A DNA stretch of 64,000 bases. It comes from Malachius bipustulatus. Its lineage: Eukaryota > Arthropoda > Insecta > Coleoptera > Melyridae. The translations under genes and the position numbers were made by a program. Below are positions 1 through 64,000 of this stretch, in pieces. The notes below the pieces were generated by a model. The model was not told the origin of the DNA. It saw nothing but the letters and a program-made list of their open reading frames with translations, and searched no databases. Within the stretch, counting starts at the first letter, position 1. Every line of letters begins with the position of its first letter. The DNA lies in the NCBI GenBank assembly GCA_910589415.1, contig OU342633.1, positions 54,988,404-55,052,403 of the forward strand. Reading direction: 5' to 3'.

Positions 1-640
1 GGTTGCTGGCACCTAATGAGCCGTTACATTTTTATTCCCGCGCACGGCCGAAATACTCCGCCGTTCGTCGTATTGTTAATTTTTTTTTGCGAACAAGAAC
101 CGTTGCCCGTACATTTTATTTTATTTAATCCGTATTACATTATTTTACCGACCAGTCGACTCGCTCAGATCAACCGCCGAACCTGCAATAAAATTAGTTT
201 AATAAGGGATACAAATAAAGCTTGTTTTCATTTATCTGTGAGTTTTATTTTGTGTGTGTATTGTTACCAATTACAACCGCCTTCTCGCCCACATCTTCGC
301 TCCGTGAATTGCCCAGCGCTCGTGGCTCCGTGCCTAAAGACCACGTGGCCACGCACGATTTTATTTTATTGATTTTTGCGTCCAACCAACCGACCCCTGG
401 GCTAATTCCGTCTCCAGTGAGCTACCTTAGGGACAAGGGCACCACAACGGTGTCAATTGTGTGAACAGGTTCGACAGGGAATTCAGCGAGAGATTCCCCG
501 GGGGAGTAAACCCTTCCAAAAATCTGGCGCCCGAGACATCCGAAGGTGAGTACCGTCAAACCACGAAACCGGATCCTCAGAACGCGAACAATCGTCACAG
601 CATGCACCATATTTTTACACAGGTGCAGGTACAATAAAAG
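1..640 (+). mobile_element. Possible LTR and leader of an LTR retrotransposon (remnant)
   Basis: This stretch is richer in GC than the DNA to its right. It contains an AATAAA at about 215 and, at 527-536, the word TGGCGCCCGA, which has the look of a retrotransposon primer-binding site (TGG plus a tRNA 3' complement) followed by a leader. No gag or pol coding follows; from about 640 the sequence turns into plain AT-rich repeat DNA. The left end lies outside the window, so neither the LTR start nor a partner LTR can be checked. A host 5' exon followed by a donor (GGTGAGTACC at 545) is an alternative. Confidence 0.25.
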
Positions 641-954
641 TTTTACTACCTACGTTATAGGTACGAACATACTAAAAAACCTTCTTGCGCATCAATCGCA
701 GAAATAGTGTATTTTTATGCGATTCAATTATGAATATTTTCACCGCTTTTTAAATTATTGGCTTTCTGAAATTTTCCACAGTCATGTCATGTTAGCGTAG
801 TGCTTTAATGTGAAAAATTTTATGTGATAATTTCATTTCATTTCGTTTCAACACGTGCCTTAGATCGGATTTTTAAATTTAAAAATCAAAAAAATTGGCA
901 AAATTTTACAATTTTGTCCCTTTTCCTATGCCCGCCACTGGCTAACTTTACTTG

Positions 955-2330
955 AAAAATACTATTTTTTACACTACCTTTAATAAATTCGGAAAAAACT
1001 GAAAGGAGAGTTTTGAAAGCCGAAAGTTTGAAATTTTAGAGGAATAAACATCATTTAAAAATATTCGAATATATCTCCGCCATTTTTATATTTGCTTCTT
1101 GAAATTTTTGAAGGTTAAATGCTATTAGTATAGTTGTCTACTATCAAAATTTCCGTTCTATTCCTTCAAAAATAAGCTCATGAATGTTTATAGAAATGTA
1201 GACATTTTTACCCTTTTCCTACCCACGCCTCTGGCTTATTAATAGAAATGATGCAAATTGTATTGCATTAGCTCAAATTTCAAATAAGTTTATTCCAATC
1301 TTGTTAATTTTGTTTAAAAGTTTTTGATCTTGCCTATTTAGGGGTTCAAAATCTAGCCATTTTCCAAAAATTGAAAAGGCCGCCATTTTGGAATGTCTTT
1401 ACCTATTTTACTCAAATACAGTACCAGACGACTACTTGAGGGTATCTTACTACCAAAAAAATTTCAGCGCTCTAGATTGAAAACTTCGACCAGAAACCGT
1501 GCCTCACGGACGGTTTTTTTTCTGAAATTCGGAGGGACATCCTGTAGAAGTAACACAACTCTAGGAAAATGTTTTTTACGAAAATCAAACGTCAGCCCTA
1601 AGGTTTATAAGAGTAAAAAATTTCGTTCATTAATCTTGAAAGATGAAGCTACAGGAGCGTTTTTAAAAATTTAGAGAAATTAATTTAAAAAAAACATCAT
1701 GTAAAAAAAAATCGAATATCTCCGCCATTTTTCTTATTTACTTTTTGAAATTCTCAAGGGTTGAAGTCTATTAGTATAGTTGTCTACTGTAAAAATTTCA
1801 GTTTAATTACTTCAAAAATGTGCTCATAAATTGTTGGAGAAATTTAGCCATTTTTACCCTTTTCCTACCCACGCCACTGGCTTATTAATAGGAAAAATGC
1901 AAATTTTGTTGCATGAAATTAAATTTCAAGTCATTTACTTCCAATATTGTGAATTTGATATAAAACTCTTTTTCTATCTAGCTTATACAGGGGTTCAAAA
2001 AATAGTCCTTTTTCCAAAAATTAAAATGGCCGCCATTTTGAAACGGCTCGGCCGATTTTGCTCAAGTGCAATACCAGACCACTCCTTGTAGATATCTTAC
2101 TCCCACAAAAATTTCAGCCTCCTAGATTCAAAACTTCGACCTGAAATGAGATGACAAAAACCGGATACCTGGAATTTTGAAGGGACACCCTGTAGAAGTG
2201 ATGGGACTTTTGGAAAGTTTTTCAACGAAAATCCAACGTCATTCCCAAATTTTACAAGGACCCAAAATTTCGTTCACTAATCTTAAAAGATAAAGCCACA
2301 GGAGCGTTTTTAAAATCGAAATTTCGCGAT
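955..2330. repeat. Diverged tandem repeat, period about 645 bp
   Basis: Two to two and a half copies of a unit are visible. The phrase CCTACCCACGCC followed by TGGCTTATTAATAG occurs near 1220 and again near 1865, an older version sits near 925, and the ATATCTCCGCCATTTTT phrase occurs near 1075 and near 1720. Copies differ by many substitutions and small gaps, so the duplication is old. Short open frames here are not conserved between copies and are not called as genes. Confidence 0.7.
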
Positions 2331-2339
2331 TTTGGAGAA

Positions 2340-2410
2340 ATATATATATATATAAATATATATATAAATATATATATAAATATATATATAAATATATATA
2401 TATATAAATA
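2340..2410. repeat. (TATATAAA)-type microsatellite bordering the ribozyme array
   Basis: Alternating TA with regularly spaced AAA interruptions. The ribozyme array starts directly at its right edge, and a similar short tract (6801-6822) borders the array on the other side. This suggests the array arose in, or inserted into, one AT microsatellite. Confidence 0.85.
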
Positions 2411-2534
2411 TACAAATATGAAAGTTTTATTAGAGCCGTGATTATAAATCATGAAAATATAATTTTCGGGCATTTAAAGCTCATTAATAAAGTGCTTTCA
2501 ATGGCAGACAGCACACGCAACCATCTAGAGCCCC

Positions 2535-2595
2535 CTCGAAGCTGCAGACGGACCGTTTCGGTCTTTTTATGACCTCATCAGTACAGCATATCGAG
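2535..2595 (-). ncRNA. Hammerhead ribozyme copy 1 (type I)
   Basis: This is the leftmost copy, read on the minus strand. All core residues and all three stems are present, as described for the copy at 4040-4100. An extra C lies beside the outer end of stem I and does not touch the core. Confidence 0.88.
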
Positions 2596-2975
2596 ATGGA
2601 ATCCAGAGGCTACGATGCTGTCCGCCATCAAAAGCTAGGCCTTTGTATCCACTCAGTTCCACGGAACCAAGTGACTTACAACGCCTTTCGCCATCTAACA
2701 ATGGAGGCAAGAACTACCAGCAATGTGTGCCAGCTTGCGACCATCAGAGACGGCGGCCCGGTGCAGTTTTATATGCTTTTAGGCTTCACCTCTCCTCGGC
2801 CAGTGCTGACCACTGCCGGAAGATGCCATTCCATTCGCCCATAAGTAATTAATACAAATATGAAAGTTTTATTAGAGCCGTGATTATAAATCATGAAAAT
2901 ATAATTTTCGGGCATTTAAAGCTCATTAATAAAGTGCTTTCAATGGCAGACAGCACACGCAACCATCTAGAGCCC

Positions 2976-3036
2976 CTCGAAGCTGCAGACGGACCGTTTC
3001 GGTCTTTTTATGACCTCATCAGTACAGCATATCGAG
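2976..3036 (-). ncRNA. Hammerhead ribozyme copy 2 (type I)
   Basis: Minus-strand copy, 61 nt, identical in core and stems to the copy at 4040-4100. Confidence 0.9.
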
Positions 3037-3416
3037 ATGGAATCCAGAGGCTACGATGCTGTCCGCCATCAAAAGCTAGGCCTTTGTATCCACTCAGTTC
3101 CACGGAACCAAGTGACTTACAACGCCTTTCGCCATCTAACAATGGAGGCAAGAACTACCAGCAATGTGTGCCAGCTTGCGACCATCAGAGACGGCGGCCC
3201 GGTGCAGTTTTATATGCTTTTAGGCTTCACCTCTCCTCGGCCAGTGCTGACCACTGCCGGAAGATGCCATTCCATTCGCCCATAAGTAATTAATACAAAT
3301 ATGAAAGTTTTATTAGAGCCGTGATTATAAATCATGAAAATATAATTTTCGGGCATTTAAAGCTCATTAATAAAGTGCTTTCAATGGCAGACAGCACACG
3401 CAACCATCTAGAGCCC

Positions 3417-3477
3417 CTCGAAGCTGCAGACGGACCGTTTCGGTCTTTTTATGACCTCATCAGTACAGCATATCGAG
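3417..3477 (-). ncRNA. Hammerhead ribozyme copy 3 (type I)
   Basis: Minus-strand copy, 61 nt, 441 bp from copy 2 and identical to it. Confidence 0.9.
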
Positions 3478-3857
3478 ATGGAATCCAGAGGCTACGATGC
3501 TGTCCGCCATCAAAAGCTAGGCCTTTGTATCCACTCAGTTCCACGGAACCAAGTGACTTACAACGCCTTTCGCCATCTAACAATGGAGGCAAGAACTACC
3601 AGCAATGTGTGCCAGCTTGCGACCATCAGAGACGGCGGCCCGGTGCAGTTTTATATGCTTTTAGGCTTCACCTCTCCTCGGCCAGTGCTGACCACTGCCG
3701 GAAGATGCCATTCCATTCGCCCATAAGTAATTAATACAAATATGAAAGTTTTATTAGAGCCGTGATTATAAATCATGAAAATATAATTTTCGGGCATTTA
3801 AAGCTCATTAATAAAGTGCTTTCAATGGCAGACAGCACACGCAACCATCTAGAGCCC

Positions 3858-3913
3858 CTCGAAGCTGCAGACGGACCGTTTCGGTCTTTTTATGACCTCA
3901 TCAGTACAGCATA
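3858..3913 (-). ncRNA. Hammerhead ribozyme copy 4, truncated in stem I by the inversion
   Basis: The core, stems II and III and the inner six pairs of stem I are intact, but the array inversion point at 3913 removes the outer 5' strand of stem I and most of the internal loop next to it. Loss of the peripheral stem I element probably weakens the loop-loop contact that hammerheads need at physiological magnesium. Confidence 0.8.
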
Positions 3914-4039
3914 GTAGGTAGTTCTTGCCTCCATTGTTAGATGGCGAAAGGCGTTGTAAGTCACTTGGTTCCGTGGAACTGAGTGGATACAAAGGCCTAG
4001 CTTTTGATGGCGGACAGCATCGTAGCCTCTGGATTCCAT

Positions 4040-4100
4040 CTCGATATGCTGTACTGATGAGGTCATAAAAAGACCGAAACGGTCCGTCTGCAGCTTCGAG
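4040..4100 (+). ncRNA. Hammerhead ribozyme copy 5 (type I), reference copy
   Basis: A self-cleaving RNA. Stem I pairs 4040-4044 (CTCGA) with 4096-4100 (TCGAG), then, across a TAT/T internal loop, 4048-4053 (GCTGTA) with 4089-4094 (TGCAGC). The core CTGATGA is 4054-4060. Stem II is GGTC/GACC (4061-4064 with 4072-4075) with loop ATAAAAA. GAA is 4076-4078. Stem III is only three pairs, ACG with CGT (4079-4081 with 4085-4087), closed by a 3-nt loop. The unpaired C at 4088 completes the GUC cleavage triplet, so cutting is expected between 4088 and 4089. Every invariant core position of the family is present. Stem I is the open helix, hence type I. The tiny stem III resembles that of hammerheads in Penelope-like elements and animal retrozymes. 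Confidence 0.92.
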
Positions 4101-4302
4101 GGGCTCTAGATGGTTGCGTGTGCTGTCTGCCATTGAAAGCACTTTATTAATGAGCTTTAAATGCCCGAAAATTATATTTTCATGATTTATAATCACGGCT
4201 CTAATAAAACTTTCATATTTGTATTAATTACTTATGGGCGAATGGAATGGCATCTTCCGGCAGTGGTCAGCACTGGCCGAGGAGAGGTGAAGCCTAAAAG
4301 CA

Positions 4303-4309
4303 TATAAAA
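4303..4309 (+). promoter_or_regulatory. TATA-like box in each 441-bp unit (example)
   Basis: TATAAAA occurs 178 bp before the next ribozyme, in the ribozyme's sense direction, and recurs in every unit that includes this part (on the minus strand in the left half). It could let the array be transcribed by RNA polymerase II on its own. This is inferred from sequence only. Confidence 0.35.
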
Positions 4310-4480
4310 CTGCACCGGGCCGCCGTCTCTGATGGTCGCAAGCTGGCACACATTGCTGGTAGTTCTTGCCTCCATTGTTAGATGGCGAAAGGCGTTGTAA
4401 GTCACTTGGTTCCGTGGAACTGAGTGGATACAAAGGCCTAGCTTTTGATGGCGGACAGCATCGTAGCCTCTGGATTCCAT

Positions 4481-4541
4481 CTCGATATGCTGTACTGATG
4501 AGGTCATAAAAAGACCGAAACGGTCCGTCTGCAGCTTCGAG
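4481..4541 (+). ncRNA. Hammerhead ribozyme copy 6 (type I)
   Basis: Plus-strand copy identical to 4040-4100. Predicted cleavage is after position 4529. Confidence 0.9.
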
Positions 4542-4643
4542 GGGCTCTAGATGGTTGCGTGTGCTGTCTGCCATTGAAAGCACTTTATTAATGAGCTTTA
4601 AATGCCCGAAAATTATATTTTCATGATTTATAATCACGGCTCT

Positions 4644-4649
4644 AATAAA
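4644..4649 (+). promoter_or_regulatory. AATAAA in each 441-bp unit (example)
   Basis: This polyadenylation-signal word lies about 115 nt after the ribozyme cleavage site in the same direction and recurs in each complete unit. The region is AT-rich, so chance is possible. Confidence 0.3.
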
Positions 4650-4921
4650 ACTTTCATATTTGTATTAATTACTTATGGGCGAATGGAATGGCATCTTCCG
4701 GCAGTGGTCAGCACTGGCCGAGGAGAGGTGAAGCCTAAAAGCATATAAAACTGCACCGGGCCGCCGTCTCTGATGGTCGCAAGCTGGCACACATTGCTGG
4801 TAGTTCTTGCCTCCATTGTTAGATGGCGAAAGGCGTTGTAAGTCACTTGGTTCCGTGGAACTGAGTGGATACAAAGGCCTAGCTTTTGATGGCGGACAGC
4901 ATCGTAGCCTCTGGATTCCAT

Positions 4922-4982
4922 CTCGATATGCTGTACTGATGAGGTCATAAAAAGACCGAAACGGTCCGTCTGCAGCTTCGAG
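4922..4982 (+). ncRNA. Hammerhead ribozyme copy 7 (type I)
   Basis: Plus-strand copy identical to 4040-4100. Cleavage here and at copy 6 would release a 441-nt monomer. Confidence 0.9.
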
Positions 4983-5362
4983 GGGCTCTAGATGGTTGCG
5001 TGTGCTGTCTGCCATTGAAAGCACTTTATTAATGAGCTTTAAATGCCCGAAAATTATATTTTCATGATTTATAATCACGGCTCTAATAAAACTTTCATAT
5101 TTGTATTAATTACTTATGGGCGAATGGAATGGCATCTTCCGGCAGTGGTCAGCACTGGCCGAGGAGAGGTGAAGCCTAAAAGCATATAAAACTGCACCGG
5201 GCCGCCGTCTCTGATGGTCGCAAGCTGGCACACATTGCTGGTAGTTCTTGCCTCCATTGTTAGATGGCGAAAGGCGTTGTAAGTCACTTGGTTCCGTGGA
5301 ACTGAGGGGATACAAAGGCCTAGCTTTTGATGGCGGACAGCATCGTAGCCTCTGGATTCCAT

Positions 5363-5423
5363 CTCGATATGCTGTACTGATGAGGTCATAAAAAGACCGA
5401 AACGGTCCGTCTGCAGCTTCGAG
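5363..5423 (+). ncRNA. Hammerhead ribozyme copy 8 (type I)
   Basis: Plus-strand copy identical to 4040-4100. This unit has a T-to-G change about 55 bp upstream, outside the ribozyme. Confidence 0.9.
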
Positions 5424-5803
5424 GGGCTCTAGATGGTTGCGTGTGCTGTCTGCCATTGAAAGCACTTTATTAATGAGCTTTAAATGCCCGAAAATTATAT
5501 TTTCATGATTTATAATCACGGCTCTAATAAAACTTTCATATTTGTATTAATTACTTATGGGCGAATGGAATGGCATCTTCCGGCAGTGGTCAGCACTGGC
5601 CGAGGAGAGGTGAAGCCTAAAAGCATATAAAACTGCACCGGGCCGCCGTCTCTGATGGTCGCAAGCTGGCACACATTGCTGGTAGTTCTTGCCTCCATTG
5701 TTAGATGGCGAAAGGCGTTGTAAGTCACTTGGTTCCGTGGAACTGAGTGGATACAAAGGCCTAGCTTTTGATGGCGGACAGCATCGTAGCCTCTGGATTC
5801 CAT

Positions 5804-5864
5804 CTCGATATGCTGTACTGATGAGGTCATAAAAAGACCGAAACGGTCCGTCTGCAGCTTCGAG
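5804..5864 (+). ncRNA. Hammerhead ribozyme copy 9 (type I)
   Basis: Plus-strand copy identical to 4040-4100. About 40 bp downstream the unit carries a 9-bp tandem duplication (GAAAGCAGTGAAAGCAC), making the distance to the next copy 450 bp. Confidence 0.9.
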
Positions 5865-6253
5865 GGGCTCTAGATGGTTGCGTGTGCTGTCTGCCATTGA
5901 AAGCAGTGAAAGCACTTTATTAATGAGCTTTAAATGCCCGAAAATTATATTTTCATGATTTATAATCACGGCTCTAATAAAACTTTCATATTTGTATTAA
6001 TTACTTATGGGCGAATGGAATGGCATCTTCCGGCAGTGGTCAGCACTGGCCGAGGAGAGGTGAAGCCTAAAAGCATATAAAACTGCACCGGGCCGCCGTC
6101 TCTGATGGTCGCAAGCTGGCACACATTGCTGGTAGTTCTTGCCTCCATTGTTAGATGGCGAAAGGCGTTGTAAGTCACTTGGTTCCGTGGAACTGAGTGG
6201 ATACAAAGGCCTAGCTTTTGATGGCGGACAGCATCGTAGCCTCTGGATTCCAT

Positions 6254-6314
6254 CTCGATATGCTGTACTGATGAGGTCATAAAAAGACCGAAACGGTCCG
6301 TCTGCAGCTTCGAG
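6254..6314 (+). ncRNA. Hammerhead ribozyme copy 10 (type I)
   Basis: Plus-strand copy identical to 4040-4100. Confidence 0.9.
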
Positions 6315-6694
6315 GGGCTCTAGATGGTTGCGTGTGCTGTCTGCCATTGAAAGCACTTTATTAATGAGCTTTAAATGCCCGAAAATTATATTTTCATGAT
6401 TTATAATCACGGCTCTAATAAAACTTTCATATTTGTATTAATTACTTATGGGCGAATGGAATGGCATCTTCCGGCAGTGGTCAGCACTGGCCGAGGAGAG
6501 GTGAAGCCTAAAAGCATATAAAACTGCACCGGGCCGCCGTCTCTGATGGTCGCAAGCTGGCACACATTGCTGGTAGTTCTTGCCTCCATTGTTAGATGGC
6601 GAAAGGCGTTGTAAGTCACTTGGTTCCGTGGAACTGAGTGGATACAAAGGCCTAGCTTTTGATGGCGGACAGCATCGTAGCCTCTGGATTCCAT

Positions 6695-6755
6695 CTCGAT
6701 ATGCTGTACTGATGAGGTCATAAAAAGACCGAAACGGTCCGTCTGCAGCTTCGAG
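6695..6755 (+). ncRNA. Hammerhead ribozyme copy 11 (type I)
   Basis: The last, complete plus-strand copy. Its unit stops 47 bp further on at 6802, where AT microsatellite DNA begins. Confidence 0.9.
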
Positions 6756-7033
6756 GGGCTCTAGATGGTTGCGTGTGCTGTCTGCCATTGAAAGCACTTT
6801 ATATAAATATATATATATATATCGTGGGCAGGTGAATTTTGGAAAACCACTTTTTCGTAATCTGGGGGTCATGATCGGTGGACATTTGATGAGTTTGGGT
6901 GATTTTTGGAAAGTGATGTCGTCCTCAATAGTGTATTTTTTTGTTAAAAAATACACTAAAATGCAATTAGAATGTAAATATTTATGTAGAAAGAAAGAGC
7001 GTGCATAAAAGTCCCAATAAAAAATCTACGTAC

Positions 7034-7220
7034 ATGAGTGAGTTATCGGTATTTGCAACTGGTGATCTTCTAACGCTTTCAAGGCTATCATAGTCACTTA
7101 ATTTGTGGGGAAGTGACGTCAAAGTCAAAGGGGGTGATGAAGAGGTGGACTGACAAGAAGATCTGAGCTTCCTATCCAAAGAATAGCCGACATTCGCAGA
7201 TTGATGAAGATCAATTGTAC
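7034..7220 (-). CDS. Internal exon (third coding exon seen) of an unidentified host gene
   Basis: On the minus strand the exon is preceded by a polypyrimidine tract and CAG (acceptor at 7221-7222) and followed by GTACGTAG (donor at 7032-7033). It is 187 nt, open in the frame handed over from the upstream exon (one base left over there, two taken here), and encodes a Ser-rich segment starting STIDLHQSANVG and containing DYDSLESVRRSP. No enzyme motif is visible; the Ser/Thr/Pro-rich style suggests a disordered cytoplasmic regulatory or scaffold protein. The next exon is left of 7034, and none is recognised down to 1, so the ribozyme array appears to sit in the following intron. I do not recognise the family. 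Confidence 0.7.
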
Positions 7221-7284
7221 CTGAAAGAAACAAACCAACATGAATCATAAGTTTACCGAAATATAAGAAATTATTAGAACTTAC

Positions 7285-7417
7285 TTCCATAATACGTCAG
7301 ACGTGAATTTGGTCTAGTCAGAACTGGAGTAGATCCATACCTTTCGCCGTTTAGACCAAAACGTGACGGAGTCATTGCTACGGGTTTGAACGCTATCGGG
7401 CGGACTACCATTTTACC
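7285..7417 (-). CDS. Internal exon (second coding exon) of the same host gene
   Basis: On the minus strand the acceptor TTTAG at 7418-7419 precedes GGT AAA ATG, and the donor GTAAGTTC follows at 7283-7284. The exon is 133 nt, ends with one spare base and joins cleanly to the exon at 7034-7220. It encodes GKMVVRPIAFKPVAM, then RYGSTPVL and a tyrosine/serine segment ending YYG. It joins in phase 0 to the first coding exon at 37235-37411. It contains its own Met (codon 3), so an alternative upstream non-coding exon could also feed it. The repeated YGST phrase across this exon and the next is typical of phosphorylated linker regions, but that is inference. Confidence 0.72.
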
Positions 7418-7420
7418 CTA

Positions 7421-7455
7421 AATCGGAAAAAAAAATAAATAAATAAATAAATAAA
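7421..7455. repeat. (AAAT)n microsatellite next to the splice acceptor
   Basis: A run of A followed by five AAAT-type repeats; on the minus strand this gives the T-rich tract before the acceptor of the exon at 7285-7417. Confidence 0.8.
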
Positions 7456-10400
7456 CTTTCGCTTTGAATAAAAATAACATTATTAAAATATAATTATCTC
7501 CAAATGTAGAAAATGTCACACCTTTATTACGTTTCTGCGGAAATAATCTTGAGACAATGGCCTCGCCAATCATCATCATAAAACTCCTCAATTCGACGTG
7601 AAATTAGTTTATAATCAAACGTAAAGCAATGAAACGGATAGGTTAATATAAACACGCGAATAAAAAAGAAAACAATAACGTGATAATTAGAGGAAAACCG
7701 AAACGAATCATTGATTATTTCGCGGCGTCCTACTCGAGCCGAGCCACGGATTTGTGTACAGTCGCGGTTCGGTTTTAGCAAACAAAACACAAAACGTTAT
7801 TAACCTCTTTCTCTTGAACCTGCACCAAAGCGTGTCAGAGTCACTCTAACAGAGCCCGAGGGGTTGACCTGCAGGTCCTCACTAACTGTTCCTCGCTCCC
7901 AATGTCTTATCGATTATGGCACAATCATTCATCATCTTATCATCAGTCATTATCTATCCTCTTTACGCCTTCATTTGCCTCCAATTACTGTTACCATATT
8001 CAGAGAATCACAAAGCAGTAATTACATCAAAAAAGCTGTTTCTTATGGTGCTGGTGCTTGTATTCTTCGTCTTTGGTCTCGGTCGCGGTATTCTATTATT
8101 ATAGCCTTAGACAATATAAATAAAGCTCGGACCTTCTTAGAGCCTTAGACAAAGGTGGTTGGTTGGTTGTTTAGGCAAATGAATATGTGATTACAAAACT
8201 AACTGTTGTTTTAAATTGATTTCGGTGTTACATCTGTTTTCAACTTTTAAGACCACTTATTCTGAACAAACAACAACAGTTAAGTAATATAACGCAATAT
8301 AAAGATTGATAGGTATTGAATTTGGAACGGGTTAAAGCACTTAATGCTTCTTAATCACTAACATTTAATGGCTATAACGCAGAAATGTCAAGTAAACTCG
8401 GATTTAAGATAGTTACAAATAAATAATGTTTTATCATAACAATAAATTTAACGTTGCATGTCCTCGAGATAATCTCATTACCTATATTTTACATTTTCAA
8501 ACTTTCAAAAAATTAGGTTACCTACCACAAACATTTTTGGAAATGGCAGCAGTCGCAATAAATTTTTTATGTTATTATTAAAATATACAAAAGCAGAATC
8601 ATTGTACGGTTATTGAATAAAACGTTCATTGTCCCCTTATTATCAGTTTAATAATAACGTATACTAAGATAATGGATGCGTACATGTGTAATAACAAACA
8701 AAAAATCACGAGTGAGCCAACTGCGACCCCAGAGGCCGTTTAAATTGTCGTTTGAAAAAGGGGATGGGTCAATTAAAAGGGTACATAAAAACAAAAAATT
8801 ACCTCTTGTATAAAATATGTACTTACCTACATATTTGAACTTTATGAATTTCTTGGATCGTGTACCTATTGGGTAAGAACGTACATCTACTTGGAAATGC
8901 AGAAAAGGCATGCGATTAACAATTAAAGAGTTCTTAAATTCTTAAAATGGTTGCCATGTCCGGTTCAAGTCGCATTCACGTCTATTTGACCATCTTGGAA
9001 TCGGAAGCGCTTATATGTATAGTAGAGGATTCAGTTAGCCATGCACTTTAGAATTTGACAACAGGAGAGGAAGTCATTAGGTAATGATGTTCAAGAAGCA
9101 TCTACCCGAAAATGAAGAAGTTGTAAATTCCTATATAACTATAGATTGAGTGGAGTGGCATTTTCTGCTTGTGTTTTCTCTATACGACAAATCAAAATAA
9201 TAGTAGAATCGGCCTTATTTTCTCTAGAAGTTATATTAATAAGAAAGATATTTGGAAACAATTTATTCCCCATAATGAGGGCATTTAAAAAAATCGATTT
9301 AATTTTTGCATGTAGAATAAATGACAGAATTATATGAATTTTTATATCAAAATAAATGGAAAATTGAGTTATAAGACTGAAGTGTAGAAGTGAAGGCTAA
9401 TTTTTTATTTGTTTTGTTGAATTGAAATTTGGCCCAAGCAAAAAAAAAACACAACGTAGGGCCATTTTATTTCTTATGTAGCATATTTGAGTAGTCCAAA
9501 TTATTTTTTTTTTAATATAGGTACCTAACTATATGATCAACCCCCATGTGTCGAACATATTTTAAAGCAGAATAACCGGGTTATTAATAATAATAATAAT
9601 TAAGTGAGACTAAAAGTGGTAATTAATAAACAATTAGGAGGAAATGTGACACAACGTTAAAAATCAAGTAGAGGATTGAATAAGGCTATAATCTGAAAGA
9701 ATTTTCCGTCTATGTTTCCATTGATTTATTCAACCTTGATCTCAGATCTACGACCTCTTTCTTAATCTTCTCGAGCAATTATCTTTGAGAACGTATTCCT
9801 CGTGGGTTTATATTTATAGATCTACAATAATAGGTGGTAATAAATACGAAAGAAAGTGAATAATACGTGACAATTTTATACACCTCTACTAAGCACTGAT
9901 TGCTAGTTGATGGCTCATTGTGCCGATTTCTCACGGTTTATGAACTGGGATCTATTATAATCGTTTAATATTATCAAAAATAAACACGGAAATATGCTAA
10001 TTCAAACCTGTAATACGTTGTTAGGTTCAGCGAACTTGTTTACAGATATTCCGCGACATATATATGTCACGGACCATGGACCTAAGGCTATTGCTTTACC
10101 TTGAAAAATTGCGGCCTGTAACACATAAAATTCTGTTTCAGTTCGAATAAATGAGGACCACCTTTATTGGTTTTCATTTACCTACCAATACTACATCATC
10201 AAGTCTTGAATAATTTAAACCGCGAGAGACCAAAAGTTTATTTTCATTTGTAAATGGAAAGGTGTTTCCTTTATCTGGCGCCCATAAGAACTTTTTTTTT
10301 CGAAATTTCATCTTTTCAGTATTTTCAGGATACCTCTAACGGTGAATACGGTTGTTCGAATTTTTTTTATAAGTAAATGAACATAAGTTGATCATTTTAA

Positions 10401-12080
10401 TTTTATTTAATAGACTCGTCTTCAATGGTTACCGAGATGACCATAAGAGAGGGCTTTTACAAAGTTGCAACCCTACAAAAGTGACAGATTCATAAAAACT
10501 TGGTTGAGATTCAAAATCCACTTAATATCCATAATTTTAACTCCTAAAAAAAGGGTTAGGTACCGGAAATGAGGAAAAATAGAGACCTACTTCGAATGAC
10601 ATCATCTGGAAGGAAAAGCCAACTTAAGATAAATTAAACTCGGGCATTGTAAAATGGCTTAAAGTGGGCGAGAGCTACCAGGATACGGCAGTCGTTGGCA
10701 AGAAATATTCATTATCTACCCACTTTATGCCATCTAGAGTATTATTGGCTATTGTTTATTTAAATTATCTAAATAATTTCGCTCGAAGATTTATAGTTCT
10801 GATTTAAGCAAATGGTATCGATGTGATAGTCCATAATTTAATGCGCGTACCGGGACCCAAATAGATGATTGAATTAATTAATTTTAATAGCAAGGCAATA
10901 TTGTGATTGAATGTTGTGGAATATTTATTGGGTCTTTAATAACTAACAATGAAATGGCCAAAGCCTAGAAGAATTATCTTTTCTCATCCTTTTTTGTCAA
11001 TCGTGTATCATCATTTCTTAAAAAAAAATTCGGCATTTTAAAAAAATGGCCAGGGTAATTAAAAAAAAAAAACATTAACATTTTTTATTAAATGAGAAAA
11101 TATTTTGAGAAACTACTGTGAAGTAGAGGAAAAGCAGAAGAAAAGACTAAGTTTTCGATTTCCAAGCTCCCTCGGCCACTAAATAATGAAGTGCAAATGA
11201 TATTAAGAAACAAGCTCATATCAAAACGAAGACTCAGCTATAACCTGGAGATTTTCCTCTTAAAATGGGGTTTAGTAATAATTGGGGCATCGCAGATTTG
11301 AAATTAATTAGAAACTTTAAGAAAGAATAATTAGAAAATAAATGTAGATACCTACATTTATGTTACTTATGCCTTAGCCTCAATATTTCTTTCCATAAAA
11401 GTCTCAAACCATTTATATAACCGTTCCAAAATTATTAAAACACTGTGACCGTAAAGTACTGATTCCAGAAACAATGTTTCGGGGGAGATAAATTGCACAA
11501 AAAATCGCATTTAAGTCAAAATTTAACATTAGGTATCCCATTCATTGTATAAAAAATGAATTCTAATTGGAATATGATTGTCGGATCTTCTCAAGAGGCG
11601 CCCGTTTTAGCTGGGGCCGATCCAGCTATGAAGCAACAAGAGGGCACATGCAACAAAACGTTAAGGGTAATTTCAAACGTTAAATTAAAAAAAGTCTGTT
11701 CTCTCGTTTGTTCCGAGAATTTTCTAACTCAATCCCTCCACTTGAGTTAATTTTTATTTTCAGGATAACTCAAATTAACTCTATTACCAAAAAATTACCC
11801 TCACTCTGAGCCTCATATCGTTTAAAACGAATGATCAAACATTTTCTCCAGTTTAACCATCAAAAACACTTTCTCTAAATTCGATATTTTACGAGCTAGA
11901 TGCTGAAGAGCTAAGGTAGAGATGAAACTTCCCCAAAAAGACCTATAGCATCCATACTGGAACAACAACGAGGAACTTTTGGTTATTATTCCGACTTTTC
12001 AAAAAAAGTTCCTGCTTGTTATTGCTGATCGTTACCACAAGAGGTGCAGTTTGCTTCTGTTGTCTTGTCAGTGACAAAAG
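7456..12080. other. Intronic AT-rich DNA with no supported gene
   Basis: This lies inside the roughly 30-kb intron of the minus-strand gene. It holds short homopolymer runs, TA-rich stretches and a slightly GC-richer patch at about 7700-7900 that could be a regulatory element or an unused first exon. Open frames here are short and show no recognisable domain. Confidence 0.6.
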
Positions 12081-12109
12081 TCGTCGCTTGTTACAGTAGC
12101 GGCTTGTTT

Positions 12110-12295
12110 AAAAAGTCATATGTGACGTCATACTAACCGTCCGAATTAAGATTTTTCATTTCACCAGAAAATGTCAAACAGTTAAATTTCAAGGTGCGAA
12201 CGAGCGTAAGTAAATTATTAAAGGAATCATTCAAACAATGAATTGAACGGTTTAAGTCAGTTTGACAGCCACTGACAACTACATAAAACTTAATC
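12110..12295 (+). repeat. Dispersed repeat, inverted partner at 34690-34875
   Basis: About 180 bp beginning GTCATATGTGACGTCATACT and passing through CACCAGAAAATGTCAAACAG matches, as a diverged reverse complement, the block at 34690-34875. It is probably two copies of one short interspersed or DNA-element family. Confidence 0.6.
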
Positions 12296-12334
12296 ATACT
12301 ATAGCGGCTTGTATTTAGTAAAGTGTAGATTCCA

Positions 12335-12660
12335 CAGGTCCGGTCAGCTCGATTTTTTTAGGTTTTTTTGACATGTTTGCTTTGGCTGCAACGTCTGGTT
12401 TGACAAAGCTCAATTTTTTTCTACAAAGTCTGGGAAGCTCGAAAATTAGATTTCCTCAATGTCCGTTTTGACAAGGTTCAGTCAGCTCGAAAAATCGACT
12501 TTTGCAAGGTCCGGTCAGATAAAAAATTCGAGCTTTGTGAAACAGGACCTTGTCAAACAGGACAGGACCTCGAATAAAATTCTAATTGACAGGGCCTTGC
12601 CAAATCGTGCCTTGTAGCAAAAAAAAATCTGAGCTGACCGGATATTTTCAAACCTGACTG
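12335..12660. repeat. Simple-structured repeat built on AAGGTCCGGTCAGCTCGA-like words
   Basis: A loose array of short phrases (GTCCGGTCAGCTCGA, GACAAGGTTC, TTTGACAA) separated by poly-T or poly-A, with later phrases reverse-complemented (GGACCTTGTCAAAC, GAGCTGACCGG). The same vocabulary recurs at 40185-40935. No coding is evident. Confidence 0.65.
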
Positions 12661-13238
12661 TAATATATTAAAAAAGAATAACAATGGCAGCTCAGCGTTT
12701 TCGTAAACACCACACCCTCGAAAAAATGGATTATTACTAAGTAATAAGAGACAATAATTAGAAGATTTTGATTTAGAAATACGTGAAGTGGCTCTTCACT
12801 CATTTCATCTGAAAAATCGCCACTGGCTTAAGTAGGTGGTTCCATTTTTGTAGGTAGGTACAATGACGCTATATTATGTACAAAAGAGTGTACACGGTTC
12901 AAGAGATAGCTTTTGAAGGATGCGTTTGAAAAAAATCTAAACAGATTGATTGTAAACTGCAACAATCAATAAACAATAATTATAATTATAACAATAAACA
13001 AAGTAATAATAAAATAGAGATACTTATAAGGTATTGACTTTAAAATTTTACTGCAAACTTCAAGCACAATGCACACCTGAAGGCAAAGGCAACTGGTCAT
13101 GGTCACTGGTCAGTATGAATAATCTCCAGCCAAACAGGCCGAACAGAATGTGCCGAACGTTGTCAATTCCCTTGTCGGTAAATCGTAACTACTCAAAGGA
13201 ACTCAAATACTCGTTGGTTTGGTTTGGTAGGCATCGCA

Positions 13239-14604
13239 TCAGTCAGTAGTGATGGGCATTACAGTTCACTTTGGTGAATAGTTCCTAGTGAACTAGTTCA
13301 CCGAAGTGAATAGTTCTTTTTCATAGTTCATTATGAACTATAGTTCGTTTCTATGTTAATTATTCACCAGATAAAGCAATAGTTATATAGGTATAGGTGG
13401 CTCGGCTGGAAGCTATTAGCTATTCTATAAGTAAGGAACTGTGATGGAAGACTACTTGTAAACTAGAACACTGATGTTATTCCTTTATTTTATTATTATA
13501 GGTACCTACTTTCAGTTTATTTTTGCCTCTTTATTTCAGTTCATTATTTTTGTAAACAGAATTCTATTAAACTATTATTATTGTTTATAAAATTTATTGA
13601 TTTTTTACTGTGATTAGAAAAAACCTCTAATTAAGAAATAAAGTTAATAAACAACTTAATAAGTAGGTAGGTACCTACCTAAGTTAGGTATAGGTATACC
13701 CAATTATAAATATCTAGCGGACTTTATTATAAACTTAGCGTAAAGGGATAATAATAGGTAACTAATTAGTATATGATAATAAAATTAACTGAAAAAGGTA
13801 CCTAAATAAAATGAAAAAATATAGCAGCATCCCCTCTATAATAAGAAAAAAGAATAAAAATCACTGTGTATTTTTAAAAGATGGTATGTGTTTTTGGGCC
13901 TACGTTTGTATTATTCTATATTTTTCGTAAAAATAAAGGAAAAAATAGAGTTATAGGATAGGTACCTAAGTATACCTCCTAAAGTATTTTAAGTTATACA
14001 TTATTTGTAATTAATAGGTATAAATTCTATTATTAATAGGTATCCTTATCAATCATTCACTGGTTCGTTATTTTTATTTTTTATTCCTATTTCTCAATAA
14101 AAAATAATGAATACATCATTAATAATAACGGACGAAGAGAAAGTCCGATTACTTATTATAGAATTAAGACAAGTTTCCTGAAAAAGAGAAACAAATAGTT
14201 CGTTCCTTCCTCATTTCATTCTTATTATTCAGCCCAAACGCCCAAAGTGATCAATAATAATAACAGTCAAATCAATACCACGTGTTGCTCATACTGGGAA
14301 CGTGGGTCAGTTCAGTTCTTTTCAGTTTCAGTTTCAGCGTTCCTTTCTTATTTCTCCCTACTATTCAGTTTAATAGTTCGTTCAGTTCATAGTTCATAGT
14401 TCTTCGTGGTTCTTCCTTCAGTTCTAGGAAATGTGAAACCGGTCGCCGGTCGGTCGGTACGGTACGGTACTAAGCTAACCTGACAGTTCACAGTTCAAAA
14501 CGAACTATGCATTATGATGGCAGTGAATAGTTCGTTCAGTTCACTGTAGGTGAATAGTTCTTTTTAGTTCGTTCGTTCATGAACTACACATCACTATCAG
14601 TCAG
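13239..14604. mobile_element. hAT-like non-autonomous DNA transposon (MITE) with 8-bp target duplication
   Basis: The element proper is 13247-14596 (1350 bp). It begins TAGTGATGGGC and ends in the inverted match CATCACTA, flanked on both sides by the identical 8-bp word TCAGTCAG (13239-13246 and 14597-14604). Subterminal regions at both ends are dense in AGTTCACT, GAATAGTTC and GAACTA words in both directions. An 8-bp duplication and a TIR of this type are the signature of the hAT superfamily. There is no transposase; the interior is AT-rich with many TAGGTACCTA palindromes. Confidence 0.85.
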
Positions 14605-16600
14605 TAAGAGATACACAGCAGAACGCATCTTGTTCTCTTGATTAAAATGTACCTTATAATAGACCAAACAAAAATGTCTGCTATTGTTAGTATAATAATT
14701 ATAATTCAATACAGAGAAACATGAATAATATGTACTTTGAAATCTGCTCAGAAATCTAATAATAAAATTTATATGGTCAAAAAATTTCAAATCCATATTA
14801 GCGATTATTAAGAATTACGAGTACAGGTACTCGGAACCAATTTAGAAATACCATTGCCACTTTGAAGTCCCACCAACAAGTCCACCATAATCCTAGATTA
14901 TCTGCAAAAAATGCCCCATAATTTTCTACGATTTTGAGCCTAGAACCTCAGAGAAAAAACCTCAATAACTGAAACACGAATCTTGAGCTGCGTCCATATT
15001 GAAGCAACACTGAGAACCTTTTTATTTCTCCTTGTTTCCAGAAGTTGCAAACATTGGCCAATAGAGAGAATTCATACTGAAGCTACAAAATCAGAGAAAA
15101 AAACTACATTTTGTTGTTGATCAAAAGCTGCTTCTGGTAACAAGGTGTCCACAATTTTTGTGAGTTTTTGATGATGACAGTGAGAAGCAAAGGAAATCAA
15201 AAAATAATGAAACGTTTCCATGCCTCAAAACAGAGAACTACAAACAGCCCATGTTTCTCCAGTTAGGAGACAAAAGATATACCAACAGCATGACTTCAAT
15301 AAGAGAATAAAATCTCATTTACATTCTTGGAAGTTGGAGTGGGGGCTCTCAAATTTTCAACAACGATACAATTGAAGATCCAAATAATAAAGATTTCTGT
15401 ATTTGATTATTACAATTATTTGTTTTAATTATTATTAAAAATATTTTTGTTCCTACTAATAACGAAGAATTCAAAAACAAGAACTGCTGCATAATATTAT
15501 GAAGGCCTTGTTATTTAAGTCTGGAGGTTACGATCAGAATTTTGAAGTGAAATTTTTCTGAAATTGCATCATGAGATTTCCAAATTATGCGCAAGTAATC
15601 AAGGTTAAATCTACATTATTTATTTTTAATTATGTTATAATGTAAATGTAGGTACCACAACCACCACCGGATGTGAGTCAGGCCATCGAGGTGTCTGATC
15701 GTTATGGTACGAGACCAGGTAACCTGTCACTTGGATTCTGATTTGAAAGGCTGATATAAAGTCACTCAATCCAATTGAGTACCTACCTATCTATAAAAAA
15801 AACGCATAGCATCGGATTGATAAGCGTAAAAGCATAGCACTAGCACTAGCACTAAAATTAGTTTTCCTATCTAGAAGAGCTTCTCACATATCGCTTTATT
15901 ATTATTATAATTGGTGAAAGAATCGTAGGTATATAGAATTCTTTAATTCTTCGAATTTAAAAGTCTATTTTTCTAAAAAAGGGTTTTGGGCGCTTTCGAT
16001 AAAAAAGACACATTGATTGAAAAAGAGACGGTGTACTAACTGATAACAATGAAAATGAGAAAACCTGGAGAGAATAAAAAAAATTATTTGGGTAAAAATC
16101 TTTGAAAATAATGAGAGAAAGTCATAAATATTTTTTTCTACGACCACTTCACACCCACCAACATAATTTTTAATTAAATACAAAATTGCCACTTTCTTAA
16201 ACTGCAACAATATAAATATTATCGTATTCCCATATGTAATAGTGGGAGAATAAAAACAAAGACTAGTTTGTACACCACCAGTGGACAGCTGACAACGAAT
16301 GTTTCAATTTACCTGAGATAGTGACACTATAATAACGTAGATGGAACAAAAGATCTATTTATTCGTCATGTTTCTTTGACCTACTTAGCTGCGGTGAGTA
16401 TTAAGTAGGTTTGTTCCCAAGCAACAATTGAGTCGTTTGATTTGTCACAAAGTTTATGGAATGTTCCAACATAATATATAATTACTGTGTAAATAAATAG
16501 TATCATGAGGGTCGGATTTAACCTGTTTACGCCCAGGCTAATAATTTTTAGGCGCCTTCTAGACCAAAGGAAGGTTTGGGGAAAACCCCAAAATAAAGTG
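14605..16600. other. Intronic AT-rich DNA with no supported gene
   Basis: No open frame with recognisable content. Short runs such as TAGCACTAGCACTAGCACTA (about 15835-15855) and TTATTATTATTATAA (15897-15911) are simple repeats. Confidence 0.6.
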
Positions 16601-16639
16601 TCGCTAACAAAAAATTTTCAGTAGTCAAAAATCGTTAGT

Positions 16640-18210
16640 AGAAAAAGTATAGTTTACTACTAGTTTGGAAAAACTCTCTATGGTTCTAAAAATGTCAAGT
16701 CTTTTTCCGCTGGTTGGTAAAGGTCTAGACAGAAGAGTCTTTTTTGTTGTATTGTATGGCACTCGACCATGAGTCTTAAAATTGGAAGGTCTTCCCAGTT
16801 CCCAGAGGTGTTCTCTTTGGGTTTCCTCTTCTTTATACAGGGTGTATCTAAATAACACCGAAAAAATTTAGGGGAGGATTCTTTGATAAAAAATCAACAA
16901 AAAATTTCCTATTAAAGTGTGTCTGGATTATGCACCCTTTTTGAGATACAAGGTGTCAAAAAAAGATTGTTTTTCGAGTTTTTTGAAGATATCTCGGGAA
17001 CCGTATAAGACACAGAATTCAGCTTTTGTACAGATCTTATCATTGATATTAGCAACTATTTTAATGCTAACTACCTTTTTTAAGTATACCAGTGCCGGAG
17101 ATTTTTAGGGTTGGGGGGATTTTCTTGCCCCTAATATCTGCGACACTGGGCAAATTGATATTTTAAAAGCGCACTTTTAACCGTCAATGTTTTCTACACA
17201 AAAAGATACTCTTGGTTATAACTGCTAACGTGAGCCATTTTCGAGAAAAACGGGCATTTACGATGAAAAACTCGCTTTGAATGTTTCAAGACAAGTGTCG
17301 AAAAATTAAGGGCAAAAAAACTTCGCTCATTTATGAGATCTCCGCTATAATGACACACGAAAAAACTCAGTATTAAAAAAGTAGCTATAAATATCAATGA
17401 TATGACATTTACAAAAGGTGAGTTTCATATCTCAAACGGTTCCCCAAATATCTTCAAAAAACTGGTAAAATAATCTTTTTTTGACACCCTGTATCTCAAA
17501 AAGGGTGCATTTCTAGACACACGTTTATACGAAATTTTTTGTTTATTTTTGACCAAAGAATCAGCTCTTAAATTTTGTCGGTGTTATTTAGATACCTACA
17601 CCCTGTATAGTTTGTTTCTGAGAACATTTTCTTCTATTCCGCAAAATTCTGGCCCTATAAGCGGCATTCTTATTCCTCACTTTGCTAGGTTGTCTGCTTC
17701 TTCGTCGTCATCTACATCTGTATGTCCTGGCACTCAAAGGAGAACTACTTTGTTTCCTTTGCCTAATATATTTAGCTTCATTGGACATTCGCACGCCATT
17801 TTTGAACTGATGACGTATGGGTATGGATCAGTGCTTTTATACCAGGCCCAAAGACTCCTTCCTGCCCCTGTTCCTTCGATGGTTTTTGATACGTCTGTGT
17901 AACATTTTATGGTATTTTGGAGACTGTACTTGTTGGATCATTTGTCCATTCCTTTTTGTTACTGAACTGGGTTACAAAGTTCTTACAATGTGTTTCTCTT
18001 TAGATTAGGTATACTGTTGATCCCTTCTCCAAAAGGATAATCCTGTTTCTTTTTTAGCCATTCTGTGAAAAGTCCTTTTTGCGGCAATTTGCACCACTAG
18101 ACGTAGACTAGGCGTAGTGGTGTGATACAATACAATAAAATCTCTCAAGAAGTTGGAGATATGTTTTACTGGCAAGAGCCATTGGAGAATTGACAGAATT
18201 ATGGGCATAT
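16640..18210 (-). pseudogene. Decayed LINE ORF2 fragment (RNase H region and beyond), interrupted by a foldback element
   Basis: On the minus strand, 17606-17900 translates, with stops, to a degenerate RNase H domain: an acidic start like SKTIEGTGAG, then LNILGKGNKVVLL and a DDDEEADNLAK segment, as in the RNase H of Jockey/R1-type non-LTR retrotransposons. 17900-18210 gives the preceding RT-distal region. Beyond an inserted foldback element (16838-17605) the frame-like similarity resumes at 16640-16837 (EEETQREHLWELG and HGRVPYNTTKKTLLSRP), matching the Cys/His-poor tail after RNase H. Stops and frame changes show it is long dead. The insertion sits within the former coding region, so it is younger than the LINE. 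Confidence 0.65.
16838..17605. mobile_element. Foldback MITE with CAGGGTGT ends, inserted in a LINE
   Basis: Left end CAGGGTGTATCTAAATAAC and right end the reverse complement, with arms that keep pairing inward (for example TTTGATAAAAAATCAAC against a matching block near 17545). Flanks read TATA on both sides, fitting TA insertion as for Tc1/mariner-type elements. There is no transposase. Confidence 0.8.
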
Positions 18211-19099
18211 CCTATTTTTATTAAATAACTTTAATATAACGTATAACTTTAAAATGCTCATCTTTTTTAGTAGAATTTTTCGGAATTTTTAAAAGAGAAT
18301 TGAACAATTTTTGATTTTTTATACAATGTGACATGCAGTTTGAAAAATCACGTATGTGTGACACTAGATGATTTTTAGATAAAAAAGACAGCAAGTTTTA
18401 AAGCGCTTTTCACTTGGAATTGATCTGCTAAAAATTACTGTTTAATAAAAGCGGCCACATAAAAATGAATTCACTTGTAACGTGTCCTTGATTTTTCAAA
18501 ATAAAGTTTTTATCGTTTCACCTCCACATACAGAGTCTATTTTATTTTAACTCGGAAACGAACTTGGAATAACAAACGATGGTGTATCAAAAATGTTTAT
18601 TTATTCTGACCATACATTTAAGGACAGTATACATCGAAAGAAGAACAAGCCGGAGCAATTAAGAGTACAATACAACGGTCCTTATGTGGAAATGGCATTT
18701 GGTATAAATTTTTCCTGCACCTGCGTAGGTAGCATATCTCTGATATATCGGCGGACAGAAACAGTAGTAAACACCCTGAATGTTCCATGCAGAACTATAG
18801 CAAAAACAGGTCCTTGGTATTAAGCTAGCCGCATTAGAAGAATATTAATATTAAACATGGAGACAGAAGAATGTGAGCAAGTCGCCCACCAAGTGACGAT
18901 GCTCCAGGATCATCTTTTTTTATAATATGTTCCCATATTCTTTATCATCTTTTCTGGTCAAAAGTCGCCATGAAACTTCGTAGCTTGTAATAGGTAATTG
19001 AAATTTTGTTTGATAGAGAATTTTTTGTTAGGAGTTTGTTATTCTTGAAATGGTCAGTTTGATCTTGGAAACTTTATAGGTCCCTTATTGTAATATAAT
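18211..19099. other. AT-rich DNA with no supported gene
   Basis: Nothing recognisable. An open frame of 76 codons at 18593-18823 has no family features that I can name. Confidence 0.5.
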
Positions 19100-19104
19100 C
19101 AGGT

Positions 19105-19577
19105 TGTAGCGATTCAGCTCGAAGGATCACTATAGCGATCAGGCTAGCGAACCGCCTTGTAGCGAAACCACTTTTATTTAAAAGAAAAAATGATAACGCC
19201 GCAATTTACGTGCTTTTAGGATGCCCAAGTTTAGGGCGGACCTAAGATGAAATAAACTGTAACTCGTAGTAATTATTTACTGATTGGAATATTACAAATG
19301 AAATTACACCTCTCACACAGATTATAAAAATAACAATATAACTTCTAATTGATGGTAATAAAACCAGAAACATATAACAACAATTAAATAATGTGAATCG
19401 CGACAGTAGTTGAAGTCGCGTCTTTACTCTTTGAGTAACAAGTAGGTAGTCTCGGTAGTAGTGGTGCTGGTGCTGTTTTCCCAGAGTCTCAATTCTCGAT
19501 TCACCCCTCACTCCCGCTTGGGTGGTACAGTAGCTAGGCATTGTTGCCAGCTTGTCACTAAAGTCCAAAATTATACA
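19105..19577 (-). repeat. 3' LTR of the BEL/Pao element
   Basis: 473 bp, matching the other LTR throughout as far as I compared. It carries TATAAT near its minus-sense start. The long open frames seen inside it are present in both LTRs and are LTR shadow, not genes. Confidence 0.9.
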
Positions 19578-19623
19578 TAGCTCCCCCCCGTTGAAAGGTT
19601 GATCTTTCAACAATATTGTTGAG

Positions 19624-20066
19624 TCAGTCCATGTGGATTGGCAGGACACTGATCTTGGTGACACTTCGCTTGAAGATCCCCATTCTCGTCTTCAATGTAA
19701 CTACACGTACGATGTCGTCCTTTCCAGGATGAACTTCGGTGATTCTTCCTAGAATCCATTGTTGTGGAGGCAGGTTTTCATTTCGTAGTAGAACCAAGGC
19801 GCCGACTTGAACGTTTTTGTTGTGATTCGCCTGCCACTTGCTCCTTGCCTGAAGTGAGGTGAGGTACTCTGCAGACCAGCGTTGCCAAAAGTGTTGAACT
19901 AATTGTTGTAGTCGTTCATACAGGACCAATTTGCCAGGTAGTTCTTCGGAAACGTTAACTTGTGGTAGAGCAGTTAACACGTCGCCAATTAAAAAGTGAC
20001 TAGGAGTAAGAGGTAATAGATCGTTTGGATCGTTGGAGAGTGGAGTAAGTGGCCTGGAGTTTAGGA
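19624..20066 (-). pseudogene. BEL/Pao integrase C-terminal part, out of frame with gag-pol
   Basis: From about 20066 down, the minus strand continues the integrase in a different frame: LNSRPLTPLSNDPNDLLPLT, then the C-terminal domain with FWQRWSAEYL and GALVLLRNENLPPQQWILGRI, ending at 19624. Comparison with the second BEL-type integrase in this window (63312-64000) shows the break is a loss of about five bases just before LNSRP. The stop after the shift falls at 20000, so integrase loses its DNA-binding C-terminal domain. Confidence 0.85.
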
Positions 20067-23000
20067 TCAATTTGACATAAAACTGTATATAAATGTTCAA
20101 AGGTTAAATGTGCATTCCCTAAAACTCGTACCAAATGAAATTTGGCTGATTTCACTGCCGCCTCCCAAAGGCCTCCAAAATTAGGTGAAATCGGTGGTAT
20201 AAAGTGCCAATTTATTGACTGTTGAGTCAAGTAATTCGAAATCTTACCAGACCTTGTAGATTCCTGTATTAATTTAAATGTGTTTTTGAGTTCGTTATTT
20301 GCCCCAATAAAATTTTTCCCATTGTCTGTGTATATGTTTGCGCAAATACCCCTTCTTGAGGTAAATCGTTTCAAAGCATTTAGAAAAGATTCAGTGCTTA
20401 GGTCGTTTGCAAGCTCAATGTGAACTGCGTGAGTAGTAAAACAAATAAAAATACAAAGGTAAGTTTTTACTAACCTCCTATTTCTTAATTTACCATCCTT
20501 TACTAAGAGAGGTCCAGCAAAATCACATCCGACATTAAGGAACGGACGGTTGGGTGTGACTCGTGCTCCGGGCAAATCTCCCATCATTGGTGTCACAAAA
20601 GTAGGTTTAACTTTAAAACAAGTTATGCAATGATGTAAAATTGATTTTATGGAGTTTTTACCATGTATTATCCAGTATTTGGACCTCAAAGAATTTAGGA
20701 CGGCTTGTGTACCTGCATGAAATAATCTAATGTGCTCATGTGAAATCAAAAGTTTTGTAAACTTGTGATTGGGTGGCAATATTATTGGGTGTTTGGTATC
20801 AGTTGACAGTTTCGACAATTCTAATCTTCCTCCTACACGAATTAAACCTTTATCGTCTAAGAATGCATTAAGTTGATACAGTTTACTGTTCTTGTCTACT
20901 TGTTTGTTTGAGGAAAGATCCCTAATTTCATTACGAAAATGTGAATGCTGTACCAATTTTAAAAGAAAATTCGTGGCATCATTTAGTTCGCTAATTGCTA
21001 AATTTGTAGTATTCTCAATTCGTGTCGTTTTTAAATTATTTAAAAAGCGAAGAACGTAAGCGAAAACGCGTATTAATTTGCCGAAGTCTGAAAACTTGTC
21101 AAAAATGGATTGGTCATGATAAACCACCATAGTAGGTAATGAAACCTTAACGTTTTGTCGTTTAGTAATTATCGTATCGTTTCTATCTAAATTGACAGAG
21201 TAGGTTAAAGTATCAGTTTTAGGATCCCAAAAGAGACCTAAAGTCTTACAAGTTTTGTCTGTAGTATTCATATTATATTGTAATAATTCACCCTTATTAG
21301 AATGTTCTAATAAGTCGGGTTCATTAGAGTAAAATTTTCTCAAAGGAAAACCGTATTCATTCAAAATTTGGACAATTTCGTTTTTTAATTTGATTGCCTC
21401 CTTAATAGAATCGGCACCCGTAATTAAATCGTCCACATAAAAAGAATTAGTAATAGTTTTACTGGCTTGTGGAAATTTATTCATATTGTCAATTGCCGTT
21501 TGATTCAAAGATCTTATGGCGAGAAACGACGCCGGTGCGGTGCCGTAAGTGACTGTATTTAAAACATAATGTTTCAAGTCACCAGTATTTTCAGAACGCC
21601 AAACAATACGTTGTAAGTGTTTGTCTGGATCCTTTACCTTCACTTGTCTGTACATTTTTTCCACGTCAGCTGTAAAAACTACGTTGTGAGTGCGAAAATT
21701 TAAAAGAATTTCAAACAATTCTGGTTGTAAAGTCGGTCCGGTCATCAATACGTCATTGAGCGCTAAACCCGTTTTTGTTTTCGCGGACGCGTCATAGACC
21801 ACCCTCAGTTTGGTAGTGGTACTATCCGCCTTCACCACCCCGTGATGAGGCAAGTAATAATTCAAAATTGAATCATGTTCCTCCGGAGATATCCGAGTCA
21901 TATGCCCTAGATTCTCGTATTCTGTCATGAAATTCACGTAGTCGCGTTTTAATTCAACATTTTTGTCCAATCTTTTCTCTAAATTGTAAAAACGCTTTAT
22001 CGCCGTGTTAAGTGAATCTCCTAAATTGTTTACATTTTCCCTAAATGGTAATGAGACTTCTATTCGACCCCTGTCATCTCGCGTATAATTTTCTAAAAAA
22101 TGTTGCTCGCACTTGACATCTTCTAGACTTGCTTCCTGTATAAATTCGTAATTTTCTGTAGCCCAAAACTTTTCCATCTGATTATGTAAATCATTATTGT
22201 TAATTGACAAATTGCAAACTGTTCGGTTGTGAGTTTCAGAATTATCTGAAATCAAAGTGCCCGAGAAAACCCAACCCAGTTTTGTTTTTTGTAGTATAGG
22301 AAGGTTTCTTCCAAATTTAATTTGTCCCACACATAATATTTCAAAGAAAATATTCGCTCCTAATAAAACGTCCACCTGGCCTGGTGTGTAAAATCGTTCG
22401 TCTGCAAGTTGAATATTGGGAGGTAAATTTAAAATCGATGCATCAAATGTAAATTGCGGTAGGTCGTCGGTTATTTTATTTACCAGCAAAAACGAGTCCT
22501 TGACCCTATATTTCTGGCTTGCTGAGAGAACGGTAGCATCGAGCATTTTAGTAACGTTGCTAACTGCATTGTTTATTCCTACCACAGGTGTCTCGATATT
22601 TCGAAGTTTCAACCCCAGTTTACGAGCAAAGGAACTCGTAACAAAATTGCTCTGACTCGCACTGTCTAGTAACGCGCGACATTCTACAGGGTTGCCACGT
22701 GAGTCCAATATTTTAATAATTGCCGTAGCCAAAATTACTTGTGATCTTCGTTTAGCTGACAAACAATGCATTGTTAAATTAGGAGTAGTAGTTACATTTA
22801 CATCAGAATAATTATTATGGTCGTGCGTATTTTCTTCGTTTTCAGAAATAGGACCTTGTTGAAGGGTTTCATTTTTGTTAAAGTTATTATTATTTTTGGG
22901 AACTCTTTCGTTAAACAGGTGAAGCAAAAAGTGGTGTTTCCGATTGCAGTGTTTGCATCTCGGAGAATTGCATTCGTTATTAGTATGATTAGGTCGTAAA

Positions 23001-24172
23001 CAATTTAGACACAATTTGTGTGTTTTAATTTGCGAGTAAAGTTCTGAAGATGACATTCGATGTATCTTGTTGCAATTAAAATTGAAATGATTCTGTTTAC
23101 AAAAAGCACATGTTAGTTTTGTAAATGTAGCATGATTTAAAGTTCGGTTTTCTTTAGTATAATTAACATGTGTACTTCTTGAATGTTTGTTTTTGTCCTC
23201 AATTGTTTCTAGGAATTGACAACGTTTGGAAATGAAATCTGTCAGTTGTGTTAGTTTAGGAAAATCAACCGTCTCTCTGTTACAAAATTCTTCCCACTCC
23301 CTTGTAGTAATGGGGTCTAATTTTGCAGTTAATATATGGATTAGTAATGTATCCCAAGTACTAGTAGGTTGATTCATGACTGTCAAGGCCTTTATATTTT
23401 TATTGAAAGTGTCTAGTAAGTGTCTTAGTTGTGAGAAAGATTCGTTTTTCATTGTCTGTAATTCAAATAAAGCCTTAACGTGAGTGTGTACGATTAATCG
23501 TTTGTTTTCATATCTTTCTCGTAACATGTCCCAAGCAATTTCGTAGTTTTCGTTTGAAACTTCGATTGCTTGAATTAATTGAGACGCATCGCCTTTCAAA
23601 CAAGTTCTCAAATAGCAAAATTTTTGTACGTTAGAGAGGTGACAATTTGTGTGTACGAGTGAACTATAAATGTCAGAAAATGTCATCCAATGGCTATAAG
23701 ATCCGTGAAATTCTGGCAAGTTAATTGGTGGAAGTTTTAGAACACTATGTGCAGCCATGTCGTTAGACTGCGATTGTTTATTTTGTTGTGAACTAGTATT
23801 ATTGTCGTTGGTTGTAGTTTCGTGAGTAGGAACCACCTCTAACTCTTTCACACTTTGTTTAGATTCTGAGTTTAAAAATTCGTTTTGATATTGCGCTAGT
23901 AAATATTTTGCTTTACCAATGAGTTTAAAGTATGAATTTTCAAAGGAATCTCTCTCTTCGTCTTGGATAATAAATCCAGATGCGACCTCAATTTCATTCT
24001 GAATGCTTTCAAATGATTCCAAGAGCGGTTCTTTCTTTTCTAATCTAAATTCTAATTCCTGATAATTGCCCTTTATTGGATCGAAATCATTCAAAAAAGT
24101 AGAAAATTTAGTAAGTGAACCTTTTACAAGACCTCGTTTATAATTGAGTTCAGTAATGACTTCTTTCGACAT
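20000..24172 (-). pseudogene. BEL/Pao gag-pol polyprotein with internal deletion and terminal frameshift
   Basis: An open frame of 1390 codons starting MSKEVITELNYKRGL. Gag occupies about 1-340; Cys/His knuckles lie at about 355-412 (CAFCKQNHF, CLNCLRPNH, CKHCNRKHH); an aspartic protease has ALLDSASQSNF (active Asp about 503); reverse transcriptase spans about 750-960 with FTADVEKMY and FYVDDLITG (YVDD about 912-915). After residue about 1005 (coordinate about 21157) the sequence jumps from the end of the RT-linked region straight to the end of the RNase H/connection region, so roughly 400 residues usual in this family are missing, in frame. Integrase follows: a zinc-binding HHCITC segment, CDFAGPL, YTDNGKNF and GGLWEAAVKSAK, giving the DDE triad. 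Translation then runs out of frame near 20066. The copy lacks RNase H and the integrase end. Confidence 0.9.
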
Positions 24173-24480
24173 TTTTTGTTAATGTGTAGGTAGGTACTTA
24201 GGTAAAATTTCGAAAGAGTAAGTAATTTGTAGTAAAATTGATTAGTTAGGTACTTATTATTGTTATGTATACAGTTTCTGGTCAAATAAAGTACATGCAA
24301 GGAGTTAAGTAGTGATTAAAGGATAGCGACTCACAGTAGCGTTGGTGATTTCGTCTATCTTCTTTAGTAGTAGTGTTGAAGTTCATTAATGTTGAAGTTC
24401 AATCGTGGTTGAGTAGGTGGGTAATTCGTCTTCTTATTTCCAGTCGTGGTAAGTAGTTTGGAATCCAGGATGTGTCCAGG

Positions 24481-24498
24481 ATCCGGCTCGAAGGACCA
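24481..24498 (-). other. Primer-binding site for tRNA-Tyr
   Basis: The plus strand equals the 3' end of tRNA-Tyr with CCA, 4 bp from the 5' LTR. It primes minus-strand DNA synthesis in the LTR element. Confidence 0.85.
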
Positions 24499-24502
24499 AA
24501 TA

Positions 24503-24975
24503 TGTAGCGATTCAGCTCGAAGGATCACTATAGCGATCAGGCTAGCGAACCGCCTTGTAGCGAAACCACTTTTATTTAAAAGAAAAAATGATAACGCCGC
24601 AATTTACGTGCTTTTAGGATGCCCAAGTTTAGGGCGGACCTAAGATGAAATAAACTGTAACTCGTAGTAATTATTTACTGATTGGAATATTACAAATGAA
24701 ATTACACCTCTCACACAGATTATAAAAATAACAATATAACTTCTAATTGATGGTAATAAAACCAGAAACATATAACAACAATTAAATAATGTGAATCGCG
24801 ACAGTAGTTGAAGTCGCGTCTTTACTCTTTGAGTAACAAGTAGGTAGTCTCGGTAGTAGTGGTGCTGGTGCTGTTTTCCCAGAGTCTCAATTCTCGATTC
24901 ACCCCTCACTCCCGCTTGGGTGGTACAGTAGCTAGGCATTGTTGCCAGCTTGTCACTAAAGTCCAAAATTATACA
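24503..24975 (-). repeat. 5' LTR of the BEL/Pao element
   Basis: Partner of 19105-19577. In the minus sense it starts TGTATAATTTTGG and ends CGCTACA. The promoter for the element is expected here. Confidence 0.9.
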
Positions 24976-24980
24976 CAGGT

Positions 24981-26300
24981 GTACCTCAATATTTTTGGTC
25001 TTTAAATCAATCCAGTAGGTCTTTTTTTTTAATCAAATTGATCATTCCAAAGGATGACGAACTCTTCCTTGTTGATGTTTCGTTTCAATAATTCTTCGAT
25101 TTAAGTTATGTTGTTGCAAGTATAAGGAAATAGTTAGTTCAGAAAAAGGTAATAGTTATACAGGGTGCCTCAGTTTTTTTTTTCGTATTACAAATCAGCA
25201 CAAAAATAAGCAGCTTTGTCCCCATTCAACCGACTTCGTATACCTCTTAAGATAACTGAGATCCCCATGCATTTTCTCTAAAAAACGGGTACCCTCTGTG
25301 TACACTTTTTCGAGCATTGTCCTAATCAAACCGGTAACTTTAAAAAGTCATTCTGTGCTCCAGCATAGCATAGCAGCAATATTAAACTTTTTCTCTGCAT
25401 TAGATACATACTTCGTGATTCGTGAATGAAATATGTACCTCGAGAACATCTGCGAAGCATCTATACTACGGTTATTTACTATCTAGATCATGTTATACTA
25501 GATCTTATCCTCAATATAGGTACGCAGAATACGCCATAAATAATGTAAAAATTGCATAGAATAGAGTGAAATACGCAATGTTTCATACAATCCAAATGAT
25601 AGGTTTGAACGTAATAAATAAAACTCACCATCACCACCAAGTACTCCTTTAACTAAAAATAATCCAATAAAACTAGTGGATCTATTATTATTAGGCTGTA
25701 CCTATTATTATCTATCACCTCGAGCCAGTTGATCCTTCTGTTACCTTAGAATTAATGTCAGACTTATTTCATCTCTTAGACAGAAACAATCTTCTGAAAT
25801 CGTGATGTAGATAGTGAATAGAGTCAGTCTATTTATTTCATACTTCTTGTATGAATGTATTAACTTCCATCATGGTTATGATGGTACAATCTAAGAGTGA
25901 AATCCTTTAGATATAATATATTACCTGCTATTAATATTTTTCAGAGTTAATAAATCATTAAATGTCCCATTAACAAAAAAAAAGAGTTTATTCATTGTCT
26001 GTTTTAAAAATGCATTTTTCCGAAATTTTTCAAAAATAATCACGAAAACACCCTAAAAATGACGGCGATCCTGAACCAATTACAAAAACCAGATTACGAG
26101 GTTACCTCACTACCAAACCTGCCAGGCTCTAAAGAATTACAGTTCATATCGAAATCTTCACGTCTTCAGAATGGGACGTACTTTTATGTGAGCTTAGCTG
26201 AGTGGGAAAAACAATCCAGTTGGGCCTATGAGTTCTTAATTTTCTCAGAACACGCATAAAAAAAATCAAAATCCAAAAAAATCACCATTTTTCAGCTTTG
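24981..26300. other. AT-rich intronic DNA with no supported gene
   Basis: A lone CAGGGTGCCTCAG end at about 25160 may be one terminus of a CAGGGTGT-type element whose partner I could not find. An open frame at 26059-26259 (66 codons) has no recognisable content. Confidence 0.5.
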
Positions 26301-26309
26301 AACGGTTAT

Positions 26310-27000
26310 ATGTTTGTACTTAAATTTTAAATGGCGATGTTTTTTTAACGATTTGATGAAATCCAAAAATTTTTTGGATTCGAAAAGTACAGGAAAAATG
26401 CTATGAAATGAGCTTCTTAAATCGAACAACACACTTTGACAAGCTTCACAAAAACAAATTGTAAAATTCAATACAAGTCCTTACTTCGATCTATTTTTGA
26501 AACTGTTCGAAGTGTGTGCCGTTCGATTTAAAAATCTCATTTCATAGCATTTTTCCTACACTCTCCTAATAATCCAGTACCGTTTTTTACGAAAGTTGGT
26601 CGAAAAATGTGCGGTTTTCTTAAAAAAAAAAATTAGAACAATTCTTCTTCAAGTACGGCCCTGGTTATTATATAGATTTCTGACTATAGGCTATCCCGTA
26701 AATTCGCAGTACCTCAGCTTTTGAAACTATTTCAAATGAATTTTACGGAACGTTGGAAACAATTTGTAGGTACGTCAAAATTTAAAACTGAAGTTTGGGT
26801 ATAAGTACAAGTTCTTATTGTACTTTGATCTGTTTTTGTGAAGCTGGATCGATGTGTGTGACGTACAGCATTTTTAGCATGTTTCCCGTACTCCGTACTT
26901 TCTGAATACGATGTCGTTATTTTTACTGAAAGTCGATCGGAAAATATGCTTTTCTGTCAAAAAAGTGCAAACCATTTTCTTTCAAGTACGGTCCTGGATT
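26310..27000. repeat. Diverged tandem duplication, period about 345 bp
   Basis: The phrase TCAAGTACGGNCCTGG appears near 26650 and near 26990, each preceded by a GTTGGTCGAAAAATGTGC or GTCGATCGGAAAATATGC block and by a block on AGCATTTTTCC. A short inverted repeat (GAAATGAG... with ...CTCATTTC) lies at about 26405-26545. Confidence 0.5.
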
Positions 27001-27673
27001 TTCAATATATGCCGCAAGAGTGTTTTTTCTAAATTTTGTTGAATTTCATAAAACCGTTGCAAAGATATTATCGTCGCTTAAAATTTAAACCCAAACATTA
27101 AAAAACATAAAAACCCTGTATCTTCGTAACTGTTGGCAAAAAAATTGCCATAGATTTAGACTTGCCTCGCATTTAACTACGTCCAATTAGTCATGATAAT
27201 GAATCACCCTGTATTAAGTAAATTTTTATCCTAGGGATCACCCTAGGGATATGGCACGAAAGAAGCACCATTGAAGAAAACCTGTCAAACGCAATCAAGA
27301 TAATAAGTATCGTAAATCCGTCAGCAATTTTGTCTACCTCTCCATCTGGTTCTCACGATTCTTCTGTCTTCTGTGGCTCGTTCTTATATGGTAAAACTAA
27401 TTGTCATCAAGTCAAGTCACAATATTTATACAAATGAATTAACCGGTATAGTGAAAGTATAATCAATCTGGTGTGGTATTTGGCATGGGACTGTTGTAGG
27501 TGGGTGTACATATATCATGAGAGTTGCTCCAAAAGATAATATACAGGGTCGATGAATATACAGGGTCGATGAATATACAAAGTGAATAGATTTTTGATTT
27601 GGACCCTCGTTGCTCAAGCATTGACTCTAGTTCCACAATTTCCATAATTCTTATTGAAGTCTAGTTTCTATCT

Positions 27674-27912
27674 ATAGGTGTCCGGTTAGTACCTCCTAAT
27701 TTCGCGAGAGCATACAGGAGAGGTGCAAATAAACCTAGTCTGTCGTAAAAAATATTTCCCAAAGTAAACGGAGATACAGAGAGTCCCAAAAGGGTTACGA
27801 ACGATTTACTTTTTTGGCTCTAGGAATTTTTTTTTAAGACAGACTAGGTTTATTTTGGCCTGCCCTGTACGCTCCCGAGAAGTTAGGTGGTACTTACCGG
27901 ACACCTGTATAT
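27674..27912. mobile_element. Small foldback MITE (about 235 bp)
   Basis: Left GGTGTCCGGTTAGTACCTCC and right the near-perfect reverse complement ending CCGGACACC, flanked by TATA. Arms continue inward (AACCTAGTCTGTCGT / ACAGACTAGGTT). No coding. Confidence 0.75.
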
Positions 27913-28149
27913 TGGATCTAGTATGGAGGCATGTAAAAAAAAATTGTTAGTCTTGCTGGTTTAAATGTTTTGTCATGCATCTTTGACATCCCGCTATTTT
28001 TGATCTGGGAGTTAAGAAGTTTATAAAACTAAGTTTCGTTTGGGCGAAAACTTAAAAACGTCGGAACTAGAGCCAAAACACGAAAAACCGTAAGCCGATT
28101 TAGTACAGTAAAATTAGACTTGAAAAACGAAAGGAAAAACGAAATTTTA

Positions 28150-29662
28150 TGTGGATCTAAATCCAAAAATGTGACCTCCGACTCCTTGTGGAAAAGCCGC
28201 AATTTTGGTTTTAGGGGATGAGTTTGTTTTTTGAATTTTACGACGTTAATTAACTTTTTATCGAAAAAAGTGTAAAAACTTACTTTACAAAGAAAGAAAT
28301 TTTCCACAAATTTGCAATAATGCATTTTTTTCATATTTGCAATAGTTAATTAACTACAGGTAATTAATTGAGGAAAACGGGGAAGAAAAATACCTACTTA
28401 ATTTTGTAACAACTCCCTTTTTTCTATCACGATCTGACAATCGTTTTTACAAAAGTTGTAGCGCTTGAAATTATGAATTTTCGAAATTATGATCGATCAG
28501 ATTAATGATTTGTTAATCAGTATTTTCGCGGAAATTTCTACCATATACAGGGTGATCTATTGTAATTCTCTGAGTTGATTATTTCTGACCATCGGTGTTT
28601 AAGGAAAATATTTCACTCAAACAATGTTTGGTTTAGAGGGGGACATCGCTTTGACACAAAAAACCACCCCCCATCTTAGCCCCATTCGATTTTGTGTGAA
28701 ACAATGTCAAACTATTGCCTGAAACATTTTTTTCCGATGCCTCCCTTACCTCCAAAAATGCAGATCAAAATCGAGTGATCCATTTTAATTAATTATTTTA
28801 TTTTATTGATTTATTGGTTTTACTGATGGGATGAATGGTTTTGACAGCTAACCGCTGCCTTAATAAAATCCCAATTGACAGCTGTGACAATACACAAATT
28901 TATTTATGACAAAATAACCAAAAAAGAATTAATTAAAATGGATCACTCGATTTTAACATGCATTTTTTAAAGTGAGGGAGGCATCGGTTGAAAAAATCTT
29001 TCAAGGAATAATTTGATGTTGTTTCACATAAAATCATAATCCGCAATACCAAATGGCAGTTCATTTTCAAAATTTCAAAGTCATCCCCGCCTAATTGTGA
29101 TCCAGTGGGGGGAGGGGGGTGATTTTTGTGTCCAAACGACGTCCCTCTCCAAACCAAACAATGTTTGACTGAAAAAATTTCAACTGGGGGATAGGAATTC
29201 CTGAGAAATTGGCAAAACTAAATTTTAGGGGCATATTTGCACTAATAAAAATTAGTGCAAATCGTAAATGCCTCAATAAATTTTTTAAGCAGAATCGCAC
29301 TACTTCATGATGACTTTGACGCGCTACTACGTAGGTAGGTAACTAACTATCATTAGTCCGATCGATCAGCTATGTTATGAAAATGTTCATAATTTCATAA
29401 TAAAAAAGGGAGTTATTCCAAAATTAAGGATTTTTCATCCCCCTCAATTAATAATTATACCTGTAGTTAATGATAATTAACTACAATTGCAAATATGAAA
29501 AAATTGCAAATGTGTAGGAATTTTTTTTATATTAATTAAGTTTTTTTCTCTCTTTTTTCAATAAAAAGTAAAGCGTCGTAAAATTCAAAAAACCAATTCA
29601 TCCCCTAAAACCAAAACGGCGGCTTTTCCGCAAGGAGTAGGAGGTCGCATTTTTGGATTTAG
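28150..29662. mobile_element. Long foldback element with arms of about 650-740 bp
   Basis: The left arm begins near 28150 (CCAAAAATGTGACCTCC, then CCGCAATTTTGGTTTTAGGG) and its reverse complement ends near 29660 (CCTAAAACCAAAACGGCGG, then GGAGGTCGC). Pairing continues to GATCAAAATCGAGTGATCC at about 28765-28785 and GGATCACTCGATTTT at about 28940. The spacer 28796-28924 contains two CAATTGACAGC-type words. Arms differ by scattered substitutions. A CAGGGTGATCT terminus-like word at 28549 suggests nesting. Confidence 0.7.
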
Positions 29663-29663
29663 A

Positions 29664-29920
29664 CTATCGGTCACAATAGCCAAACTGTTAGAGTTTCGGT
29701 CAAACGATCTCTAAAGTGCAGCAAGGCTTGGTTTGGTCCCTTATTGGGTGGGTGACCAACTATAGTGGTAAAAAAGTATCGTGACCGATCGTGCTCCGGC
29801 AGGTACGTTAAAAAGGGGGTCCCGGCTGCTTCACAGCAGTCGTTAGGTTACGTCAGAGGCCATTGAGGCTACTTGAAAACTTCTGACACTTGGGCTTTAC
29901 CACAGCCATACAATATTTAT
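29664..29920 (+). repeat. SINE-like repeat with a 5S-rRNA-derived head
   Basis: The segment from about 29690 resembles 5S rRNA in order: TTTCGGTCAAACGATCTCTA, then AGTGCAGCAAGG, TTGGTCCCTTATTGGG and GGGTGACCAAC, the last matching the conserved internal promoter (C-box) region of 5S genes. A non-5S body follows, with GGGGGTCCCGGCTGC and GTTACGTCAGAGGCC. This is the layout of 5S-derived SINEs (SINE3-type), transcribed by RNA polymerase III from the internal promoter. No clear poly-A tail or target duplication is seen. It is too diverged to be a functional 5S gene. Confidence 0.55.
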
Positions 29921-29929
29921 TTTTATACC

Positions 29930-31400
29930 CAACATCCACGCAAATTTCCGTTTTTTCCCTTTGATTGCATGATCAAATCCTAATTTTACTGGATTAATCA
30001 TATTTTCATATCAAATTTTTCCAAATTAATTCAATCTTTCCAAAATAATTAATGAACAGGGATAGTTTTATGAATACACTATGAAGATAGGGTCATTATT
30101 TACATCCGCGGCTCCTACAGTTTCACTATGGCACCTATACAGGGGTGGAGAACATACCTATAGTAACACCAGGAAGGTATTCATTTGCTTTGCAAATGAA
30201 AGGGAAGGCACAAAACGGCGTAAAAAAACGGTTTTGAGAGTGCAATGAAAGTACGGACCTGGCAGATGCGATGATTAAATACAACCAGTCTATGGGATAT
30301 GATATAACCACTTGAGACAAAACAAAACCACTCGAAACGTAAACAGTCACGTACTCGGAATATATCCGCTTATTCATATCGTGAAAAGACTACAGGGATT
30401 GATGTTACGATTTTTGGAACATAAATGCAAAATAAATGCAAAATTCAAAATAAAAACCGTGCTACTGGTAATCTCGAAGATTTTCCTTGCCCTGAAAGCG
30501 AAAAAAAATACAAATTCGACCGTAGTGTCAAAGAGGTCTTAGTGGTGACCTTGATATTAGTTTGCAATGGCTGTTTTTAGCTTCTTACCCACCCAGCACC
30601 CCTATTTCGCTCCTCGGTCCCGAAAAAAGTGATGAAACTTAGGAGCCGCGGATGTAAATAATTACCGAAGATAGTACCTATAAGTGTACCTAATTGTGAG
30701 CGTATATGTAAGGGATATTACAAAAAACCTGAAAACCTATTGCAGCAAGAAAATCAAATAATCATTACCATGCATATTTCCATCCAAATTTAGGATCAAA
30801 ATAATCATCATATTTTGTTATATGCAGCAATAATAACAACTTAACAACAACTTGAGACAACAACTACCTAATTATGATTTAAATAATTCTAAAGTCCAAT
30901 TTATTACTTACTCCGACAACGTTATATGAGCTAAATTCTCGCATCTTACAATACTTCTTATAAATTATAGCTAGATATATCAAGGTTATTATTGCGAAAA
31001 GTGAAATCTTTCGCCAAATATGACCGCATGTTTTGACCTCAATACGTTGGTTTATTCTTAAATATTGAATCCCGGAAAACTTTTTTCCTGTTAAACAAGA
31101 ATGAACAAATACCTAATTAAATATTGTACGTAGAAAAGTGTGCCATTCCCAGAAGGTACCCACTCCAGTACCTACCCATTTCCTAACACACCGCACCAGT
31201 CTAACCGATTTAATGAATCAAAAATTCAACCTTATCTCCGAACCGGAAGTGCTCAATATACCTGATTTAACCGCCAATGAATGTAAAGTACAAGTTGCGC
31301 AAACAACAGAACTTATACCTACTACAAAGAGTCTTATTTTTAGCACACTTTGCGAAACAATGGGGCGCAGATAGATAGACAGATACTGGCTGGCTTTCTT
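29930..31400. other. Intronic AT-rich DNA with no supported gene
   Basis: No conserved coding. The small open frames at 30135-30377, 30312-30542 and 31138-31374 have no recognisable motifs. Confidence 0.5.
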
Positions 31401-31402
31401 AC

Positions 31403-31790
31403 CTGCTGAATCCATTCGGTCTAGATAGACGCACATGTGTGGAAAAGGACAATAATAATTAATGGACTATATCGCAGTGGTCTGTCGTAACAATTGCGCG
31501 ACGGCGGTTGTTGTTTTGTTTTGAATGAATCGCGATACACAGGTAAGAGAAGAGAGGAGGAGATGCTGGCTTTCGCGTTCTCACGGTCGCCTGTGCGCCC
31601 GCGGGGCATATCGTTCGCCGCTCTGCTGCTTCGTCGAAGCACGAGCGGTTCGCGGGCAGGAGGTTCAGTAAAAGCACCGGCACCAGCACCAGCACCCAGC
31701 ACCAACGTAAAAGGTTCCTGCTGAAATAACGGATAATAATGCGTGGTGCTGGTGCTGGTGCTGGTGCTGGTGCTGCTACATCCAATTCCT
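31403..31790 (-). promoter_or_regulatory. GC-rich patch: candidate alternative 5' exon or promoter of the minus-strand host gene
   Basis: This patch is clearly richer in GC and CpG than its surroundings and holds GGTGCT/CCAGCA triplet repeats at 31677-31700 and 31743-31775. On the minus strand a good donor, CAG followed by GTAAGAAAG, ends a possible exon at 31403. Joined to the exon at 7285-7417 it would be non-coding with an in-frame stop just upstream, and translation could begin at the Met in KMVVRP. A plus-strand donor-like CAG/GTAAGAG also occurs at 31543, so orientation is uncertain. Confidence 0.35.
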
Positions 31791-32408
31791 TGCTGAATTT
31801 TTCACAGTAGATTGCTTTTGTGTACTCGCAGTTAGTACTGGTTGAAAAAGCCTAGATAGCCAAAAGTTCCATTATCCGTATCATGAGGTTGACGTTTGAT
31901 TAATTGAAAAACACGACTAAGAAATTGATTGAGATTAGGCTATCGACCGAACTCGATCTTCCATTTAGAATACACACTGTAGATAATTACAATCTTTAAA
32001 CGTCCATCACGACAGCTTTTCAAAATTTCCATACGTTATAAATGTTTGATTTTAAATAGCTGTACCTATATTATATTATACAGGGTGTCTCATTAATTAG
32101 TGTTGCCGCGTTTATAATAGTTTCACTCACCTATCTAGTCATTCACAAGATCCCGACACCCACTCTACTATCTTATGTTAAATATGATGGAGAACGTGAA
32201 GGTGCAATTTTTTTACTAATTTTTGGATATGCGTTTTAACGGTATCAAGTTCTCTTGCTCATACTTTCACCATTGTCGAGATTTTGCAATTGTTTTGAAA
32301 ATAGTGTCATCGGTAATGGTCCAAATAAAATAGCAAATTAAGTTTGAGATAAAATGCGGACATATTATTATATTGCTTCATATGTATATGTTAAGTAATT
32401 TTAATATA

Positions 32409-33640
32409 CAGGGTGTCCCACGACATGACTGCCATAGCCTAAGGGTAGGTGTAGTTTTTCAAGGCGATTCAGGATCTGGTTTTGAAATTTTCCTGACCTT
32501 CGTTTCGATTATGCAGGGTGATTTGTGCAATTTGCCGAAATCTTTGATGAGCGATATCTTTTGAACGAATTGATCGAATTAACGAAATTTGGTAGATATG
32601 CTCTACTAATGACACTTAATACCTCGCATTTTTCGCCAACTCGAAAACTGCAGGGCCGTCTGCTAGACGTGCACTTTGTCAGTGGATTCTAGGACACAGA
32701 CGGCATATTCTATTCGTGCTAATCCCGAGACTCTTGGCAGAGCTACCATTTCAATACTAAGAAAAGCTAGACTGTGTATACAGCAACTGGGTGGACATTT
32801 TGAGCAAGTACTTCAATAAAGCGATTTTTTTTAACGGTTTTTAGATTAATTTCAAGGTCAAGGAAATGTGTTGAGTTTGATGGTGGTCTCCTTGACCATT
32901 TCCTGCAATGAATTGTAGTTTTTCTTCTCAACGCTTGTGTTGATATTTTTCTTTCTGTTTCGTTTATGTTGATACTTATTTGTCTATGTGGTAATGTGTT
33001 AAATTGTGTTGTTTATTTTGCTGTTAAAAATTATTTTTAGCTCGAAAAAATTTGTAGAAGGGTCCCCAATTTTGGCTAAATCTGTAGATAAAGTAAATTT
33101 ATTTGAAATAACTACAAAATACGCAAGTTTTAAAAAACCACATTTGATTTTTCTTAAATTACTTAAATTATTAACAACACATGAATCGAAATCTCGAATA
33201 AAAAAATAAAAAACTGCATTTTCTTCTCGATTCAGTTTAATGATGCCAAGTATTTTTTTACCACAATTGTAGCATTTTTCACGTAGTTTTAGAAAATGGT
33301 ACCAAACTTTGAATAAAATGCATACAGGGTGAACTTTTCGACAAAACCGAAAGATATTAAAAAAAAGTGCACGTCTAGCAGACGGCCCTGCAATTTTCGA
33401 GTCGGCGAAAAATGCGAGGTATTAAGTGTCATTAGTAGAGCATATCTACCAAATTTCGTTAAATTCGATCAATTCGTTCAAAAGATATCGCTCATCAAAG
33501 ATTTCGGCAAATTGCACAAATCACCCTGTACATATAATCAAAACGAAGGGCCTCAGGAAAATTTCAAAACCAGATCCTGAATCGCCTTGAAAAACTACAC
33601 CTACCCTTAGGCTATGGCAGTCATGTCGTGGGACATCCTG
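32409..33640. mobile_element. Foldback MITE with CAGGGTGTCCCACG ends
   Basis: Left CAGGGTGTCCCACGACATGA and right the reverse complement ending GGACATCCTG, flanked by TATA on both sides. Arms of about 275 bp (32409-32685 and 33358-33640) pair almost throughout, including an internal CAGGGTGATTTGTGCAA and its mate. The 670-bp spacer is AT-rich without a transposase. Confidence 0.8.
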
Positions 33641-36600
33641 TATACAGGACATTCTAGAACAATCTTCAAACTTTGGACCCAGCCAAGAGAATTTTTTTAT
33701 GAAATATTATGACCTTATGACTTCATGTAAGTGCCTATATGCTAATCCCAACCTCCCAACGTATAATTTTGCGTGAACACAGTCTCAAAAATGTAATTTT
33801 TTCAACTTTTGATCGAGAAAGGTATTCCCACGATAAATTAAATTTTTCTTCTGGAATTGCCATGACCCAATACATCCTCCAGCGATTTTAAAGTCCCAAA
33901 TATCAAAAAAAAAAAAATTTTCGTAATAATTTGTTTTTCTCTACTTATTTAATTTTTGTAAAAAAATAATAATTTGTGTATTGCCTAATTTTCACGCCAT
34001 GACTTGTTTGAAATCGTTACTAATAAAAAAATACTTTTCTCCTGTACCTTCCGCGAATACAGGATAGCTGCGGAAGATTACCTTTTTGAACTTTTGAATT
34101 TAATTAAACCATTTAGAGTTTATTAAGCAAACAAAACGAATCGGAAAAACGATCCAGTTTGGAGTTCAAACAAGTTTCAAAAACATTTTTCAAAGTTCAA
34201 AAATCATGATTTTCACAACTTTGAACATTGGCAACATCATCTTTTTTTAATGGCAACCCCCTAATCGTGATACTTCGTTGCAAAGGTCCTTTTAAGGAAA
34301 ATATTAAATTTTTTTACGAGAAAAAAGAAAATATCATTTTTGAAAACGAGGTCATGATATTACAACATTTCGAAGGTTTTCCTAAGGAACACATTACTCG
34401 AAAGTTTCGCTCAAGGTTTTTGTACATACAACAAGTGAAAGTTTGACATGTCATTATACTTTTTTGAATTTACGAATATATAGTCCAATAAAGTCTAAAA
34501 AGTCATACGTATCGATTAAGAATACACATCCTTTTGATAGCTCGATTTATTTTGTTTCATATACGTGGTTTTTATAGTAACCGTCCAGTTTGTCTAAACA
34601 CTCCATCCCGCATAAATAAGTATACGTCAACATTGGTTTTGAATGAGAATTAAATGCACAACACAGAGGATAGAATGTCATTACGTGAATAAATTTTATG
34701 TAGTTGTCAGTGGCTCTCAAAATGACGTAAAGCGGTTCAATTCATATTTGAATGATTTACTTCAATAATTTACGCTCGTTCACAACTTGACAATTAACTG
34801 TTTGACATTTTCTGGTGAAATTAAAAATATTAATTCGGACGGTTAGTGTAACGTCACATCTGACTTTTTAGAGTTAATCCTACTATAGTTGTAAATTCCT
34901 TAGAAAGACCTTCGAAATGGTTTACCTACAGCATTTTCTTTTCTTTTTGGAAAAAACTAGCAGAAAATATTCAACTTAAAAAGATCTTTGCAAGGATGAA
35001 CCGCAAGTAGAGGGTTGCCATTTAAGAACAATAATGATGACATCATTTACCAAAAAAAAAAAAAAAACAATAGGTCATAGAGTAAATATGTTACACGTCA
35101 GAAGTGGGATTTTATAAAACAAAATTGACCTGTCAAAGCGATTTCTTTAGAAACGTCAAAACATAACGGCATAAAACTTTATCATTACATTGTAGAGTTT
35201 AACGATTTGGAAGTTACAATGATGAATCTGAAATCCTAAATCCTCATTAAAGTTGTTTAACTGTCAAGAATCAAGATAACCCTGATTATTGTTATTATTA
35301 CTATGAGCAGATATAATAAATGACCCTCGGGTTTCTTCAAGATAGAGCAGGTAAAATTATTATTATAGAGGTGTGTTTACTTTGCAAGTTCTCATTCTCA
35401 TACCATTCGTTTCTTTGTTTCTTTGTTTCGTTGGTTGTTAGTTGAGACGGAAGCGAAAGCCATTTGAGGATAATAGAACGGTTTGATAGTTTTTCGTTTA
35501 CAACTTTAGCTAAATTATCCTAGGAGCACACTTTGACATTACGCCGGGAATCGTAAAAGCTATGACACATCGACAATAAAGTTCCTGCATCCTTCTATCA
35601 AGAAGTGGATATAATTACAATGGGTAGTGGGTACCTAGGACATGTATTGTCTTGTGTCTTGCAAAGCTCTTTTATCAATATAAATGTTAATGTAATCATT
35701 ATTACATTATTAGCAATGTATGCTCGGTAATAAAAGTAAAAGACATAATATGTAATAATCATCTTTAATAATAATAATTCTATTATACTCTTATTAGTCT
35801 CGCTTAATTTTTAAAAGTGTTACTTTCATTGCGGAAGATACATTTTATTTTTTCTACTTAGGTACTTACCTAAGTAATTACCTAATATATTAAAAAGAAA
35901 AAAATACCTATCAATAAAAAATAATACATAGGTAAATGATTTTTTGTAAAGGAAAATAATATTCATTTAAATCAAATTATTTCTTAATGCAAAAAATCAC
36001 TTTTCGTATTAAATTACATTATGTGGCATCGACCGCAGAGTTGCTACTTGCTAGTGTAGCACAGGATTTTTCAATCACATAATTGCGGTTGCAAAATCTT
36101 GTTCTTAGATAGAATTCAAATCGTTGATGATGGCTCCCTGGTGTCCGTCATTAAACGTTTCATAAAAACCGATTTGGTCAAAGTAACCGAAATAGAACGA
36201 CCTCAATCCTAAATAAAATGGCCTGATATACTTGTAAAGTCTGGACTCTGAAACGAGGCGAATGACAGGGATGAGTAATATTTCTCCCTCCCTGCTTTTG
36301 AGGTAGGCAACGTCACAACAACGTCAAAATAAATTCAAGCTATTTGACGGTTATTGTATTGAGACTCCTGCACCTCAGTGGCACTGGTCACGTGACTGCT
36401 GCATCTTGGAGAGGGAACCCGAAAACAAAGAACGATGAAATGTTGCCCAAAAATAAAAAAATCGGGTACTTTTTTTCCTTCTTTCTCCCAGAGAGGTTTA
36501 ACGAAAAACAAAAATTCGACAAATGAATTTGAGGATTTTTACGAATAAAACAAAAAACAAAAATCCCAGTAGAAATTATCGACCCTTTTTTTTATTCTGA

Positions 36601-37190
36601 AAATCGACAGAGGCGTTCTTTAGGAAAAGATAAAAAAACTTTTTACTCTTGTAGTTTTTCTCTAAAACGCTTCCTTCATCCGAAACTAATTAAAACGTCT
36701 TCTTTTAATCCTTATATTTTTCGACGAATGTGTCTGAATTTTTTCTGGTTTTTTAAGCAACATTGCTCTTTTTTTCGCTTCCCTTCCGAAGAGTCCGGGG
36801 TTACGGGATCTACCACTGTGGCGAAATCGTAGATACACATACCAACAACACCACCTCCAAGTGACGACGTCTTCGGTGTACGATGCCTCTTTCGTCGATG
36901 GGCTCTCGTAATATTATGTCTTATGTAATTCAGATTTTCTGAGTTCAGCTGAGATCATCGCATTCAAACTGTTCAAACGCCATTACATTTTTTCTTTCCA
37001 CCTTTCTACTCAATTTTTTTCTGTTTTTTATAATTTGCGTAGGCTATTATTGTACAATGAAAATTGTTCAATTACCAAATCCCCCGATCCTGGCATTGTT
37101 AATAAAGTTATGAAAATTTCCGGTATACCCATGGATGTGGGGGAAGATGGGATCGCAGGCCAACGCAGAGAAAATCCAATCGCTCTTACT
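33641..37190. other. Intronic DNA with no supported gene
   Basis: Apart from the dispersed repeat at 34690-34875, I see only AT-rich sequence, short homopolymers (A-run at 35050-35066) and TAGGTACTTACCTA-type words near 35860. Open frames of 60-72 codons have no recognisable content. Confidence 0.5.
34690..34875 (-). repeat. Dispersed repeat, inverted partner of 12110-12295
   Basis: Reads ATGTAGTTGTCAGTGGCTCT through GACATTTTCTGGTGAAATT to GGTTAGTGTAACGTCACATC, the reverse complement, with changes, of the block at 12110-12295. Confidence 0.6.
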
Positions 37191-37234
37191 TAGGTACTAA
37201 ACTTTAGTGGGTTTTGTAAGAAAAAAAAACTTAC

Positions 37235-37411
37235 CTGTTCCAATACTCCACTGCAGGGTTGTATGTTTGGAGGGGCGACCTTATTTTGTCTGCTCTCATA
37301 CTGGGTCTTTCTAAAACGCGTTTCCAATTCATCCCCACTTGGAGAACCCAGAAGTTCCGAGGCTGAGTCGTCGGAAAATAACGTTTCTGTTCCACTGTCA
37401 ATAGCTGCCAT
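37235..37411 (-). CDS. First coding exon of the unidentified minus-strand host gene
   Basis: The exon spans 37235-37429: an acceptor TTTGCAG precedes 37429, and the donor GTAAGT follows CAG at 37235. The ATG at 37411 opens 59 codons beginning MAAIDSGTETLFSDDSASEL, acidic and Ser-rich, then basic around TRFRKTQYESRQNK. It ends in phase 0, matching the phase of exon 7285-7417. A shorter upstream ATG at 37428 opens another frame; I prefer 37411 because its frame hands over correctly to the next exon. No signal peptide or membrane segment, so the protein is probably cytoplasmic or nuclear. Family not recognised. Confidence 0.68.
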
Positions 37412-38083
37412 ATTTCACATATTCGCATTCTGCAAACAATAAACGTTCACTTGAAATAAGTAAATTATTATTACAAAAAAAAAATGTTATAAATTATAGA
37501 TCCAGAGCAAAACTATAATGTTCAATAATCATAGTCAATATTTTTGCAAAAAATGCCAACCATGTTTTGGTAAGGAAGTCAAGTACCAAGTACCTACTTA
37601 AGTATATATTTTAATTCAGAAAAAAAAAGAAGTGCTATACTTTCTAGTTACACCAAAGTATAGGTGTCAATTAGAAATTTTGATAAGAACTTACCTACAT
37701 CCATCAAAGTAGGTATTACAAATAAATATGTAAGTAATTAACTTGAAGATTAAAATTATCATTGCCTGTAAAGGTTCAAAAGAAGTGAGGTCAAATTAAC
37801 AAGTGTTCTATTTTCTCTTTGGTATCATAATTTTAAATCATGACGTAAGAAGAAAACCGGATTCGAAATGAAGGAGTTAAGTATACCTGTACTTTTTACT
37901 TTTATACCATACCTACCAAAAACAAAATTCAATAACACATTTAGACCTATCCCTGACAACAAACACCTTAGTAAAAATTGAAAAAAATCTGCATCAATAA
38001 TATACCTCCTAATCTGCCTACTTGATCCCTTACTTTACGATTGGAAGAAATAAAGATTTGATCTAAAAATACACTTACTTACC

Positions 38084-38150
38084 TTTAATCTCCCTGATCA
38101 GCTTAAGTGGGCACAGAAGACACTGACACTAGATAGGTAATATCCACGAG
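38084..38150 (-). other. 5' leader exon and promoter region of the minus-strand host gene
   Basis: On the minus strand a strong donor (ATTAAAG then GTAAGTAAG) ends an exon at 38084, upstream of the coding exon that begins with an acceptor. The surrounding 38098-38470 is GC-richer than the neighbourhood. TATATA at 38173-38178 reads on both strands; a start some 25-30 bp left of it would give a short non-coding exon. The exact start is a guess. Confidence 0.45.
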
Positions 38151-38379
38151 CAGTGTCAGCAGGTATGGCGAGTATATAAATAGAAGAGTGGGCAAATAAA
38201 CGATACAATGACAATGAAGAAATTATCAATGAGGGAAGTGAAGACGGAGGAGCTCGGAGCTGCTGCTGGCCTCTTGCGCGATTCGAAGCTCTTGCTTTTA
38301 CCACCACTGACTTACTAACACTAACCTGCGGTTTGACCACTTTGGCGGCGGATCGTGATTCAGTGTGCACTGTGCAGGT

Positions 38380-38610
38380 GAGTTACCAGCATTAAATTAC
38401 GGGCCTCCGCACGAGTGTCAAACGGGTCACCAGCACCAGACCTCCCTGTCGATCGCCGGATTCTTTACACAAAGCCGAAGATAGCAGGAGTCCTGTGGGA
38501 GGTCCAAAATGCCACCAAAAGTAAAGGACTTACAATCGTTAAAGAGGACCTTACAATTTGCCGAAAGTTTTATGGCCGAAATTAGAGCTTCTCGGAATTT
38601 TCTTTTCGTT
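38380..38610 (+). other. Short plus-strand coding-like leader, possibly a retroelement gag start
   Basis: After a GC-rich leader the ATG at 38509 in good context (CCAAAATGCC) opens MPPKVKDLQSLKRTLQFAES, a basic helical start like the N-termini of BEL/Pao Gag proteins. The likeness ends after about 30 residues, where foldback-element DNA begins. It could instead be the first exon of a host gene transcribed rightward from the same bidirectional promoter region. Confidence 0.3.
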
Positions 38611-38729
38611 TCAGCGACCGCCTGCTACTATTCCGAACTCAAATATGTCCGACTATTATCAAGTTCCATTTTCGCGTTAGTTTATTTTCACATAGTTTTC
38701 ATTATAAGGTGTTTATATTGTTTATTGTT

Positions 38730-40010
38730 AAAAAAAATTTCAGAAAATGTTTTATTCGGACATCGCTCACATCGCAGTTTTAAGTTTTGTAAAAAATGCA
38801 CAGGCAGGTCAATTTTGTAATTTAATTCACTTTCTATTGATGGAATTTTTTAGCGTTCCTTGGCTCAGTAATGACGACATTGTCTATTTTTTTAAACAGG
38901 ACATCTGATTCCTATACATATTAGTATTATTGTATTTTCATATTTCATGAGAAAATCCAATAATAGTGATTTTTACAGATGCGGTTAAAATTAAGTAGTT
39001 TTTGAGAAAATCGGAATTTTTAATTTTGAAAGGTTCAATTTCATTTTAGGTACATCGGAAACAACTGAAAGATATCGGAGACCGGCTTATGTCCCTATTT
39101 TAATAGCTTAATTTGTACTAAATACCATAATAATATGTAGATTAAATTTTTATACAGAGTGATGAAAATTATCATATTTTTCATCACATCACATCAGTAT
39201 AAAAATCAAAATGAAAAATTTCGAATTTTCACTTGTTTATAACTCAACGACTACCTACTTAATTTAAACCGCAACTGTACAAACCACTCTATTATTGGAT
39301 TTTATCAGTAAATATGAAAATACAATAAATATACAGGGTGTTAAGAAAATGACGGATAAACTCTTTAGTACATTGTAGGGGACACTTGGTAGGGTACAAA
39401 AAAATTAATTTAAAAAATTCTGGTCTTCAATTTGTTGAGATAAAAAATACCAAAGTTAACATTTTACCATCTTTGTTTTTCGGTATTTGTAAAAACCAGA
39501 TGATTTTACAGATATAAAAAAGGGTCTTTAATCTTTATCAATTGAAAAAATTGCTTAAGATGTATTTCATTGGCTTGGAAATTTTAATAAGATTTTTTCC
39601 TTTTCCAAGATGCTGAAAAAAGCATTTTTGGCAACAACGATTTTGACACCTTAACTACATACATTTTTTAGAAATTAGACGAAATTACCAAATAGCAACT
39701 GTTATCATGTTAAACGTTGCCAAATTTTTTAAATTATTTTTCCCGTACTCTACTGAGTGTCCCCTCTATACAATGTACTGAAGAGTTTATCCGTCATTTT
39801 CTTAACACCCTGTATAGGGTGTCCTATTTAAAAAAAAAAAAATAGACAATATCGTTATTACTGAGGCAAAGAACATCCTGTATAAAAAATTACATCAATA
39901 TTTCGGTAAATTAAATTATAAAATTGACCTGCCTGTGCATTTTTTTTTTCAAAATTCAAAACTGAAAGATTTATTGGACCGTTTCCAGACTCTCTATAGC
40001 TACCTACCCT
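38730..40010. mobile_element. Nested foldback elements
   Basis: Outer arms pair 38790-38900 (GCACAGGCAGGTCAATTTTG, then TTGTCTATTTTTTTAAACAG) with 39825-39945. Within them, 38930-39000 pairs with 39275-39330 (TTGTATTTTCATATTT / AAATATGAAAATACAA). The inner element is listed separately. No coding. Confidence 0.65.
39334..39812. mobile_element. Foldback MITE with CAGGGTGTTAAG ends, 479 bp
   Basis: CAGGGTGTTAAGAAAATGAC at the left is matched exactly in reverse at 39793-39812. Arms extend through AAACTCTTTAGTACATTGTA and its mate. Flanked by TATA, and inserted in another foldback sequence. Confidence 0.8.
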
Positions 40011-40184
40011 GTATATAGTTCGGAAAATGCGTTTCCTATCCTGTTACATAATTAACTGTGCAGTGGCGGCTTTTCAGATTAAGTGAGTTAAGTGCCACTT
40101 CAACTGTTTCTAAACAAAAATTGTTTTTCTTCAATTCAGCATATTTTTTTGTAAGATGTCAGGTCTAATTTTTTTTTCAAGGAC

Positions 40185-40935
40185 CGGTTCCTTCCCAGAT
40201 CCGATTTGATCGATTTTTTTGCAAGCAAGTTTAATAAGGTCCCGAAAATTCGAGCTCTTCGAGCATTTTCAAACCGCAATTATACAAGGTCCGGTCAGTT
40301 TGGATTTTTTTTTTCTTTTTGGGAAAGTCCGCATTGACAAAGTTCGGTCAGTTTAATTTTTTTTTGGCTGATCTGCTCCATTTTTTTTTCAATGCCCGTG
40401 TTTATGAGATCCTGTCAGCTCGATTTTTCTTATTTTTTGCAAGGTCCTGTCAGTTCGATTTTTTTTAAGGTCCGGTCAATTCGAACATTCGAACTTTTTT
40501 TGAGCATTGCGCATTGTCAAACCCCTCTAAAAACATAATTATTTTTAAGATTGATTTAACAAGGTCCGATTAGTGGATTTTTTTTGTCGACTTCCTCGAT
40601 TTTTGTTTTTTTTTTGCAACATTCGATATTCGGGCATTGTCAAAACCGCAATTTTTTCAAGGTCTGATTTGACAAGGTTCGGTCAGCCCCAAAATTCGAA
40701 CTTTTTTCGATCCTTAAAGAGTTAAATATTATTATTATCATCAAAACGGACTTTACAAAAAAATCGAATTGACTCAACTTTGAAAAAATCGACTTTTAGT
40801 ACTGGTCGGGCTTTTTTCTAACCGGATCTTGCAAATAAAAAAATTATGCGGACCTGGCCTCGCAAGAAAATCAAGCTGACCGGACTTTTGCAAAAATTGA
40901 TTTTTCGAGTTGACCAAACCTTTAATCGTCATGTA
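40185..40935. repeat. Second locus of the AAGGTCCGGTCAG word array
   Basis: Many degenerate copies of a phrase such as CAAGGTCCGGTCAGTTTG or GACAAGGTTCGGTCAG, spaced by poly-T, then inverted versions near the end (GAGTTGACCAAACC). It is the same composition as 12335-12660, 28 kb away. Confidence 0.65.
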
Positions 40936-41310
40936 TAGAATCTACACACTTTCCAATAATTTTTCAATCCACGATACGCCACTGTAATTTTGTGATTTAA
41001 AATTTTGTTTAAATCTTGCGTGAAAAGGGTTATAAAAGGTGTAACACGTGAGTTAAAAGATTATTAATACTAATTTTCAAAGAACAACCGCGACCAATAT
41101 TAGGTAGGTAGGTACTCAAATGGAATACCGGAGATCACTCCTTCCACTCCACAGCAGCAGATGTAACTCCAATAGAAATTTCAGTTTCCTAGATTAAAAA
41201 CCGCGACTGTAGGTAATAGAGTGGCATGATGAGCGAGAATACAAATTATTTGCGATTTTGAAGAGACTCGCCTTGTAAAAAAAATTATATAATAAAAAAA
41301 AAATAGGTAT
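40936..41310. other. AT-rich DNA with no supported gene
   Basis: Contains TAGGTAGGTAGGTACT at 41101-41116; otherwise unremarkable. Confidence 0.5.
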
Positions 41311-41311
41311 A

Positions 41312-42296
41312 CAGGATGGTTAACAATTCGATGCTCACCATTGGGATCTCGGGAACGGTAAAAGATACAGGGTGGGTTAAATTAGAGAAAAGTTGCACAA
41401 TTTTATGCTTATTAAGAATCTGAAAGAAAATTTATGGAAACTTCAGGCGTTACTGAAATATCCTGAAAAAACTTGAAAATTGAGATTTCTTGCTTCCAAT
41501 CATATCTTTTTTATTATCGAAAAGAAATTGAAATATTTTTGTGGGTTTACATAATTCATCAAAAGGTATCATCTGTCATTTCCTAAATTTCCAAGGACTA
41601 CTAGATCCCAGAGTTTTCATAGTCAACTTTTGTTTTTCTCATGGTCGCCATATTTTTTTTTCGTGTCATTCGCTATTAAAAAAATCAAGGAAACCAATAA
41701 TCTATCACATTCTAAATTTTTTTTATCTTTGTTCTTCTTTTTTGAAAAAAATAACCTTTGTTATTTTGTCATAATGTGAATGTCAAAAAACCTACAAGTC
41801 AAGCAATGTCAAGTCGCGACGTCATATTGACGTTATTCGGTGAAATCATTTTCTTTTTTTTTCGAATAAAGAATAAAATTTTTAAGAATTTTTTTTGAAT
41901 TTGACAGATTGTTTCCTTGATTTTTTTAATAGCGAATAACACGAAAAAAACAATATTGCAGCCATAAGAAAAACAAAAGTTGACTATGAAAACTCTGCCA
42001 TCTAGTAGTCCTTGAAAATTTTGGAAATGACTAATGATAGCTTTTGATGACTTATGTAAAACCTACAAAAATATTTTAATTTCTTTTCGATAATAAAAAA
42101 GATATGATTGAAATAATAAATCCCAATTTTTAAGTTTTTGCAGGATATTTCAGCAACGCCTGAAATTTCCATAAATTTTCTTTCAGATTCTTAATAAGCA
42201 TAAAATTGTGCAACTTTTCTCTAATTTAACCCACCCTGTATCTTTTACCGTTTCCGAGATCCCAATGGTGAGCATCGAATTGTTAACCACACCCCG
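41312..42296. mobile_element. Foldback MITE, 985 bp
   Basis: Left CAGGATGGTTAACAATTCG and right CGAATTGTTAACCACACCCCG are inverted copies, flanked by TATA-like DNA. Arms of roughly 450 bp pair through TCTTTTACCGTTTCCGAGAT and AAATTTTCTTTCAGATTC to the centre at about 41800, with an internal CAGGGTGGGTTAA and its mate. No transposase. Confidence 0.8.
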
Positions 42297-42922
42297 TATA
42301 GTGAATTTTATACAGGGTCCTTCTAAATCTAAGACCTATTATTTTAAATTGTTTTGGACTGGACAGAGTACCTATACCCATAATATGAGAGTTTGACATA
42401 TCAGAGAGAAATATAGTGTCGATTATGATCGAAATAAATTGGGGGAAGGCTGAATTTTTGATATGTTTGTTCTTGGGCGCCGGGTTCAAACCTCGCAGTG
42501 TAAAATCCGCAATTAAAAAAAAATACTGAACTGATTTACATATTTCGATTCCTACGCATGGATCAGAGGGAAAATTGTGGAAGAACAAACAAAATGTAGA
42601 GATTGTAATTTGCAAATTTTTTTGCTATGCAGGCTGATCTCTCTGCAATTCGGTTTCAAAAAGATAGGCGCCGAAGTTTACAAAAATCCAGTTTTTTCCA
42701 TTGAAAATAGTTATCCAATCACAGCTACTACTAGCAATTCATAAAATCCGCTCGTGGACCAATCAAAAGAGCTGTAAATTTGATAAACAGAGCAAAGCTG
42801 TGAATAGGAATGATAACTGAATTTTCTCAGAATCCACGCGTGCGCAGTCGATACTAGATACTAGAAGTTGTTCCTAGTAGCAAAATGAATAAAAAAATAT
42901 TTTGATTATTTTTTTTTATATA

Positions 42923-43637
42923 CAGGGTGTCGCATTTAAGATGAAGACACCCCCATATTTTAGTTATTTTAAGTGGTGATGGGTTCTATTTTTTAAGATA
43001 CTTAACCGAATTCAGAATTTATATAAGCTCAGCCTACTACGAATTGACAAATAGGGCCGATTCTCAATATTTTGTTTCGCGTTAGAGATATAGAAAAAAG
43101 TTATTAGAAAAAGTTGTTCAGAACATTTTTTTATGCCCATATACCAATTTTCATGACAAAATTCGCATTTTTAATATAATTACTAATTTATAATTATTAT
43201 TAATTATTTCTTTATTAATTCGCTTATCGCCAAACAACCGAACTATTTCGATTTTTTATTAAATTAAATAATTATTTTCCATAGCAGACTATAGTTATCA
43301 AATTAATAAATACCTACACTTAATTTTGAATTATAGACCAAAATATTGAAACAATTAAAATGGCGAATTTTGTCATGAAAATTGGTATATGGGAATAAAA
43401 AAATATTCTGAACAACTTTTTTCGATATCTCTAACGCGAAACAAAATATTGAGAATCGGCCCTATTTGTCAATTCGTAGTAGAGGCTAAGCTTAAAATTC
43501 TGAATTCGGTTAAGTATCTTAAAAAATAGGGCCCATCGCCACTTATGACTGTGCGAATTTTCAAATCTGCATGTATTCATTAATTTAAATACCTAACTAA
43601 AATATGGGGGTGCCTTCATCTTAAATGCGACACCCTG
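42923..43637. mobile_element. Foldback MITE with CAGGGTGTCGCATTTAAG ends, 715 bp
   Basis: Left CAGGGTGTCGCATTTAAGAT is matched in reverse at 43618-43637. Arms continue (GAATCGGCCCTATTTGTCAA and mate, CATGAAAATTGGTATATGGG and mate). TA-rich flanks. Confidence 0.85.
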
Positions 43638-43639
43638 TA

Positions 43640-44890
43640 TAAAAGAGTAGAAAAAGCATAGTACATATTACATTCGCGATTATGGCCATTATTCACTTAT
43701 TGATGATGACAATGCCACTCGCTAAAACTGGTGACATTATCTTCATCTGGTGAATAATGGCTTCATAATCGCTCATATAATAATATATGCTATTAGCCAA
43801 AAACTTTTGTTAATAAATTATTGTCAAATTTGTAGATGTTAATAACATTATTAAAACTTTTCAATGAATACGAATCGATATTCATTGAATAGGTATCGAT
43901 TAAAGATATTCGCATAAACTGAGACTCGGAGTTTTGTTAAATAATTTCACTCCTAACTAATAGGCTCACCAAACTCAGACTCATTAAATTTTTATGACAC
44001 AAAATTTCCTGTCTGCCTAAGGTTATGCAACTTATTGACCATGGTATTAGAATTCCTCAACTAGGTACTACTCATAGACAACACTGAATACATCAAAAAG
44101 TCTCTTCTGTGCTAAAACATCAAAGGCGGGATAGGTAGACCCTTTCTAAGACAATGGGTTCTCATGGACTACTGAAACTAATGTATCAATTCATCTATGT
44201 AGGAAAATATATCGTGGGATATCTAGGGGGAGGGGCAGACTGCTAATTTAGCGAAATAACTTTACAATAAAGAATCGCCGCGGGATGAAATTTTTTTCAG
44301 TAATCAAGATCATGCAATTTTCCTGAAGTTAAAAATTTTACCAGATGAAAAATTAACAAAGGCTGGCACCCCGGGGCTGTATGCCACTTAGACCTGCGGT
44401 CAGGACCGAATTAACCATAAGGCAGTATAGGGTATAGGAATGGGGGCGAAGGCAGTGCAGGCAGAACGCGTCTCCGACCGCTTCACGGGCGTGGATGTAA
44501 TCAATACATTTACTCAAAACTATTTAACAAATCTTTTAAAAAAGCGGAAAACTTACTTTTAGTAATTTTTTAATACAAACAAGATTCTATAGAGCTTTAA
44601 ATGTGTCAGGAATCATAATATGTGCAGCCTGATTTATTGTTTTTTTTTTTTTTTTGGTAAAGAATATTCACGATTCACAAATAGTCCAGTCGGTAAAGCA
44701 AAAAAATACATTTTGAAATTTGTTTTTTTTTTCTAAAAATTCAAAAAAAAGAGACCCAAACAAATTGAAAATGTATCTAAAATATTTTCACTAATAATTA
44801 TTATATAACAATATTTCATAATAGTTTCAAAATATTCAAAAATTGGCTAAATTTAATGTGCTGATAAAAGTTTCTTAAATTAATACCTAA
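43640..44890. other. AT-rich DNA with no supported gene
   Basis: Contains a T-run at 44639-44656 and A-rich runs; nothing recognisable. Confidence 0.5.
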
Positions 44891-44899
44891 TTAAAACAT

Positions 44900-46136
44900 T
44901 CCACATTTCTGCCGTAACACCAGTATGATGTGTATTTCGCCAAACAGAAATAACGTCGGTACTCTCATCGCTTAAAGGACGATTGAAGTTCGGCTTTGCT
45001 ATACCCCACACATGTTCGATTGGATTAAAAATGCAATGGTATAGTGGAAGTCGAAGAATTTTGTGTCCATACTGTTCAGCTAGCTAAGGAATCCACTATA
45101 TACTGCTTTGGTTTCTTTTGTTCCTGTTGTGAAACCAATAAGCATTTTAGTTATATAAAAATCATAAAGTCAATACAAAATATACTTCTTATTCACAATG
45201 TCTAGGAGCTGAGCTTTCAGCGAAAAAGGCTCGAAACCAATGTTCTTCCTGCGCAGCGCATTCGTCAATTTGTTGTTTATTTGAAAAAGAAATTGGTGGT
45301 TTATTTTCAACTGCACTGTGGTAACGGCGCATTGTCCATAATAATCATAGAAGGTAACTTGGCTTTAACTGGTTTTCGAACCACTTATTGATAAACTTTT
45401 CATGATTCATCTCTCCATGATAATCTGGATCTTTTGTTGATGAAGAGAAAATCAATTCTGTCCCATCAACAAAACCATTTATCTTACCTGCATGCAAAAC
45501 TATGTAGGTACCTAAATAATGAAAATAAATGATATTATATTTCATGCCTAATTATACATCATTATAACATATATTATAAGTATTTAAAACACCTTTTGCC
45601 TTCTGTCTTCTGTTCAGTTTCTTGACACTGCGTGGGTTTTGGTCCTGCCAAGACCTTCCCATTGTGCCGTTTTGAGAGATCCATGTTTCGTCTATATACA
45701 AAAATTATTGGTAAGATGCCTTCTCTTTTGTAATCTACATATGCGCGTAGGAACTTCACTCTTTTAACAATAATGTGACCTAATTCCAGGAGACCTCGAC
45801 GTGGATTGTCTTTTTTCCATTTAAATCCAATTTTCTTTAAGACGCACAAAAGAGAAGATTTGCTGTACTCAAATATATACTTGTCTTTGAGGACGGTATG
45901 TAGAGTATGTAGAGACGGTACCAAAGCGACAATTTCAGAGCTTCAGCTACCCTCTAAATCATAATATTATTTATTACTTGATGTCAGTAGTATTTGAACC
46001 TATAAAATAATTTTTATACCTTGCTCACTGATGTTAGGGGTATAATATGGCCCCCATTCATTGATTCGTTTCCAAAGTATTCGAATAAATTTGCCACCAT
46101 CTGCTGTTGCGCTTCTTTACTTATATGTTTTGGCAT
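44900..46136 (-). pseudogene. IS630/Tc1-like DDE transposase gene with an intron, inactivated
   Basis: On the minus strand an ATG at 46136 opens MPKHISKEAQQQMVANLFEY and stops at a donor (AAG then GTATAAAA, 46020). After a 66-bp intron, exon 2 starts at 45953 in phase (RVAEALKLS) and continues with a helix-turn-helix-like segment, SSLLCVLKKIGFKWKKDNPRRG, typical of the IS630-related transposases common in insects. A frame change near 45690 separates this from YIDETW (first catalytic Asp). Further on, HAGKINGFVDGTELIFSSS, DYHGEMNHEKF, a MDNAP segment (second Asp) at about 45330 and FNPIEHVWGIAKPNFNRP (catalytic Glu) at about 44990 are all recognisable. Frameshifts make it a pseudogene. Terminal repeats were not located. 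Confidence 0.75.
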
Positions 46137-46419
46137 TTTGCTTACTTTTAAAGATAATCTATCACTTTTTAGATAATTCTAATAATTTTTAATTTATTTT
46201 ATAGAATTAAAAATTAACTCTTAAAACTGACAGACGTAAACAGAACAAAATCAGTTTATTATTTTGGATAGAAAAGTTGACAACAAAGCCAGGGCGATGT
46301 TGTGATCGATTATTAAATTTATTGTTTTTGCATCTTCCTAATGTCAAACATTTTCATTTGATCCCTTTAATAACCTTCAAATTCTAACTGTCATTTTTAG
46401 TGTCATAATGTTCGACGTT

Positions 46420-46612
46420 ACAACGCAGCGTAAACAAATATGACCTTGGCAGACTATCTAGCAATTAATCAACGTGTAGTTATGCCTCGTCTCTTGACTA
46501 TATCATTTTGTGAATTATTAGCATCGCTTACAACGCTATTGTACTAATCAATGATTGTTGAATTTAATGGTACAATAAAGAGATTTATTATTATTATTAT
46601 TATTATTGATAG
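46420..46612 (+). mobile_element. Possible LINE 3' tail with (TTA)n
   Basis: The stretch ends AATAAAGAGATTTATTATTA and a pure (TTA)n run (46585-46607), like the tail of the truncated LINE at 62530. No coding is retained. Confidence 0.3.
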
Positions 46613-46763
46613 TTTTATTTGCCCCCCTGTCATGCCAAACTAGTTCAGCTTAAATTTCACCATCAACTAGACTGTAGGGTACATGCATTACCGACTTGGC
46701 TCACACTCCTCAATGTCGGTAATGCAGGTGCTTAAACCTTGTGCCATTTCTACAAAATTACCA

Positions 46764-46792
46764 ATTTATTAATCAACTCAAGTATTTTATTA
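46764..46792 (-). terminator. Candidate polyadenylation signals of the TopBP1 gene
   Basis: Minus-strand AATAAA words at about 46787-46792 and 46764-46769 lie 160-190 bp past the stop codon. Confidence 0.4.
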
Positions 46793-46947
46793 CTCAAAAC
46801 ACAAATACTCGGTTAGAAAATTACTCTTTAATAAAGTATGTTCCAATTTTTCATTGTCATATAATAAAACACATTATTCAAAAAGACACAATTCACTAAC
46901 AAAAATAATTGAATTCACATCCATAATAAAAAAACACAGAAGTCCAC

Positions 46948-48810
46948 TTATTTATAGAACTTGGCAAATTGAGGAAGAATGCAATCCCTAATATCTTTAC
47001 TGGTCCTATACAAATACTCGCTTATATATAAGGTGTTTATGCAATAAACCCCTTTCTTTGCTAAATCAAAGTACACCGTAAAATCCTTCACACTCCTCGG
47101 CTCCAACAAACAATGGGTAATGTGTACATTATCGCCGAGTTGATTAGAATCTATCACTAACCCACCTCCCGCCTCTATAACTCTAATTATGGGGTCCCGT
47201 TTTGTAGCCACCACGATCGCCCGCATGTCGTTGAAAGCCCCGTAGCCCCTCTTCGTGATCTCCTTCCTCCACCAATGAATTGCCCGCAACCTCTGCTCTG
47301 AATCCGTGTCATCCGCGTTCGGAATCCTCGAGTACGACTTGGGATTCCCAAACTCGAAATCCTCTTCCAGTAAAAATGATCCGTTCTTCAGACTTTTCTC
47401 TATGTAAGAACTGTGCAAGATCCATTTCCCGGCGGCCATGCAGGCGAGAGTCTTCTCGTTTCTCGCCGGTTTCGGACAGATCAGATGCTTGCACGACGGG
47501 TCGTAGTTGGAAAGCTCGGACACCTTCCCGTCGAGGGCTTCGATCTTCCGGATTATCTCGGTTCTGGTTTCTTCACTGAACCCCGAGATCATAAACGATT
47601 TCACCGAGAAAGTCTCCTCGCTCCGGTTCACATCCTCCGACTCGCTGTTCTTGCCGCCGTAATCCCAGCCGACGGTGAAAGCCTGAGAGTCTTTCATTTC
47701 AGGATTGACAACCTGAGCAGGGATCGTCATCTCAAAGTTCCTACTGATCCTAGACCTGGCCTTGGCCTTCTCGGTACTCGCCGTCAACATATCCTGAAGC
47801 TTCTGGATCTTTTCCTCCATCAGTTTCTTTTCAGGAGTCTCGACGTTAGATTGTTGATTAACCCCGGGGGTTTTACAATAATTATTTATGTTATGGATGC
47901 TTGTTTGTGATGTACTCGGTTCGTTTAGTAACTCTTCAATAGAGGAAACAGAATCATTGAAATTCGGTTGACCTATTTGAGTAATCGCAGACTCAGAATT
48001 CTCCTTTTCTTCGTTATCACCAGCACCAGTGCTAGCACTACAACTAGCACCGAGCACTTTCTCCCGGAATTTTCTTTTCAACTCCGAGAGAGGGGTGCTC
48101 ACACGCCTCAGCTTGGGCGGGTTATAATCGGGGAACTGGTTAATATATCGGACCATCTTCTTCCTCAAACTCGGGGACGGGTCCGGCCTGATGAAAGCGC
48201 CGTATGGCGTCTGAGGAGTCTGAACGTCGCACCACGGTTTCTGAACGGGGGTCTTGGGAGTCCCCAGCATGTGATTCTGTCGCACCTCTTCCATTATTTT
48301 ACTGACCGGAGTCACCTGACTACAGACGTCTCCAGGAGTACCTTTGGCGATCGCCGTTTTGATCTTATTGATAGGCGTCTGACAGACGACGCTCTTCTTT
48401 TCGGCCGGTTTGTCCAATTTTTTTGAAGAGACAGTCTTGGTGTCGGTGTCGCTCAAGAGCGATTCGTTCAATAAGAACCCGGGCAACGGGAGTTTCTTAT
48501 CTTTGGCGGCGCAGGCCAGGAGCCAGTCTTTGGTCAGGACGGGTATGCCCCATTTCCGGGCCGCCTGGTACTTCCGTCCTTCCGGCTCGGCGCAGATCAG
48601 ATGGGTGCAACCTTGGACGTTCTTGTCGGGCGCGTCGATCCGGGCGAACTGGTCCTGCGCCGTGCCGCCGAGGTGGTTTATTAACGTGCTAAGGTACAGT
48701 CGTTCGGCGCCCGAGTAGCCGCTGATCGTCATCACGCAACCGTCGAAAATGTCCGACGGCACAATGCTGTTTATCGGTCGATGGTAGTACTGGATCTCTT
48801 TTCGTTGGCC
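46948..48810 (-). CDS. TopBP1: TopBP1/Mus101 homologue, second coding exon (C-terminal half)
   Basis: This 621-codon exon starts at the acceptor CAG before 48810 in phase 0 and ends with the stop at 46948. It gives residues 659-1278. It begins with the end of BRCT4 (YYHRPI), then BRCT5 at about 677-766 (CVMTISGYSG, LGGTAQDQF, THLICAEP, VLTKDWLLAC). A long Ser/Thr-Pro-rich linker follows, with TPKTP, QTPQTPYG and VSTPLSELKRKF. A WDYGG segment at about 1040, just before an acidic stretch, sits where the ATR-activating domain with its essential Trp is found in TopBP1. BRCT7 is about 1058-1146 and BRCT8 about 1180-1269, the pair that in the family binds phosphorylated BACH1/FANCJ or TopBP1 itself. 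BRCT6 is not evident. Nuclear protein of replication start and the ATR checkpoint. Confidence 0.92.
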   Translation of the reverse strand, partial: GQRKEIQYYHRPINSIVPSDIFDGCVMTISGYSGAERLYLSTLINHLGGTAQDQFARIDAPDKNVQGCTHLICAEPEGRKYQAARKWGIPVLTKDWLLACAAKDKKLPLPGFLLNESLLSDTDTKTVSSKKLDKPAEKKSVVCQTPINKIKTAIAKGTPGDVCSQVTPVSKIMEEVRQNHMLGTPKTPVQKPWCDVQTPQTPYGAFIRPDPSPSLRKKMVRYINQFPDYNPPKLRRVSTPLSELKRKFREKVLGASCSASTGAGDNEEKENSESAITQIGQPNFNDSVSSIEELLNEPSTSQTSIHNINNYCKTPGVNQQSNVETPEKKLMEEKIQKLQDMLTASTEKAKARSRISRNFEMTIPAQVVNPEMKDSQAFTVGWDYGGKNSESEDVNRSEETFSVKSFMISGFSEETRTEIIRKIEALDGKVSELSNYDPSCKHLICPKPARNEKTLACMAAGKWILHSSYIEKSLKNGSFLLEEDFEFGNPKSYSRIPNADDTDSEQRLRAIHWWRKEITKRGYGAFNDMRAIVVATKRDPIIRVIEAGGGLVIDSNQLGDNVHITHCLLEPRSVKDFTVYFDLAKKGVYCINTLYISEYLYRTSKDIRDCILPQFAKFYK

Positions 48811-48873
48811 CTGAAAATAAAGTAAGTAAGAACTGTGTATGTTTTTTTTTTAATTCTGCGTAATAAACTGCAT

Positions 48874-49189
48874 AATAGCCCCCAATTCCTAACTGCATAA
48901 TTTTCTACTCGAGTTTACCTTTTTTTTTATTATTGACCAGTAAGTGCAAAAAATCGCATCTTTTTTGTTTTTCTGCTTCTAAAAGAAAAACTGATACAGC
49001 AATGTAAATGGTCCTAATGTCTTAGTTCTCTACAATTCGTCCAATGGGACTATTTACACTGCTCCATCAGTTTTTCTTTTATAAACAAAAAACCAAAAAG
49101 AGCGATTTTTTTGTACTAAAGTTAATATAAAAAAGAAAATGGTAAGCTCGAGTAGAAAACTGATGTGCAGTTAGGATCTGAGGGCTATT
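48874..49189. mobile_element. Small foldback element in the TopBP1 intron
   Basis: Inverted arms: AATAGCCCCC... with ...GGGCTATT at the ends, CTACTCGAGTTTACC with GGTAAGCTCGAGTAG, and AGAAAAACTGATACAGC with GCTCCATCAGTTTTTCTTTT. It occupies most of the 431-bp intron (48811-49241). Confidence 0.65.
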
Positions 49190-49241
49190 CCGTGTGTAAT
49201 GGCACCGGCGGTTAAGTGACTTTTTACACCTGCAAACTTAC

Positions 49242-51215
49242 CTCGTTGCAACAATCGTTAACGTAGAGCTCCGTTATGCACTTGTTGTGGGGCACATCGA
49301 AATCTGGAGTGTTCCGGACCGGAACGACAGCGAAATCGAAGTCACGTTCGTTTGACATCTCATGGAGAAAAGCGATTCCGCCCAAGCATTCGATCTCGTT
49401 TTTGAGACAATAGTATTTCTCGTCGCTGCAATCGAAAAAGACAAATCTCAAACCTTCGAAAATCTTGTTCACCTCCTGCGACCTAAATTGGCTTTGCATC
49501 GTTTCTTCATTTTGCAATGTCTTTGATTCTTCGTTTGCTTCATTATTAGTTTCACAGCGACTTTCTCCTCCAACCGCTACGTCAATGACCCCCTTAGAAT
49601 TTGTCTCGACGTTCCTCAGCAACTGCTCAAGCGTATCTTCTTGCAACTGCTGACTTGGCCTGAAGTACTGCTGGACGATGTCTAAATCGTCATTCTCCTT
49701 ATCGTCTTCGGCGACCGGTTCCACTATGCTGTCAATCGGTAATTTCTTAACGATTTTACTGGACCGTAGCAAGTTGACGGCGTTCTTACTTAACGGGGAT
49801 CCGATTGCGGGTTTCTCGAAATCGAAATCGATTTTAACGATGTACTGCTCCTCGCAGACGGCGCGTCCATTCTCGATGCTCTCGAGCAGCCATCCGGAAG
49901 AAACGATCAGACGGCACTGATGGTCGACTTTGAGCAGTTGCTGCACTTCCGGCGATCGCACGTCCCCGATTATAATGTGCGTCACTCGATCGTTCAGGTC
50001 GGTGAAACGGGTCGCCCCGCTCAGATTCAACACTTTATTGATCTTCTCCTTTTGGTCCGATTCGAAGCCAGCCAGGTAGACACAGCAGTTATCCAGGAAC
50101 TGTCCGGCCGCTTTGACTTTCCTCATGTCAATCGATTCGATTATATCATCGCTGAAGTTGATCTTGCGTTTCAGGCTCGCTTTGGGTTCAAATAATATCG
50201 AAGTGACTTGGTTAGCAGTCTCATCGAGCGTTGTTCTATCGACATTGACTGTATAAGAGCAAGGGTTAATGGCGCTTATTATTGAGAAATTTGGGTCGAT
50301 TTTACTGTTATCCTTGGTCGGGGTTGAAGCCGCATGCTCGAAGGGGTATAAGTTACAGGGCAGAGCGTACCCCTTCTTGAGACTATCATAGACCCATTGC
50401 AAGGTAACGCATTGTATGTGAGAGGTGTTTTTAGCGGCTCGGAATTTTTCGCTACCCATTGAAGCTACCTCTTTACAGACAAGGACATCGGTGGAAGCAA
50501 GGCTCAATTTTCCGGTGAAATTACCCCCGTTCTCGTTGATCAATTTCATGAGTCTTTGTCGTTCGTTCGCAGAGACACCGGTCGCGCTGACGGTTAATTT
50601 GTGAAATGGCGGGCATTTGAAGTTGTCGAATTGGGGGTCATCGCACCTGATATTGCGGCTTTGGCTGGCTTCCAGGACTGCGTCCACCCAATCGGGCTTC
50701 ATTATCTTCACCCCTGATTCAGAGGCGAGTATGTATTTTTCAGTGTTGACTCGATCAGCTATGAGATGGGTGTTACTGGAGGATAGTGCTTCATTATAAA
50801 ACCCCCCCATTAACTGCACTTTTTGCTTAATCTCAAGCTTCCGTAGCTTGGGCAAATGCGAGCTGGTTACTACAACGTCATACATGGCAACGTTGTAGAT
50901 TGGCCAGTGGAACTTGGGGATCGATCTACCCTCCATTAGACATATCGATAGGCACCAGGGACCTACAATTCTGCCTTGGTCCTTTGCTTTCAGGGCTTCG
51001 AAATATTTGCCTTCAAATGCTTCAAAGACCACGAAATCGGTTTCGCTCAATTCCAGCTCCTCGCAGAGGCTTTCTTTGACCCAGGTGACGTTTGGGATGA
51101 CTTGTTTGCATGCCTGGAACGCCTGGGTTGTAATGTCTGCAACTTCCGACTCGTTGTTGTAATTGCCTGGTAGGACGAAGTACACGCGGATTTGGTCCAT
51201 GTCTTCCGCCAGCAT
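49242..51215 (-). CDS. TopBP1: TopBP1/Mus101 homologue, first coding exon (N-terminal half)
   Basis: 658 codons from ATG 51215 to a phase-0 donor (GAG then GTAAGT) at 49242. The exon begins right at an acceptor (TTTTGTTACAG), so the ATG is the first base of the exon and a non-coding 5' exon is implied. I chose this Met over one 13 codons upstream because that one lies in the intron. The modules are BRCT0 (about 10-95), BRCT1 (about 105-190: GGFYNEALSSSNTHLIAD, PDWVDAV), BRCT2 (about 200-285: TLQWVYDSLKKG), BRCT3 (about 372-458: VTHIIIGDV, SSGWLLESI) and most of BRCT4 (about 585-672). In the family BRCT0-2 bind phosphorylated RAD9 and Treslin/TICRR. Total protein length is 1278, close to insect Mus101. 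Confidence 0.93.
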
Positions 51216-51259
51216 CTGTAACAAAACAGATGAAACCTTGTAGTTGTTTACCATAACTA

Positions 51260-51840
51260 TTACTTTTATCTTAAAGAACTAACCTTATAAGTTTCAAGTT
51301 TTTCCTATTAATATAAACATCAACAACTGGGAATAACTGGGAATAACTATGGCATTATTATATTGGCAGAGCAAAAATGAAAAAGAACTTTGAAGATACG
51401 AATACGATAGATGGTACAGGAAGGAACGAACTTATCAACTTTTTTAAGTTTTTTTAATCAAAAAACTATTTCAAATTTGATAAACTTGGTAAAATTTGAT
51501 AAAAAATATTTTAAACTTATCGATAACTGATAAAACTTGTGGCTGCCCTCTTCTCTTCCCTCTTAATCTTCGATTAGGTTATAATCCCTATAATACCTAC
51601 AAATACCTATAATAATTAGGTTATAGGTATTTGAATTGCGCGCCATGTTTGACAGTCATAATGTCACATGATTATGACGTGACAGATCGAAAGTTGACAG
51701 ATGGGAGTTAGTAATCATCTTATCTTTCTTCACACGACCATGACAAATATACACGGTATTATGGGTATGCCGATTGCTGTTACTATTTTGGTTATTACTG
51801 CGCAATGACGTCATGTGGTTTTATTTTGATCAACAGCGGG
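51260..51840. other. Upstream region of TopBP1
   Basis: The non-coding first exon and promoter of TopBP1 should lie here. It includes a GGCAGCCACAAG-type patch (minus sense) at about 51540 and TGACGTGACAG at about 51676. No start site can be fixed from the sequence. Confidence 0.4.
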
Positions 51841-51843
51841 TAT

Positions 51844-54602
51844 TATCGTGTGAGCAAATGAAAACATAATTTAGGTAGGCCCTGGAAAAAAATTTCATGT
51901 CTTAGATTGAATCCTACGATAAAATCACTGTCATTAATTTTAAAAATCTTATTTTTCTTATTTTGTGATTTTGAGTGGTCTGGAATGCGTTCATAAATTA
52001 CTGTTTGCATCATACCTGAAAAACTCTGGATGCATTCATAAAATAACCAGTTCGCTTGATTGGTTAAAAATCTAGCATCGTTCATAAATTGCCGATAACG
52101 ACGCTTGAAGTGCACTCGCAGAGTTTTGAAAAAACACATGGGTGAATCAATTCTGTGCATAATATTAGCAAATTACAAAAATTAGTATTAAATTAAAAAA
52201 AGTGTGAATCTGACAGTTACCTACACATAATCTAATACTTTGGAATTATTATTTCCTTTGCTTTCTCGTTCCAATTATATACGTTCATAAAATCGAACAA
52301 TCTGACGATATTCTACCTACTGTACCACCTATCTTTATTGACGACAACCGTACCACCTATCTGGACTTTTTTAGGTAAGGGTGTGACAAGGCAAGATTCC
52401 GTTGGCACAGCTATTTAGGAGAAGCACAGACATACCGACTTTATGAGAATAGTTTTTCGAAAAAAAAAATTGGGCGAGCGACTGTCCGGCAAAAATTTAT
52501 AAACATTATTTCCAGAAGAGTTTGCCCTCTTAAAAAATGGCCACCACTAGAGCCACAGATCACAGACCTTACTTTCATCATGAGCATGAGTGCATAGTAG
52601 GAAGAAAGTTCCTAATATATGGTGTAAACATCTGTATTTATCGTGTGAGCAAATGAAAACATAATTTAGGTAGGCCTTGGAAAAAAATTTCATGTCTTAG
52701 ATTGGATCTGTAAAACTGTAAAATGAAAATTTTGGTTTGTAAAATCGTAAACTCATTCTGATATTGCCTTCTTCTTGTTTTCCAATTTTATTGTCAAATA
52801 ATAATTATTTTGACATTTGCTGAAATAAGGTGCATCAGGTTGTTAAAATTAGTTTTGTAATTTCTTGAATAACGCGGACATAAATTATTTGGAGATTGTT
52901 CCAGTTACCGTGAAGTTTATTGGATTATTGACACTGCAAACCCCGTAAAAATGTCATGTTCAAGCTTTAAGCCAAAGCAATAAAGAATTAATACCTAATA
53001 ATAGTTTTCCTTAGTTTGCAGTTTGCCCTTTGTAAAATGGTAGGTATTTATGTTTAAGGCCCTCTTTACTTATCGAATTATCTATCTACTTATTAATTAT
53101 AGTAAAGTCATTTATTAAGTATTTGCACCTGAGGGTTTAACATTAACATAAACACACACCAGAAAGAATCCACCACACCACAAGATATAAAATCAAACAA
53201 GAATAAAGTAACATAACCAATGAAAATAGGAATAAATCCAGAGATGTTTACACCATATATTAGGAACTTTCTTCCTACTATGCTCATGATAAAAGTAAGG
53301 TCTGTGATCTGTTGCTCTAGTGGTGGCCATTTTTTAAGAGGGCAAATTGTTCTGGAAATAATGTTTATAAATTTTTGCCGGATAGTCGGTCGCCCAATTT
53401 TTTTTTTCGAAAAACTATTCTCATAAAGTTGGTATGTCTGTGCTTCTCCTAAATAGCTGTGCCAACGGAATCTTGCCTTGTCACACCCTTACCTAAAAAA
53501 GTCCAGATAGGTTGGTACGGTTTAAAAAACACAAATACGACCCTGAAGGTGGAATGCGTTCATAAACAGAAACTGACGTTTATGTGTAACAACCAGAGTG
53601 ATGCCTTACATTTTCCGGAATATCGTCAGATTGTTCCATTTTATGAACGTAATTCGAACGAGAAAGCAAAGGAAATAATAATTCCAAAGTATTAGATTAT
53701 GTTTAACTGTCAGATTCACACTTTTTTTTACTTTAATACTAATTTTTGTAATTTACTAATATTATGCACAGAATTGATTCACCCATGTGTTTCTTCAAAA
53801 CTCTGCGAGTGCACTTCAAGCGTCGTCATCAGCAATTTATGAACGATGCTAGATTTTTATCCAATCAAGCGAATTGGTTATTTTATGAATGCATCCAGAG
53901 TTTTTCATGTATGATGCAAACTGTAATTCATGAACGCACCCCAGACCACTCAAAATCACAAAATAAGAAAAATAAGATTTTTAAAATTAATGACAGTGAT
54001 TTTATCGTAGGATTCAATCTAAGACATGAAATTTTTTTCCAGGGCCTACCTAAATTATGTTTTCATTTGCTCACAGGATATATCTTGTGGTGGATTCTTT
54101 CTGGTGTGTGTTTATGTTAAACCCTCAAGGTGCAAATACTTAATAAATGACTTTACTATAATTAATAAGTAGATAAGATAATTGGGCTTTAAACATAAAT
54201 ACCTACCATTTTACAAAGGGCAAACTGCAGACTAAGGAAAACTATTATTAGATATTAATCCTTTATTGCTTTGGCTTGAACATGACATTTTTACGGGGTT
54301 TGCAGTGTCAATAATCCAATAAACTTCACGGTAACTGGAACAATCTCCGAATAATTTATGTCCACCTTATTCAAGAAATCACAAAACTAATTTTAACAAC
54401 CTGATGCACCTTATTTCAGCAAACGTCAAAATAATTATTATTTGACAATAAAATTGGAAAACAAGAAGAAGGCAATATCAGAATGAGTTTACGATTTTAC
54501 AAACCAAAATTTTCATTTTACAGTTTTACAGATCCAATCTAAGACATGAAATTTTTTTCCAAGGCCTACCTAAATTATGTTTTCATTTGCTCACAGGATA
54601 GT
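51844..54602. mobile_element. Compound inverted repeat of order A-B-A'-B'
   Basis: Block A (51844-52635) recurs in reverse at 53228-54082 (A'), and block B (52637-53195) recurs in reverse at about 54070-54602 (B'). Both A and B begin with the same 45-bp sequence (CGTGTGAGCAAATGAAAACA, then TAATTTAGGTAGGCC), so the unit appears to be two related elements, inverted and joined. A and A' share an open frame (105 and 118 codons, 51843-52160 minus and 53764-54120 plus; MHRIDSPMCFFKTLRVHFKR) with several amino-acid differences and no known domain. The words GTTCATAAA and its reverse recur through A. Family unknown. Confidence 0.7.
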
Positions 54603-54609
54603 TGCCTAT

Positions 54610-56799
54610 GAGTGAAAAAAAAACATAATCTGTCCCTGCAAAAAACTTTAAATTTCAGACATAATGGCCTGCTGAGAATTTCTTCTAGTCTAAAAAACAA
54701 GGTAAAGGTAAAAAAAACTGGGTTAGTGAAGTACTTGCTTTATTTAATATTTTCAGTAACACATACACCAGAAAAAATAACCAATTTAATTTACAAATAC
54801 ATTTTCTTCAGGAAAGTAATGCATGTTTGGCAAGGATTAAATTTTTAACGCATCAAGCAAGTACTAACATTTTCGTACCTCAGGTAAAATATTTTTATCA
54901 GTGTTAGTTACATATCCAAAGGATTAGTATACCTTGGGTTTCCACGTTAAAAGTAAAATGTACGTTCAAAATTTAAAAATTTCACAACAGAAAAATTGCA
55001 GACATTTTATAATTCAAGTGGAAATTTTTTAATTTTCTGAAAATTTACTCAAAAAGAGACATTATTGGATCCCCATATTTTTTTAATGTATTATTTATAA
55101 TTTTATCAAATTTACAGTGATGACGGGTCATATCTAATACATTATCCATTCTTATACATGTTTCAATGCGAAGGCACTAACATAAAATAAATTGTTCACA
55201 CTACACTAAAAGTGGGCAAAAGTAACTGATTGAGAAAAAAAATACATTTTTCAAGCTCCCACTTTCAAGAAAGATAAACTAAACTATTAGTGGATTATCT
55301 AATTTGAAAGTTGGTAGTAGGTAGGTATTTCAACCAGTCACTTTTGCAAACTATATTTTCATCTACCTAAGAAGGCAATACCTTTCATTCTTAGTGTAGA
55401 TAAACTTACAAACTTCAAAAATATAACACGATTTTTTTAGATAGTTCAGACTAACAAGTTCACACTGCAATGAAAAATGGTGCTGGAAATTTTAGATGAA
55501 ATGAAATAATTTTTTTTAAGTGAACTTGATAGTTACAATAATTTTTTTCCTCAAATTCCTCATAATTATTACAGTTACATACATAAATTATGAAAAAATA
55601 TTATATAAATTCAATAGCACCAGAACCAGAAATAGAGAAGGATTTGATTAAAATAAATCATAACCTGATAACCATGAAAACAATAACAAAATTATTTACA
55701 GTTTTACAAAAACAAGCGATTATTAAATATTTATTCGGGGGTGCTACTGAATTAGGGGTGCAAAAAAAAATTCAGATGCACGATACCAGTCACGATTATT
55801 ATTATTAGTTACTTGTACTGTAAACACTCATGTTGTAGTTCTCAATGTTGTAATCACCTATACAAATATACACTAAAAGCCATGTGTATAAGATATAAAT
55901 GTATTCCAACAAACCACCAAAATAAGATGTATGTAAACAAAGGTGACAGAAATGATTTGCGCAATGATAATGGTTTTGGTTATTTTTCAATTATTTTATA
56001 TTTTTTTTATCATTTCTTTTTTGTAATTAATTATGAGTCTACTGGTTCATGCATCTAATATTTGTTTACATACAAGAGAGAGTGAAGAATGATCGATTTT
56101 TTATATGAATTGACAACTATGTTTACAAAAGCTCTTATAGCTACATGAGCCCCTAATGAAGAATGTCAAACTCACTAAACTTGAAGAAAATGAAACAAGT
56201 GGATAAAGTTTATGGGAAGAATACAGGCTGGAAAAAAACTGTTATGACTGATTCGGTAATATTAACTTCAAGTAGACTAAAATGAATTTTTATAAAAAAA
56301 AATAGTTAGGCAAGTAAATATTGATTGCATACATATTTATTACATTACCAACTACTCTGAGCATAGTGCGGTTCATATTGTGAGGGCCTCAGTTTTTCAT
56401 AACCGAATTGTTATCTTATCTTGTTAATCAATTTTCGATAGTTCATTTTATTGTGATGAGAAAGAAAAAGAACCATTATGGGAAAACTTTTATGGCCCCA
56501 AGAACAAATTTTAGTAGTTTGGGCACTGGCACTATGCACAAAGAAATTTTCCATTTTATTACATAAAAGCAAACATCGCCACCATTGCTTTTATTAATTC
56601 ATAAAATTATTAGGGTAGAAAACAAAGGTGTAGAAAAATGAAACACTCCATGATATGGTCATAATAGCCATTGTTTGGGGGCAAAAAATCAATCCCAACT
56701 TGTGAGTTCCAACTCAAAAGTAGTTGTTAGCTTTCAAGACAGCTTTACAGAAAATATGCATGAAAACTGTCAAACTATAACAGTTGATATTTTCTTCTA
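54610..56799. other. AT-rich DNA with no supported gene
   Basis: Open frames up to 81 codons have no recognisable motifs. It may include the flank of the compound repeat and other old elements. Confidence 0.5.
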
Positions 56800-57064
56800 T
56801 TAACCCTTTGCAGCACAGTGGTTATGCTATGAAACCACCCTTTCTCTTTTAAATTTAATACCTGCAGCAGAGTGTTAGCTTGTGTAAACCAATAGAATAA
56901 GAAATATAGAGCGCCATCTAGTGCCTATTTGTGGAACTATGCATATAGTTTGCCCACAAGCTGCTATTTCACAGATTACAATTTGATGACCGCGTGTGAT
57001 GGTGTGTTATAATACTAGTGTCGCATTTTATAGTTTTATGTGAATGTATACTGGATAAATACAG

Positions 57065-57345
57065 GTAATATGATTTTTAATATACAGTATATAATATGCA
57101 TTTCTCGTAACAACACTTAAATAAGAATAATATTAATAATTATTTTTAAAATCTTGCAAAATATCGGTGGTTATGCTGCATGACCACTATGCCATCATAT
57201 ATATGGCCACAATGCCTAATAATGATATAGGTTACTGAATATGTATATTTTTCTATTATTTTATTTTTCTCTCTATAATTTATTTCCATATTTATAAACG
57301 ATAAATTATCTTAGCTACCTATATAATTGCAAAAAAAAATTTCAG
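57065..57345 (+). other. Predicted 5' UTR intron of the piggyBac transposase gene
   Basis: CAG/GTAATATG at 57062-57072 and TTTCAG at 57340-57345, five bases before the ATG, make a plausible intron in the leader. Confidence 0.45.
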
Positions 57346-57350
57346 ATAAT

Positions 57351-59147
57351 ATGGCATCTTACGAAACTGATCAAGCACGCCTTCAGAGATTATGGGATCA
57401 AATTGAGGAGATTCCAAGTGGTCCAGAATCTGAAGATGAGGAAGAAAATGTAGAAGATATTGGAGAAATAGAAGGAAACTACATAGTAGGTCCTGACAAC
57501 GTATTGATACGAACTATTAACGATCCCATAGAAAAAATTCAAGAACACAATGAAGAAGAAGTTTTTGATGTTCACGTTGACATTGATGATATTGAACACG
57601 GCATTGACTCTGATGATGACAACATTCCTCTCGCTACAATTATGTACCAGTCAGGCATCTTCACTTGGTCAAAAATTCATACCAAAAGAGCAAATTATGA
57701 ATTTAAAGAACCCGTTGGCCCTACAATAGAATCGGAAGAGCCAATTGATACATTTTTTGCCCTTTTCCCAGAAGATCTCATTGAGCGTTTGGTATATGAA
57801 ACCAATCTGTACAGCGTTCAAGAGACAGTTGGTGTAAATAACAATGCCACTAATGGAGATGAAATGAAAACCTTTCTTGGGATTAATATTTTAATGGGAA
57901 TAAAGAAACTGCCCTATTATAGAGATTATTGGTCTTCAAACCCAGTAATGAGAGATAAATATATATCTTCATCAATGTCTGTAAATAGATTTGGATGGTT
58001 TTTGTCTCATTTACATATAAACGACAATAATGCTATGCCTGCACGAAATACACCAAATTTTGATAAATTATTTAAACTCCGACCACTTCTCGATACTCTA
58101 TCCAGAACCTTCAAGAGCTGCTATTTTCCTGGACAATATCAGTCAATTGACGAATCTATGATTCCCTTCAAGGGAAGAAGCAGTCTCAAACAATATATGC
58201 CAGATAAACCTGTAAAACGTGGCTATAAAGTATGGGTTCGTGCTGACTCTTCTGGATATGTCGTCGAGTTCCAAATATATGAGGGGAAAAAGGATAATAT
58301 CAAGGAAGCAAATCTAGGATCCAGAGTTATTAAAGATTTGACACGTGAATTAGTGGACAAAAATTATACAGTCTACTTCGACAACTATTTTAGCTCTGTA
58401 GAGCTAATGATTTATCTTCAGGAAAACAAAATATGGGCGGCTGCAACAACCAGAAATAATAGGAAACATTTCCCAAAAGACCTAATTGCAGAAAACAAAA
58501 AAGGACCTCGAGGATTCTCTGAGTGGAGGTCAACTAAAACTGGAATAGTTGCAGTAAAGTGGAAGGACAGAAAAGATATATATTTTCTATCCAATTTTCA
58601 CGATCCTAACGATGTAACAACCGTCGACAGAAAAGAAAAAGATGGATCATTTTCTGCAATTGAATGTCCACAGCTAGTAAGAGAATACAATAAGCATATG
58701 GGCTATGTAGATAAAGCAGATATGCTAAAATCCATTTATGCTATAGACCGCAAATCAAGGAAATGGTGGCACAGAATATTTTTCCATATGCTGGATACCA
58801 CTGTCGTCAATGCTTTTGTATTGTTCACTAAGCTGTCTGAAGGAAAATCGATGACTTTAAAGGAGTTTAAAATAGCCATTGCTGTAGCTTTGATTGACAC
58901 TTCACCTAAAGAACGAGGAGGAAGAAAGTCAAAGCAAAAAGAAGTAAACTCTTTTAAAATCAATGTCTTACAAGAACGACGTTTTAAAAATGCGGACCAT
59001 ATGCCAGTTAGATCCACTTCTAGACGCTGTGGGTTATGTTCAACTAAAGAAGAAGTGCATCGCTCCAAGTGGGCTTGTTCTGTTTGTGAGATAGCTCTGT
59101 GCCTTAATGACAATAAAAATTGTTTCTTAAAATTTCATAGGAAATAG
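57351..59147 (+). CDS. piggyBac-like transposase
   Basis: 598 codons from the ATG at 57351 (MASYETDQARLQRLW). An upstream in-frame ATG at 57327 lies in the predicted leader intron. The N-terminus is acidic (about 24-90). The DDE_Tnp_1_7 core follows, with the three family aspartates at D267 (QSIDESMIPFKGR), D344 (VYFDNYFSS) and D454 (GYVDKADML), and the usual KWWHRIFFHMLDTTVVNAF segment. A Cys/His-rich C-terminus (CGLC...CSVC...CLN...CFLKFH, 560-598) is the zinc-binding domain that reads the element's ends. Family role: cut-and-paste transposition at TTAA with seamless excision. No internal stop or frameshift is seen, so it may be active. Nuclear. Confidence 0.95.
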   Translation: MASYETDQARLQRLWDQIEEIPSGPESEDEEENVEDIGEIEGNYIVGPDNVLIRTINDPIEKIQEHNEEEVFDVHVDIDDIEHGIDSDDDNIPLATIMYQSGIFTWSKIHTKRANYEFKEPVGPTIESEEPIDTFFALFPEDLIERLVYETNLYSVQETVGVNNNATNGDEMKTFLGINILMGIKKLPYYRDYWSSNPVMRDKYISSSMSVNRFGWFLSHLHINDNNAMPARNTPNFDKLFKLRPLLDTLSRTFKSCYFPGQYQSIDESMIPFKGRSSLKQYMPDKPVKRGYKVWVRADSSGYVVEFQIYEGKKDNIKEANLGSRVIKDLTRELVDKNYTVYFDNYFSSVELMIYLQENKIWAAATTRNNRKHFPKDLIAENKKGPRGFSEWRSTKTGIVAVKWKDRKDIYFLSNFHDPNDVTTVDRKEKDGSFSAIECPQLVREYNKHMGYVDKADMLKSIYAIDRKSRKWWHRIFFHMLDTTVVNAFVLFTKLSEGKSMTLKEFKIAIAVALIDTSPKERGGRKSKQKEVNSFKINVLQERRFKNADHMPVRSTSRRCGLCSTKEEVHRSKWACSVCEIALCLNDNKNCFLKFHRK

Positions 59148-59520
59148 GTTTATAACAGCATTTTGTGTATTATTAAAATTAAAAATGATGTGGGTTACTT
59201 ACCATGTATTTACTTTTTTTTACCAAATTTGATTTTTTTATTATATTTTCTTTAATTTCTTGTTTTTAAATCGTAAATACAACTTCAAGTAGTATTATTG
59301 TTTTTATAGTAGATCCGGGGACATAATATACTGGTGGTACATCCGAGGACTCTTTGTGGCACAGTGGTCTTTACGGGTAACCACCTCCAAAAAAACTAGT
59401 AATTTGATGACAATTTTTTTTATACCAGGGTAATGTATTTTAATATCCATTCAGTAATTAAAAAAACAAGATTTATCTGTTTTGTATTTTTTTTTTGAAT
59501 GGTGTGCTTCAAAGGGTTAA

Positions 59521-60893
59521 AGGTGACTGAACATCGACTTATGGCGACTCACATTGTTTCATTATTCTACAATTTAATTTAAAAAAAATTCACCTACAAA
59601 ATTTAACTAAACAAACACTCTATGGCCCTGTCGACAATATTACGGTTAAATATTGGAAAAAGCGGGTCATTAAGTGTCGTGAATCTATTTATTAGTAAAA
59701 TAAATTTACAATCAGCAGCAAGATGTTAAATGCCGCAGGAGCTTTACTAATACGCCCTATTAATACGTAGATAACTATCCTTTAACTATTATTCCTTTCA
59801 AATATAATAATCGTATTAATAATGAAAATAATATACAGGCAAGCATGACAAATAAACAATACAAAATCACAAATGAATTGTTTAATTGTCAAGACCAGAT
59901 AGTTTTCTCTCCATTTTTTTTCAATTTTCAGCTATGCTTAAGCTGAAGGTTTAAAGAACAATAATAGAAATGACTCAGAATCCCAAACACTGTTCACAGA
60001 AACTCTCTTTACGCAACGAGAATTAACTAGAGGCACTTACGTTAATAATAATAAAAGGACCTTTTCTTTAATAATAAATGTACCATGATTTTCCATTATT
60101 GGCATAAAAGTTACCTGAGAACAAGAAAATTTATATAAATTTCTATTAATCGTGTTATTGCTTATTAAATAATCAGAATGTTAATATTAGCACCAACGGT
60201 TACCTTGGTAAAATCAACAAAATCTATTTATTTATTTATAATAAGTGAAGGCATTCAGGCATTCCAGTTTTGAACTTCAGTATACAGAGCAACTCGAGTT
60301 CCTAAATATTCAGGATATTATGTTTATATAATTGAAATTATTATTTTGATACAAATGTCTGGTTTCTGTGTGCAGTGTTTGGTAGCTACAAATGGTGATT
60401 TCTAGCAAAATATATAACAAACAAAAAATTGAATAATAATAATTATTACTTTAAACCAATTTTAAGATTTTTTCGTACTTTTTTTTCTTTTTTTTTTTGT
60501 TACATCAAATATACAACAAACAATATCATATGGAAACTGTTCCATTAACACTTAAACAAAGCTAGAAGATGCGTGGACAGGTTACGAACGAACGAACGAC
60601 GCCACTCGTGCCCACAATATCCATCTACTGAATATTTCAATTAAGAAAACCCTCATCATCGTTGAATATTTTCATACTGAATGTAAATAATAAACATATA
60701 CATGTATAACATAAAGGGCAAAACAATAATAAAAATAATAATGACGCCGGACTGCCAAGTGCCTGAAAAGGCTCCATCTCCTGCACTGAAACTAATATGG
60801 CAGTTAACATTTATAACATGTTACAAGTCACGGACGTGTGACTTGCACAAGTCGGCAGTCACTTGCGTTACGCGCGAGTCAAAGGCTCGCAAT
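59521..60893. other. AT-rich DNA with no supported gene
   Basis: The right part probably includes the 3' UTR of the exon at 60894-61181 (minus strand), with AATAAA-like words further left. GACTGCCGACTTGTGCAAGT near 60860 forms part of a GC-richer stretch. Confidence 0.5.
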
Positions 60894-61181
60894 TTACAAC
60901 GTTACCGAACGTAAGGTTGGTATCGTGGACATTTGTATGATGCAATCCTTCTCAAACCGAGTGGCACAGCTCCAGATCTGATTCGAGTCAATGTTATATT
61001 TGTCTGCGGCGGGATACTTATCGTTATCGGATATGTTGCATTCCTCTGGCGCCTCTTCCATGTAGAAATTCTGCAAGCATTGAATGTCCGATAGAAGCTG
61101 CTCGCCGTCGAGGGACACATCTTCTATTAGTTCAATATTCTGCTGGTAAGTTTCTTCCGCATTTGAACAACCCGAGCATGT
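60894..61181 (-). CDS. Terminal exon of an unidentified host gene
   Basis: On the minus strand the acceptor CTATTTCAG ends at 61182, and 288 nt follow in one frame to a TAA at 60894-60896: 95 residues starting TCSGCSNAEETYQQ. The piece is acidic and Cys-containing, with LDGEQLLSDIQCL and NFYMEEAPEECNI, ending IQMSTIPTLRSVTL. An internal Met (MEEAPEE) is not a likely start because the open frame extends to the acceptor. The rest of the gene is to the right, beyond the retroelements in its intron and outside the window. No domain recognised; codon use and acceptor suggest a real exon. Confidence 0.6.
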   Translation of the reverse strand, partial: TCSGCSNAEETYQQNIELIEDVSLDGEQLLSDIQCLQNFYMEEAPEECNISDNDKYPAADKYNIDSNQIWSCATRFEKDCIIQMSTIPTLRSVTL

Positions 61182-61614
61182 CTGAAATAGAACACAGATT
61201 TAAATTTATCTTGTCAATAAACGTTCACAAAGTTCTTAATTATAATAATTAAAACCGCTTTGAAAAATCGGACAATAATTTTTTCATAGATTGTATAATT
61301 ATTATACAACATGGCCGGAAATAATACAGCGCCTGTTGTTTTTTTACTAATACAGTAGAAGCTCGATTATCCGGAATCCACTTTATCCAAGAATCCAAGA
61401 AAGACATCGCACTAGGAACAAATGAAGATACTGAAGCAGGTTTTTGTGGTAGAATTAATGAAAACAAAAAAGCTTGGTTTTTTTATATCGAGAGTAAAAG
61501 ATAATATAGATATGAAGGAAATAATTGTAAGTAATATAGCAGTAAAGTATGAAAAAAAAAGGTAACAGGTGTTTTCGAATAGGTGTAAATTTTGAATTTA
61601 AAGATCAATTATTA

Positions 61615-62540
61615 TATGAAAGCAGCTTCTGGCCAAAAGGTGTACTGTATAGACGATAGAGAGGGATGAAGTAGCTCTTGGGCTATTTCTGGATTTGTCC
61701 AAAGCATATGACGTGTTGGACCACAGGCTACTTTTGACAAAGCTAGAATGTAGTGGAGTGCGTGGACCGGCACTGCAGTGGTTTGGGTCATATCTGAAGG
61801 ACAGGAGCATGATTGTGTTGGTTAGAAGAGAGACTAAAGTGACATATTCAAACATCGAAACCACTAATATAGGCGTACCTCAAGGCGGTATATTAGGCCC
61901 TTTATTATTTATCCTTTTCACGAATAATTTGGACAGAAGTATCACTAATAATGAATGATGCCTGAAAACTGTATATTATTCTAATTTTGAATCTCGATTT
62001 AGATAATGGTTTGATTTTTTTGGCACAAGTAGGGATATAGAGCGAGTCTTCCTGATTCAGAAGTGAGTTATAAGAATTTTGTTAAACAAGAAAATTTCCG
62101 AGTCATGTAAAGGGCTATTTAAAAAATTGGGAATTTTAACAGTTGCAGCAGTGTGTATAAAAGAATGTTTGAATTTAATTCTACAACATGAGTACCTATT
62201 CAATCACCTACAGTCAAATAATATGTGGGAATCAAGAAGAATAAATTTCAGTTATCCGAAGCACAGGTTAGCTGTGACTGAAAGGGGAGTTCTCTATATG
62301 TCTATTAAGTTATTTAACCATTTACCAGAACAGATAAAAATGTTGTACAATAATAAAAAAGCCTTCCGTAGGAAAAAATATAGTTTTCTTATTGATTTGG
62401 AGCCATACAATGTTAATGCATTTCTGTCTATGTGAATAATTTGTCTGGACGTTGTTTTGTTCGGTCGTCTCATTACACATCTATGTATTGGGGAGATTTC
62501 TCAAAATAAAGATACTATAAATTATTATTATTATTATTAA
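61615..62540 (+). pseudogene. Truncated LINE (non-LTR retrotransposon) with reverse transcriptase remnants
   Basis: 61670-61957 encodes reverse-transcriptase motif A (LFLDLSKAYDVLDH) and motif B (GVPQGGILGPLLFILF) of a CR1/Jockey-like LINE. The YADD motif is missing: the sequence jumps to 62079-62435, the C-terminal tail (ESCKGLFKKLGILTVAAVCI and RGVLYMSIKLFNHLPEQIK). It ends in AATAAAGATACTATAAATTA and (TTA)n at about 62520-62538. An upstream frame break and the internal deletion show it is dead. Confidence 0.85.
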
Positions 62541-62818
62541 AATTATTGTTTAAAATGCTGCTTTATCCGGATCGTTATCCATTATCCGAAATTTGAAAGA
62601 AAATTCAAGTCATCCGCTGTTAACTCCGCGTCAAAGAGCCTAAAAATATTAACGACGCGATTCGATCCTGAAAGGGGCTAAATTAATGCGGCTCGATGCC
62701 GCGATGGTAATGACGAATCGCCACGGTGACAGGATCAAAATTTAGGGAAGGACCAGGCTATAATTGCCAATGATTGACAGGAACACAATTAATTAATAAT
62801 TATCGAAATTACTGACCT

Positions 62819-63168
62819 TGTGTCTTGTCCGACTAAAGGGGCACTTGTTTTAATTTGCGAGATGTTGTAACTATTATTATTGTTCACTTTGCTCCACTAT
62901 ACCCACGATTGTTCCACTACTTTATACCGCTTCCTTATTTAATTAAAGAACTAGGTATCCCGTTCCCGTAACACCAGCATCGACGAGTCTGGTACGAACG
63001 GCACTATGTCGGGCTCTTTCCTCTCTCGATGTTAAACCTCGACTCTTCGTGTTGTCTCTCCGGTCAGGTGTCCTTTTTCCTTCTTCCCGATGTGTAAAGG
63101 GATAGGAAGGGGTAGGAAACGGTGGTGTCTTAGAGAATACGAATCGATTATTCGCCAAGGACGAAACA
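62819..63168 (-). repeat. Probable 3' LTR of a second BEL/Pao element
   Basis: In the minus sense, after the integrase gene, a G-rich tract GGTGGGCGGTA is followed by TGTTTCGTCC, where the LTR should begin (63168). GGTATAAAG at about 62925 could be a late TATA-like word. The far end (about 62819) is uncertain because the partner LTR is outside the window. Confidence 0.5.
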
Positions 63169-63311
63169 TACCGCCCACCAAAATTACCGGAGGAATTTTC
63201 CGCTATCAGAAAATTGAACCAAAAGCGAAACTAACGAAAACGAAACTAACGACAATAACAAAAACGAAACGAAACGAAACGACAAGTCAGGGACGAAATT
63301 CCCTGAGTCCG

Positions 63312-64000
63312 TTACTGGTTAGGTAACGGGCAAAGTTTGACCAGAGGTCGTTTACAAAGACCTTTGGTCGTACGAACCGAGGCAACCCTGGCGACACCAT
63401 CCGCACCAGGGTGCAGAGAAACAATTCTTCCTAGAGCCCATTTCAAAGGAGACAACAATTCATCCTTTATCAACACCAACGAACCGATATCCGTTGACTC
63501 AAACAAATGGGTTTTCGACCATTTACTCCTCTGGTGGAAATTATGAAGATATTCAGCCCTCCAACGTGTCCAAAAATCACGTTGCATCCGTTGCACCAAT
63601 TGCCAACGAGAAAGACGAGAAATCTTCAGATGTGACAAGTTCACATCCGGCACCGACGACAGAGGTTCCAAGGTCAGAAAATGACCAGGGGTCAACGCGG
63701 ATAGATCGTTGGGGTCGCTACTAATGGGGCAAAGGGGGCGCGAATTCAAGACGGCCTCGATCTGAACGATGAAGGTGTTCAGCTCCTCATAAGTCAAAAT
63801 TTGACCACCAATAACACGGGCCATGTGTGTTTTGACGGACTTAACACCGCTCTCCCACAGTCCACCGAAGTGTGGAGCTGAGGGTGGATTGAAGTGCCAT
63901 CGAATACCTTCCCCTTCTGCGGCGATTTTCAAATTTGAGTTGAGCTCCTTGTTAGCTCCGACGAAATTGGTTCCACAGTCACTGTAGATGTCACTACAGC
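63312..64000 (-). CDS. BEL/Pao integrase, C-terminal part (runs off the window)
   Basis: From the right edge, the minus strand is open to a stop at 63312. It shows the second catalytic Asp in IYSDCGTNFVGAN and the Glu in GGLWESGVKSVK. The conserved LNSRPLCPISSDPNDL follows, then the C-terminal domain FWTRWRAEYLHNF and GSLVLIKDELLSPLKWALGR, ending VKLCPLPNQ. The gag, protease and RT parts should continue beyond 64000. It is a different family from the element at 19-25 kb. No break is visible in this part. It sits in the presumed intron of the gene whose last exon is 60894-61181. Confidence 0.9.
   Translation of the reverse strand, partial: CSDIYSDCGTNFVGANKELNSNLKIAAEGEGIRWHFNPPSAPHFGGLWESGVKSVKTHMARVIGGQILTYEELNTFIVQIEAVLNSRPLCPISSDPNDLSALTPGHFLTLEPLSSVPDVNLSHLKISRLSRWQLVQRMQRDFWTRWRAEYLHNFHQRSKWSKTHLFESTDIGSLVLIKDELLSPLKWALGRIVSLHPGADGVARVASVRTTKGLCKRPLVKLCPLPNQ

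Follow-up and report, generated by a model that had tools for sequence, protein, structure and literature searches.

What placed a two-armed, inverted array of ribozymes in a beetle genome? Who moves animal retrozymes, and what the hammerhead does in Penelope-like elements (PLEs), are questions left by earlier work, as far as the portions available to us go (PMC7229834; PMC3846280; PMC11167929). The window analysed here is a stretch of 64,000 nt of Malachius bipustulatus contig OU342633.1 (assembly GCA_910589415.1; 54,988,404-55,052,403, forward strand). A 441-bp tandem array fills 2410-6802 of this window, about 3.4 minus-strand units being followed by about 6.5 plus-strand units, and Tandem Repeats Finder gave a period of 441 over 2410-3913 and 3917-6802 with 99% matches, i.e., near-identical units numbering about 10. 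The minus arm (2410-3913; 3.41 units) has its sense-3' end on the outside at monomer position 136, which we call a 'long' end, and its 5' end on the inside at 398, while the plus arm (3917-6802; 6.54 units) starts inside at 270 and ends outside at 59, a 'short' end. The two meet at a central 5'-to-5' junction with 3 nt of filler (3914-3916). The left flank (2340-2409) is an (AT)n-rich microsatellite, the target, and the right flank (6803-6842) is again an (AT)n-rich microsatellite, followed by a host-repeat motif at 6824-6842.

A loose hammerhead pattern matched the window at 11 sites that share an identical 35-nt core, against 0.07 expected from shuffles; four cores lie on the minus strand (2547-3904) and seven on the plus strand (4054-6743). 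The minus-strand ribozymes occupy 2535-2595 (core 2547-2581), 2976-3036 (2988-3022), 3417-3477 (3429-3463), and 3858-3913 (3870-3904), the last of which has no outer 5' strand in stem I at the central junction because the innermost minus-arm copy starts at unit position 398. Those on the plus strand are found at 4040-4100 (core 4054-4088, with cleavage predicted after 4088), 4481-4541 (4495-4529), 4922-4982 (4936-4970), 5363-5423 (5377-5411), 5804-5864 (5818-5852), 6254-6314 (6268-6302), and 6695-6755 (6709-6743). The first-pass annotation had described eleven hammerheads in a 441-bp tandem array, ten complete and one truncated, and the repeat period and pattern sites bear this out, the count being correct for the ribozymes and the innermost minus-arm copy being the truncated one; reading of the sequence also confirmed the GGTC/GACC stem II, the stem I of 6+5 bp with TAT/T between, the GAA, and the GUC that it had listed. 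The Rfam search that it had proposed gave a divided answer, with no match at gathering thresholds in the whole window but sub-threshold matches to RF02275 Hammerhead_HH9 at 11/11 sites (23.4-25.3 bits, E 0.004-0.017; cut-off 52). In an alignment of 23 hammerheads of the genome, our choice among 45 distinct pattern-match sequences, 95.2% of cells pair and 11/18 pairs show double-sided changes, figures that are favoured by the omission of degenerate copies (excluded were within-frame duplicates, sequences carrying indels or a disrupted core, and pattern matches unlike hammerheads). The covariation score was 0.529 vs 0.261 in shuffles, none of 500 of which reached the observed value. The reading of the array as retrozyme-like tandem copies of a type I hammerhead is thus supported by motif, sub-threshold Rfam matches, and covariation, and the units combine the core with a bipartite stem I able to meet loop II in a predicted contact.

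Each unit of this element, RZ1, contains a 137-aa antisense frame without a Pfam match, in which the Pfam search found neither an RT nor a GIY-YIG domain. A block conserved between RZ1 and RZ2 (one example at 4289-4364, plus strand) carries TATAAAAC at about 4303 (monomer 215) and is a putative promoter. GC content is 46% for RZ1 and 39% for RZ2. Querying the PDB with a portion of the BEL/Pao frame nearby yielded no match and is irrelevant to the array.

The same arrangement recurs across the genome. We examined 45 insertions out of a larger number, with the initial 100 among 283 core matches listed and 39 of 481 candidates scored; the 45 loci are dispersed and contain up to 25.3 units each (median 1.38). 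Among them, the 5'-to-5' (minus/plus) layout was present in 22/22 adjacent two-arm insertions. Inverted identical repeats are a recognised assembly hazard, and the inversion might in principle be an artefact of misassembly; the 22 loci, however, differ in inner breakpoints and fillers, their arms are unequal, and the layout is unchanged in diverged copies of 87-96% identity (L057, L060, and L066), so that we regard this explanation as highly improbable.

The outer ends are equally regular: in 65/70 arms they fall between 59 and 140 nt past the predicted cut, most of them abutting an AT-rich microsatellite, and 19 of the 21 classifiable pairs combine one 'long' and one 'short' end (permutation p 0.0003). 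All three usable two-arm loci of RZ2 show the same pattern, the fourth (L082) having been left out for its unusable second end. Such regularity bears on whether the array is an ordinary satellite that grew and became inverted by DNA recombination, without reverse transcription. Some variants in L032 and L035 recur in units that are not neighbours, which suggests some unit-to-unit exchange and, being unexpected from one clean circle, counts against the model that we favour below. Recombination nonetheless predicts random ends and plus/minus layouts as common as minus/plus ones, whereas a few fixed outer-end positions recur across many scattered loci; DNA-level inversion was rejected on the breakpoints and the fixed ends, and, unless sampling has biased the end statistics, there is very little to recommend a satellite origin.

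The inner ends are more variable. The cut site is crossed by 60/65 arms, 20 of which run more than one lap. Run-off at the ribozyme cut was rejected as a general rule, because the inner end is exactly at position 1 in just 3/65 arms and the arm of L069/L070 extends three further matching bases past the run-off point; both arms of L055 are compatible with it. Inner ends of paired arms are nearer each other than in permuted pairs (mean 77.8 vs 109.4 nt, p 0.009), an observation that agrees with a fold-back pathway in which the RT makes one arm and the cDNA then self-primes and copies itself into the inverted arm, a route put forward for Penelope elements of rotifers with an antisense template in the accessible part of PMC3846280. 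Fold-back, however, would duplicate the outer end of the first arm, yet the end classes differ in those 19/21 pairs, and in most pairs the inner breakpoints lie tens of nt or more apart, joined by filler or by microhomology of 2-4 nt (8/11 junctions without filler). We therefore consider fold-back unlikely.

The target sites and the PLEs of the same genome point to a candidate machinery. (TA)4 occurs in 43/66 3'-end flanks vs 1/269 control windows, its absence from the other 23 counting against the model, and at the arm ends target-like A/T bases stand in place of RNA bases in a primer-like overlap. The PLEs of the genome have open frames encoding RT plus GIY-YIG, with a hammerhead motif upstream that was recognised by pattern in 15/16 edge regions; for one unit (L106) the minimal hammerhead was seen by pattern alone, Rfam giving no hammerhead match, and the ribozymes of family D lie outside the pieces covered. 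Opposite-strand PLE neighbours are minus/plus in 23/25, and the two plus/minus cases may be two families because their scores differ. With the cut site as placed by us, PLE ends lie 58-86 and 93-126 nt past the cut, and the long/short asymmetry is present in 7/7 two-ended PLEs (L113, L119, L129, and L130, with no usable PLE end, were left out). The same host-repeat (AT)n holds 6/14 ends of PLE families A-C. Retrozymes and PLEs of this genome thus have the same insertion signature in geometry, asymmetry, and part of the targets, with similar end positions. Against a common machinery stand the two plus/minus neighbours, the Rfam result for L106, and the comparison of RZ1 with one PLE unit, which gave no clear sequence similarity. 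The mover might instead be a LINE-type RT. Non-LTR TPRT likewise gives 5' truncation and inversions, and a LINE-like ORF, judged by eye, lies within L068. The accessible text of PMC7229834 leaves this possibility open. Against it, the ends, geometry, asymmetry, and some targets fit the genome's PLEs, the comparison having been made with PLEs and not LINEs, and no poly(A)-like 3' end was seen in the retrozyme flanks inspected; a LINE mover is in our judgement improbable.

We consider it likely that the array is one insertion of RZ1, a non-autonomous, non-coding metazoan retrozyme of 441 nt, copied as circles by Penelope machinery from both sides of a break. From the array, the ribozyme covariation, the geometry and end positions, the primer-like overlap, the junction microhomology, and the PLE signature, all read from the DNA itself, we infer cleavage, circles, a Penelope enzyme as the actor, and the following order of steps. 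The units would be transcribed, probably from the TATA-containing block, and the type I hammerhead would cut the transcript into monomers to be ligated into circles. A co-resident Penelope-like RT/GIY-YIG protein would bind the RNA in the stretch 60-140 nt past the cut and would open an AT-rich target, here the (AT)n microsatellite within a host repeat. Both 3' ends of the break could then serve as primers, their AT-rich ends annealing at UUAU-like sites, one at the 'short' and the other at the 'long' position, and rolling-circle reverse transcription would produce antisense multimers inward from both sides. Joining of the cDNA ends by microhomology or short filler would yield a 5'-to-5' array with differing 3' ends outside. 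According to the portion of PMC11167929 at hand, both strands of AT-rich DNA are cut and then extended by a Penelope protein, which starts reverse transcription inside the RNA; unlike the annealing and circles suggested for RZ1, this start shows no homology to the DNA that is cut, and in vitro the reaction does not need the hammerhead.

More tentatively, and with somewhat less than even confidence, the two RTs of one Penelope dimer may sit on the short and long sites of a single hammerhead-made circle, each primed by one end of the same double-strand break, and follow one another round it while building both arms together, PLEs copying their own circles likewise and retrozymes being parasites of the process. 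If PLEs did so, their head-to-head tandem arrays would be explained. A Penelope-based reading, which would also account for the one-sided tail of Penelope's inverted head-to-head arrays, names a candidate autonomous partner for animal retrozymes, and the footprints offer a concrete, testable answer to how retrozymes move and what hammerheads do in PLEs, since retrozyme copies that look young and PLEs with open frames occur in a single genome and have in common their geometry, start zone, and some targets.

Among known systems, the plant LTR retrozyme, with type III hammerheads in LTRs, PBS, and PPT, was discarded, as RZ1 has a type I hammerhead in every unit. In L1 twin priming, an inverted insertion arises from two primers acting on the same RNA; the site at which the second L1 arm begins is internal and variable, whereas both RZ1 arms begin within a single zone and can continue for many laps. 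RZ1 adds a new element to the metazoan non-LTR retrozymes, being a short dispersed tandem repeat within the 150-450 bp range without coding capacity. That group is described, in the part of the article available, as 150-450 bp repeats with RNAs of 170-400 nt and GC below 50% (below 45% in a figure legend) (Cervera and de la Pena 2020, PMC7229834). At 46%, the GC content of RZ1 lies between these two limits. RZ1 shares with the group one type I hammerhead per short tandem unit, the absence of described LTR features and coding capacity, and a range from dimers to large multimers, its 441-nt unit being at or above the reported sizes; that part makes no mention of 5'-to-5' insertions with two arms and fixed long and short ends. 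The first-pass annotation had suspected that the inverted layout may be undescribed, which may hold for retrozymes, for which our searches of the open-access literature gave no description, but not for PLEs, whose pLTRs are known to lie inverted and head to head, a 3' tail being optional (PMC3846280, in part). In the passages at hand, PLEs resemble RZ1 in head-to-head inversion, AT-rich targets, and an optional one-sided 3' tail of 30-40 nt (PMC3846280; PMC11167929), and in an internal RT start that by our arithmetic from published numbers lies about 85-92 nt past the cut (PMC11167929). PLEs nevertheless encode RT plus GIY-YIG and carry minimal hammerheads, whereas RZ1 has a fuller hammerhead and no recognised protein; since its 137-aa frame lacks both domains and its copies are inverted with a one-sided 3' tail, RZ1 works like a PLE but is none.

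RZ1, the 441-nt family of the window array, is a newly found metazoan non-LTR retrozyme, whose main interest lies in its insertion layout and in the match of that layout to the co-resident Penelope-like elements (PLEs). The 441-bp tandem array with eleven hammerheads claimed in the first-pass annotation was recovered at window positions 2410-6802, with identical cores in 11/11 hammerheads, and is composed of a minus-strand arm (the first 3.41 units) and a plus-strand arm (the last 6.54 units) that meet at a central junction with a 3-nt filler. The covariance-model check proposed there had a divided outcome: Rfam gave no match in the window at the gathering threshold, but below it Hammerhead_HH9 aligned full-length at 11/11 sites, with 23.4-25.3 bits. 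The four-helix model paired 95.2% of cells over 23 hammerheads from the genome (RZ1 family, 10; other families, 13; chosen by hand from 45 distinct sequences, degenerate copies excluded), with double-sided changes at 11/18 pairs, and slid versions of the model paired at most 39.8%. For the isolated ribozyme, the lowest-energy fold is not the hammerhead (-19.1 vs -15.2 kcal/mol for the hammerhead, energies that exclude tertiary contacts), which speaks against easy hammerhead folding; the 441-nt monomer has strong self-pairing (z -7.2). Each full unit also carries a 137-aa antisense frame (e.g., window 2880-3293, with matching frames in other units), which has no Pfam match and is probably due to chance. 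Elsewhere in the window lie a retroelement with DUF1759 and RVT_1 (20000-24172), which we take to be BEL/Pao-like, a TopBP1-like BRCT gene (46948-51254), and a transposase with DDE_Tnp_1_7 (57327-59147), presumably piggyBac-like. Among named sequences, those closest to the TopBP1-like gene come from beetles, which makes a beetle the most likely host.

Across the 544-Mb genome, the RZ1 core had 283 matches at three mismatches or fewer (control, 0), and 45 loci with 70 arms were examined. With numbering from the predicted cut, the outer (sense 3') ends of 65/70 arms fall at 59-62, 71, 89-91, 98-108, 129-137, and 139-140, the five outlying ends (29, 215, 374, 415, and 441) belonging to loci L049, L058, L062, L063, and L068, and the inner 5' ends are at scattered positions. 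All 22 adjacent two-arm loci have the minus/plus order; in L063, plus/minus neighbours stand 193 bp apart, and the second of them matches a different type of hammerhead at 81%. When ends were classed as long (129-141) or short (55-110), limits that were fixed after the ends were known, 19/21 classifiable pairs had one of each (permutation p 0.0003), the exceptions being one short/short and one long/long pair; the 22nd pair, L049, could not be so classified. A second RZ1 insertion (G000:C4:54977065-54977502), on the minus strand and of about one unit with its outer end at 59, lies ~13.5 kb left of the window array.

(TA)4 was present in 43/66 flanks adjoining RZ1 3' ends and 9/24 adjoining 5' ends, against 1/269 control windows, and an edge motif of one host repeat, with 3,314 matches genome-wide (1719 + 1595), lies within 120 bp at 25/45 loci. 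This repeat, with its (AT)n edge, occupies window 1530-2340 and 6803-6960; among ten copies inspected in listed order, one of them partly N, (TA)4 or longer adjoins the motif in eight, and at L137, an empty target site, both edge motifs are present with AT sequence alone in between. At many RZ1 ends, a target-like A or T substitutes for the base of the RNA (133G>A, 99T>A, 138A>T), the pattern predicted by mismatched annealing of an AT primer. Across the arms examined, the TAT sites at 145, 215, and 398 are unused as ends, with the sole exception of L068, where an interrupted block stops at 215.

Because 60/65 arms run through the cut site and 20 exceed 581 nt, the template had either stayed uncut or been religated. 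Both arms of L039 share eight variants wherever these positions are covered; among the loci compared, which exclude L062 with its 39 variants, 92T>G and 265T>C are confined to L039, and 207T>C occurs in one other, L067. The two arm lengths within a locus are correlated (rho 0.57, permutation p 0.003), and its two inner ends are nearer each other than permuted pairs (p 0.009). Copying from one clean circle is spoken against by variants that recur in non-adjacent units, namely, in L032, 293G>T together with 295T>A (three units) and 411del (two units), and, in L035, 153A>G (two units). Half of the central junctions (11/22) are filler-free, and 8 of these 11 show microhomology of 2-4 nt (p 4e-5 by a simple binomial model); by eye, the fillers of L036 and L050 resemble copied retrozyme sequence.

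RZ2, with a 424-nt unit, is a distant relative of RZ1: the two align in the hammerhead and in a block ~210 nt downstream of the cut that contains TATAAAAC and CACCGGG, with a score matched by 0/300 simple shuffles. Its ends lie at 50-58 and at 92-96 or 123, and the three two-arm loci with usable ends (a fourth, L082, was excluded as unusable) share the minus/plus order, their end pairs being 96/58, 95/58, and 50/123. Loci L076-L085 and L087-L095 comprise RZ2 and further hammerheads sharing the TAT/T-type stem I loop, and L063 carries yet another hammerhead type.

As for the PLEs, 150 of 775 candidates from a GIY-YIG search of the genome were scored; many sit in open frames of 823-855 aa, and tandem copies are spaced ~3.3 kb. 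Contig C11 (G000:C11, 84,009 bases) is largely made of PLE units, 6 minus then 18 plus, at ~3,327-bp spacing. One PLE frame holds both RVT_1 and GIY-YIG, and its named relatives among the 120 matches listed are uncharacterised or reverse-transcriptase proteins from ladybirds, Diabrotica, and Callosobruchus. Opposite-strand neighbours within 8 kb are minus/plus in 23/25 cases and plus/minus in 2/25. Edge regions of families A-C have a hammerhead motif in 15/16 (A 7/8, B 4/4, C 4/4) and an element end in 14/16, at 73-86 and 126 nt (A), 76 nt (B), and 58 and ~93 nt (C) after the cut as placed by us. All seven two-ended PLEs (A 2, C 2, D 3), the outermost copies being taken as both ends of one array, combine a short with a long end, ~35-50 nt apart. 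Of the A-C ends, 6/14, none of them C ends, lie in the same host-repeat (AT)n as the retrozymes, as do 2/6 D ends.

The insertion mechanism that we infer is drawn from DNA alone. Animal retrozymes and their circles have been described, and PLEs suggested as the elements that mobilise them (PMC7229834); reportedly, no motif is known that would identify the retrozymes' partner (PMC7761336). The listings from our searches of mainly open-access literature included no paper on two-armed retrozyme insertions, and the layout and its match to co-resident PLEs are new as far as this literature goes. PLEs are described as having inverted pLTRs arranged head to head, one of which bears a 31-bp tail, and simple AT-rich targets, together with a self-priming idea (PMC3846280). 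For the Penelope system, it is reported that ribozyme mutants had no effect on insertion in vitro, that both strands are cut and extended, and that reverse transcription starts internally 111-118 nt into the ORF and the ribozyme cuts 26 nt into it (PMC11167929), figures that by our own arithmetic place the start 85-92 nt after the ribozyme cut.
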